Below, one piece after another: positions 1 through 46,070 of a DNA stretch of 46,070 bases. The notes under the pieces are model-generated. The model was not told the origin of the DNA, did no database searches, and saw only the letters and a list, made by a program, of their open reading frames with translations. Location of the stretch: assembly GCA_039801725.1 (NCBI GenBank), contig JBDRVE010000011.1, positions 1 to 46,070 on the forward strand, given 5' to 3'. Made by a program: the position numbers and the translations under genes. The DNA is from a candidate division WOR-3 bacterium (GTDB taxonomy: Bacteria; Hydrothermota; Tepidihabitantia; Tepidihabitantales; DTDR01). Numbering within the stretch: the stretch's first letter is position 1; every line of letters starts with the position of its first letter.

Positions 1-519
1 ATAAATAGAATAATAAAAGAGATTAGTAATAAATTATCAATCAATCCTAATAATATCTTTAATAATATCTTTAGCAATATCTTTAAAAATATCTTAGGTA
101 GTAACGGAAGGCAGAACGGAAGTGAGAACGGAAGGGAGGTTGGAAAGGGAGTGGAAAGTTTAAATAAAAAGGTAGAAGAGGTTAAGAAAGAGGAGAATAA
201 TAGTGAGAATACCCAAAAGATACCTGATAAATGTGAAAATAGATTCCCAAATTCGGGTCTTTGTAGGATAGGAGATAGCAAAGAGTTCAAAGAGATTTGT
301 AAAAATTTTGGTGAGGCTTCAGATAGCAATAAGAGTTCAGATATCAATAAGAGCTCTCATTGTAAAAAGAGAGGTTTAACTTTTGATGAGTATCAAGATG
401 AGAAGTGGTGGCGTATAAGGAAGCATTTAAAGGCGATGAGGGATGCCGGCATTCCGATACCGCAAGACCTTGTTGATAAATATCGTCTTAATGAGATTTT
501 AGAAGGTGATGAGAATTGA
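1..519 (+). CDS. hypothetical protein, 5' end outside the window
   Basis: The frame ending in TGA at 517-519 is open back to base 1, so the gene probably begins upstream of the window. A GTG at 151 behind a GGAGG-like sequence could be an internal start giving 122 residues. The extra N-terminal part contains four tandem 12-base units (49-96) that translate as NNIF, NNIF, SNIF and KNIL, then an Asn/Gly/Arg-rich stretch. The middle is rich in Lys, Glu, Ser and Asn and looks disordered. The last 50 residues are better ordered (TFDEYQDEKWWRIRKHL, then an amphipathic helix). I recognise no family and infer no function. The promoter of the next gene begins at this gene's last codons. Confidence 0.6.
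   Translation: MNRIIKEISNKLSINPNNIFNNIFSNIFKNILGSNGRQNGSENGREVGKGVESLNKKVEEVKKEENNSENTQKIPDKCENRFPNSGLCRIGDSKEFKEICKNFGEASDSNKSSDINKSSHCKKRGLTFDEYQDEKWWRIRKHLKAMRDAGIPIPQDLVDKYRLNEILEGDEN
49..96 (+). repeat. four tandem 12-base repeats
   Basis: Units of the form AATAATATCTTT at 49-60, 61-72, 73-84 and 85-96; the third and fourth have two or three changes each. They lie in frame with the open frame ending at 519, so they encode a four-residue repeat (NNIF type). Confidence 0.8.
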
Positions 520-543
520 CATAATATATAAAATAGTTAAAAT
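516..543 (+). promoter_or_regulatory. sigma-70-type promoter for the SBBP protein
   Basis: TTGACA at 516-521, a 16-base spacer, TAAAAT at 538-543. The expected transcript has about 35 untranslated bases containing a strong Shine-Dalgarno (AAAGGAGG) before the ATG at 586, unlike the leaderless promoters elsewhere in the window. Confidence 0.7.
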
Positions 544-585
544 TAAAGTGGAGTTACGGCAAATGATTTAAAAAGGAGGTTAAAA

Positions 586-1145
586 ATGAAAGTAAATAAC
601 TTAAAATTTTTTCTTTTAACTTTTCTTTCTCTTATTCCTACTCTTTTATTCTCCCAGGTTGATACTGCTTGGGTAAGAAGGTATAATGGTCCAACAAATG
701 GTAATGATTCTGCTACCGCTCTTTTTGTTGATAACAATGGCAATGTCTATGTTACTGGTTATAGTCAGGGCTCTGGCACTTATTATGACTATGCGACCTT
801 GAAGTATGATGCAAATGGCAACTTATTATGGATAAGAAGGTATAATGGTCCAGGAAATGGTTATGATTATGCGACTGCTCTTTTTGTTGATAACAATGGT
901 AATGTGTATGTTACTGGTTATAGTCAGGGCTCTGGCACTTATTATGACTATGCGACAATTAAGTATATTCAAGAACAACCGGGTATGAGTGAAGGGAAGA
1001 TAAAAAGAGAAGAGAAATCAGGTTTTTATGAAGCCAAGAAAACCTACGATGTTTCTGGCAAACTTGTAAAAGAAAACAAACTAAAAAAGGTATCTATTTT
1101 GTAAAAACCGAAAAGGGTAAAGAGAAAATATTAATTCTGAAGTAG
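586..1145 (+). pseudogene. SBBP-repeat exported protein, frameshifted near its C terminus
   Basis: A signal peptide (residues about 1-23, ending near LLFSQ) is followed by two beta-propeller-type SBBP repeats with the motif ATALFVDNNGNVYVTGYS, then a short linker and a C-terminal sorting-type tail. The reading frame as written stops at 1102-1104 after KLKKVSIL. One base over, the sequence continues as KKGIYFVKTEKGKEKILILK to a TAG at 1143-1145. That is the normal ending of such tails: compare KRGVYFLIQEGKKIKKVILY in the exported protein at 13924. The shift lies in a run of six A (1083-1088) where seven would restore the frame. It may be a real mutation, polymerase slippage, or an assembly error. 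SBBP proteins usually have many more repeats, so this copy also looks shortened. The start is fixed by AAAGGAGG just upstream. Confidence 0.7.
675..966 (+). repeat. 159-base direct repeat inside the SBBP gene
   Basis: The sequence starting AAGAAGGTATAATGGTCCA at 675 recurs at 834, an offset of 159 bases (53 codons). Long identical stretches follow, for example the codons for DNNGNVYVTGYSQGSG in both copies. The near identity at DNA level points to recent duplication or gene conversion. Confidence 0.8.
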
Positions 1146-1206
1146 TGAAAAATTTCCGATTTATAAAAATGGAAAAGTAGTGAATTTAATTTATTTTCCA
1201 AATCGC

Positions 1207-1234
1207 TTGACGAATAAAAAAATTTTGTTAAAAT
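1207..1234 (+). promoter_or_regulatory. promoter for tRNA-Ala and the downstream operon
   Basis: TTGACG at 1207-1212, 16-base spacer, TAAAAT at 1229-1234. The transcript would start near 1241, 12 bases before the tRNA. No other promoter is evident before the arginine decarboxylase gene, so the tRNA probably leads that operon. Confidence 0.7.
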
Positions 1235-1252
1235 TTTACATAAATGAAGGCC

Positions 1253-1324
1253 GGGGCAGTAGTTCAGTGGGAGAACGCCTCGTTCGCAACGAGGAGGTCG
1301 GCGGTTCAAATCCGCTCTGCTCCA
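1253..1324 (+). tRNA. tRNA-Ala (anticodon CGC)
   Basis: The acceptor stem GGGGCAG pairs with CTGCTCC and contains the G3:U70 wobble pair that marks alanine tRNAs. The anticodon stem CCTCG/CGAGG encloses TTCGCAA, giving anticodon CGC (reads GCG). The T arm has GGTTCAAATCC. The discriminator is A at 1324 and the terminal CCA is not encoded. It ends 22 bases before the start of the next gene. Confidence 0.95.
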
Positions 1325-1346
1325 AAAATTTTCTTAAATAAGGTAG

Positions 1347-1889
1347 ATGGTTCCCAAAAGAGTCTTTTTTACTAAAGGGGTTGGCAAACACCGGGATCGA
1401 CTTTCTTCTTTTGAAGCGGCTTTGCGGGATGCCGGTATTGCCCAGTTTAATATTGTTCAGGTGTCAAGTATTTTACCACCTGGTTGTAAGATTATCTCCA
1501 AGCAGCAGGGTTTGAGATATATTATGCCAGGAGAAATTATTTTCTGTGTAATGAGTACTAATGCCACTAATGAGCCCCATCGGTTGATTGCTGCTTCGGT
1601 TGGTGTGGCGATTCCACGGGATAAAAATCAGTATGGTTATCTTTCAGAATACCATTCCTTTGGTGAATCAGAGGTGAAGGCCGGAGAGTATGCTGAAGAC
1701 TTGGCAGCCCAAATGTTGGCCACCACCTTAGGAGTAGAGTTTGATCCAAATACCAGTTATGATGAGCGAAAAGAGATTTGGAAGATTTCGGGCAAAATCT
1801 ATCGGACAATGAATATTACCCAAACAGCGATTGGTGATAAAAATGGTCTTTGGACAACCGTAATTGCCTGTGCGGTTTTGATACCATGA
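1347..1889 (+). CDS. pdaD: pyruvoyl-dependent arginine decarboxylase
   Basis: This enzyme decarboxylates arginine to agmatine, the first step of polyamine synthesis from arginine. The family makes a proenzyme that cleaves itself between two serines to form the pyruvoyl cofactor. Here the site is VSSILPPG, with Ser40-Ser41 as the predicted cleavage pair. Other family features are the opening [11 protein letters not shown], the [11 protein letters not shown] stretch and the C-terminal [21 protein letters not shown]. The length of 180 residues is normal. The ATG at 1347 follows a weak AAGG. Its stop overlaps the start of the next gene as ATGA, so the two are translationally coupled and probably act in one pathway. 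The upstream tRNA-Ala shares the promoter. Family assignment is secure; kinetics and substrate preference are inferred from the family. Confidence 0.92.
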
Positions 1890-2905
1890 AAAAGGAATTT
1901 TTAAAAGAACCGACAAAACCTTTTGAGGTAAATTCTGATGATTCGATATACGATATCTTAAAGAAGATGGAAAAGATTTCTTTTCAGGGAAGGACATTGG
2001 CATTAGCGTTAAACATTTGGGAAAAGATGCTTTTGGATGATGTGATAATCTTTTTTGGCTTAGCGGGCGCAATGATTCCGGCAGGAATGAGAAAGATAAT
2101 TGTCTATCTAATAAAAGAGCGGCTAATTGATTGTCTTGTTTCTACGGGTGCCAATCTTTTTCACGATATTCACGAAATAAGGGGAAAGTATCATTATCTT
2201 GGAAATCCTTGTGTGGATGATACTTTATTAAGAAAATGTAAGATTGATAGAATTTATGATACCTTTGCTAGTGAAGATGAGTTTATTGAGACCGATAATT
2301 TTATTATTTCTCTTTGTGAAAAGTTTGATCAAAAGAGATTATATACAACAAGAGAATTCCTTTATCTTTTGGGTAAAGAACTATCCCAATTTAAAGAAGA
2401 AGGAATTTTAAATACGGCTTATAAATATAATCTTCCAATTTATTGTCCGGCGATTGGTGATTCTTCAATTGGTATTGCCTTAACCGAAGGAAAAAGAAAA
2501 GGAAAATTGGATATTAAATTTGATATAATAAAAGATGTTTATGAGACCGCTTATCTCACTTCTTTAAAAAAATCTGGAGTTATCTATATTGGTGGTGGTG
2601 TGCCCAAGAATTTTATCCAGCAGACCGAAGTGACCGCACCTTATATTGGATTTAAAACTTATGGCCATTCTTATGCGATTCAATTTACAATGGATTCACC
2701 CCAGTGGGGAGGTCTTTCTGGTTGTACTTTTTCAGAAGCCCAATCTTGGGGAAAGATTGCCTTAGATGCGAAGATGATTACCTGTTATTGTGATGCTACA
2801 ATTGCTTTACCAATTATTGTTTCTGCTTTGGCACAGAAAAAGATAAAGAGAGAGAAAGTTATTCAATTTAAAGATTTAGATAAAGAGAATTTTAAAGTAA
2901 TTTAA
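1886..2905 (+). CDS. deoxyhypusine-synthase-like polyamine enzyme
   Basis: A member of the deoxyhypusine synthase family, 340 residues from the ATG at 1886, which overlaps the previous stop. The in-frame start at 1850 lies inside the decarboxylase gene and is less likely. Family features include [13 protein letters not shown], the [16 protein letters not shown]-site region, [13 protein letters not shown], and SWGKI. In the last, Lys290 corresponds to the lysine that carries the aminobutyl group in the human enzyme. Bacteria lack eIF5A, the protein substrate, so such bacterial homologues are thought to transfer the aminobutyl group to an amine and make homospermidine-type polyamines. Coupling to arginine decarboxylase supports a polyamine role. 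The actual acceptor (putrescine, agmatine or other) cannot be read from sequence. Confidence 0.85.
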
Positions 2906-2918
2906 AAAGGAGGAGGTT

Positions 2919-3212
2919 ATGGCAATTGTTGATATTAGTGTTGTGCCGGTAGGCACTAACACACCAAGTGTGAGTAATTTTGTAAAAGAGGCTGTCGAGA
3001 TTATCAAAAAATCGGGTTTAAAATATCAGGTAAATCCGATGGGCACAACGATTGAAGGTGATTTGGTAAAAATCTTTGATTTAATAAAGGTAATTCATCA
3101 ACACCTTTTTGTTCTTGGTTGCCAAAGGGTATTAACGACTATTAAGATTGATGAGCGGATTGATAAATATCAGACAATGGAGGATAAAGTAAAAAAAGTA
3201 ATTAGTGAATAG
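2919..3212 (+). CDS. MTH1187-family thiamine-binding-type protein
   Basis: A 97-residue alpha/beta protein of the MTH1187/YkoF-like family (formerly DUF77). The opening MAIVDISVVPVGTNTPSVSNFV and the YQVNPMGTTIEGDL segment are typical. Members form tetramers and some bind thiamine; the cellular role is poorly known. A strong AAGGAGGAGG precedes the ATG, 13 bases after the previous stop. It sits between the polyamine genes and two unknowns, so the operon does not show a single pathway. The family is clear; ligand binding here is inferred. Confidence 0.85.
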   Translation: MAIVDISVVPVGTNTPSVSNFVKEAVEIIKKSGLKYQVNPMGTTIEGDLVKIFDLIKVIHQHLFVLGCQRVLTTIKIDERIDKYQTMEDKVKKVISE

Positions 3213-3221
3213 GAGGTTTTA

Positions 3222-3509
3222 ATGTCTTCTTTATGGGAAAAGGTGAAAAATTGGTTAGAGGATACAACAAAGCAAGTATTAAAAGAGACTGAAGATTTAT
3301 CAAAAAAGGGAAGGCTAAAGATGCAAATCAGTTCTTTAAATCGGGAGATTGATAAAAAATTCTCTTATTTGGGTGGTTTGGTTTATCAATTGATTAATGA
3401 AGGTAAAACTGACATTGCCGAAGATGAAAAAGTAAAAGAAGTAATTTTGGAGATTAAGAAATTAGAGGAGGAGTTAAAATTAAAAGAGGAGGAATATAAA
3501 AAAGTTTAA
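3222..3509 (+). CDS. small coiled-coil protein of unknown function
   Basis: A 95-residue, highly charged protein behind AGGAGG, 9 bases after the previous gene. The N-terminal part (SSLWEKVKNWLEDTTKQVL) is amphipathic helix. Residues about 36-60 (LNREIDKKFSYLGGLVYQLI) resemble the short helical hairpin seen in small YtxH-like or zinc-ribbon-associated coiled-coil proteins. The C terminus is a Glu/Lys coiled coil. No cysteines, signal or membrane segment. It is followed 3 bases later by a DUF4097 protein, so the two may work together in envelope stress sensing, but that is inference only. Confidence 0.7.
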   Translation: MSSLWEKVKNWLEDTTKQVLKETEDLSKKGRLKMQISSLNREIDKKFSYLGGLVYQLINEGKTDIAEDEKVKEVILEIKKLEEELKLKEEEYKKV

Positions 3510-3512
3510 TTA

Positions 3513-4286
3513 ATGGATGAAAGGGAAAGGATATTAAGGTTATTAGAAGAAGGGAAGATAACTGCTGAGGAGGCGATAAGATTATTAGAACTTTTAAGTA
3601 AGAAAGAGAAACGTACCTCTTTTTTTGAAATCTTTGAAGAGATTCCGGAAGTGATAAGTGAGATTTTTATAAAGATTGGTGATTCTTTAAAAACCCATTA
3701 TGAGACCCTTTTTCTTTCTCCGCGCGAGAAGATAATTATTGAAAGTGTTAGTGGTGATATTGAAATTTTTGGCAAAGAGATTTCCGAGATAAGAATTGAA
3801 AAAACTGGTTTTAGTAAAGTAAATAGTGAAAAGGAATTTTTAAAAATTTCCTCTTTAAAAGGTAACTTAAAGATTGAAACTAATTGCCAAACAGAAATAA
3901 AATTTTCAACGATTAGTGGTCGATTAGCGATTTTTTCCATTAAGAAAGGAATAGATTTCCAAACATTTTCTGGAAAGGTTTTTGGAAAAAATCTTTCGGG
4001 TAAGATTAAAGGTGAAACGATTTCGGGCGATATTGAGTTAATTGTTGATGACTTTTCTCAAATAGAATTGGCGACGAAGAGTGGTGAAATATTATTAGAA
4101 TTGAAAGAAAATATCGAAGCCAATTTAGAATTTTTTGGTAAAAGAGAAAAATTGGATTGTGAATTTTCCATAGAGATTATTGAAGAGAAAGAAAACTATT
4201 TAAAAGGAGTGATTAACAAACAAGGAAACTTGATAAAAATAAGAAATGAATTTGGCAAAACAAAAATAAGAAAAAGCAACTTATGA
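3513..4286 (+). CDS. DUF4097-type beta-repeat protein with SHOCT-like N terminus
   Basis: A 257-residue protein. Residues about 3-30 (RILRLLEEGKITAEEAIRLLELL) form the short helical module found at the N terminus of YvlB/LiaX-like proteins. Residues about 75-255 are repeating short beta strands with ESVSGDIEIFG, STISGRLAIFS, TFSGKVFGKN and TISGDIELIV units, the hallmark of DUF4097 domains. Relatives in Firmicutes belong to envelope stress regulons. No transmembrane segment or signal peptide is seen, so this copy looks cytoplasmic. It overlaps surE by ATGA. The Shine-Dalgarno is distant (AGGAGG near 3487), so translation may depend on the preceding gene. Confidence 0.75.
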   Translation: MDERERILRLLEEGKITAEEAIRLLELLSKKEKRTSFFEIFEEIPEVISEIFIKIGDSLKTHYETLFLSPREKIIIESVSGDIEIFGKEISEIRIEKTGFSKVNSEKEFLKISSLKGNLKIETNCQTEIKFSTISGRLAIFSIKKGIDFQTFSGKVFGKNLSGKIKGETISGDIELIVDDFSQIELATKSGEILLELKENIEANLEFFGKREKLDCEFSIEIIEEKENYLKGVINKQGNLIKIRNEFGKTKIRKSNL

Positions 4287-5023
4287 AAAAGATCCTTTTG
4301 ACTAATGACGACGGAATTCATTCTCCTTCTTTGGAGTATCTTTATGAGAAGTTAAAAGATTTGGGCGAGGTTTATGTTTGTGCTTCGGAAGAGAATCGTT
4401 CAGCAGCCAGCCATTCTTTTACTTTAAGAAAGCCGATAAAGATTTGTGAGATAAAAAAGAACTGGTATAGTGTCTTTGGCACACCTACTGATGCGGTTTT
4501 ACTTTTTTATCATGCTATTTCCAATAAGAAGGTTGACCTTTTAATTGCCGGAATAAATGATAGTCCCAATTTGGGAGAAGATATTTTATATTCGGGAACA
4601 GTTGCCTGTGCCTTAGAAGGAACAATTTTGGGAATTAATTCCTTTGCGGTCTCCTTTGTGGAGAATAATAAAAACTTGGATATTGCCTTAGATTTAATAT
4701 ATAACTTAGCAAAAAATATCTTAAAATATGGCTTACCCAAGATGACCTTTTTAAATATCAATATTCCTAATAAAGAGATAAAAGGAATAAAGATAACAAA
4801 ATTGGGCAAAAGGATATATAAAGATATGGCAATTCCAGTAAAGAATGGCAATGATTTGTGCTATATAATTGATGGTGAGATGGATTTTGTTAAGAAAAGA
4901 GGGACTGATTTTGATGCGATAGAAAAAGGATATATTTCAATAACTCCCCTCCATTTAGATATGACCAATTACAAAGTAATAAAAAAATTAGAGAAAAGAT
5001 TTAAGAACCTTCTAAATTTTTAA
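4283..5023 (+). CDS. surE: 5'/3'-nucleotidase SurE
   Basis: SurE removes phosphate from nucleoside monophosphates using a divalent metal, and is linked to stationary-phase and stress survival. The opening ILLTNDDGIHSPSL holds the metal-binding Asp9-Asp10 pair. Ser/Asn ligands follow in EENRSAASHS, and GTPTDAV and the INDSPNLGEDILYSGTVACALEG block are diagnostic. The length of 246 residues is normal for bacteria. The start overlaps the previous stop as ATGA. The C-terminal region ends with the TDFDAIEKGYISITPL stretch expected for the family. Function is confident. Confidence 0.95.
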   Translation: MKKILLTNDDGIHSPSLEYLYEKLKDLGEVYVCASEENRSAASHSFTLRKPIKICEIKKNWYSVFGTPTDAVLLFYHAISNKKVDLLIAGINDSPNLGEDILYSGTVACALEGTILGINSFAVSFVENNKNLDIALDLIYNLAKNILKYGLPKMTFLNINIPNKEIKGIKITKLGKRIYKDMAIPVKNGNDLCYIIDGEMDFVKKRGTDFDAIEKGYISITPLHLDMTNYKVIKKLEKRFKNLLNF

Positions 5024-5497
5024 ATGGCAATCAAAAGGATAATTGTTGCGATATTTTTAAGTTTATTATTTATTTTTCTTTCCTTTTTTCTCAGTAAGTT
5101 AATAAACAAAACATTAAAACAAAAGAATATAGAAAAACGGATAGTGAGATTAATAGACCGGGTTATATTTTATGCTATCCTTTTTATTGGTTTATTAATA
5201 GTTTTAGGATACTTAAAAATAAACATTACCGGTTTAATTGCTGGTGCTGGAATTATTGGTTTAACTATCAGTTGGGCATTAAGCGATATTATGAGAAACA
5301 TTATTGCTGGTTTACTTTTATTAATTATGCGACCTTTTAAAATTGGTGATAAAATAGAAATTCAGGGTTTAGCGGGAATTGTTAGGAGTATTAATTTGCG
5401 ATATACTTTGATTGAAAAAGATAACGGCGAAAAGATTTTAATTCCCAATGTAAACACCTTAACCAATCCGGTAATTATAAAAGAAACCAAAGAGTAA
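5024..5497 (+). CDS. minimal MscS-type mechanosensitive channel
   Basis: A 157-residue membrane protein with two predicted helices (residues about 5-25 and 45-65), then the pore-lining helix of MscS channels (LIAGAGIIGLTISWALSDIMRNIIAGLLLLI). The small beta domain follows (FKIGDKIEIQGLAGIVRSI, ILIPNVNTLTNPVI). It lacks the large C-terminal alpha/beta vestibule domain of E. coli MscS, so it ends soon after the beta domain. This compact form occurs in other bacteria and may be complete. The ATG directly follows the surE stop codon. Likely role: release of solutes on osmotic downshift. Family confident, gating properties unknown. Confidence 0.85.
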   Translation: MAIKRIIVAIFLSLLFIFLSFFLSKLINKTLKQKNIEKRIVRLIDRVIFYAILFIGLLIVLGYLKINITGLIAGAGIIGLTISWALSDIMRNIIAGLLLLIMRPFKIGDKIEIQGLAGIVRSINLRYTLIEKDNGEKILIPNVNTLTNPVIIKETKE

Positions 5498-5501
5498 TTA
5501 A

Positions 5502-5530
5502 TTGACTTTAAAAAATAATTTAAATATAAT
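5502..5530 (+). promoter_or_regulatory. consensus promoter for tRNA-Gly and following genes
   Basis: TTGACT at 5502-5507, 17-base spacer, TATAAT at 5525-5530. The start point would fall at 5537-5538, 3-4 bases before the tRNA. Confidence 0.85.
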
Positions 5531-5540
5531 AATTAAATAA

Positions 5541-5611
5541 GCGGGTATAGTGTAATGGTAGCACGAAGCCTTCCCAAGGCTTTAGTGGGGGTTCGAATCC
5601 CCTTACCCGCT
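5541..5611 (+). tRNA. tRNA-Gly (anticodon CCC)
   Basis: The acceptor stem GCGGGTA pairs with TACCCGC. The anticodon stem AAGCC/GGCTT encloses TTCCCAA, giving CCC (reads GGG). The T arm is GGGGGTTCGAATCCCC. The discriminator is T (U73) at 5611 and CCA is not encoded. It ends 10 bases before the next start codon. Confidence 0.95.
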
Positions 5612-5621
5612 GGTAAAAATT

Positions 5622-6455
5622 ATGAGAAAGATATCCTTAATACTCTTTTTCTTTTCTTTACCGGTTTTGGCATTTAAAATTTATTTTGATTATGATAATT
5701 GGGAAGCAAGGTTTATAAAAGAACCTTTAGACACTTTTTCTATTCCAGATTTAAATTATCGGATTAAAAATTATCTTCGCGGACTTACCTACGATAGTGA
5801 TAAGACTTTAGAAGAGTATCTTTTGTTAAATCCCCGGGTGGAAAGGAGGTTTAACCATTTATTTTTAAATTACCAAGAAGAGAAAAAGAATTTTCTTTCG
5901 GACGGTAGTCAGATAATTGAATATTCCTTATCTTTAAAGCCCGATCTTTTTGGTTTGATTGCTAAGAAAACGGGTGAAAGGTTTTTAATTGGAGAACTTG
6001 CTTGTCCATTGTGTAAGAGACCTTGGCCAAAAGATATGCCCATTCCTGAAGGGGTAAAACTCATTCCTTACGAAGAGATTGGTATCGTTAAAGAAAAATA
6101 TACTGGTATAATTATTGACTGTCGCCATCTTTCATTAAAACCAGCGATTTTCCCAAAAATTTATAATGAAGATTTGAAAGAGATTTATTCCTTAAACTTT
6201 TGCGATTCTTTAAGTTTAATAGAAAATGGTGTCGTTTCTTATGTAAAAAGTTTGGATTCTGCTTATCGTCATAAAAAAGCCGGAAATTTTCCTCTTTATC
6301 TTTCAGGATTAAAGGCTGTTGGAAAAAATAAATGTGATATCGTTATTTCTAACAAGGATGCTTTAATTTTACACGGTTCTTTAAATAATCTTAAATTATT
6401 AGAAAAAGCAAGGGTAATAATTGTTTACAAAGATGCCGCTACCTCTGAAAAATGA
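5622..6455 (+). CDS. exported protein of unknown function
   Basis: A 277-residue protein with a clear signal peptide (MRKISLILFFFSLPVLAF, cleavage near residue 18). Residues about 115-225 hold a recurring feature of periplasmic LPP20/FlgT-like proteins: YTGIIIDCRHLSLKPAIFPKI, then DLKEIYS, then a C-terminal alpha/beta segment (KAVGKNKCDIVISNKDA). A CPLCKRPWP motif at about residues 129-137 could bind metal or form a disulphide. The ATG lies only 10 bases after the tRNA-Gly 3' end and has no Shine-Dalgarno, so tRNA 3' processing would leave an almost leaderless mRNA. It overlaps the next gene. Exact function unknown. Confidence 0.6.
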   Translation: MRKISLILFFFSLPVLAFKIYFDYDNWEARFIKEPLDTFSIPDLNYRIKNYLRGLTYDSDKTLEEYLLLNPRVERRFNHLFLNYQEEKKNFLSDGSQIIEYSLSLKPDLFGLIAKKTGERFLIGELACPLCKRPWPKDMPIPEGVKLIPYEEIGIVKEKYTGIIIDCRHLSLKPAIFPKIYNEDLKEIYSLNFCDSLSLIENGVVSYVKSLDSAYRHKKAGNFPLYLSGLKAVGKNKCDIVISNKDALILHGSLNNLKLLEKARVIIVYKDAATSEK

Positions 6456-7221
6456 AATTATTTATGGTCCAGTAAATAGTAAAAGATTAGGCCGGTCTTT
6501 AGGAATTAATATTATCTCAGCAAAAGAAAAAATTTGTAGTTTTAATTGTATTTATTGCCAATACGGCATAACAAAAAAAACTTCGGGTACTTTTTTTTCA
6601 ACCGAAGAGATCGAGAAAGCATTAGTTGATTTTTTTAATAATCCGCGATCGATCGATTACCTAACTTTCTCCGGAAATGGTGAACCTACTTTACATCCCG
6701 AGTTTGCTAGAATAGTGAAAAAGGTAAAGGAATTGAGGGATAAATATGCTCCTTCGGTGCCGATCGCTTTGCTTTCCAATTCTTCTAATATTATTAATTT
6801 ATCTTATGAAACCTTAGAGATGATTGATGTGAAAATCTTTAAATTAGATGCTGGTAATGAAGAACTTTTCTTAAAGATTAATCGGCCATTAATAAAAATT
6901 ACCCTTGAAGAGATTGTTAAAGGTTTAAAAAAGGTTGCTCGGAAATTTCCTATAACTATTCAAACAATGTTTATTATTTTTAACAATGAGAATAATTACG
7001 AGAAAAAGGCATTAAAGGATTATCTTTTTAGAATAAAAGAGATCAATCCGGCATTTATTCAAATCTATTCTTCTGACCGACCGGTTGCTGAGACAAATGT
7101 TTCTCCGATTACTAATGAAAAACTAAAAAAGTTAGAAGAGATAATTCATAAAAAGACAAAAGTTTTAACAAGGGCTTATTTAAATGTTCCTTTAGCAGTC
7201 AGATTAGGACTGGAAAGATGA
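6433..7221 (+). CDS. radical SAM enzyme, COG0731/TYW1-like family
   Basis: The ATG at 6433 gives 262 residues; an in-frame TTG at 6421 would add four. The iron-sulphur motif is CSFNCIYCQYG (CxxxCxxC), which places a [4Fe-4S] cluster for S-adenosylmethionine cleavage. Downstream family features are DYLTFSGNGEPTLHPEF, VPIALLSNSS, and FKLDAGNEELFLKINRP. These match the COG0731 group of wyosine-synthase-like Fe-S oxidoreductases, common in bacteria, whose substrate is not established. It overlaps the preceding gene by 23 bases and the next by ATGA. Radical SAM chemistry is certain from the motif; the substrate cannot be stated. Confidence 0.85.
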   Translation: MPLPLKNEIIYGPVNSKRLGRSLGINIISAKEKICSFNCIYCQYGITKKTSGTFFSTEEIEKALVDFFNNPRSIDYLTFSGNGEPTLHPEFARIVKKVKELRDKYAPSVPIALLSNSSNIINLSYETLEMIDVKIFKLDAGNEELFLKINRPLIKITLEEIVKGLKKVARKFPITIQTMFIIFNNENNYEKKALKDYLFRIKEINPAFIQIYSSDRPVAETNVSPITNEKLKKLEEIIHKKTKVLTRAYLNVPLAVRLGLER

Positions 7222-7583
7222 TAGTTTTTCATATTCTTTTGGAAATTGCTGTTTTAATTTTGGGTATTTTTGTTCTTAAATTAGCAATCCAAAGAGCCGG
7301 AATTTGGACCTATCCTTTTAAAAAGTATCGCCAATTCTCTTATATCTTATTTTTCCTGGCCTTCCTTGGTTTTATTTTTGGTGAATTGATAAGAAAAGGG
7401 AAGAGAATACCTGGACATAAATTTTTAGGAATTACCATTTTAATTATTCTCCTGCTAAGTTTGATTTGGGAAGAGAGGAACTACCAGAGAAGGCTACCAC
7501 CGAGCCAAACCCTTCAACCTTATTTAACTTTACTCGGTCTTTCCTTAATTATTGCTCAAATTTTCTTAGCAATATTTTCTTAA
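7218..7583 (+). CDS. small integral membrane protein
   Basis: A 121-residue protein with about four predicted membrane segments: residues about 3-22, 40-58, 68-86 and 102-120. The loop between the second and third carries GELIRKGKRIPGH. No recognised family; it vaguely recalls cytochrome b561-like or DUF4405-type small membrane proteins, without their haem histidines. The start overlaps the previous stop (ATGA) and the stop overlaps the next start (TAATG), so it is part of a tightly coupled operon. Confidence 0.65.
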   Translation: MIVFHILLEIAVLILGIFVLKLAIQRAGIWTYPFKKYRQFSYILFFLAFLGFIFGELIRKGKRIPGHKFLGITILIILLLSLIWEERNYQRRLPPSQTLQPYLTLLGLSLIIAQIFLAIFS

Positions 7584-8680
7584 TGAAGTTATTTCTTTAT
7601 CAAGATGAAAAAATAAAAAATTTCCTACCTTTAACTTATTTGAGAAGCTTTTCTTCTTTGAGGCTGGGTTTTTTTAAAATCATTGATTACTTTAAAAACC
7701 TTTTTCCGAAAACCGCTATCTGGGAGATTGATAAATTACCGATCAATTTAGAAAGAGGGTATTATCTACTTATTAGGTTTTTACCAAGAGAGAGGTTAGA
7801 AGATTGGCAGGAAAATATTACTTTTAAATATCAAGGTCAAGTTGTGGGTTATTATCAATATAATGATAAAAAAGAGAGAAGAGAGATAAATCTTGATGGT
7901 TTTTTGTTGGAAAATTTGTGGGATTTAATAAAATGCCAAACAGAATTTTCACCTATCTGGCAGAAATCATTCAGAAAAGAGAAATTGGCAAGAAACTTTT
8001 CTTTTCGGATTTATGGCAGAAAGGATTTAGTTTTTATAAATAAAAACACCAAGATATTAGGAGAGTTGATTTTAAATTTAGAGAAAGGTCCAATAATAAT
8101 TGAAGAGGCAACATTAAAAGGATTTAATTATTTAGAGGGTCCCTGTTATATTGGGAAAAATACTGTTATTGATAACGCAAAGATTCGTAGTTTTACCACC
8201 ATTGGTGAAAACTGTCGGATTTCGGGAGAGATTGAGGCAAGCGTTTTTTTAGATTTTGTAAATAAACATCACGAAGGTTTTATTGGTCATTCCTATATTG
8301 GTAGTTGGGTAAATTTGGGTGCTTACACAACAAATTCCGATTTAAAAAACAACTATTCTTCGGTGAAAATAAAGATAAAAAATAAAATTTATGACACTAA
8401 AATGTTAAAATTTGGTTGTGTCATCGGCGACCATACAAAAACAGCAATTGGTACCTTAATTCCTACTGGTGCCATTTTGGGAATCTGTGTGAATATTAAA
8501 AAAGGTGGTCCTTGTGAAAAATTTTATCCTTCTTTCTATTGGGACAAAAATAAAAAATGGGATTTTAAAAGATTGATAAAAACGATGGAAATAGTTATGG
8601 CAAGAAGAGGTGAAAAATTAAAAAAGGAAGATAGGGAATTATTAAAAAAGATTTATGAAAAGAAAGATAGACCTATTTAA
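7583..8680 (+). CDS. GlmU-like acyltransferase with left-handed beta-helix domain
   Basis: From the ATG at 7583 (TAATG overlap with the previous stop) the product has 366 residues; an upstream in-frame start would lie inside the previous gene. The N-terminal part (MKLFLYQDEKIKNFLPLTYLR) matches the GlmU-like putative nucleotidyltransferase family, without an obvious complete pyrophosphorylase motif. From about residue 185 hexapeptide repeats form a left-handed beta helix (LEGPCYIGKNTVIDNAKI, SFTTIGENCRISG). The signature HEGFIGHSYIGSWVNLGAYTTNSDLKNNY is typical of this group. It probably acylates a sugar nucleotide. The following ROK kinase supports a sugar-activation role. Substrate uncertain. 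Confidence 0.75.
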   Translation: MKLFLYQDEKIKNFLPLTYLRSFSSLRLGFFKIIDYFKNLFPKTAIWEIDKLPINLERGYYLLIRFLPRERLEDWQENITFKYQGQVVGYYQYNDKKERREINLDGFLLENLWDLIKCQTEFSPIWQKSFRKEKLARNFSFRIYGRKDLVFINKNTKILGELILNLEKGPIIIEEATLKGFNYLEGPCYIGKNTVIDNAKIRSFTTIGENCRISGEIEASVFLDFVNKHHEGFIGHSYIGSWVNLGAYTTNSDLKNNYSSVKIKIKNKIYDTKMLKFGCVIGDHTKTAIGTLIPTGAILGICVNIKKGGPCEKFYPSFYWDKNKKWDFKRLIKTMEIVMARRGEKLKKEDRELLKKIYEKKDRPI

Positions 8681-9548
8681 TTTTTCTTTAGGAATAGATA
8701 TTGGCGGTACTAACATCAAAATTGGTTTGGTAAAAAATAACAATAAGATTATTAAAAAAAGAATTTTTAAAAATCAGAGAGATTTTGATAATAAAGAGTT
8801 TATTAACTATTTGATAAATATTATTGAACAATTTATAAAAGGTTATAAGATAAATAAAATTGGAATTGGTATTGCCGGTTATCTTCTTTACGAAAAGGGG
8901 ATATTAAAATTTTCTCCTAACCTACCAAGGTTAAAAAATCTTCCTTTAAAAGAAATTATCGAAAAATATTTTCAGATAGAAACTTTTGTTTTAAACGATG
9001 CTGATGCGATGGCGATTGGCGAATATTTCTATCACGCTAAAAGATATAAAAACTTAATAACAATAACCTTAGGGACTGGCGTTGGCAGCGGGATTATTAT
9101 CGATCGCCGTCTCCTTTATAACAGCGAATTTGGTCACACCATATTAATTCCTAATGGTTATTTATGTTCTTGTGGTAAAAAGGGGTGTGTTGAAAGTTAT
9201 TTAGGAAGTTACGGAATGTTAAAAATAGCAGAAGATTTTTATAAAGAAAAAGTTAAAGAATTAACACCAAAAAAGATTTATGAAAGAGCGAAAAAAGGAG
9301 ATAAAAAAGCGATAAAAACAATTGAGAGGTATTCTTATTATTTGGCAATTGCTTTAAGTAATTTGGCAAACTTATTTAATCCGGAGATAATTATTCTAAA
9401 TGGCGGAATAAGTAATATGGGTAATCTATTATTAAAATCTATTAAACCAATATTAAAAGAAAATATTTTCTCTTTACCGAAAATAAAAATCTCTAATTTA
9501 AAAACTCTTGCCGGAATTGTTGGTGCTGTTAACTTTTCTAAATTTTAA
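8655..9548 (+). CDS. ROK-family sugar kinase (glucokinase-like)
   Basis: A 297-residue ATP-dependent hexose kinase of the ROK family. LGIDIGGTNIKIGLV is the phosphate-binding motif. FVLNDADAMAIGEY carries the catalytic aspartate, and TLGTGVGSGII the second nucleotide motif. GHTILIPNGYLCSCGKKGCVESY provides the ROK zinc site (CxCxxxxC) and the sugar-contacting Glu-His pair. The start overlaps the preceding gene by 26 bases. The stop shares bases with the stop of the convergent gene. No helix-turn-helix precedes the kinase fold, so it is an enzyme, not a repressor. Glucose is the likely substrate; N-acetylated sugars are possible. Confidence 0.88.
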   Translation: MKRKIDLFNFSLGIDIGGTNIKIGLVKNNNKIIKKRIFKNQRDFDNKEFINYLINIIEQFIKGYKINKIGIGIAGYLLYEKGILKFSPNLPRLKNLPLKEIIEKYFQIETFVLNDADAMAIGEYFYHAKRYKNLITITLGTGVGSGIIIDRRLLYNSEFGHTILIPNGYLCSCGKKGCVESYLGSYGMLKIAEDFYKEKVKELTPKKIYERAKKGDKKAIKTIERYSYYLAIALSNLANLFNPEIIILNGGISNMGNLLLKSIKPILKENIFSLPKIKISNLKTLAGIVGAVNFSKF

Positions 9549-11452
9549 AATAATTTTATTTTATTTTCGATAATTGTTTGTTGAAGTATCTCCTTTAAAG
9601 AGAAGGGTTTTTTTATTCGGTAAATCAAAGCTCCGTTATTATATATCCTTTCAAACAATTCAGGTTTAGAATCACAATATTCCTTAGTGAAAAAAATAGA
9701 TTGGGGATAACTTTGTTTTTCACCAATATAAATATAGTGAAATAGAGAATTTTGAAAGGAATTTTCGTATTCATCAAAAAGGGTGAAGAGAATATGGGCG
9801 GGATAAGTGGGTCGATAAAGAATTCCCGGTAGCCAGATGCCAGCGTCGCCATAGTTTACCAGTATTGGTTCTTTAGCCGGCAGATTTCTTTTTATCCATT
9901 GAAAAGCCTTTAAATCATTCTTAGTTACCGCATAAGATTGGTTATTAAAGAGATAATGATAAAAATTTCTTCCTAAAAACTCTTCAATCACTAATTTGAT
10001 AGGCGACCGGCGGGCAATCTCTTCTTTAGAAAACTCTTTATTATTAACTTTCCATATTATTAAGGTGCAACAAAATAGAATCCCATAAATTGAAATTAGA
10101 ATCGACAATTTTTTTATCGGCTTTAATAATTTAAAAAGCGCAGCAATAAGAAGGGCAGCCGGTAAAAAAATAAAAAGAGATGTACGGTCTGGGTAAAATA
10201 ACAGACTAAAATAAGAAGGTTTAAAAAGATTTAAATAGAGAAGAAATAAAGGAATGATTAAAAGTTTAATAACTTCAATTAGGAATTCTCTTTTTTTAAT
10301 ATTTGTAAAAAATCCAATAAGCGTTAAAAGAAATATCGGAGTTCCTATTCGGATACTCATTGCCAAGGGTAATAGATAATTTGGATTTATTTTTTGAAGA
10401 ATAGCAAGACGGCTTGTTATTGGTTGTAAAATTAACTCTTTTGCGTAATTCCAAAGATAGAGATTCCAATCAAAAATTGTGTGCCATTCCCTCGAAGAAA
10501 TTTCAACTTTTTTAAAAATTATTCCGTAAGGAAGGACTAAGGGAAGGGAAATTGTTAATGTTAATAGAATTTTAATAAAATATTTTTTCGCAAAAGTGAT
10601 CTGTTTGATAATTTGCCAACCGGTTAAGAAAAGCAAGATAAAAATAAAAGCAAGAAAGGGCATAAAATGGGTTAAAAAGGCTGCAGAAAGAAGAAGGGAT
10701 AATAGAAAAATATTTACCAAAGAAATTTCATTTTTATTAATCTCTTGATAAAAGAAATAGTAAGCACAAAGAAGAAAGAAAAATGATAATACTGAGGGGT
10801 TGCCGCCCCAGTGAAGATACTGTTGGGGGTCGCGGGATAATATTGTTAAGGCAACAGCAGTGATAAAGGAGATATTGGGATTAAAATAACAACGTAAAAA
10901 AGCATAAAAGCCCAGGAGAATTAAGAAGTGAGAAAAAAGAGCAAGAAAAAAAGAACTCCGATAAGGGGGGATTTTTCCTAAGGTTGACCAGATGGCTGCT
11001 AAAACCGGAAATCCCACACCATGGGCACCAAATCCTGGCATATTAAAAATTGGTTGATAATTCTTAGGAATCCCTTTCCATAAAAGTACCAGTGCGCTAT
11101 TATAAGTGTGCATACTCATATCGCCACCAGCAGGTGCTTCGTTAATAAGACTTGGTAAAAATCTTAAAAATCCCAGAGCGGCTAAAATAACTAAATATTT
11201 TATTGGTAAAGAGATTTTAAATTTTTTTTCTTTTTTTAGAAAGATAAGAATTAAAAATAAAACTACACAAAAAATAATTGTTCCCCAAAGCCAAAAATCC
11301 CACGATAAGAAATAAAGAGAAAAAAAGGAAATTATCCAGTAAGTGAGAGAGAGCGCGATAATAAAACATAATTGAAGCAAAAAATCTTCTTTAAAAAACT
11401 TGGTAAAAATTAAAAAAATACCAGGGAAAAGAATGGTAACAAGAATAAGCAT
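9545..11452 (-). CDS. multi-pass membrane protein, GT-C glycosyltransferase-like
   Basis: A 635-residue protein with about 13 predicted membrane helices in the first 470 residues, then a soluble C-terminal domain of about 165 residues. The first extracytoplasmic loop has EAPAGGDMSMHTYNSALV. An acidic residue there is the usual place of the metal or catalytic Asp in GT-C enzymes that use lipid-linked sugars. The C-terminal part (DLKAFQWIKRNLPAKEPILVNYGDAGIWLP) resembles the soluble domain of many uncharacterised bacterial GT-C-like proteins. The lipid-phosphate mannose synthase encoded just upstream on the opposite strand could supply its donor. The ATG lies 5 bases after a -10 box, so the mRNA should be leaderless. 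Transferase activity is inferred. Confidence 0.65.
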   Translation of the reverse strand: MLILVTILFPGIFLIFTKFFKEDFLLQLCFIIALSLTYWIISFFSLYFLSWDFWLWGTIIFCVVLFLILIFLKKEKKFKISLPIKYLVILAALGFLRFLPSLINEAPAGGDMSMHTYNSALVLLWKGIPKNYQPIFNMPGFGAHGVGFPVLAAIWSTLGKIPPYRSSFFLALFSHFLILLGFYAFLRCYFNPNISFITAVALTILSRDPQQYLHWGGNPSVLSFFFLLCAYYFFYQEINKNEISLVNIFLLSLLLSAAFLTHFMPFLAFIFILLFLTGWQIIKQITFAKKYFIKILLTLTISLPLVLPYGIIFKKVEISSREWHTIFDWNLYLWNYAKELILQPITSRLAILQKINPNYLLPLAMSIRIGTPIFLLTLIGFFTNIKKREFLIEVIKLLIIPLFLLYLNLFKPSYFSLLFYPDRTSLFIFLPAALLIAALFKLLKPIKKLSILISIYGILFCCTLIIWKVNNKEFSKEEIARRSPIKLVIEEFLGRNFYHYLFNNQSYAVTKNDLKAFQWIKRNLPAKEPILVNYGDAGIWLPGILYRPTYPAHILFTLFDEYENSFQNSLFHYIYIGEKQSYPQSIFFTKEYCDSKPELFERIYNNGALIYRIKKPFSLKEILQQTIIENKIKLF

Positions 11453-11457
11453 AAATT

Positions 11458-11485
11458 ATTGTATAATTAAAAAAAGAAAAATCAA
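11458..11485 (-). promoter_or_regulatory. leaderless-type promoter of the GT-C-like gene
   Basis: On the minus strand TTGATT (11485-11480), 16-base spacer, TACAAT (11463-11458), then five bases to the ATG at 11452. It lies between the tRNA-Sec 3' end and the gene. Confidence 0.65.
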
Positions 11486-11494
11486 TTTTAAGAT

Positions 11495-11589
11495 TGGCGG
11501 AGGTGGGTAGGAATCGAACCTACCACAAGCCTTTTGGGCTTGCGAGCGGGTTTGAAGCCCGTCAGGCACACCAGCACCCAGCCACCTCC
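11495..11589 (-). tRNA. selC: tRNA-Sec (anticodon UCA)
   Basis: An eight-base-pair acceptor stem (GGAGGTGG/CCACCTCC), a long variable arm (GCAAGCC...GGCTTG) and the loop CTTCAAA with anticodon TCA (complement of 11553-11555) identify the selenocysteine tRNA. The T arm GTAGGTTCGATTCCTAC and discriminator G73 match bacterial selC. CCA is encoded (11497-11495), unlike the other two tRNAs here. The top base pair of the anticodon stem appears to be an A-C mismatch. selB is in this window at 28778; selA and selD are not. Confidence 0.96.
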
Positions 11590-11597
11590 GATAAAAA

Positions 11598-11625
11598 AGT
11601 ATATTAAAATTCGAATAAAAATCAA
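11598..11625 (-). promoter_or_regulatory. promoter of tRNA-Sec
   Basis: Minus strand: TTGATT (11625-11620), 16-base spacer, TATACT (11603-11598). The expected start point near 11591 is within a few bases of the mature tRNA 5' end. Confidence 0.65.
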
Positions 11626-11637
11626 TTATCTTCAAAC

Positions 11638-11665
11638 TTGACAATCTTTAAAAAATTGTTATAAT
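11638..11665 (+). promoter_or_regulatory. consensus promoter giving a leaderless mRNA
   Basis: TTGACA at 11638-11643, 16-base spacer, TATAAT at 11660-11665. The ATG at 11671 starts six bases downstream, where transcription itself should begin. No ribosome-binding site can fit. Confidence 0.85.
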
Positions 11666-11670
11666 TATTT

Positions 11671-12384
11671 ATGTCGAAAACTTTAATTATTTTTCCTACC
11701 TATAATGAAGCCGAAAATATCCGTGATATTATTAATGCGGTATTAAATATTTCACCGGATATTGATGTTTTGGTAATCGATGATAATTCACCGGATAAAA
11801 CTTATGAAATAGTAGAAGAAATGGCAAAGGAGAATAAAAGAATAAATTTGATAAAAAGAGAAAAAAAATTAGGATTGGGTACGGCTTACATTTTAGGCTT
11901 TAAATATGCTATTGAGAAAAATTATGATTACTGTTTTGAAATGGATGCCGATTTTTCTCATAACCCTAATGATATCCCACGGTTTTTAGCATTGATGAAT
12001 GAATACGATTTGGTTATTGGTTCCCGATATATTTCCGGAATCTCGGTAGTTAATTGGCCATTAAAGAGATTATTATTAAGTTATTTCGCCAATATTTATG
12101 CCCGAGTTTTAACTGGTTGTCCGATAAAGGACTTAACAAGTGGTTTTAAATGTTATAAGGTTTCGGCATTAAAGAAGATTGATTTAAATAAGTTAAAAAT
12201 GGATGGTTATGCCTTTCAGATCGAAATCCATTGGCACTTCTGGCGAAATAATTTTAAGATAAAGGAAATCCCAATTATCTTTGTTGAAAGACGTTCTGGT
12301 GAGAGCAAAATGTCAAAAAGAATTATCGGGCAAGCCTTTATCTTTGTTTTGAAACTCTTCTTCCGTCGCCTTTTCAATCTTTAA
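11671..12384 (+). CDS. polyprenol-phosphate mannosyltransferase (DPM1-like GT2)
   Basis: A 237-residue family 2 glycosyltransferase of the Dpm1 type, which transfers a sugar from GDP- or UDP-sugar to a polyprenyl phosphate at the cytoplasmic membrane face. Visible motifs are IIFPTYNEAENI, VLVIDDNSPDKT, EMDADFSHNPNDIP (the metal-binding DAD), IGSRYISG, LTGCPIKDLTSGFKCY and a C-terminal ERRSGESKMS. There is no C-terminal membrane domain, so it is the soluble short form. Its start sits six bases after a consensus -10 box. Its last 72 bases overlap the 3' end of the convergent GreA-domain gene. It could supply the GT-C-like protein encoded on the other side of tRNA-Sec. Confidence 0.88.
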   Translation: MSKTLIIFPTYNEAENIRDIINAVLNISPDIDVLVIDDNSPDKTYEIVEEMAKENKRINLIKREKKLGLGTAYILGFKYAIEKNYDYCFEMDADFSHNPNDIPRFLALMNEYDLVIGSRYISGISVVNWPLKRLLLSYFANIYARVLTGCPIKDLTSGFKCYKVSALKKIDLNKLKMDGYAFQIEIHWHFWRNNFKIKEIPIIFVERRSGESKMSKRIIGQAFIFVLKLFFRRLFNL

Positions 12385-13788
12385 AATCTCGTATTGTTCG
12401 TTATTAAATTCAACAATCTCACCAACTTTTCTATTAAGAAATTTCGCACCAAAAGGTGAGCAGTAAGAGATAATATTTTTTTCTTTTGGATAATTAAGAA
12501 AACGGACATCAAAGGGACCAAGAAAAAAATACTCAAATTCTTTGTGGCTTTTTAATTCTCTTAGTGTCACCTTAGTTCCTGGTTCAACAAATTGAGCAGT
12601 TATTTTAGTGAAATCAATCGGTTGGGAGATTTTTAATTCCTCCGTTAATTGTTTTATCCAATTTAAAAGTCGGTGTCTTTCTTCTTTGGCAATTTTGTAT
12701 TCATAATTTTCACTCAAATCGCCGTGACTTCTTGCCCTTTGTAAATCTTCAGCGTTCTTTTTTAATTTTTCGTTGAGAATTTTTAATTCGATTTTTGCCC
12801 TTTCAATTCCTTCTTTAGTATGATAGATTACTTTCTTTTCCTTTTTTTCAAAGAAAATTCTTAGAGCCTCTTTTTCATTCTGTTTAAAAATTGGTAAAGA
12901 AAGGATTCGTTCTTTGATATTTTCTAATTCTTTTTCACCAATTTCCTCTTCTTCCAAAATTCTGAAGACCATTTTTTTAAGAAAAGCGGTGTGTCCTTTT
13001 CTATCCTTTAGTGAAAGGAGATCGGCAATTCTTAATAAAATCTGATAAACCTTAAATTTCTCTTTTAAAAGATTTAATCGGTTTTTTAGCAGATAGACAA
13101 ACTCATCAATCTTTTCTAAATAGGAATAAAAAATTTCTTCAACCTCCTCTTCCTTAATTTCAATTTTGTTTTTAACCTTTTTCGCTGTTGGTTTATTGGG
13201 TGTTTTCTCCTTTTCTTTAATTTCCCTGGTTAAAGAAAAATTATTAAAAACAAAATCAATGGGATATTTTATAATTTTTTCTTCGTCAATCTTTTTTAAA
13301 ACCATTTGGTCAAAAAGAAAATCGTAAGAGATTATTTGGTAGGGTACGTTTTGATAATAAATTATTTTATCAGGGGTAAAGCGGTATAAGAAATTTTCTA
13401 AGCGGATGAGGGCTTTTAAAAAGTTGTTTAAATCGGTATAAAAAATTTCGGATTTTTCTAAGAACTTTCTTTCTTCTTCTCCTTGGTAGATCGATTTTAA
13501 GACTTCACTAATTTCCCTTTTTAATTCTTCTTCTGGCTGTAATTCAAATATTTTTTTTAGAACTTTTAATAAATCCTCTTTTCTATTCAAAGAAAAAAAA
13601 TGGTCTTTGGCTAATTTTAAAAAAGTTAATTTTAAATCAATTTTTGATTTGGGCAAAAGATCGATTATTGTTAAAATAATTTCGCCAGAAACATCATTAT
13701 TTTCGCTAAAAAGGTTTAGCAAAAAATTTTCCAGTTCAGGAAAATTCTTCTGTTTTATTAAATTTTTAATTTCTTCAATAATTTTCAT
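12313..13788 (-). CDS. GreA-domain transcription factor with long N-terminal extension
   Basis: A 491-residue protein. Residues about 330-475 form a complete GreA/GreB unit: a coiled coil with the acidic tip HGDLSENYEYKIAKEE, which reaches into the RNA polymerase secondary channel to stimulate cleavage of backtracked RNA, and an FKBP-like C-terminal domain (PGTKVTLRELKSHKEFEYFFLGP to FNNEQYEILKI). Ordinary GreA has about 160 residues. The added 330 are helical and Lys/Glu/Leu-rich, with no recognised domain; a long N-terminal extension is also known in chlamydial GreA. The last 18 or so residues, after EILKIEK, are encoded antisense to the mannosyltransferase gene and lie beyond the usual GreA end. 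The ATG lies six bases after a TATAAT, so it should be leaderless. Confidence 0.85.
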   Translation of the reverse strand: MKIIEEIKNLIKQKNFPELENFLLNLFSENNDVSGEIILTIIDLLPKSKIDLKLTFLKLAKDHFFSLNRKEDLLKVLKKIFELQPEEELKREISEVLKSIYQGEEERKFLEKSEIFYTDLNNFLKALIRLENFLYRFTPDKIIYYQNVPYQIISYDFLFDQMVLKKIDEEKIIKYPIDFVFNNFSLTREIKEKEKTPNKPTAKKVKNKIEIKEEEVEEIFYSYLEKIDEFVYLLKNRLNLLKEKFKVYQILLRIADLLSLKDRKGHTAFLKKMVFRILEEEEIGEKELENIKERILSLPIFKQNEKEALRIFFEKKEKKVIYHTKEGIERAKIELKILNEKLKKNAEDLQRARSHGDLSENYEYKIAKEERHRLLNWIKQLTEELKISQPIDFTKITAQFVEPGTKVTLRELKSHKEFEYFFLGPFDVRFLNYPKEKNIISYCSPFGAKFLNRKVGEIVEFNNEQYEILKIEKATEEEFQNKDKGLPDNSF

Positions 13789-13794
13789 TTTAAA

Positions 13795-13823
13795 ATTATA
13801 TAAAGAATTTTGGGCTTCGTCAA
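13795..13823 (-). promoter_or_regulatory. leaderless-type promoter of the GreA-domain gene
   Basis: Minus strand: TTGACG (13823-13818), 17-base spacer, TATAAT (13800-13795), six bases, ATG at 13788. It abuts the terminator of the upstream gene. Confidence 0.85.
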
Positions 13824-13829
13824 GAAGGT

Positions 13830-13916
13830 AAAAAGGCGTTTCTGGGCCTTTATCCTATTTGAAGGGATGCCAGGCGAAAGGAGGAAGGAGTTTAGGAAGG
13901 GAGGCCCAGAAACGCC
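13830..13916 (-). terminator. terminator-like 15-bp stem with a 52-base loop and T tract
   Basis: On the minus strand GGCGTTTCTGGGCCT (13916-13902) pairs perfectly with AGGCCCAGAAACGCC (13849-13835), followed by TTTTT. It begins seven bases after the stop codon of the exported protein gene. The stem is GC-rich in an AT-rich region. The 52-base loop is very long for an intrinsic terminator and strongly pyrimidine-biased on this strand. Confidence 0.65.
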
Positions 13917-13923
13917 ATCCTTG

Positions 13924-16569
13924 TTAGTAGAGGATTACCTTTTTTATTTTTTTACCCTCTTGGATAAGGAAATAGACTCCCCTTTTAATTCTCTTTTCTA
14001 CTTTGCTACCAGTGGTATTATAGATAGAGATATTCTTTTGTTTTAGGCTCTCTAAAGAAATTGTCTTCCAAGAGGTAATACCTTTTTTCTCTTCGCTTTT
14101 CTTTATAGAATAAAGTTCTTGAGGTGGAATATAAAGCCAGAGTTCTAATGTCTTATTTCCTTTTAAGGCATAAATCCAGCCATTAACATAAGATAAAGCA
14201 CCGCCATCCTTTACTTTCTTATTGAAAGGTTCGGTTGGAATCGGTTCTAAAGGTAGCCATTCATTATTTTCAATATTATAAAGATAGAACTCAGTAGTAT
14301 TATTTCCTTTTAAGGCATAAATATATTTTTCGTTATCGGTTGTTAAAGAAGCACCGGGTCCGGCTGTTTTTTTCTTCATAGCGCTTGGTGTAAAGAAGAG
14401 AGGCATCGGTTCTCTTGTTTCCCAAGAATCAAGGGCAACATTATAGACATAAAATTCGTTACTCTTTCCTTTTAAGAAATAGAGGTATTGGTTTTGGAAA
14501 TTAACTAAGGCACTTCCTTTTACTGCTCCTTTATTAAGAGTTCCTTTAGGAATATCCTTTAAGAAAATAAAAGTATCTTTTTCAATATCATAGCAAAGGA
14601 ATTTATCAGAGCCACCACCGAGAGTTAAATAGAGGAATTTACCGTTTTCGTTCTCTAAATATACAATTGAAGCGCCATCTTTTATTTTGCCAGGGATGTC
14701 TTTTAGTTTTTCCCAGTTTTTGGTTTCTAAATCATAAGCATAAAATTCGTTTGTTTTATTTCCTTTCACAAGATAGATTTTATTATTACCACTTGTTAAG
14801 GCACCACCTTTCATGCCTTTGTTTTTCTCTCCCTTTGGAATATCAGGTTCTTGGTACCACTTATCCAAGCGAGGGTTATATTTATAAAATTCAAAAGTAT
14901 TATTTCCTTTGGTCGCATAGAGATAGTCATTGATAAATGTTAAAGCACCGCCGGAACCAATTCGATATGGACTGTATTCTAAAATAGGCATATCTCTTCT
15001 TAATACCCAGCCAGAAAATCCAGGTGGTGGGATATAAGGTTTTTTACCGCTAAAGGTGCCAACTAAAGTATCATTTGCGGGATTCTGGTCATAAATATTA
15101 TTAAGATAGGCTAAGACACTAAAATCACCTTCTTCAACTCTAAACATTGGGAAATAGATAATCCTTTCTTCATTTTCACCTAAGGCATAAACCATTTTAT
15201 CTTGAGAATAGATTAATTCATCTTTGCTATTCTTAATAAGGAAAGTAATTTTGAATGTTTCGGTATGATAACTATAATTCTTTACTTTTACTTCAGGTGA
15301 AATGAGGATATCGGTCTCATATTCGCCAATTGGTTGTAAAATTTCAATTAAACCAACATCACGGGAACTTAATGAGAAATCGTTATCAGAATAGAAATAA
15401 TCAAACTTTTCATTATTACTTAAATCCATATCATTTGCTAATATTACCTTCATCACAATCTTATATTCATTTTCGCCTACATTAAAAGGAGTAAAAGAAA
15501 TTTCTCTTTCACTAAATCTTTCCATTGTTGTTGATATTGTATCACCGTAAATAATCTGGTCATCTAAATAGATTTCGCAAATTGCAAGAAATTCTTCATC
15601 ACAATTGCCACAGTTTTCAAAAAGTCCTACTGGAATAACTTCTCCTTGTGGTACATAACCAACCGGATAGATAATTTCTTTTATTCCAACATCATGATAT
15701 TCGCCTTCATATACTAAAACATTTTTCGTTAATTCATCATTATAGGGATTTTTATCTAAGGAAAATTGGGTTTTCGCAATAGCAACATATTCACCAGTCG
15801 AAGCATTCCAAGGAGTAGATGCTTGAATAGTTAAAGTTTCTTCTGGTGCTAAATAGAGATTATCAATTATGGTATAATAAACTAATTGATTATTATTATT
15901 TTTGATACTAATTTCTAAACTAAAATTGTTAGCCGCTTCTGTGCCAAAATTCTTAATGGTTACTTTTGGATAAATTAAAGAAGGAACTTCTATCTTTCTT
16001 GGTCTAATAATATTGATTACACCAACATCATAAGGAGTTAATCGGACACCGGAGACGTCATCAATATAACAGGAGTTAACACCAAAGAGTCCGACATTCC
16101 TAAAAGCAATAAAGATAGGAATTGAGTCAAATTGGTTTAAAGGAATTACTCTTAAAGAATATTCTTTGCCCTTAAAACCAAAGGCATCGACTCGGGCATA
16201 GAAATTTTCCGGTTTATTACCCGTAATTGATACCCAGACTTCTAAAGATTCTCGGAAATTTTTATTATGTGCCCGATAATAGAATTTTAATGTATCTTTA
16301 CCTGGAACAGGGAAAAGTTGTTTGGTTACAAGCCAGTCATCATTTCTTATATTCTTTCTTTCAAATCTACTGCGGGCGCAAGCCGGTGGTGAATAGTTTT
16401 TTGCTGGTGAGCGTCGCCAACAGACAATACCATTATCCATATTATATATCTGCCACCCCTCCGGCGGAAATTTTCTGTCAGAAAAACTCTCATTAAGAAT
16501 ATTAGAAAAGACGAAAGAGAATATAATAATACTTAAAACTAATACATTTTTATTTTTAAGATAAAACAT
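13924..16569 (-). CDS. large exported Kelch/CARDB protein with C-terminal sorting tail
   Basis: The ATG at 16569 is placed five bases after AGGAGG; a GTG at 16575 overlaps that site and is unlikely. The product has 881 residues. It opens with a signal peptide (about 1-26), then a jelly-roll domain of the cleaved-adhesin/choice-of-anchor type (FPPEGWQIYNMDNG to CYIDDVSG, about 35-175). Next come three CARDB-like beta-sandwich repeats (about 180-535, each starting YDVGV, YHDVG or SRDVG). Six or so Kelch-type repeats follow (about 545-820, units like FYVYNVALDSWETREPMP). The tail (ISIYNTTGSKVEKRIKRGVYF) is of the Por/T9SS-like sorting type. Likely surface-attached or secreted; ligand unknown. 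Confidence 0.8.
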   Translation of the reverse strand: MFYLKNKNVLVLSIIIFSFVFSNILNESFSDRKFPPEGWQIYNMDNGIVCWRRSPAKNYSPPACARSRFERKNIRNDDWLVTKQLFPVPGKDTLKFYYRAHNKNFRESLEVWVSITGNKPENFYARVDAFGFKGKEYSLRVIPLNQFDSIPIFIAFRNVGLFGVNSCYIDDVSGVRLTPYDVGVINIIRPRKIEVPSLIYPKVTIKNFGTEAANNFSLEISIKNNNNQLVYYTIIDNLYLAPEETLTIQASTPWNASTGEYVAIAKTQFSLDKNPYNDELTKNVLVYEGEYHDVGIKEIIYPVGYVPQGEVIPVGLFENCGNCDEEFLAICEIYLDDQIIYGDTISTTMERFSEREISFTPFNVGENEYKIVMKVILANDMDLSNNEKFDYFYSDNDFSLSSRDVGLIEILQPIGEYETDILISPEVKVKNYSYHTETFKITFLIKNSKDELIYSQDKMVYALGENEERIIYFPMFRVEEGDFSVLAYLNNIYDQNPANDTLVGTFSGKKPYIPPPGFSGWVLRRDMPILEYSPYRIGSGGALTFINDYLYATKGNNTFEFYKYNPRLDKWYQEPDIPKGEKNKGMKGGALTSGNNKIYLVKGNKTNEFYAYDLETKNWEKLKDIPGKIKDGASIVYLENENGKFLYLTLGGGSDKFLCYDIEKDTFIFLKDIPKGTLNKGAVKGSALVNFQNQYLYFLKGKSNEFYVYNVALDSWETREPMPLFFTPSAMKKKTAGPGASLTTDNEKYIYALKGNNTTEFYLYNIENNEWLPLEPIPTEPFNKKVKDGGALSYVNGWIYALKGNKTLELWLYIPPQELYSIKKSEEKKGITSWKTISLESLKQKNISIYNTTGSKVEKRIKRGVYFLIQEGKKIKKVILY

Positions 16570-16574
16570 ACACA

Positions 16575-16601
16575 CCTCCTGCTAAATTTATTTCAATTAT
16601 A
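16575..16601 (-). promoter_or_regulatory. Shine-Dalgarno and weak -10 of the exported Kelch protein gene
   Basis: AGGAGG (minus strand 16580-16575) decides the ATG at 16569. A TATAAT lies at 16601-16596, but I see no good -35 box at the right distance, so the promoter call is tentative. The rest of the 16602-16758 gap is AT-rich with nothing else recognisable. Confidence 0.45.
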
Positions 16602-16758
16602 AAAATACATTTTTAATGCCATAATTTAGAAAAATATTTTTAATAAGTTTATAGTTTTTAAGGGCTTAAAAATATTACAAAATTAAAATTTAATTATGAT
16701 GCGACATATATTTAATTAAATTGTAACTTTTTAAAATTGAAGGACTTTTTATATGCGA

Positions 16759-17895
16759 CTATGGTCCGACACTTACTTTAACCATATTTTCTTTTGTTAA
16801 TAATTCTTTTGTTAAATTTAAAGCCTCTTCTTTCTCTATTTTCTTTACTTCTTCTATCATTTCTTTAAAATCTTTATATTTTAAAAAGGGGTTGAAAGAG
16901 ATAAATTTTAAAAGCCCCTTTTCGCCTTCTTCTTTCATTTTAATTATTTCAATATTTATTATCTTTTTTACTAAATCTAACTTTTTCTTATCTATTTCTA
17001 AATTTCTTAAAGTTATCCACAGATTTTTATCAACTTCTTTAATATATTTTGGAGATGAGATACCAAGATAGATAAAAAGTCCGCCATTAGTATTTGTCCA
17101 TTTCAATTTTAAATCTATCATATAAGTATATTTTTCTAATTTATCTTCTAAATAATCGTGAAGGATAGTTTTTAAAACTTCCCAGGAGATATCATACCTT
17201 TTAATTTCAAATCCGTAAACAGTCTCAACATTCTTCATACCTACTTTTTTAATATAAATCTCTTTTTTATTATGATTTACATAATAGGGCAAAGGCATTT
17301 CACCCCTTTTTGGAATATGAGCATTTTCAATCAATTTTTCTATTTCTTTTTCTTTTATATCTCCATAAATTAAGATAAAACTATTCCCTTCCCAGTAATA
17401 TTTTTTATGCCATAAAATTAAATCTTTTCTATTGATAGATTCTATATCTTTTTTAGTTCCCAAACTGGTTTTAAATTGCCAATTGAATATCAAATTTTCT
17501 GCCCATTCTTCTGCTAAATCCCAAGGTGGATAATCGGCTTCATTTATTATTGCTGTAATTATCTTCTCTTTTTTCTCCTTTTCTAATTTTACTTCATCAA
17601 ATTCCGGATGGAAAATTATTGATAGGAACATATTTAATATCTTAGAAAAATCTTTTTTAAGAGAGGTGAAATAAAACAAAGTCTTTTCTTCAAGGGTCAT
17701 TCCTTCTAATTCTACACCGTATCTTGCTGCTTCTTCATCGGGATTAGGATAAGATTTATTGCCAAAAAATATTACGTGTTCTAATAGATGGGTAATTCCT
17801 CTTTTACCAGGTTTTTCATGTCGCCAGCCCTGATTGATGCCAATAATGCAATGAATTAATTCTTTAGAAGGTTCTCTAATAACTAAGCATTTCAT
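16759..17895 (-). CDS. M16-family zinc peptidase
   Basis: A 378-residue insulinase/processing-peptidase family protein. The inverted zinc motif HLLEH (residues 36-40, HxxEH) sits in KRGITHLLEHVIFFGNKSYP. The third ligand is expected in NEADYPPWDLAEEW, about 75 residues on. The C-terminal inactive-repeat half follows but is a little short; typical units have about 410 residues. No signal peptide, so it is probably cytoplasmic. The ATG lies six bases after a TATTAT box, so it should be leaderless. No adjacent M16 partner gene is present. Substrate unknown; relatives degrade peptides or process ribosomally made peptides. Confidence 0.85.
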   Translation of the reverse strand: MKCLVIREPSKELIHCIIGINQGWRHEKPGKRGITHLLEHVIFFGNKSYPNPDEEAARYGVELEGMTLEEKTLFYFTSLKKDFSKILNMFLSIIFHPEFDEVKLEKEKKEKIITAIINEADYPPWDLAEEWAENLIFNWQFKTSLGTKKDIESINRKDLILWHKKYYWEGNSFILIYGDIKEKEIEKLIENAHIPKRGEMPLPYYVNHNKKEIYIKKVGMKNVETVYGFEIKRYDISWEVLKTILHDYLEDKLEKYTYMIDLKLKWTNTNGGLFIYLGISSPKYIKEVDKNLWITLRNLEIDKKKLDLVKKIINIEIIKMKEEGEKGLLKFISFNPFLKYKDFKEMIEEVKKIEKEEALNLTKELLTKENMVKVSVGP

Positions 17896-17901
17896 ATGCT
17901 T

Positions 17902-17929
17902 ATAATAAATTTAAAAAATAAAAAATCAA
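17902..17929 (-). promoter_or_regulatory. leaderless-type promoter of the M16 peptidase gene
   Basis: Minus strand: TTGATT (17929-17924), 16-base spacer, TATTAT (17907-17902), six bases, ATG at 17895. Confidence 0.65.
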
Positions 17930-18009
17930 TAATAAAATTTCTGGTAACCTTTTGGGGTTCTTTTTCGTTATATATATAGAGGAGAAAGATAAATAAAAAG
18001 GAGGAGAGT

Positions 18010-18357
18010 ATGAGAAACTATGAAGAAAGGATTAAAAGGTATAAAAAGAAACTGGATATTTATTTTCCTAACTCTCTAATAGAAAAGATGGCAGAGAATT
18101 ATAAAAGAGAGGCAAAAATATTGGCTGAGATTGATGGTCTCGTTAGTAAGATCCTTAATGATTACCAAATTCCTACCGAATATATCTCTTACTATTCTTT
18201 TGCCCGGGAATTATATGGGTTAAAAAGGAGATACATAAGTAAGCGGTTAGAAAAAGAAACGGGGGTATGTTTTCATAAGTGGTTAATGCGCGGATTAGAG
18301 AAGAAGATAATGTTAAAGATAAAGAAAGAGATGGACAGGTTGCCGTTGGGGGAATAG
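18010..18357 (+). CDS. small basic protein of unknown function
   Basis: A 115-residue protein behind a strong AAAAAGGAGG. It is predicted all-helical, rich in Lys, Arg and Glu, and ends in EKKIMLKIKKEMDRLPLGE. The segment ISYYSFARELYGLKRRYISKRLEKETG could be a helix-turn-helix or an RNA-binding helix bundle, but I cannot assign a family. It stands alone as a single plus-strand gene between two minus-strand units. I see no convincing promoter in the 17930-18000 region. A 20-base motif (GTATAGGAGATAGTACAAGG) starts at the third base of its stop codon and recurs twice more in intergenic DNA. Confidence 0.65.
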   Translation: MRNYEERIKRYKKKLDIYFPNSLIEKMAENYKREAKILAEIDGLVSKILNDYQIPTEYISYYSFARELYGLKRRYISKRLEKETGVCFHKWLMRGLEKKIMLKIKKEMDRLPLGE

Positions 18358-18376
18358 TATAGGAGATAGTACAAGG
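18357..18376 (+). repeat. intergenic motif copy A
   Basis: GTATAGGAGATAGTACAAGG; related to copies at 33390-33409 and 45883-45902 (both minus strand). Function unknown. Confidence 0.35.
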
Positions 18377-18407
18377 TTAGGATTTAGATAAATAATCTTT
18401 AATTTCC

Positions 18408-18893
18408 TTAACTTTTGATTATTTCTATTAAAAGCCCTTTTAAATACCTTAATTCTTTATTTTTCTTATTCAGTAAATTATGGATTAATTGTTGAAATTT
18501 AGAAGGAGATACTTTTGCTTCATCTGGAAAACTTTCCGGATTATCTGAAAAGCCAAAATCTGATAGTTTAATCCCTTCTTTCTTTGCTACATTATATATC
18601 CATTCTTCTAAATCTGGCGAGAGGGTAATAACTAAATTCTTATCTTTATCTTTGAACAATTTAATTCCTTCCTTTTCTTCAACCAATTCAAAACCTACTT
18701 TTAATAGCAATTTTTGTGTAGGTGAATCGGTTTGAGGGTCTTCATCTAATAATGCTAAATATTTCTTCTTTTCTTTTCCTTCTTTTATTTGGGAAAAGAA
18801 TTTACCCCTTCCTGATAAGTGTCTTATATTAATTTTTCCCCATAAAATATTAATAACCCTTCTTTGGTTATAACATTCAGCATAAAAAATCAT
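18408..18893 (-). CDS. TOPRIM-like partner of the upstream ATPase
   Basis: A 161-residue protein whose start overlaps the ATPase stop (TAATG), so the pair is translationally coupled. The first strand carries FYAECYNQRRVI with Glu6. Residues 45-53 (YLALLDEDP) provide Asp50 and Asp52. A glutamate followed about 45 residues later by a DxD is the arrangement of catalytic residues in TOPRIM nucleases, and small TOPRIM-like partners follow OLD-type ATPases in several defence modules. GRGKFF between them may be the loop after the second strand. The C terminus (SPSKFQQLIHNLLNK) is helical. Homology is too weak for certainty. Alternatives are a DUF3226- or DUF4276-like protein of other function. Confidence 0.6.
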   Translation of the reverse strand: MIFYAECYNQRRVINILWGKINIRHLSGRGKFFSQIKEGKEKKKYLALLDEDPQTDSPTQKLLLKVGFELVEEKEGIKLFKDKDKNLVITLSPDLEEWIYNVAKKEGIKLSDFGFSDNPESFPDEAKVSPSKFQQLIHNLLNKKNKELRYLKGLLIEIIKS

Positions 18894-19864
18894 TAATCTT
18901 CGCTAAATTGGAAAAATGGGTCTATTTTACCTGTCGAAATATCTTCTTTTTCTTTATCACTTAATTCCTTTAACATCGTTTGGTGTTCTTTTATATACAC
19001 ATAAAAGATTGTCAATTCTTCCTTAGGAGTTTTTTCTATAAGGGAAGATAAGAAATAGGGGTTATGTGTTGAGATGAAATACTGATTATTTTTTTTATCA
19101 AAGGCGATTGTTTCTGCCAGGATTTTTGTATAGTAAGGAAAGGAATGGGCTTCAGGTTCTTCAAATAGGATAATTGAATCCCTATTACTTTTTATCGCCA
19201 CAAAATGAAAGATTATCCGTTGAAGGGTATCGGAAAGTAATAAATAAGGAAAAAGAATTGTTTTTGGCTCCAATTTCAAAATTTTAATTTTTGCCTCTCC
19301 CTCTTCTAATACTAATTGTAATTTAAATTCATCCAAAATTAATTTTACAAAATTATAAATTTCTTGGTTAGTATTTAGTATGGCTAATAAATTTTCACCG
19401 TTTGGTGGCAAAAGAAAAGAATGCTCTTGATAGGGAAAATAAGGCAGAGTTTTAAAGCGATAAAATTTAAAAGGATTGTCTTTTGTAAAAAAAATGTGTG
19501 ACACAGAACCCGCAAAATTCGCATTATTATCAAATCTATAATCAAAAAGATTAGCACTTCCTTTTTCTATGAAATCAGCTTTAATATATATATCCCCACC
19601 TTGTTGATAAGTTTCCCATTTAAAATTACTAGCATAAACTTCAATTTTTAAAGAGGTCTCTTTATTCCAAAATAAATCAGCAATTTTTTCTAATCTTATT
19701 AACTCCTTAATATTGGCTCTATAAGAAAGCGAAAAAACTCCTAAGGCTTCTAAAATATTTGACTTTCCCGTATTTGGCTTTCCAATAAATAAATTTATTC
19801 TTTTAGCATTAAAAGATAATTCTTTAATTGATTTGAAATTCTTAATAGTAATCTTAGAAACCAT
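18893..19864 (-). CDS. OLD-like/AAA_21 ATPase
   Basis: A 323-residue ABC-type ATPase without a coiled-coil insert. The opening VSKITIKNFKSIKELSF is typical of RecF/OLD-like proteins. Walker A is GKPNTGKS (residues 28-35). A signature-like LSDTLQR and Walker B IILFEEPEAH follow, and the switch histidine is in FISTHNPYFLSSL. Unlike full OLD nucleases it lacks a fused TOPRIM domain; the next gene may supply it. Proteins of this type power several anti-phage modules. The ATG lies six bases after TATAAT, so the mRNA should be leaderless. The ATPase fold is secure; the defence role is inference. Confidence 0.82.
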   Translation of the reverse strand: MVSKITIKNFKSIKELSFNAKRINLFIGKPNTGKSNILEALGVFSLSYRANIKELIRLEKIADLFWNKETSLKIEVYASNFKWETYQQGGDIYIKADFIEKGSANLFDYRFDNNANFAGSVSHIFFTKDNPFKFYRFKTLPYFPYQEHSFLLPPNGENLLAILNTNQEIYNFVKLILDEFKLQLVLEEGEAKIKILKLEPKTILFPYLLLSDTLQRIIFHFVAIKSNRDSIILFEEPEAHSFPYYTKILAETIAFDKKNNQYFISTHNPYFLSSLIEKTPKEELTIFYVYIKEHQTMLKELSDKEKEDISTGKIDPFFQFSED

Positions 19865-19870
19865 TTTTAA

Positions 19871-19899
19871 ATTATATTAATTCAAAAAAATAAAGTCAA
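19871..19899 (-). promoter_or_regulatory. leaderless-type promoter of the ATPase/TOPRIM-like pair
   Basis: Minus strand: TTGACT (19899-19894), 17-base spacer, TATAAT (19876-19871), six bases, ATG at 19864. It separates this pair from the dprA operon just upstream. Confidence 0.85.
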
Positions 19900-19910
19900 T
19901 ATTTAACGGT

Positions 19911-20996
19911 TTAAATTGTTTTTATAAATCTCTTTCCTGGCAGTTCTTTAACAACCCCCTTCATTTCTAACATTAATAAGATTTCTGATATCTCGTTAAT
20001 TGGTCTATTCAGCCTTTCAGCAATTTCATCAATATGTATTGGATTTTCATTTAAGATTGCTGTTATCTCTTTTTCTTTTTCATTTAATTCTATATCAATT
20101 CCCATCTTTTTTAGTTCTTTTTTTAAGGGCAAAGAAAGTTCTTCTAAGATATCTTCTGTTTTTGTTACTATTTTTGCTCCATCTTTTATTAATTTATTTG
20201 TTCCTTCATATTCTTTTTTAAATAATGGACCAGGACAGGCAAAGACTTCTATTCCATAATTGATTGCCCATTCACAGGTATTTAAAACTCCAGAGGCAAT
20301 TGGACAAGCAACCGCAATAACTCCCAAAGAAAGACCAGCAATTATTCTATTCCTTTGGGGAAAATTATAACTTTCCGGTGGAGTTGAGATGTTAAATTCG
20401 GAAATTACTGCTCCCTTTGTAGCAATCTCTTCCATTAATCTTTTATTTTCTGGTGGATAACAGATATCAATACCGCAGCCCAAAACAGCAATTGTTCTGC
20501 CATCATTTTCAATCGCTCCTTTGTGGGCAGAAGAATCTATCCCTCTTGCTAAACCGCTAATAATTGTTATTCCGTAACTACTTAACTCCTTTGCTAACCG
20601 ATAGGCAACCATTTGGGAGTATTCGCTTGCTTTTCTTGTGCCAATTATTGCTAAGGCTAAATTGTCTTCTTCTTTTATTTCACCACGAATAAATAAGAGC
20701 GGCGGAAAATCAGAAAATCTTAAAAGATTTTTTGGATACTCTTTATCTAAAAAAGAAACTATCTTAACCTTTAACTTTTCAGCAATTTTAATCTTTTCTT
20801 CTATCTTTTTATCAATTCCTTCTTTTAAAAAGTCATATATCTCTTCATCAATCCCATTAACCTTTAATATCTCTTCTTTATCAGCCTGAAAGATTTTATC
20901 AATATCTTTAAAATAGTTTAGAAGATTTCTTATTTTTCTTTCGGTCATCTTCGGAAGGGAATAGAGCAAAAGATATTTTATTTCTTTTTCTTCCAT
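19911..20996 (-). CDS. dprA: DNA processing protein DprA
   Basis: DprA binds single-stranded DNA and loads RecA during natural transformation. The 361-residue product has an N-terminal helix-hairpin-helix/SAM-like part (LLLYSLPKMTERKIRNLL, about 1-75). A Rossmann domain follows with LAIIGTRKASEYSQ, IISGLARGIDSSAHKGAI, AVLGCGIDICYPPEN, FPQRNRIIAGLS and CEWAINYGIEVFACPG. A C-terminal winged helix (ILNENPIHIDEIAERLNRPI, about 295-361) matches the DprA DML1-like domain. The start directly follows the obg stop. Its presence suggests competence, although dprA is also widespread in non-competent bacteria. Confidence 0.94.
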   Translation of the reverse strand: MEEKEIKYLLLYSLPKMTERKIRNLLNYFKDIDKIFQADKEEILKVNGIDEEIYDFLKEGIDKKIEEKIKIAEKLKVKIVSFLDKEYPKNLLRFSDFPPLLFIRGEIKEEDNLALAIIGTRKASEYSQMVAYRLAKELSSYGITIISGLARGIDSSAHKGAIENDGRTIAVLGCGIDICYPPENKRLMEEIATKGAVISEFNISTPPESYNFPQRNRIIAGLSLGVIAVACPIASGVLNTCEWAINYGIEVFACPGPLFKKEYEGTNKLIKDGAKIVTKTEDILEELSLPLKKELKKMGIDIELNEKEKEITAILNENPIHIDEIAERLNRPINEISEILLMLEMKGVVKELPGKRFIKTI

Positions 20997-21974
20997 TTAT
21001 TTCAGATTTTCCTTGATGAATTCTATTAGTTTATCAATATTAATCCCCTTTAATGCGGAAATATAGATAGTAGGTAGAGAAAAAGAGAAATTGGGAATTT
21101 CAGAGACCAAATCAATTTTATTAATTATAATTCCTAAACTTTTTTCTAAAATCTCTTTATTATATTTTTCAATTTCGGAGTAAAGGGTTTGAAAATCTTC
21201 TATCGGATTACTGGTAATATCTAAGATAAAGAGAATCATTTTACATCTTTCAATATGTCTTAAAAATCTTAGCCCTAACCCTTTTCCTTCACTGGCGCCT
21301 TTAATTATTCCGGGCATATCACAGGCAGTTATTTTTAGATGGTCAATTTCTAAAACTCCTAAATTTGGTGTGAGAGTGGTAAAAGGATAGGGAGCAATCT
21401 TTGGTCGGGCATTAGAAATTGCCCTTAACAATGTTGATTTGCCAGCATTAGGCAAACCGACAAAGCCAATATCAGCAAGAAGCCTTAATACCAATTTTAA
21501 TTTTACCTTTTCGCCCAATTCTCCTTTCTCAGCATATCTTGGTCTTTGATTAGTAGGTGATTTGAAATGGGTATTTCCTCTACCACCTTTGCCACCTTTA
21601 GCAACCAAAAGAACTTCTTTATTTTTCAAGATTGAGCCCAAATAGATATATTCCTTTTTTTCTTCATCAAATTTATAAATATCGGTTCCCAAAGGAACTT
21701 CTAAAAAAATATCTTTTCCCTTTTTCCCGTGTTGATTTTTCCCTTTGCCATTTTCACCATTCTTTGCTTTGTAATGGTATTGATATTGAAAATCTGCTAA
21801 AGTGATTAATCTTTCATTGCCGATAAGATAAACCGAACCGCCATCGCCACCATCACCACCAGCTGGTCCACCTTTGGGTAAAAACTTCTCCCTTAAAAAA
21901 GCCACACAGCCATCGCCACCTTTACCACCTTCACACAAGATTTCAACTTCGTCAACAAATTTTACCCTTTTCAT
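20997..21974 (-). CDS. obgE: GTPase Obg
   Basis: A ribosome-associated GTPase involved in 50S maturation and stress control. The 325-residue protein has the glycine-rich Obg fold (CEGGKGGDGCVAFLREKF to KGGKGGRGNTHF, residues about 1-158). The G domain follows with GLPNAGKST (G1), a PFTTL switch, DMPGI (G3), and INKID (G4). It ends soon after the G domain, so the variable C-terminal OCT domain is absent, as in many bacteria. Its start overlaps the coaD stop (ATGA). Part of the rsmD-coaD-obg-dprA operon. Confidence 0.96.
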   Translation of the reverse strand: MKRVKFVDEVEILCEGGKGGDGCVAFLREKFLPKGGPAGGDGGDGGSVYLIGNERLITLADFQYQYHYKAKNGENGKGKNQHGKKGKDIFLEVPLGTDIYKFDEEKKEYIYLGSILKNKEVLLVAKGGKGGRGNTHFKSPTNQRPRYAEKGELGEKVKLKLVLRLLADIGFVGLPNAGKSTLLRAISNARPKIAPYPFTTLTPNLGVLEIDHLKITACDMPGIIKGASEGKGLGLRFLRHIERCKMILFILDITSNPIEDFQTLYSEIEKYNKEILEKSLGIIINKIDLVSEIPNFSFSLPTIYISALKGINIDKLIEFIKENLK

Positions 21975-22465
21975 TTAGCAAATTTCTCTCTTAACGCTTT
22001 TTCCACACAATTAGGGACAAACTTTTTAAGGCAACCACCATATTTAGCAATCTCTTTTACCAAAGAAGCCGAAAGAAAGATATACTCCGGTGAAGGGACA
22101 AAAAAGATGGTTTCAATCTCTGGTGATAATTTTCTATTGGTTAAAGCCATTTGGAATTCATAATCAAAATCCGCTACCGCCCTTAATCCCCGCAAAATGG
22201 CAAAAATATTTTTCTTTTTACAGAAATCAATTAATAAGGAATCATATCCTTCAATAATAACATTCTTTAACTCCAATTCTTTAATCGCCTTTTTTGCCAA
22301 ATCAATTCTTTCTTCCCAAGAAAAAAGTGGTTTTTTCTCTTCTCTTTTGGCAACCGCCACAATTACTTCATCAAAGATGGCTAATGCCCTTTTTATTAAA
22401 TCCAAATGACCATTAGTAATTGGATCAAAACTTCCCGGATAGATTATTTTTCTTATCTCTTTCAT
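21971..22465 (-). CDS. coaD: phosphopantetheine adenylyltransferase
   Basis: Catalyses the fourth step of coenzyme A synthesis, adenylating 4'-phosphopantetheine. IYPGSFDPITNGHLDLI contains the nucleotidyltransferase TxGH-type motif (TNGH). RGLRAVADFDYEFQMALTNRKL and the YIFLSASLVKEIAKYGG stretch (the ISSS-type motif) are diagnostic. The ATG at 22465 is chosen because AGGAGG (22477-22472) lies six bases upstream; a GTG at 22471 touches that site. This gives 164 residues. It overlaps the rsmD 3' end by 41 bases, so the Shine-Dalgarno lies inside rsmD. Confidence 0.95.
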   Translation of the reverse strand: MKEIRKIIYPGSFDPITNGHLDLIKRALAIFDEVIVAVAKREEKKPLFSWEERIDLAKKAIKELELKNVIIEGYDSLLIDFCKKKNIFAILRGLRAVADFDYEFQMALTNRKLSPEIETIFFVPSPEYIFLSASLVKEIAKYGGCLKKFVPNCVEKALREKFAK

Positions 22466-22991
22466 TTTCACCTCCTAAAATAGTAATTTTGGTGTCTCCA
22501 TAAATTTTCTCTTTCAAAACATTAAACTCCAAATTTGAAAAACTAAAATTTTTATGGCTTTCCACAATGATTATTCCATTCTTTGCAAGTAAATTATTTT
22601 CCTTTATCAATTGCAAAGTTCTTTCATAATAATTTTTAAAATAGGGAGGATCAAGAAAGATGATATCAAATTTTTTCTTTATTTTCTTTAAGAAAATAAA
22701 AACATCCATTAAATAGGAATAACAATTTTCTAATTGATTAATGTTTCTCTTTAAATATTTAAAAACTACTTTATTCTTCTCCACAAAATGGACTTCTTTC
22801 GCACCAAGAGAAAGGGCAGTGATACCGAAACTGCCGCTACCGGCAAACAGATCTAAAACAGTTTTATCCTTTATCTCTTCGCCGACCATATCAAAAACTG
22901 CCTTTCTCACCTTATCTTGACTAACCCTTAATTTTCCTTTGGGGAAAAATATCTTTTTGCCTTTTAATATTCCTGCGTGAATTTTTACCAT
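22425..22991 (-). CDS. rsmD: 16S rRNA (guanine966-N2)-methyltransferase RsmD
   Basis: Methylates G966 of 16S rRNA in the 30S subunit. The SAM-binding motif is LDLFAGSGSFGITALSLGA and the catalytic motif DIIFLDPPY. The N-terminal GILKGKKIFFPKGKLRVSQDKVRKAVFDM is typical. The ATG at 22991 (188 residues) is preferred over an upstream in-frame start at 23012, because a promoter with TATAAT at 23004-22999 places the transcript start at about 22991. The C-terminal 15 residues after KITIL are Lys/Asn-rich and overlap coaD. Confidence 0.93.
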   Translation of the reverse strand: MVKIHAGILKGKKIFFPKGKLRVSQDKVRKAVFDMVGEEIKDKTVLDLFAGSGSFGITALSLGAKEVHFVEKNKVVFKYLKRNINQLENCYSYLMDVFIFLKKIKKKFDIIFLDPPYFKNYYERTLQLIKENNLLAKNGIIIVESHKNFSFSNLEFNVLKEKIYGDTKITILGGENERDKKNNLSGKF

Positions 22992-22998
22992 TTTAAAA

Positions 22999-23026
22999 AT
23001 TATAAAAAACAATAAAGTAATTGCAA
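22999..23026 (-). promoter_or_regulatory. leaderless-type promoter of rsmD operon
   Basis: Minus strand: TTGCAA (23026-23021), 16-base spacer, TATAAT (23004-22999), seven bases, ATG at 22991. It lies back to back with the pyrG promoter. The -35 box is weaker than elsewhere. Confidence 0.65.
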
Positions 23027-23039
23027 TTAATTATTGAAT

Positions 23040-23068
23040 TTGACTTTTAAATCCTTTTTCATTATTCT
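23040..23068 (+). promoter_or_regulatory. promoter of the pyrG operon
   Basis: TTGACT at 23040-23045, 17-base spacer, TATTCT at 23063-23068, nine bases, ATG at 23078. A leader of at most about three bases is expected and no Shine-Dalgarno exists. Confidence 0.75.
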
Positions 23069-23074
23069 ATCTAA

Positions 23075-25391
<2,317 letters not shown>

Positions 25392-25404
<13 letters not shown>

Positions 25405-25907
25405 AGATAATATTTCTTTGGGTAATTTTAATAGTTCTTTCTTGCGAAAAAAGAGAGGAAGAGATTAGTGAAAAGAAAAGGCTTCCTTCCCAAATTACTA
25501 TTAATTTTGAACTTTTAGAGAGCGCTACAGGTAAGCAGCTTTTTAAATTATTTGCTCAAAAGGCACTGCTTTTTGAAGAAGAAAAAAGGATTTATATTTA
25601 TAAACCAATTGTCTATTTTTTTGACGAAGAAAAGAGAGTTTCAGCAATTTTGGAATGTGATTCGGGAATAGTTGATCAAAAAAATTACAATCTCTTTGGA
25701 TTCGGTTCAATAGTAGTAAGAACTAATGATTCCACATATCTTTTTTGTGATTCTTTAAGATGGGATAACCAAAGGCAAATGATTTTTACTAATTCCTTTG
25801 TCCGTTTCCGAAATGAAAGTGGTGAAATTGAAGGAATTGGCTTAGAAAGTGATGCTGCTTTATCAAAAGTAAAAATTTTAAAAGAGGTTACCGGAAAAGC
25901 CAAATGA
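25392..25907 (+). CDS. lptC: LptC-like lipopolysaccharide export protein
   Basis: LptC links the inner-membrane LptBFG transporter to the periplasmic LptA bridge. The ATG at 25392 gives 171 residues; an in-frame TTG at 25383 is less likely. The N-terminal segment ends in IVLSC, a lipobox-like site, so this copy may be a lipoprotein rather than membrane-anchored as in E. coli. The remainder is beta-rich with the repeating pattern of the OstA/LptC fold (KALLFEEEKRIYIYKPIVYFFDEE, ILECDSGIVDQ, NSFVRFRNESGEIEGIGLES). It overlaps the preceding gene by 13 bases and the next by ATGA. Order lptC-lptA-lptB-rpoN is a conserved arrangement and supports the call. Confidence 0.85.
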
Positions 25908-26710
25908 TAGTATTAATTTTTTTTCTTCTTAATTTTCAGTTGAAAGCACCCACCACAGAATTTGTTGAACGGGGTGGAAAAAGAATTACTCTTTTCCCTT
26001 TGGGAATTGAAATTTATGAGGAAGAAATAAAGATTTTTGCGAATTATGCCGAATTTGATCCGGCAACAAGAATTCTTTTCTTAAGGGATTCGGTTAAAAT
26101 CTTGAGAGATAAAGATACCCTTTATACCAACTTAGCAATTTATGATTTAAAGACCAGAAAATGGGAGATGCCTCAAAATTTTTTTTTAGTTAGTAGTTCA
26201 AAAAATAGAAAAAAATTAATAATTTTGGGTGAAAATTCTCAGTATGATTTAGAAAAAGAAATTTTGCTTTTAGAAGAGGGAGAGATAAAATTAAAAGAAA
26301 AAGTAAGGTTATTAGGGAAAAAGATTGAAATTGACAATAAAAATAATTTTCTTTATTCTTATTTAGCAACAAAAATTATGAATTATGGTGAGCAAGAAAA
26401 GATAATAAATTCCTTAAATTGTGATACCCTTTTTTACGATTTTAAAAAGGATACCGGATGGGCAAAAGGTAACGTGAATTATGTTGATAGTTTTGGTGAA
26501 GTAAAAGGTGAACATGCTTCTTTTGTTTTGGAAGAAGAAGCGGTTAAAGAGGTAACTTTTATTGGTAAAGTTTTTCTTTCTTTTTGTAAAGAAAATAATA
26601 AAATTGAATTAGAATGTAAGAAAATTAAATTTGATTTTACCAACAATGATTTAAAGGTTGCTTACGGTGAAGAGATCGTATTGGGCAAGACTTATTTTAA
26701 AAAGCAATGA
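25904..26710 (+). CDS. LptA/OstA-like periplasmic protein
   Basis: A 268-residue protein with a short signal peptide (MIVLIFFLLNFQLKA) and repeated beta strands of the OstA/LptA jelly roll (IKIFANYAEFDPATRILFLRDSVKILRDKDTLYTNLAIYD, ENSQYDLEKEILLLEEGEIKL, SLNCDTLFYDFKKDTGWAKGNVNYVDSFGEVKGEHA). It is longer than E. coli LptA (about 185 residues), consistent with an extra repeat. Expected role: forming the filament that carries lipopolysaccharide across the periplasm. It lies between lptC and lptB with ATGA overlaps on both sides. An LptD N-terminal-like protein is the alternative. Confidence 0.8.
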   Translation: MIVLIFFLLNFQLKAPTTEFVERGGKRITLFPLGIEIYEEEIKIFANYAEFDPATRILFLRDSVKILRDKDTLYTNLAIYDLKTRKWEMPQNFFLVSSSKNRKKLIILGENSQYDLEKEILLLEEGEIKLKEKVRLLGKKIEIDNKNNFLYSYLATKIMNYGEQEKIINSLNCDTLFYDFKKDTGWAKGNVNYVDSFGEVKGEHASFVLEEEAVKEVTFIGKVFLSFCKENNKIELECKKIKFDFTNNDLKVAYGEEIVLGKTYFKKQ

Positions 26711-27426
26711 GTTTAATAGTGGAGAATATTTCCAAGAGATATGGTAAAAGGTTGGTATTAAATAATGTGAGTTTGAAAGTAGAAAAAGGTGAGATTGTTG
26801 GTCTTTTAGGACCGAATGGTGCTGGTAAAACAACTACCTTTCATATAATTATGGGATTTGTGAAACCTGATAATGGCAAAATCAATTTTTGGGAAAAAGA
26901 TATTACTCTTTTACCTTCCTATCGAAGAGCAAGATTAGGGATTAGCTATCTGACACAAGAGCCTTCAGTTTTTTTAAAATTGAGTGTCGAAGATAATCTC
27001 AAAGGAATAATGGAACTATTAGGTTACAAAAAAGCAGAGATTGAAGAAAGGGTTTCTTTTTTGCTAAACAAATTAGGGTTAGATTATTTAAGAAAGGAAA
27101 AAGCCAAAAATTTATCGGGTGGTGAAAGGAGAAAAGTGGAGATTGCGCGCGCCTTAACTATTCGTCCTCATTTTCTTTTGTTAGATGAGCCTTTTACCGG
27201 TATTGACCCCATTTATCGTAGTGAAATCCAAGAGATAATTTTAAATTTAAAAGAAGAAAAGATTGGTATTTTGATCACCGACCACAATGTTCGAGAAACT
27301 TTAGAGATTACTGATTATTCTTATCTTATTTATCAGGGAGAAATTCTCTTTTCGGGCACAAAAGAGGAACTGGTTAGCAATGAAAAGGTTAGAAAAGTTT
27401 ACTTAGGAGAAAAATTTCGAGTATGA
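26707..27426 (+). CDS. lptB: lipopolysaccharide export ATPase LptB
   Basis: A 239-residue ABC ATPase. Walker A GPNGAGKTT, Q-loop SYLTQEPSVF, signature LSGGERRKVEIARAL, Walker B FLLLDEPFTGIDP and the switch His in ITDHNVRETL match LptB closely, including the FTGIDP and ITDHNVRETL sequences that distinguish LptB from amino-acid transporter ATPases. It powers extraction of lipopolysaccharide from the inner membrane. Overlaps lptA and rpoN by ATGA. Confidence 0.95.
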   Translation: MSLIVENISKRYGKRLVLNNVSLKVEKGEIVGLLGPNGAGKTTTFHIIMGFVKPDNGKINFWEKDITLLPSYRRARLGISYLTQEPSVFLKLSVEDNLKGIMELLGYKKAEIEERVSFLLNKLGLDYLRKEKAKNLSGGERRKVEIARALTIRPHFLLLDEPFTGIDPIYRSEIQEIILNLKEEKIGILITDHNVRETLEITDYSYLIYQGEILFSGTKEELVSNEKVRKVYLGEKFRV

Positions 27427-28778
27427 AACAAGAATTTAGGTTAGAGCAAAAATTAATATTGACACCACAATTGCTTTTAAATTTGAAACTTTTGGCATTG
27501 CCTATCTTAGATTTAGAAATGGTAATTGAGCAGGAACTCGCTACCAATCCTTGTTTAGAAGCAGAAGAAGAGGAAAAAGAGATTGAAGAAATATCGGAAG
27601 AAGAGAAAAGAGATAATGAGGATGAATTTTCGCTTGATGATTTATTACCGGAAGAAAATTACTCCCTTTCCACTTCCCCCACAGGGGCAGAAGTTGACCT
27701 TTTGGATGTGGCTAATCCTGCGCCAATAACATCGATAGATGAACTTTTTACTAGGTTACGGCAAAAAATTGACAAAGAAGATTATTTTATTGCTGAATTC
27801 CTTTGTAACAGTTTAGATGAAAATGGATTTTTAGAATTTCCTATCGAAGAAATTGCTCATACTTTAGGAGTTGGAGAAGAAAGAATAAAAAAAATTATTG
27901 AAATAATGAAAAAAATTGAACCCGGAGGGATTGGTTCCCGTACTTTGAAAGAGGCTCTCATTGCCCAATTAGAGTTGAAAGGTTTCAGCAAAGATTCGAT
28001 CGAGGTAAGAATGTTAGAGGAATGTGAAGAACTAATAAAAACTAAAAATTATAAAAGAATAGCTGCTAAACTAAAGACCAACGAAGGGAGAATCAGAGAA
28101 GCCTTTGATAATCTTGCCAATTTAGAACCAAGGCCATTAAGAAAATATGGTTTTCCAAAAACGGATTACATCATCCCTGATTTTAAGATAAAAATTGAAG
28201 AAGATAAAATTAGTTTTGAATTTAATGAAGAAAATTTACCTAAATTAAAGATTGCCAATTATTACCGAGAAATTTTACTAAATCCCACTAATTATGGGAA
28301 AGAGCAAGTGGAATTTGTAAGAAGAAAGTTTAAAAATGCTATTATGTTTATTAAAGCATTAGAAATGAGAAAACAAACTTTAAAGAAAATAATGGAATAT
28401 ATTATTGAAAATCAACGAGAATTCTTTTTGGTAAATCGCGAGATGATAAAACCTCTTTCTATTAAAGAATGTGGCGAAAAATTGGGGATCCATCCTTCTA
28501 ATATTTCTCGGGCAATTGCCGGAAAATATATGGAGACGCCTTTTGGTATTTTTGCTCTTCGTTCTTTTTTCTCTTCCGGTATTGGTGCAGTTTCTAAATC
28601 GACAATCAAAGCAAAAATTAAAAGTTTAATTGAAAAGGAAGATAAAAATAATCCACTCACCGATGAAGAGATTGTTGAGAAACTAAAAGAAATGGGAATA
28701 AATATTAAAAGAAGAACGGTTGCTAAATATCGTCAGGAATTAAACATTCCTAAGACCAGTGAAAGGAAGAATAAATAA
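27423..28778 (+). CDS. rpoN: RNA polymerase sigma-54 factor
   Basis: A 451-residue sigma-54. Region I has FRLEQKLILTPQLLLNLKLLALPILDLEMVI with the glutamine-leucine-rich activator-responsive pattern. Region II is acidic (residues about 45-95). The core-binding domain follows. Then comes a helix-turn-helix (MIKPLSIKECGEKLGIHPSNISRAIAGKYMETPFGIFALRSFFS) and the RpoN box KRRTVAKYRQELNIP, with the usual Ala replaced by Lys at its first position. It directs activator-dependent transcription from -24/-12 promoters. No sigma-54 activator is in this window. The stop overlaps the selB start (TAATG). Confidence 0.96.
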   Translation: MKQEFRLEQKLILTPQLLLNLKLLALPILDLEMVIEQELATNPCLEAEEEEKEIEEISEEEKRDNEDEFSLDDLLPEENYSLSTSPTGAEVDLLDVANPAPITSIDELFTRLRQKIDKEDYFIAEFLCNSLDENGFLEFPIEEIAHTLGVGEERIKKIIEIMKKIEPGGIGSRTLKEALIAQLELKGFSKDSIEVRMLEECEELIKTKNYKRIAAKLKTNEGRIREAFDNLANLEPRPLRKYGFPKTDYIIPDFKIKIEEDKISFEFNEENLPKLKIANYYREILLNPTNYGKEQVEFVRRKFKNAIMFIKALEMRKQTLKKIMEYIIENQREFFLVNREMIKPLSIKECGEKLGIHPSNISRAIAGKYMETPFGIFALRSFFSSGIGAVSKSTIKAKIKSLIEKEDKNNPLTDEEIVEKLKEMGINIKRRTVAKYRQELNIPKTSERKNK

Positions 28779-30649
28779 TGGTTATTGGTACCGCTGGTCA
28801 TATTGATCACGGTAAATCGGCTTTAGTAAAGGCACTTACCGGTTACGACCCCGACCGTTTAAAAGAAGAAAAAGAAAGGGGTATGACCACTGATTTAGGG
28901 TTTGCCTTTTACGGCGATAAAGCAACCGTTATTGACGTTCCAGGGCACGAGAAATTTATTCGCCATATGGTCGCCGGGGCTTATACTATTGACTTATTAC
29001 TTTTAGTGATTGCCGCTAATGAAGGGATAAAACCGCAAACAGTGGAACATCTTAATATTGCTAAACTTTTAGGAATCGAAGAAGGAATTATCGTTTTGAC
29101 CAAAAAAGATTTAGTTGATGAAGAAACAATAAAAGATTTAGAAAAAGAGGTTAGAGAATTTCTTTGGGAAGAGGATTATTTAAAAACAGCCCCAATTATT
29201 CCTTTTTCTGCTATTACCCATGAGGGTTTAGAAGATTTAAAGAAAGCGATTGATGAAAAAATTGAAAAAATTGTACCCAGAAAAAGGGATAGAGGAGTTT
29301 TTTTTATGCCCATTGATCGAATATTCACTATTAAAGGTTTTGGAACAATTGTCGCTGGTACCATTCTTTCCGGAGAGGTGAAAGTTGGTGATAATTTAGA
29401 AATCCTTCCTCAGAAAATAACTGTAAAAATTCGCAGTATTGAAAGGCATAAAAAACAAGTAACTAGTGCGAAACTAGGTGAACGGGCCGCTTTAAATCTT
29501 TTGGGAATTGAAAAAGAAAAAATAGAAAGAGGAAATGTATTAGCCACTCCTAATATATTTGAACCAACTTTAAAATTAATTGGTTATCTTAAGATTTTAA
29601 AGAATTCACCAATATCTTTAAAGAGGAGAAGTGTGGTAAAATTTCATATTGGTACTAAAGAAACTTTAGCAAAAATTTTTCTTTTAGAAAGGGAGGAATT
29701 AAACCCAGCCGAAGAAGGATTAGCGATTTTCTATTTAACAGAACCGGTGGTTTGCAATTTTTATGATTCTTTTATTATTAGAAATTTTAGCTTAAATATT
29801 ACTCTGGGTGGTGGAAAAGTTTTACTTCCGGAGATACCTCAAGAAAAGATTGATAAGACTACTATTGAAGTTTTGAAAAAACTTTCTTCAGAAAACGACA
29901 AAGATAAGATTTTAGGTTTTTTAGAATTTAAAAAATTGGAGGGTGCTAAATTAGAAAATTTAAAAATATTTACTGGTTTAGAAAAAGAGAAAATATTATC
30001 TATTTTAGAAGATTTAATTAAAGAAAATAAGATAATTAAAATTCAAGAAAATTATTATGTAAGCGTAGAATATGATAATTTAAAAAATAAAATATTAAAA
30101 ATTTTACAAGACTATCATCAAAAATTTTCTTACCGAAGAGGAATGAAAGAAGAAGAATTGAAGAATCGCTTCAATTATTTAAATAAAGATTTGATAGGAA
30201 AAATTATAAAAGATTTGATTTTGGAAGGAAAAATAAAGAAGGAGGGAGATTTTTTAAGTCTTTTTGATTATCAAATAAAAATGAGTGAAAAAGAAAAAAA
30301 TTATCTAAAGAGGATTGAAGAAGAATATCTCAAAAGAATTTTTTCACCACCTGATTTTACGGAAATAAAAGAGATACTGAAATTAGAAGAAAAAGAATTA
30401 AAGAAACTCTTCATCATCCTTTTAGAGAACGAGATTCTTTTAAAAATAGAGGATTTTTATTTCCATTACAAAAGTATTGAAAAGGCTTGGGAATTATTAA
30501 AAAATAACTTTTTAAAGAAACCAATCACAGTGAGTGAATTTCGGCAACTTTTGAATACCACTAGAAAATATGCTCTCCCTTTACTTCACTATTTTGATAA
30601 TAAGGGAATTACTGAAAGAAAAGGTGAGGTGCGTTATTTAAGATTATGA
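28778..30649 (+). CDS. selB: selenocysteine-specific elongation factor SelB
   Basis: SelB delivers Sec-tRNA to ribosomes stalled at UGA next to a SECIS hairpin. The 623-residue protein starts with the EF-Tu-like GTPase (GTAGHIDHGKSALVKALTG, then GMTTDLGFAF, DVPGHEKFIRHMVAGA and the TKKD motif). Domains II and III follow (DRIFTIKGFGTIVAGTILSGEVKVGD, about 175-345), then four winged-helix domains (about 370-623) that bind the SECIS RNA, ending RGEVRYLRL. Length is normal. It is coupled to rpoN (TAATG) and to acyP (ATGA). With the tRNA-Sec at 11495 it shows an active Sec pathway. Confidence 0.97.
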   Translation: MVIGTAGHIDHGKSALVKALTGYDPDRLKEEKERGMTTDLGFAFYGDKATVIDVPGHEKFIRHMVAGAYTIDLLLLVIAANEGIKPQTVEHLNIAKLLGIEEGIIVLTKKDLVDEETIKDLEKEVREFLWEEDYLKTAPIIPFSAITHEGLEDLKKAIDEKIEKIVPRKRDRGVFFMPIDRIFTIKGFGTIVAGTILSGEVKVGDNLEILPQKITVKIRSIERHKKQVTSAKLGERAALNLLGIEKEKIERGNVLATPNIFEPTLKLIGYLKILKNSPISLKRRSVVKFHIGTKETLAKIFLLEREELNPAEEGLAIFYLTEPVVCNFYDSFIIRNFSLNITLGGGKVLLPEIPQEKIDKTTIEVLKKLSSENDKDKILGFLEFKKLEGAKLENLKIFTGLEKEKILSILEDLIKENKIIKIQENYYVSVEYDNLKNKILKILQDYHQKFSYRRGMKEEELKNRFNYLNKDLIGKIIKDLILEGKIKKEGDFLSLFDYQIKMSEKEKNYLKRIEEEYLKRIFSPPDFTEIKEILKLEEKELKKLFIILLENEILLKIEDFYFHYKSIEKAWELLKNNFLKKPITVSEFRQLLNTTRKYALPLLHYFDNKGITERKGEVRYLRL

Positions 30650-30921
30650 AAAAAAGATATCATATTTTTGTAAGTGGCAGAGTACAAGGGGTTTTTTATC
30701 GGGATTTTACTAGAAGGCAAGCAAAGCGATTTAATATTACTGGTTGGGTAAAAAATCTTTGGGATGGAAGAGTGGAGGTAGTAGCCGAAGGAGAGGAAGA
30801 AAATCTTAAGAAATTTATTGAGGAGTTAGAAAAAGGACCGCCAGCAGCGCGAGTAGAAAATTTAGAAATCAAAGAAGAAGAAGCTACTTTAGAGTTTGAT
30901 GATTTTGAAATAATTTACTAA
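30646..30921 (+). CDS. acyP: acylphosphatase
   Basis: A 91-residue enzyme hydrolysing acyl phosphates. The signature VSGRVQGVFYRDFTRRQA carries the catalytic arginine (Arg19), and TGWVKNLWDGRVEVVAEG the catalytic asparagine (Asn37). Length is normal. The ATG overlaps the selB stop (ATGA) and it is the last gene of the pyrG-to-acyP run. Confidence 0.95.
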   Translation: MKKRYHIFVSGRVQGVFYRDFTRRQAKRFNITGWVKNLWDGRVEVVAEGEEENLKKFIEELEKGPPAARVENLEIKEEEATLEFDDFEIIY

Positions 30922-30930
30922 CTATAATAT

Positions 30931-30958
30931 TTGACTTTTTAAAAAACCTGTCTATAAT
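30931..30958 (+). promoter_or_regulatory. consensus promoter giving a leaderless mRNA
   Basis: TTGACT at 30931-30936, 16-base spacer, TATAAT at 30953-30958, seven bases, ATG at 30966. It separates the following genes from the pyrG-acyP operon. Confidence 0.85.
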
Positions 30959-30965
30959 TGGGCTT

Positions 30966-31301
30966 ATGAAAGAAAAAAAGAGTTTAGAATATATTTTTAG
31001 TGGATTAATATTAATTGTCATTGGTTTAACCCTTTCTTTAAGATACATTGGAATAATTTCTTGGAATGATTGGTGGGCTTATTTGCTTTTAGGATTAGGG
31101 ATAGTATTTTTTATTGATGCTTTATTAAGGTCAATAATCCTTAAAAAGGGGATTGTTGGCAGAATCATTACTGGAACAATTTTGGTTATTATCGGCGTTG
31201 GTAAACTTGTTTCTTTGAGAATCTGGTTTTCTTACGTTGTTTTAATTATTGGGTTGATTTTGGTTATCTTAGGGACAGCCAATTTAGTTAAAAAAGAATA
31301 A
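30966..31301 (+). CDS. small membrane protein, DUF5668/LiaF-transmembrane-like
   Basis: A 111-residue protein with about four membrane helices: residues about 8-28, 36-53, 61-78 and 86-106. The spaced-glycine pattern (IFSGLILIVIGLTLSLRYIG, WWAYLLLGLGIVFFIDALLR, VLIIGLILVILGT) resembles the DUF5668 membrane module found with LiaF and PspC-type stress proteins. A DUF4097 protein at 3513, often part of the same stress systems, is also in this window but far away. The ATG is seven bases after TATAAT, so no leader is expected. The next gene starts 15 bases after its stop and may be co-transcribed. Confidence 0.7.
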   Translation: MKEKKSLEYIFSGLILIVIGLTLSLRYIGIISWNDWWAYLLLGLGIVFFIDALLRSIILKKGIVGRIITGTILVIIGVGKLVSLRIWFSYVVLIIGLILVILGTANLVKKE

Positions 31302-31316
31302 AAATTTAAAATATAA

Positions 31317-32948
31317 ATGAAAGGAGAAAAAGAAACCAAAATTGTTATTGGTATTGCTAAAACCAATGAAGTTTTAGATTATTGTAAAAGAGAAAAATGT
31401 ATAGTTGATATATATGATTTAGCCTACCAAAAATACTCTGAGGTAAAAGAAGGGGATAGCGCAATTATTTATGATATGAGAAATGATAAATTACTTTATG
31501 GGTTTCAAGTAAAATCTCTGCCCCGAAAGACTGATAGGCCTTTTGAATATAAGAATAAATATGGGAATATTATTAAATTTGATTTAGAAATATCTTTAGA
31601 GCTAATAGAAAAAGAGATTAAAGAAATTTCTAATGCTCAAAAAATTCTAAAAGAAGCAGGTGTAACTTTTGATGAAAAAGGGAATCCAGAGTCTCGGATT
31701 TATAAAGGTGAAATAGCAGAAAAAATATCAGAGAAAATAAAGACTTCAAAAACCGTTTGTATTTTAAGTGTTGGCAATGAGGAAGAGAAAGATTGGATAG
31801 AAGAGGCATTAAACGTTTATGAAATAAGAAATAAAAAAATAAGAAAGATATTTATTATTTGGTCAGGTGAAAAAAATATGGAAATTCGTCATTTAATTAA
31901 AGAAAAAGTGGGAGAAAAAAATTTAAAAGAGTGGAACGTAAACGATCCTTTCTCCTTAGAGGAGTGTATTAAGATATCTCGAAAAGTTAAAGAAGAAGCA
32001 ATAAAAGAATTACCCAACCAAGTGATTGTGAATTTTGGTAGTGGCTCCAAAATTCTTTCTCTTTCTTTGTTTTATGTTACCTTCGAAGAATTTTGGGAAA
32101 GAGAGGATGGTAGCAACATACCACTAGAGGTTTATTATACTTATAAGGATGGTGAAAAATATCGCAATAGAGAATGTTCTCAGTTTATGTGGGATGACAC
32201 AATAGAATTTATTTTAGGAAGTTTAAGTAACTATCATTACGGACGCGCAAGGATGCTTGCTGAGGAACTTCCCGAAAAAGGAGATTGGGGATTTATTAAA
32301 TACATTACTTATAGATTATGTGATTGGCACGAGTTTTTATATAAAAAAACTTGGCAAAAGAATATTGAAAGGTTTCATTGCGAAACAATTGAAGAGAAAT
32401 ATCCAAAACTGTGTAAAACTTGGAGAAATTTAAAAGAGATAGGCAATGAAATTACAAAAACTTTAGATATTCTTAATAAATTAGAGAAAGGTGAAGAAAA
32501 AGAATTTCCAAGTTTAGAACAAATGAAATTACTTATTGCCGATTTTTTAGAGAATATTTCTCGAAGAATGAAAAACGGCGAATATAATGAGGTAGTTCTT
32601 CTTTCTTATAGAGTGGGAGAAATGGCAATTCAAACAAAGTTGCTTTCTCACAGAATTAATCCTTGGAAAGAGAAAGAAGATAAGAGGAAATATCATTTTT
32701 GGGACGGTTTTGATAAAATTAATAAATTAGAAAATAATAAATACAAAGATATAGAAAACGAGATAAATAATTTAGCCAATTTAAGAAATGAATTGATTAT
32801 TACCCATGGTTTTTTAACACGAGAAGAAAAACATGCACAAGATGCCATAAATTATGCGGAAAAGATTTGTAAGATTTTATTAGGAATAGATGATAGAGAA
32901 ATGAAAGAATTAAGAAGCAAGGTAAGGCATGAAATAGATGAAAAATAG
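31317..32948 (+). CDS. probable CARF-HEPN effector with a PUA/EVE-like N terminus
   Basis: A 543-residue protein. Residues about 1-95 form a small beta-rich domain with KEGDSAIIYDMRNDKLLYGFQVKS, resembling PUA/EVE-type readers (weak). Residues about 153-285 look like a CARF Rossmann domain. Its first strand is TVCILSVGN, and QVIVNFGSGSKILSLSLFYVTF at 235-256 stands where CARF proteins have the D-x-TGGTK-x-M motif, here changed. The C-terminal half is helical, with LLSYRVGEMAIQTKLL (428-443) resembling the YR..E...Q..L block of Cas02710/Csm6-like proteins. LRNELIITHGF has Arg490-x6-His497, the RxxxxxxH active site of HEPN ribonucleases. The prediction is an RNase switched on by a cyclic-nucleotide-type signal. 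No cas gene or CRISPR array is in the window. The start has no Shine-Dalgarno. Confidence 0.6.
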   Translation: MKGEKETKIVIGIAKTNEVLDYCKREKCIVDIYDLAYQKYSEVKEGDSAIIYDMRNDKLLYGFQVKSLPRKTDRPFEYKNKYGNIIKFDLEISLELIEKEIKEISNAQKILKEAGVTFDEKGNPESRIYKGEIAEKISEKIKTSKTVCILSVGNEEEKDWIEEALNVYEIRNKKIRKIFIIWSGEKNMEIRHLIKEKVGEKNLKEWNVNDPFSLEECIKISRKVKEEAIKELPNQVIVNFGSGSKILSLSLFYVTFEEFWEREDGSNIPLEVYYTYKDGEKYRNRECSQFMWDDTIEFILGSLSNYHYGRARMLAEELPEKGDWGFIKYITYRLCDWHEFLYKKTWQKNIERFHCETIEEKYPKLCKTWRNLKEIGNEITKTLDILNKLEKGEEKEFPSLEQMKLLIADFLENISRRMKNGEYNEVVLLSYRVGEMAIQTKLLSHRINPWKEKEDKRKYHFWDGFDKINKLENNKYKDIENEINNLANLRNELIITHGFLTREEKHAQDAINYAEKICKILLGIDDREMKELRSKVRHEIDEK

Positions 32949-32955
32949 ATGAATA

Positions 32956-33243
32956 ATGATAAAAAAGATAACATTTCCTTTTTACATTATTTTAACTGAT
33001 GAAGATATATATTTTCCTGAAGATAAGATATGGCTTTCTGAAGAACAAGGTTATTGGGAAAGAAATAGAATTTATATTTATGCCCGAAATTCTTCTTCAG
33101 TTATAAAATGGTCTATTTTTATTCACGAATTGATAGAAATGATATTAGAAAAAAAATTCAAAATTCCTCATAAATTTTCTCATCAAATTGCTAACATTTT
33201 TGAATCCATATTTACCCTGGGTAAAAACCGAGAATATTTTTAA
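32956..33243 (+). CDS. small HExxE putative metalloprotein
   Basis: A 95-residue protein seven bases after the CARF-HEPN gene, so almost certainly the same operon. The helix FIHELIEMILEKKFKIPHKFSHQIANIFESIF contains His57-Glu58-x2-Glu61, then His72, His76 and Glu83. That is a plausible zinc site of the HExxE/HExxH-like type, as in small archaeal and bacterial metallopeptidase-like proteins. Before it is a beta-rich segment (PFYIILTDEDIYFPEDKIWLSEE). No signal peptide. It may process or regulate its neighbour, act as an immunity partner, or be unrelated. Hydrolase activity is not proven by the motif. Confidence 0.6.
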   Translation: MIKKITFPFYIILTDEDIYFPEDKIWLSEEQGYWERNRIYIYARNSSSVIKWSIFIHELIEMILEKKFKIPHKFSHQIANIFESIFTLGKNREYF

Positions 33244-33389
33244 AGGATAACTATCTTATTAATTTATAACGAATTTGATGGGTTTTTAATCATAAGTATA
33301 AGGTTTTTATAAAAACTGAAATATTTACCCAACGAAATGAGTTTGTTTATCATAGAATATTTAAAATGAGGAATTTACTTATTTTTAGA

Positions 33390-33409
33390 TACTATACTAT
33401 CTCCTCTAC
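33390..33409 (-). repeat. intergenic motif copy B
   Basis: GTAGAGGAGATAGTATAGTA on the minus strand; related to copies at 18357-18376 and 45883-45902. Confidence 0.35.
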
Positions 33410-33616
33410 AGGTTCATTTTTATTTGAAAAAATATTCTTTTAGCATTTGGTTATTATACCTATGACATTATTCTATTTAGTATTTAGTATTTTGTATTTT
33501 GATTAGATTTATTAAATATTAAAAAATGGTCATAATTATTCTCTTTTTTATTAATCTTTTGCTTAATTTTACTTTCTCCTATCATATAAGACAAAAAACC
33601 CTAAAGTTTTTTTAAT

Positions 33617-33644
33617 TTGACTTTTAGATATTTTTTATTAAAAT
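33617..33644 (+). promoter_or_regulatory. upstream rRNA promoter (P1)
   Basis: TTGACT at 33617-33622, 16-base spacer, TAAAAT at 33639-33644; 71 bases upstream of the second promoter, giving a tandem arrangement common for rRNA operons. Confidence 0.6.
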
Positions 33645-33687
33645 TTTAAAGATGATAAATTTGATATTAAATTTTAGAAATTTTCGC

Positions 33688-33716
33688 TTGACATTAGGTC
33701 AAAATTTTGCTATATT
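33688..33716 (+). promoter_or_regulatory. proximal rRNA promoter (P2)
   Basis: TTGACA at 33688-33693, 17-base spacer, TATATT at 33711-33716. The transcript would start near 33723, just before the boxA-like site. Confidence 0.85.
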
Positions 33717-33732
33717 ATATATAAGATAAAAT

Positions 33733-33741
33733 TGCTCTTTG
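33733..33741 (+). promoter_or_regulatory. boxA-like antitermination site
   Basis: TGCTCTTTG matches the bacterial boxA core (TGCTCTTTA) bound by NusB and ribosomal protein S10, placed as usual in the rRNA leader. Confidence 0.7.
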
Positions 33742-33768
33742 AAAATTTGGAAGTGTGCCTTGAATGAA
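33742..33768 (+). other. 5' arm of the 16S processing stem
   Basis: Bases 33742-33768 are perfectly complementary over 27 positions to 35363-35389, closing a loop around the whole 16S gene. Such stems are the RNase III cleavage sites that free pre-16S. Both arms flank only 16S. Confidence 0.9.
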
Positions 33769-33786
33769 AAAAACCTCCATAATTTT

Positions 33787-35350
<1,564 letters not shown>

Positions 35351-35362
35351 TACGAGTTAATC

Positions 35363-35393
35363 TTCATTCAAGGCACACTTCCAAATTTTTTTT
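35363..35393 (+). terminator. 3' arm of the 16S stem followed by a T tract
   Basis: Bases 35363-35389 pair with 33742-33768, and the arm runs into eight consecutive T (35386-35393). It serves as the 3' half of the processing stem and may also end transcription, leaving 16S as its own transcription unit. Confidence 0.75.
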
Positions 35394-35466
35394 AATAAAT
35401 AACTTCTTTTTTTATCTCAAAATTAAATCCCACCTTAATAATTTCTCAAAAAATTATTTTTATAAA

Positions 35467-35495
35467 TTGACTTCTTCGGAAATATCTTTTAAAAT
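35467..35495 (+). promoter_or_regulatory. leaderless-type promoter of the rluD-topA-tamAB-priA run
   Basis: TTGACT at 35467-35472, 17-base spacer, TAAAAT at 35490-35495, eight bases, ATG at 35504. Confidence 0.8.
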
Positions 35496-35503
35496 TATCA
35501 ATT

Positions 35504-36478
35504 ATGGAAAAAATTTTTGAAAGAGAAGTTTCTTATAAGATGAGAGGGTTAAGGCTGGATAAGTATTTAATTTTATCGGGAATAGGTCTTTCGCGTAATC
35601 AGGTAAGTAAATTAATAAAAGAGGGTAAGGTTTTAGTTAATGAGATGAGAGTTAAGCCGAGTTATCAGGTTCAACCCAATGATAAAATCAAAGTATTTTA
35701 TGAGGTTAAAGAAGAGTTGAAAATTGAACCAGAAGATATTCCTTTAACCATTGTATATGAAGATGATGAGATTATTGTGATTGATAAACCGCCAGGAATT
35801 ATTGTCCATCCAGCAAGAGGTCATAATTCTGGAACATTGGTGAATGCTCTATTATATCATTGCCGGAAATTACCGGAGAGTAAAAGTTCAAAAATTCGGC
35901 CGGGAGTAATCCATCGGTTAGATAAAGATACTACCGGGCTTTTGGTTTTTGCCAAAACGGATGAGGCTCTTTCTTTTTTGGGTAAGGAATTAGAGAAGAG
36001 AAATTTTAACAGAGAATATTATGCTTTGGTATGGGGAAAAATGCCTTTTAAAAAGGGAGTAATTGAAGCACCAATTGGTCGAGACACAATTGATCGAAAG
36101 AAGATGGCTGTTACTCCCATTAATTCTAAAAAGGCAATCACTAATTTTTCGGTAGTTAAGGAATATCGCTTAGTTTCCTTATTAAAACTGAAACTTTTAA
36201 CCGGTCGAACGCACCAGATCCGTGTTCATTTAGACCATTATGGTCATCCGGTAGTTGGTGACCCTGATTATGGAACAAATTACTATCAAAGATATATTGA
36301 AGATGAGAAAGATTATCAATTGGCAAAGGAGATTATAAGAAGAGCAAAAAGGCAGATGTTGCACGCTTATTTATTAGGCTTTACCCATCCAAAAACAAGA
36401 AGATATATTGAATTTATTTCTGATTTACCACAGGATTTTAAAGAATTACTTTTGTTTTTAGAAGATTATGAAAGTTAA
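35504..36478 (+). CDS. rluD: RluA/RluD-family rRNA pseudouridine synthase
   Basis: A 324-residue enzyme that isomerises uridine in 23S rRNA. An S4 RNA-binding domain (LRLDKYLILSGIGLSRNQVSKLI, about 10-75) precedes the catalytic domain, with Asp140 in GVIHRLDKDTTGLLVFAKT. RTHQIRVHLDHYGHPVVGDPDYG is the second conserved block. The S4-plus-catalytic architecture and length fit RluD, which acts on the 1911-1917 region; RluA/RluC specificity cannot be excluded. Starts eight bases after a -10 box. Overlaps topA by 11 bases. Confidence 0.92.
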   Translation: MEKIFEREVSYKMRGLRLDKYLILSGIGLSRNQVSKLIKEGKVLVNEMRVKPSYQVQPNDKIKVFYEVKEELKIEPEDIPLTIVYEDDEIIVIDKPPGIIVHPARGHNSGTLVNALLYHCRKLPESKSSKIRPGVIHRLDKDTTGLLVFAKTDEALSFLGKELEKRNFNREYYALVWGKMPFKKGVIEAPIGRDTIDRKKMAVTPINSKKAITNFSVVKEYRLVSLLKLKLLTGRTHQIRVHLDHYGHPVVGDPDYGTNYYQRYIEDEKDYQLAKEIIRRAKRQMLHAYLLGFTHPKTRRYIEFISDLPQDFKELLLFLEDYES

Positions 36479-38447
36479 AGATTTAATAATTGTTGAATCA
36501 CCGACAAAGGCAGAAACAATCAAAAGAATTTTGAAAGATAAATACCAAGTTATCGCTTCGAAAGGTCATATTAAAGACCTGCCTAAAAGCAAATTGGGAA
36601 TTGATTTAACCAATTCTTTTGAGCCAAATTTTATTTTGATAAAAGGGAAAGGTAAAATAGCAGAAGAACTTAAAAAATCAGCCAAAAAAGCCGAGAGGAT
36701 TTATTTAGGTTGCGATCCCGATCGGGAAGGAGAAGCAATCGCCTATCATATTTTTTCGATAATTAACCAAGACCACAAAGAGATTAAAAGAATTCTTATT
36801 TATGAGATTACCAAAAAGGGAATTGAGGAAGCCCTGGCGAATCCGCAAGAAATTGATATGAATAAAGTATCCTCTCATAAGGCACGAAGAGTTTTGGATC
36901 GGTTGGTTGGTTATTTGGTAAGCCCTTTACTTTGGAAAATTTTTGGTCAAAAAAATCTTTCGGCTGGTCGGGTTCAGACAGTCGCTTTAAGGATTCTTTG
37001 TGAAAGAGAAAAGGAGATAGAAGAGTTTGTTCCGCAAGAGTATTGGCTAATCTATGGTAACTTTGAAAATAAAGATAAAAAATTAATAAAAGGTTTATTA
37101 AAAAAGATAGATGACAAGGAAATTGAAATAAAAAATGAAAAAGAAGCCGAAGAGATAATTAAGGAAATAGAAAAGATTGGTCAATTTATTGTTAAGAAAA
37201 GAATAGAAAAAATAAGAGATTATGAACCGCCACCGCCATTTATTACCGCCACTTTACAACAAGAGGCGGCAAGGATATTAGGTTTTTCTTCTAAAAAGAC
37301 AATGGTGATTGCCCAAAGATTATTTGAAGGTGTCCAATTGGAAGATGAGATGGTTGGTCTTATTACCTATCCCCGAACCGATTCCTTTCGAATTAACGAT
37401 GATTTTTTAAATAAAATTAGAAATTATATAAAAGAAAATTATGGTAAGGAATATTTAAATAAAGAAGTAAGAAAGTTTAAAGAAAAGAAATTTACCCAAG
37501 GTGCCCACGAAGCAATTAGACCCACTGATTTAAATAAAAATCCCGAAGCAATAAAAAAATATTTGACCGAAGATGAATATGAGTTATATAAATTAATTTA
37601 TCTTCGTACTTTGGCAACCCAAATGGTTCCAGCGGTTTATCGGGATATAAAAATTGAAATCCAAGGAGAAAGGGATAAAATTTATTCTTTTGTAAGTGAG
37701 GGGTTTTTAAGAATTTTTGATGGTTATGAGAAGATATATTACGAAGAGAGAAAAGAAAAGCCAATTATTGAAATAAAAGAAGGTGAAGTTTTAGATTTGA
37801 AAGAACTTATTAAGGAACAGCATTTTACCCAACCACCACCTCGTTATACCGAAGCCACTCTTATAAAGAAATTAGAAAAACACGGAATTGGTCGACCATC
37901 TACTTATGCGGTAATTGTCAGCACCCTTTTTGAAAGAAAATATGTAAAAAAAGAGAATAAGACTTTATACCCAACAGAATTAGGTAAATTGGTAAATGAG
38001 ATTTTAATTCCCCGTTTTCCTGATATATTTAATATTAATTTTACTAAACTAATGGAAGAAGATTTAGACAGAATTGAGGAAGGAAAAGAAGATTGGGTAA
38101 GAGTTGTTAAAAAATTTTATGAACCCTTTACCAGTGATTTAACAAATTTTGAAAGGGATATTGAGAATTTAAAAAAAGAGATTTTAAAAGAGATTGATGA
38201 AACCTGTCCGCAATGTGGTAAAAAATTACAGATTCGCTATGGAAGGTTTGGAAAATTTATTGCTTGTCTTGACTATCCTAAATGTTCCTATGTAAAAAAG
38301 GAGTTAAATTATTTGGATGAAAATTGTCCCCTTTGTGGCAAAAAATTGGTTTATCGTAAATCCCGTTTTGGAGTTTTTATTGCCTGCTCGGGATTTCCTG
38401 AATGTAATTATATTAAAAAAGAGAATGGCATTAATAATAATTCTTAA
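36468..38447 (+). CDS. topA: DNA topoisomerase I
   Basis: A type IA topoisomerase of 659 residues that relaxes negative supercoils. The TOPRIM domain begins IIVESPTKAETIKRIL and has CDPDREGEAIAYHI with the metal-binding acidic residues. The active-site tyrosine is Tyr301 in ITYPRTDSFRI. Later blocks are EAIRPT and the YTEATLIKKLEKHGIGRPSTYA helix. Two C-terminal zinc-ribbon modules follow (CPQCGKKLQIRYGRFGKFIAC...CSY and CPLCGKKLVYRKSRFGVFIACSG...CNY). E. coli TopA is longer, with more C-terminal repeats; the two-ribbon form is common elsewhere. Confidence 0.96.
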   Translation: MKVKDLIIVESPTKAETIKRILKDKYQVIASKGHIKDLPKSKLGIDLTNSFEPNFILIKGKGKIAEELKKSAKKAERIYLGCDPDREGEAIAYHIFSIINQDHKEIKRILIYEITKKGIEEALANPQEIDMNKVSSHKARRVLDRLVGYLVSPLLWKIFGQKNLSAGRVQTVALRILCEREKEIEEFVPQEYWLIYGNFENKDKKLIKGLLKKIDDKEIEIKNEKEAEEIIKEIEKIGQFIVKKRIEKIRDYEPPPPFITATLQQEAARILGFSSKKTMVIAQRLFEGVQLEDEMVGLITYPRTDSFRINDDFLNKIRNYIKENYGKEYLNKEVRKFKEKKFTQGAHEAIRPTDLNKNPEAIKKYLTEDEYELYKLIYLRTLATQMVPAVYRDIKIEIQGERDKIYSFVSEGFLRIFDGYEKIYYEERKEKPIIEIKEGEVLDLKELIKEQHFTQPPPRYTEATLIKKLEKHGIGRPSTYAVIVSTLFERKYVKKENKTLYPTELGKLVNEILIPRFPDIFNINFTKLMEEDLDRIEEGKEDWVRVVKKFYEPFTSDLTNFERDIENLKKEILKEIDETCPQCGKKLQIRYGRFGKFIACLDYPKCSYVKKELNYLDENCPLCGKKLVYRKSRFGVFIACSGFPECNYIKKENGINNNS

Positions 38448-40050
38448 TCTCTTTTTCTTACCAATTGAAAAAATTGTCTTTTATGGCAATAAGAGTTTTA
38501 AAAGCAAAAGATTATTAGAAATCCTTCCTTACAAAATAAAAACTGAATATGAGAAAGAAATTGTTAGCGAAGGAGAAGAAAGATTAAAAAGGTTTTATCA
38601 TTCAAAGGGATTTATTTTTGTCCAAATTGAAACCAAGATTGATAGCACCAAAAAGGGAATAATTATTAAATATCTTATCCACGAGGAAGAACGACCAAAG
38701 ATTAGCGAAATAAATTTTTCAGGCATTGAAAAAAAAGAAGTAATAAATTTATTTCCCTTTCCTAAATATTATGAGCCAGAAAAGATTGAAGAGATAAAAA
38801 TTAAATTGTTAAAATATTTTAAAGAAAAAGGGTACTATTATGTCACCATTGAGTATGATACTTTATTAAGGGATAAAGAGTTAATTCTTAATTTTAATAT
38901 AAATAAAAAAGAGGTTTGTTATTTTAAGAATATTCAACTTAAAGGAATAAATAATATCCGTCCAAAGACTATTTTTCGTCTGTTAGAAGTAAAAAGGGGA
39001 GATAAATTCTCGGAAAGAAAAATTGAAAAATCTTTAACCAATCTTTATCAGAGCAATCTTTTCAGTAAAATCTATTATCTTTTAATTCCCGATAGTATCT
39101 ATCAGGAAAGTTTAAATTTGGTATTTTATTTCTCCACTCAAAAAACAAGAACTCTTGGTTTAGGTTTTGGTTATGGTTTTCCACCTTCTCGGCTACTCTT
39201 TTCATTGGAGAGTGGCTATTTCAATTTTCTTAATCGGGGTCAGGAGTTAAAACTTATTCAAGAATTTAGTCCAACAATAAATTTTAAAGAAAGTGAATTG
39301 AATCTTCGTTTATCCTATTTAGTTCCCTTTTTGGGTATGAGAAAGATAAATTTCTTTTTTTATCCCTTTTTAATTTATGAAAAAAAGGAAAAAGAGAAGA
39401 AGTTAGCAATTGGTGAAGAGATTGGCTTTTATTATGATTTAAGTAAAAATTGGCAGATAAGTATTTATAACCGGATGAAAAAAAGTTATTTCTTAGAAGA
39501 AGGTAAGATAACCAACTCCTTTATTATAAAGAATATCTTTGATACCCGCGACGATTATTTTTCTCCCGAAAAAGGTATCTATTTTTCGCCAGTAACAGAA
39601 ATTGCTGGTGGTTTCTTAAAAGGTGACAATGATTTTTATCGGCTTTATGGGGAATTCCGTAGTTTTTTAAAATTCCTTTCTTTTGTTATCTTTGCCCAGA
39701 GAAGTTTTTTAGGAAAGATAATTCCTTATGGAAGGACTTACGAAGTTCCTCTTTATGAAAAATTTCTTTTAGGTGGTCGTTATTCCTTGCGTGGTTATTT
39801 GGATAAGGAGTTTTCTTTAGATGAGGTTTTTTATCAAAATTTAGAACTACGTTTCAAATTAACAAAAATCTTTGGTTTTCTCTTATTTTTTGATTGGGGA
39901 ATAGTTGATAAGAATATGAAGAAAAGTTGTGGTTTGGGAATAAGGATTACGACACCGATCGGTCCTTTACGAATAGATTACGGAAATAAAACCGAAGAAA
40001 TTTTTAAAAGTTTTGGTAAAATCTATTTAGGTTTAGGTAATGTTTTTTAA
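38425..40050 (+). CDS. Omp85-family outer membrane protein, TamA-like
   Basis: The ATG at 38425 gives 541 residues with a hydrophobic signal (ALIIILNLFFLP); an in-frame ATG at 38317 lies inside topA and lacks a signal. Residues about 15-250 look like three POTRA domains (KIVFYGNKSFKSKRLLEILP, ISEINFSGIEKKEVINLF, NIQLKGINNIRPKTIFRLLEVKRGDKFS). The rest forms a 16-strand barrel, including the loop-6 motif GGRYSLRGY and a C-terminal strand ending IYLGLGNVF. Three POTRA domains and the following TamB-like gene favour TamA over BamA (five POTRA). TamA/TamB act in outer-membrane lipid transport or protein insertion. Confidence 0.85.
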   Translation: MALIIILNLFFLPIEKIVFYGNKSFKSKRLLEILPYKIKTEYEKEIVSEGEERLKRFYHSKGFIFVQIETKIDSTKKGIIIKYLIHEEERPKISEINFSGIEKKEVINLFPFPKYYEPEKIEEIKIKLLKYFKEKGYYYVTIEYDTLLRDKELILNFNINKKEVCYFKNIQLKGINNIRPKTIFRLLEVKRGDKFSERKIEKSLTNLYQSNLFSKIYYLLIPDSIYQESLNLVFYFSTQKTRTLGLGFGYGFPPSRLLFSLESGYFNFLNRGQELKLIQEFSPTINFKESELNLRLSYLVPFLGMRKINFFFYPFLIYEKKEKEKKLAIGEEIGFYYDLSKNWQISIYNRMKKSYFLEEGKITNSFIIKNIFDTRDDYFSPEKGIYFSPVTEIAGGFLKGDNDFYRLYGEFRSFLKFLSFVIFAQRSFLGKIIPYGRTYEVPLYEKFLLGGRYSLRGYLDKEFSLDEVFYQNLELRFKLTKIFGFLLFFDWGIVDKNMKKSCGLGIRITTPIGPLRIDYGNKTEEIFKSFGKIYLGLGNVF

Positions 40051-43000
40051 AAAGGGTTATTTTATTTCCATTTTAATAATTATCTTTCTTTTAATTATTT
40101 ATTTTGCTCTTTTCTTTACAACTAAAAATTACTTATTACCAAAATTGCTAAAAGGAATTGGAATAAAAGAGGTTAAAAAACTGGAATTATCACCCCTTTT
40201 TAACCAAATTATTATCTCCGAAGGAAAAGGCGATTTCTTAAATTTTCAAAAAGCCGAAATAAAATTTTATCCCCTTGTGATTTTTCAAAGAAAAATTGTT
40301 ATTGAAAAATTTGTTTTAGAAAAATTAGCAATTAAGATTCCAGAAAAGAAAGAAGAAATAAAAGAAGGGAAGGAGACCAAAAAAGAGATTACCTTTATTT
40401 TACCCTTATTTTTAAAAGAGATTGAAATAAGAGAGATAATTTTCCAAGATTTTAATTTTAAAAGAGAGAAGTTGGAGTTAAGAAATTTGAAAATTAGCCT
40501 TTTTGGGATTTTAAAGGATGGGAAAATAACCGGTAGAATAAATGAAATCTCCGGTGAAGTTTCTTATGATAAATATAATTATCCTTTTTCTCTTTTAAAA
40601 ACCGATTTAGAATTAAATAATGAAAAATTTTCACTTACCAATTTAAATTTAATAGCAAAAAATTCTTTTCTTTATGGAGAGGTTAGTTATAATTGGAAAG
40701 ATAGCAAATGGCAGATAAAGATTGACAGTTCCTTTTTAAATCTCCGAGATTTTCTTGATTACCAAGGAGAAGGAAAAATTAAAGGTATTTTGTTAATCAA
40801 AGATAACAAGTATAATGGTGAGATAGATATTTTCTTTAAAAAGGTAAAAATTGTTAAAGAGATCGAGGATATTGAGGGAAAATTTAGTTTTTTAGACCAA
40901 ATAGTTTCTTACGAGTTAAAAGGAAAAATATTTGGCTCTTCTTTTAACACCAAAGGAAAATTTAATATTGAAGACTTCTCTTATAATTTAATTACCGAAA
41001 TTTTTAATTTAAAAAATCTTTTCCCCTTTGAACTTAAAAAAGGAAAAATAGAAATTAGTGGTAAGAAATTTATTTTAGTTAACTTCAAATTGGATTTAAC
41101 TTTTTTTGATGAGAAGATTGATTTCTTAAAAGGTGAAGGAATTTATCAAGATAGAAAGGTTTTTATCAAAAATCTGGTTGGCAAAGGAAAAGAGGTTTCT
41201 TTTTCTTTGAAAGGAGAGTTAAGCAAAGAAAAAATATTAATTACCGCCGAGATAACCAAATTACCTTTAACAATTGTTAATACTTTCTTTTCCAAAGAAC
41301 TTAAGGGAATTATAAAAGGAAAGGGAGATTTTGTTTATGAGAAAAAAACCCTTTCAATAAAGGGTAAATGGCAGATAGAGGATTTTTCTTTTAAAGAGGT
41401 AAATCTATCCTTTAAAGATTTTAAATTTTTGGGCAATTTTTCTTTAAAAGAGAGGATAGATTTAGAAGGAGAAATAAATTTAAAAGAACTAAAAACTCCT
41501 TATTTATCTCTTGATACCTTAAAAATCAATTCCTTTCTTAAAGATTTTCAATTAATAGCCTTTCTTAATAGTTCCTTTTTAAAGATTGATGGTAATTTTC
41601 TTAGCAATCTCAAAGATAGTCTATTATTTTCTTTAACAGAGGTTGAATTTGTTTTTAATGGCAATCGTTTTCAGAATAAAACTCCGGTAATTATTGAAAT
41701 AAAAGAGAATAGTTTTAAATTGGAAAATTTCAATCTAAAATATGGTGAAGGCGAATTGGTTTTTAATTTAGAAAAAGAAAGGGATATTTTAAGATTAACA
41801 AGTGAAATAAAAACCTTTCCGTTAGAGAATTTCTTTTTAATCAGCAAAAAGAGAAAGGAACTTTTTGGCAAAGTAAATAGCCAAATTCTTTTAACTTACG
41901 ATTTGAAAAAGAAGCATTTAAGCAATTTTCTTTTAAATACGAAAATTTTTGATTGTCAATTTCAGAAATTATCCTTTGATTCCCTTATTGGCAATTTCTC
42001 TTTGGCAGGCGAAACAATTATTTTAAAAAACCTTTCCTTTTTTAAAGAAGGTAAGGAATCGAAGATATATGGTTTCTTAATCTACGATTTTGTAAAAAGG
42101 GAATTGGTTAGTGAAGATATAACAATTGAATTAGAAAATTTTCCCAGCGAGATTATCTTTTTCATTCCCGATATCTTAATTGCCCAAGAAGGTAAGATTA
42201 ATGGTAAAATAAGTTTGGGAGGGAATTTAAGAAACCCAAAAATGAGCGGAAAGGCGAGTTTAACTGGTGGCGAGATAATCTTGAAAATTCCCGAAGTTAA
42301 GATAAAAGATGTTTCGGCAACAATTATCTTTTCCGAAAGGGATATTATTTTTCACCAAATCTTAGGAAAAGTAAAAGAAGGCGAAGTTTTTGCTAATGGC
42401 TTTATTAGATTTGGTGAATTTTTTCAAATTGATACCTTATATAAAGATATTAAATTTACTAATCTGCCAGTAACTTATGAGAAAGATTTCATCGGTGTTA
42501 TCAGCGGTGATGCTTTTCTTTCTTTAAACAAAGATAATTATTTAAAAATTGTTGGCGATGCTGAAATTAAAGAGGCTTTAGTTACCATTCCTTTTGGAGC
42601 AAAAAGGGAAGGCGAAATAAAAGAACCCGATACTTTATTAGAATTGGACTTAACTTTTAAAGGAGAGAGAAATATCTGGTTAAGGAATAAAAATGCCGAT
42701 GTTGAGTTAGGGGTCGATTTTAATCTCAAATTAAAAAAGGGCAAATTTATATATAGTGGCAAGATAAATACGAGGCAGGGATATCTTTATTATTTAGGAA
42801 GGAGTTTGGAATTAAAGGAAGGAGAGATTGTTTTTGAAAACATTACCAATTTTGACCCAAGGGTTTATTTGGTTGGTTCTTTAACCACTAAGCCGATAAC
42901 CTATCAAAATAGAAAAGAAAGATTTAAAATCTTTTTGGAGGTTAGTGGTTATCTCTCGGCTCCTAATTTTAATCTATCTTCTGAACCACCCTATTTAAGT

Positions 43001-43384
43001 CAAGAAGAGATTATTAGTTATTTAGGCTTATCTTTCACACCCGAAGAACTTAAAAATTGGGAAGAGAAAGACATCTTTTTAGATATCTTACAGGATAGAA
43101 TATTATCCTATTTTGAAAAAGAGACTTCTGAAAGGTTAAGAAAGTATATTGGTCTTGACTATTTCCGATTAGAGAGTAGTTTTCGGGGAGAGCCCTATTT
43201 AAGACTTTCGGTTGGCAAATATCTTGGTGAGAAATTATATTTCAGTTATACCCATAGTTTCATTGAGGAGAAACAGGATGTCTTTCGGGCAGAATATTAT
43301 CTAAATAAAAATAATCAGATAATTGGTGAAAGAAATGAGTTTGGTAAAACAGTAATAAAATACCTTTTTTATTTCCGATTTTAA
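40040..43384 (+). CDS. TamB/AsmA-like intermembrane protein
   Basis: A 1114-residue protein with one N-terminal membrane anchor (about residues 7-29), then a very long run of alternating beta strands forming the hydrophobic groove of the AsmA-like/TamB family. The C-terminal TamB domain (former DUF490) is recognisable in EGKINGKISLGGNLRNPKMSGKASLTGGEI and in GYLSAPNFNLSSEPPYLSQEEIISYLGL, ending YYLNKNNQIIGERNEFGKTVIKYLFYFRF. It would span the periplasm and move phospholipids to the outer membrane, partnering the TamA-like barrel. It overlaps that gene by 11 bases. Length is close to E. coli TamB (about 1259). Confidence 0.88.
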   Translation: MFFKKGYFISILIIIFLLIIYFALFFTTKNYLLPKLLKGIGIKEVKKLELSPLFNQIIISEGKGDFLNFQKAEIKFYPLVIFQRKIVIEKFVLEKLAIKIPEKKEEIKEGKETKKEITFILPLFLKEIEIREIIFQDFNFKREKLELRNLKISLFGILKDGKITGRINEISGEVSYDKYNYPFSLLKTDLELNNEKFSLTNLNLIAKNSFLYGEVSYNWKDSKWQIKIDSSFLNLRDFLDYQGEGKIKGILLIKDNKYNGEIDIFFKKVKIVKEIEDIEGKFSFLDQIVSYELKGKIFGSSFNTKGKFNIEDFSYNLITEIFNLKNLFPFELKKGKIEISGKKFILVNFKLDLTFFDEKIDFLKGEGIYQDRKVFIKNLVGKGKEVSFSLKGELSKEKILITAEITKLPLTIVNTFFSKELKGIIKGKGDFVYEKKTLSIKGKWQIEDFSFKEVNLSFKDFKFLGNFSLKERIDLEGEINLKELKTPYLSLDTLKINSFLKDFQLIAFLNSSFLKIDGNFLSNLKDSLLFSLTEVEFVFNGNRFQNKTPVIIEIKENSFKLENFNLKYGEGELVFNLEKERDILRLTSEIKTFPLENFFLISKKRKELFGKVNSQILLTYDLKKKHLSNFLLNTKIFDCQFQKLSFDSLIGNFSLAGETIILKNLSFFKEGKESKIYGFLIYDFVKRELVSEDITIELENFPSEIIFFIPDILIAQEGKINGKISLGGNLRNPKMSGKASLTGGEIILKIPEVKIKDVSATIIFSERDIIFHQILGKVKEGEVFANGFIRFGEFFQIDTLYKDIKFTNLPVTYEKDFIGVISGDAFLSLNKDNYLKIVGDAEIKEALVTIPFGAKREGEIKEPDTLLELDLTFKGERNIWLRNKNADVELGVDFNLKLKKGKFIYSGKINTRQGYLYYLGRSLELKEGEIVFENITNFDPRVYLVGSLTTKPITYQNRKERFKIFLEVSGYLSAPNFNLSSEPPYLSQEEIISYLGLSFTPEELKNWEEKDIFLDILQDRILSYFEKETSERLRKYIGLDYFRLESSFRGEPYLRLSVGKYLGEKLYFSYTHSFIEEKQDVFRAEYYLNKNNQIIGERNEFGKTVIKYLFYFRF

Positions 43385-45205
43385 ATGGTTGGCAAAATAG
43401 CAATTTATGGTCTCTCCTTAAAGCCCTTAGATTATCTTTTGCCTGAAAGGTTTCTAAAAGAAGTTAGTTTAGGCTCTTTGGTAAAAGTTCCTTTAAAAGA
43501 AAAAGAATATTATGGTATCCTTCTTGATTTTAAAGAAGAAAGCAAAGAGAAAGAATTGAAAGAGATTAAAGAAGTGATTATAAAAGATTTTCTACCAAAA
43601 AAGTTATTACGATTAATAAAAACAACTACTCGTTATTATTTTTTAGAGATTAGTGATTTATTAAATTATATTTTACCTAAAAATTTAATTAAAAATCTCG
43701 TTAAAGAAAAAGAGGAATTTCCTTTAGCCCAAGAAGAAAAGGAGATTAAAAAGATAACCCCTTATTTATTTTGGCAATATCCCGATTTTAAACTTTTCAA
43801 AAAGTTTTTTCCCATTATTGAAAAACTGATTAAAAATAATAAAAGCATCTTACTAATCTTTCCTACCTTTGAGATTTTAAACAATTATTATCAATTCTTT
43901 TTAGAGAATTTTCCCAACAAAGATATTAATCTTTATCAATACCATTATCAAATCAAAAAAAAAGAGGAGATAAATATTTGGAAAGAGATAAGAAAGGGCA
44001 AGAGTTGTCTTCTCTTTTCTATCAGGCAGGGAATATTTTTACCCTTTTTAAATTTGGGTGCCATCTTTCTTTTCTTTGAAGATATACCCATTTATAAAGA
44101 ATGGGAAAGGAAAATCCATTTTGATGTAAGGAAGGTTGCCCAATTTCGTGCCTATTTAGAAGGTATTCCTTTATTTATCTTTACACCCAGTCCCAGTTTA
44201 GAACTTTTCTATCAAATTCTTAAAAGAAGGATAAAAGTAATAAAAAAAGATAAAAGTTTTTTAGAGAGGAAAAAGATAATAGTTATCAAAAAAAGAACCG
44301 ATAAAATTTTGACCGACCAATTAAGAAAATTTCTTTTATATCAAAAAGATAACGAAAACTCCTTTTTATTAATACCGGAAAAGAGTTATAGTAAAATTGT
44401 TTATTGTGAAGATTGTGGCTATTTTCCCAAATGTCCAACTTGTGAGATTGCTCTTTCCTATTTTAAAAATCCGCCAAGGTTTGAATGCCCCTATTGTCGT
44501 TATCAAATAATCTTTGATACCTGTCCCAAATGTCAGAGTGAGAATTTCTATTATAAATATTTTGGCAAAGAGAAACTTTTAGAAGAGTTAGCAAAAGAAG
44601 GCTTTATTAACAAAGAGAATATTAAGATTGGTGGTTTCTTTGACACTCTCTCTTTAACTGCTAATTTAGATTTTTCGGCAATCTTAGATTACGAAAGACT
44701 TTTCTCTTATTTTGGCTATTTAAGTGAAGAAAGGGTTTTACAGATAATTATCTATCTTCTTAATAAAACAAAAGAAAATGGCTTTCTTCTTATTCACAAA
44801 AGGGATAAAAAAGAAGATGAGATTATAAAACTTCTAAAAAGAAAAAATTTAGAAGGTGCTTACTTATCAATCTTAAAGAAAAGAAAACATCTATCCTATC
44901 CACCTTTTTCTAAATTATTACTCATAAAAGTAATTGGTGAAAAAGAGAAACTAACAAAATCAGTATCCAAGATAAAAGAAAATATTGAAAAACTTTTAGA
45001 AGAAAAAATACTTGATAGTAAAGAGGTTAAGATTTTAGGTCCTTTAAAAATAATAAAAAGGAAAAGAAGAAAAAAGGTATATCAGTTTCTTTTAAAAATT
45101 CCCAAAAATATAAAAATTCACAACTATTTAAGTTTAGAAGATTTTAAAAATTTAAGGGTTAAGAATTTAGAGATAGAGATTGACTTTGAGCCGATAGATA
45201 TTTAA
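43385..45205 (+). CDS. priA: PriA-like primosomal protein with a degenerate helicase motor
   Basis: PriA restarts stalled replication forks. This 606-residue protein keeps the N-terminal 3' DNA-end-binding domain (SLKPLDYLLPE, LGSLVKVPLKEKEYYGILL), eight zinc-binding cysteines (CEDC, KCPTC, CPYC, CPKC) and the C-terminal domain (HLSYPPFSKLLLIKVIGE, ILGPLKIIKRKRRKKVYQFLLK). The motor motifs are gone. Where GVTGSGKT should be, residues 129-136 read FWQYPDFK. The DEEH box is FEDI (231-234), and the GTQM and GRAGR motifs are not recognisable. It therefore probably cannot bind or use ATP, as described for actinobacterial PriA, and may act as a loading scaffold. The ATG directly follows the tamB stop. 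Confidence 0.85.
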   Translation: MVGKIAIYGLSLKPLDYLLPERFLKEVSLGSLVKVPLKEKEYYGILLDFKEESKEKELKEIKEVIIKDFLPKKLLRLIKTTTRYYFLEISDLLNYILPKNLIKNLVKEKEEFPLAQEEKEIKKITPYLFWQYPDFKLFKKFFPIIEKLIKNNKSILLIFPTFEILNNYYQFFLENFPNKDINLYQYHYQIKKKEEINIWKEIRKGKSCLLFSIRQGIFLPFLNLGAIFLFFEDIPIYKEWERKIHFDVRKVAQFRAYLEGIPLFIFTPSPSLELFYQILKRRIKVIKKDKSFLERKKIIVIKKRTDKILTDQLRKFLLYQKDNENSFLLIPEKSYSKIVYCEDCGYFPKCPTCEIALSYFKNPPRFECPYCRYQIIFDTCPKCQSENFYYKYFGKEKLLEELAKEGFINKENIKIGGFFDTLSLTANLDFSAILDYERLFSYFGYLSEERVLQIIIYLLNKTKENGFLLIHKRDKKEDEIIKLLKRKNLEGAYLSILKKRKHLSYPPFSKLLLIKVIGEKEKLTKSVSKIKENIEKLLEEKILDSKEVKILGPLKIIKRKRRKKVYQFLLKIPKNIKIHNYLSLEDFKNLRVKNLEIEIDFEPIDI

Positions 45206-45206
45206 A

Positions 45207-45830
45207 TTATGAACCTGCTGGTGGTTCCATTTTTTGAGGGTCATCAGAATAATCGCCAATATCAATCGTAAAATAGCCTTCTACTTCCAAGTCTTTTTCC
45301 GAAAGCAAATCTTTTCCTTTAAATCTTATTTTAGCACCTAATACCCGAAATTCACTTAATTCACTTTCATACATTTCAATATAAGTAGCCGGCATTATTT
45401 TCACTATTGCCTTAACACTTTTTTTGCCCTCTGGGTCACTGGGTATTAAAATATTACATTTTCCTTTAATCTTCTCACCTTTAAACTTATCTTCCGAAGC
45501 CAAACCAGGAGTTAGATCTTCAAAAGTGATTTCGTAATCAGTTAAAAGGGCAGTATAAGTTCCGGGAGCAGTTGGTAAGCCCAATCCAAATTCGGTATAA
45601 ACAAATTCAAAAGAAGAATATTGGTCCCATATTGCTTCTTCTTCTGTTGCTTCTTCGCCACTGCCAATCGTATATTCATCAATCACATCTATTTTTACTG
45701 GTTTATCTTCATTAATACTTTTTATCCTTAAAGCATTCTTATGTTGGATATCACAACCAATAAAAAGAAACAATAATAAAAAAAGTTTAAAATATCTCAT
45801 TATTCCTCCTTTTAAAATCTTATCTTTCAT
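45207..45830 (-). CDS. lipoprotein of unknown function with two possible starts
   Basis: Two in-frame ATGs are possible. The one at 45830 lies seven bases after a -10 box and would be leaderless. The one at 45800 has AAAGGAGG six bases upstream and gives the more normal signal peptide MRYFKLFLLLFLFIGC, whose cysteine (residue 16, or 26 from the first start) is the lipidation site. The mature part (about 181 residues) is acidic and beta-rich, with YTALLTDYEITFEDLTPG and KGKCNILIPSDPEGKKSVKAIVKIMP strands. I recognise no family. It ends one base from the convergent priA stop. Confidence 0.7.
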   Translation of the reverse strand: MKDKILKGGIMRYFKLFLLLFLFIGCDIQHKNALRIKSINEDKPVKIDVIDEYTIGSGEEATEEEAIWDQYSSFEFVYTEFGLGLPTAPGTYTALLTDYEITFEDLTPGLASEDKFKGEKIKGKCNILIPSDPEGKKSVKAIVKIMPATYIEMYESELSEFRVLGAKIRFKGKDLLSEKDLEVEGYFTIDIGDYSDDPQKMEPPAGS

Positions 45831-45837
45831 AATAAAA

Positions 45838-45866
45838 ATAATAACTAAAAAAATTCCTTATGTCAA
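45838..45866 (-). promoter_or_regulatory. promoter of the lipoprotein gene
   Basis: Minus strand: TTGACA (45866-45861), 17-base spacer, TATTAT (45843-45838). The transcript would start at about 45831, either at the first ATG (45830) or 31 bases before the Shine-Dalgarno-led ATG (45800). Confidence 0.75.
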
Positions 45867-45882
45867 TAAGATAAAAACAAAA

Positions 45883-45902
45883 TCCTATAATATCTCCTAT
45901 AC
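45883..45902 (-). repeat. intergenic motif copy C
   Basis: GTATAGGAGATATTATAGGA on the minus strand; related to copies at 18357-18376 and 33390-33409. Confidence 0.35.
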
Positions 45903-45977
45903 TGCCCCTTTTATAATAGAAAGTAAAACCCTCCTGTCTTATCAAAGTAGTGCTCAAGAGATATTTAAAAGGACTAA

Positions 45978-46070
45978 TTATTTACCTTTTAAAAGAAGAA
46001 AATACAACTCCTTTAATACCTCCTTTTCCAGTTTATTTCTTACCATTTCTTTCTTAATGAGATTTTCAAC
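45978..46070 (-). CDS. 3' end of a gene running off the window
   Basis: On the minus strand from base 46070 an open frame reads VENLIKKEMVRNKLEKEVLK and 10 more residues, to a TAA at 45980-45978. The Lys/Glu/Leu pattern is a good amphipathic helix and the codon use resembles that of neighbouring genes, so this is probably the C terminus of a real protein. Too short to identify. Confidence 0.5.
   Translation of the reverse strand, partial: VENLIKKEMVRNKLEKEVLKELYFLLLKGK

Follow-up and report, generated by a model that had tools for sequence, protein, structure and literature searches.

The window analysed here, a stretch of 46,070 nucleotides from contig JBDRVE010000011.1, derives from a genome of 1.63 Mb that is 97% complete, and carries on its minus strand a pair of overlapping genes. 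The first encodes an OLD/AriA-like ABC-type ATPase of 323 residues (18893..19864), recognized by its open reading frame, by Pfam and PADLOC models and by a motif census, and the second a small, TOPRIM-like putative nuclease of 161 residues (18408..18893), defined by its open reading frame and by an alignment of 29 family members. The junction reads GAT TAATG, such that the stop codon of the ATPase overlaps the ATG of the small gene (TAATG, 18891..18895, minus strand) and translational coupling is expected. Both reading frames, with their lengths and overlap, are exactly as described in an initial annotation made from the letters alone. The pair is flanked by dprA and by a convergent 115-aa gene, and its wider surroundings in the window consist of dprA, obg and coaD. 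The 115-aa gene (18010-18357) belongs to a diverged multi-copy family, with three to six copies in each of five genomes searched from the same order, and yields no confident match in a Pfam search. Elsewhere in the window, ARAGORN predicts a selenocysteine tRNA on the minus strand (11495-11589).

The initial annotation also assigned the pair its own leaderless promoter, a claim that holds with one small correction. A sigma-70-like site, TTGACT-17-TATAAT (19871..19899, minus strand), matches the consensus at 11 of 12 positions and stops 6 nt short of the ATPase ATG, as would suit a leaderless mRNA. The copy of the pair in a sister genome, G001, sits at a different genomic place and yet retains identical hexamers, the 17-nt spacing and a 5-nt leader to the ATG, from which the promoter probably moves together with the module. 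The correction is that dprA lies on the same strand with the ATPase start only 46 nt downstream, so that read-through from the dprA operon is possible in addition to the pair's own promoter. Promoter-like sites at the scan threshold show no enrichment (six in the sequence vs. 8.2 in shuffles). More distant members of the class have a Shine-Dalgarno-like AAGGAGGT in place of the leaderless promoter.

The larger protein has the features of an OLD-type ABC ATPase: a Walker A motif (GKPNTGKS, residues 28-35), a signature-like SDTLQR, a Walker B motif (FEEPE) and a switch motif (THNP, with His267), together with scores above the cut-offs of Pfam models AAA_15 (4.8e-16, 59.8 bits against a cut-off of 32.1) and AAA_21 (2.8e-10, 41.2 bits against 27). 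The chain has no C-terminal nuclease domain, which, like the motifs, agrees with the original description. Its PADLOC matches are to ATPase-Toprim_I-B of retron I-B (1.1e-17), NsnB (4e-17), AriA (6e-16), HEC-01A (4e-15) and GajA (6e-14), as well as OLD, all of them ATPases that accompany TOPRIM or related nucleases. The protein also scores on the RecF and SMC_N models, and a profile search of the PDB returns RecF, OLD, GajA, PtuA and the Eco8 OLD nuclease. Nearly all of the 27 homologues in the census keep the Walker A, Walker B and switch motifs. One from Chloroflexota has ENPE for EEPE and TQD for THN, and has a near-twin, L026. In both Chloroflexota ATPases (L025 and L026), the switch His is gone, as is one of the Walker B acids, while the E and DxD of the small partner are retained; such pairs may be gated without ATP hydrolysis. 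The genome of the window encodes a second ATPase of the same family (L017/L088, G000:C22:25132-26088), 47% identical and lacking the small partner, and a search for a hidden remnant of the small family next to it found none. A 149-aa ORF lies about 150 bp upstream in the same orientation; it appears GIY-YIG-like by eye, has no Pfam match and is absent from the rest of the 61 relatives. An effector swap is a possible explanation.

By itself, the small protein matches nothing in Pfam, NCBIfam or PADLOC (none at an E-value of 1 for Pfam and PADLOC). The residues that had been singled out as a TOPRIM-like arrangement, Glu6, Asp50 and Asp52, are nevertheless invariant across the 29 aligned proteins, as is Cys7. 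His25 and Glu96 of the window protein are near-invariant, and in the numbering of the first row of the alignment, the invariant E-C...D-x-D pattern is accompanied by nearly invariant D9, L12, H26 and E91. AlphaFold2 models of the window protein (pLDDT 89) and of a homologue (pLDDT 93.8) are confident and share the order beta1-alpha1-beta2-alpha2-beta3-alpha3-beta4, which contains the beta-alpha-beta-alpha-beta succession expected of TOPRIM. In these models, the Glu ends beta1, the DxD ends beta3 and the later Glu begins the helix after the last strand, which agrees with the TOPRIM pattern of a Glu in strand 1 and a DxD in strand 3. The Glu is followed by Cys in this family, where TOPRIM domains usually have Gly.

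Comparison with the broad profile points the same way. The 29-member profile scores 29.3 in hhalign against the DUF4276 alignment (best of 60 shuffled targets, 17.4), with E, H, DxD and E..W in register, and 20.4 against OLD TOPRIM (best of 60 shuffled targets, 16.1). The score is 15.3 for an alpha/beta family that is unrelated, and 28.7 for DUF4276 against OLD TOPRIM, two accepted relatives. The DUF4276 result changes little when suspect members are dropped. In addition, distant members of the small family match the AriB (5.5e-5) and mad4 (9.7e-5) models. A narrow profile of 11 members, on the other hand, does not rise above shuffled targets for either DUF4276 or OLD TOPRIM, although its best alignment keeps the same register. 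Foldseek searches of the two confident models against solved structures (PDB) and viral structures (BFVD) return no significant match, only weak Rossmann-like and other hits, the best plausible TOPRIM being GajA (TM 0.47, E 0.25, not significant), and a PDB sequence search with the small-family profile gives chance matches only. The TOPRIM fold first proposed is favoured by the broad profile and the AriB and mad4 matches and left without backing by the narrow profile and the structure search. A TOPRIM-like domain is likely, and we regard the assignment as moderately supported and probable.

Comparison with catalogued systems places the pair near several of them and within none. Like PARIS (AriA/AriB, class 4 OLD), it consists of two genes, an OLD-type ABC ATPase followed by a separate TOPRIM-like effector, and the ATPases score on AriA models (6e-16 for the window, 5.5e-20 for an archaeal member), as one small-family member does on AriB. 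Both window proteins are shorter than their PARIS counterparts, however, and the small protein matches neither AriB nor DUF4435, which rules out membership; DUF4435 was also absent from 100 relatives in which it was sought. Furthermore, the pair occurs in archaea, whereas OLD classes 3 and 4 are reported from bacteria only, in a family that also includes 11 uncharacterised clades (PMC12796447). HEC-01, a PADLOC candidate system composed of an ATPase (HEC-01A) and a DUF4276 protein (HEC-01B), shares gene order and logic, and DUF4276 is the best profile match of the small family, the two lining up in register at E, H-GK, DxD and E..W. DUF4276 proteins are themselves encoded behind ATPases of this type and are recognised by the HEC-01B model; a literature search on DUF4276 found no paper. 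Here too membership is ruled out, the window protein having no HEC-01B or DUF4276 match of its own and the kinship existing at profile level only, and the window ATPase is about 100 aa shorter, with a weak HEC-01A match. In the case of MADS, the ATPase matches the MADS3 model (4e-8) and several small-family members match mad4, but a score of 32.8 bits against an NCBIfam cut-off of 420, only two genes and no other MADS genes around them exclude it. GajA of Gabija and OLD classes 1 and 2 resemble the ATPase in its N-terminal half and give the small protein a weak TOPRIM profile match, but they carry ATPase and TOPRIM in a single chain that is split here. Gabija is excluded, as the ATPase has no C-terminal TOPRIM, no UvrD-like GajB is present and the neighbours are dprA and the 115-aa gene. 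Because the pair falls outside PARIS, Gabija, HEC-01 and MADS, we place it as a separate variant of the OLD-ABC/TOPRIM theme. Such dyads form a recognised theme. According to PMC12839542, Aravind and colleagues had already described distinct collections of them, which were subsequently reported anew as PARIS and Gabija.

Iterated searches brought the number of distinct loci carrying the small gene to 30: four in Stahlbacteria, eight in Bacteroidota, one in Acidobacteriota, two in Chloroflexota, 14 in the phylum of a Candidatus Jordarchaeia genome (Asgard-type archaea) and one in a pleolipovirus provirus. An ATPase gene lies directly upstream of the small gene in all 30, more than chance would allow, and the pairing is obligate. 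Occurrence is sparse: the small gene is present in four of 61 relatives, in seven of the 395 genomes of a Bacteroidota sample and in 14 of 227 from the archaeal phylum. Among the archaeal copies are a frameshifted small gene and a split ATPase. Vertical inheritance within the phylum is ruled out by this distribution. The three genomes of the window's own genus all differ: G000 has the intact pair beside dprA, G001 has it elsewhere, and G002, at the same site between the 115-aa gene and dprA and with both flanks homologous, has lost the ATPase and, of the small gene, retains no more than a 3' remnant (18478..18584 of the window, minus strand, 73% DNA identity). At the dprA site of G001 (L113, G001:C32, 130-2232, across a contig break) are genes for 143-aa SprT-like and 189-aa HNH-nuclease-like proteins, named by eye, and the interval between dprA and the 115-aa gene seems to be a site of variable cargo. 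In the ATPase tree, one Bacteroidota and one Acidobacteriota copy are joined with full support, indicating horizontal transfer; the rest is poorly resolved and is compatible with monophyly of the Stahlbacteria copies (p-AU 0.28). From such sequence comparisons, the pair behaves as an accessory, horizontally moved module.

The viral copy is carried as gp15-gp16 by the provirus genome of Geoglobus ahangari pleomorphic virus 1 (BK065157; described in PMC10919331), which also carries a RelE/ParE toxin gene. Genes for HxlR-type winged-helix regulators lie on both sides of this pair (L028, 5020-7171), an arrangement that suggests a regulated cargo cassette of the Geoglobus pleolipovirus. Scans of viral contigs found no small-family member and only partial, generic matches to the ATPase, and among PLSDB plasmids, the small protein was absent and one truncated ATPase was found.

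A survey of 24 neighbourhoods found clear defence genes adjoining the pair in six: AbiEi/AbiEii, Septu-like PtuA/PtuB, a C5 and another DNA methylase, Cmr4 of a type III-B CRISPR system and a large helicase. The other 18 have no clear defence gene. The 138 neighbour proteins match 227 PADLOC models at 1e-10 (best about 1e-130), compared with 25 models (best 3e-33) for 137 proteins from random regions, a partly matched control drawn from some of the same genomes; PADLOC is redundant, which inflates the contrast in model counts. In most cases the pair sits by itself amid housekeeping genes, in a Cytophagales genome even between apparent sucB and lpd, and one archaeal copy is near PIN/nucleotidyltransferase genes. 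With six of 24 loci beside clear defence genes, a gene of the classic defence-island type is ruled out. The context survey proposed at the outset gave defence genes at a quarter of the loci and a mostly standalone module. Of the two findings named at the outset as refuting the initial reading, neither was made: a TOPRIM-like domain is likely, and the pair is not vertically inherited in the phylum and adjoins defence genes at these six loci.

What the pair does can be read in several ways. The dprA, obg and coaD surroundings, the RecF and SMC_N scores, mostly non-island settings elsewhere and the precedent of Cran1, an archaeal OLD ATPase with a role in the cell cycle and not in defence (PMC12796447), would fit a RecF/SMC-like ATPase that works with a nuclease partner in DNA repair or chromosome maintenance. 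A housekeeping function of this kind is hard to reconcile with a pair that 57 of 61 relatives lack, that occupies different sites in a single genus, that occurs as remnants and frameshifted copies, and that has spread across phyla and is carried by a virus; we consider it quite improbable. The same decay, as in the G002 remnant once selection ends, is what one would expect of a mobile, toxin-antitoxin-like addiction module, in which the ATPase restrains a small protein that cuts nucleic acid, the pair stabilises a carrier element or prophage, and any antiviral effect is a by-product. Overlapping genes, obligate pairing, the RelE/ParE toxin gene in the provirus and the PIN/nucleotidyltransferase genes near the archaeal copy speak for it as well. 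Against it stand the gene order, with the ATPase first, the absence of the pair from PLSDB plasmids, and the close analogues PARIS, HEC-01 and MADS, which are known or candidate defence modules; we hold this alternative to be unlikely.

A different doubt concerns the small protein, which might be a Rossmann-like binding or regulatory partner other than TOPRIM, in a module that senses without cutting. The weak Rossmann and other matches of the fold search, E-C in place of E-G and the non-significant narrow profile would all be explained, but an E and DxD invariant at strand ends in 29 proteins, and a broad profile in register with DUF4276 and OLD TOPRIM and above all controls, speak against such a partner and make it fairly unlikely. 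The likely explanation, in our judgement, is a mobile conflict module of the split OLD-ABC/TOPRIM type, compact and made up of two genes, that works much as PARIS does, with an ATPase that senses and a TOPRIM that cuts. This preserves the original notion of a compact OLD-type ATPase with a TOPRIM-like partner, now joined by family-wide invariance of the acidic residues and by profile links to DUF4276/HEC-01B, AriB and mad4. From this kinship, the patchy and horizontal spread, the decay, the virus-borne copy and the partial defence-gene neighbourhoods, we infer a role in antiviral defence.

The mechanism can be sketched by analogy. One of the hallmarks of PARIS is its triggering by anti-restriction proteins. 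In PARIS, a hexamer of the ABC ATPase AriA holds the TOPRIM protein AriB inactive until phage triggers free it, whereupon AriB forms dimers and cleaves tRNA (PMC12409363); in GajA, a TOPRIM domain that cuts DNA is under the control of the ATPase domain (PMC12796447). By the same logic, the AriA/HEC-01A-like ATPase most likely oligomerises, binds ATP and serves as both sensor and restraint, and the 161-residue protein would be the effector, with Glu6, Asp50 and Asp52 binding metal. Triggering of the ATPase during infection would lead the effector to cut nucleic acid, either tRNA, the substrate in PARIS, or DNA, the substrate in OLD and Gabija, with the result that infected cells stop growing or that invading DNA is cut. 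Catalysis by the TOPRIM, gating by the ATPase, trigger, substrate and antiviral role are all put forward here on this analogy.

The pair has the appearance of a relative of the PARIS/OLD anti-virus systems that is not yet catalogued, and the dyad may already figure in the ABC ATPase survey of Krishnan et al. 2020. More speculatively, and with less than even confidence, it may represent a class of split OLD systems that has not been named before, marked by a TOPRIM-like subfamily of its own (E-C...D / DEDP / LE-W), shared between bacteria and archaea, used by a pleolipovirus as a weapon against competitors, and the first PARIS-like module active in archaea. The effector family is represented by no Pfam, NCBIfam or PADLOC model, and current defence annotation consequently misses it in both domains. 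At about 480 residues together, the two proteins may rank among the smallest ATPase and TOPRIM modules, a size that suits structural studies of nuclease gating by such ATPases, and the family extends split OLD modules to archaea and to an archaeal virus.
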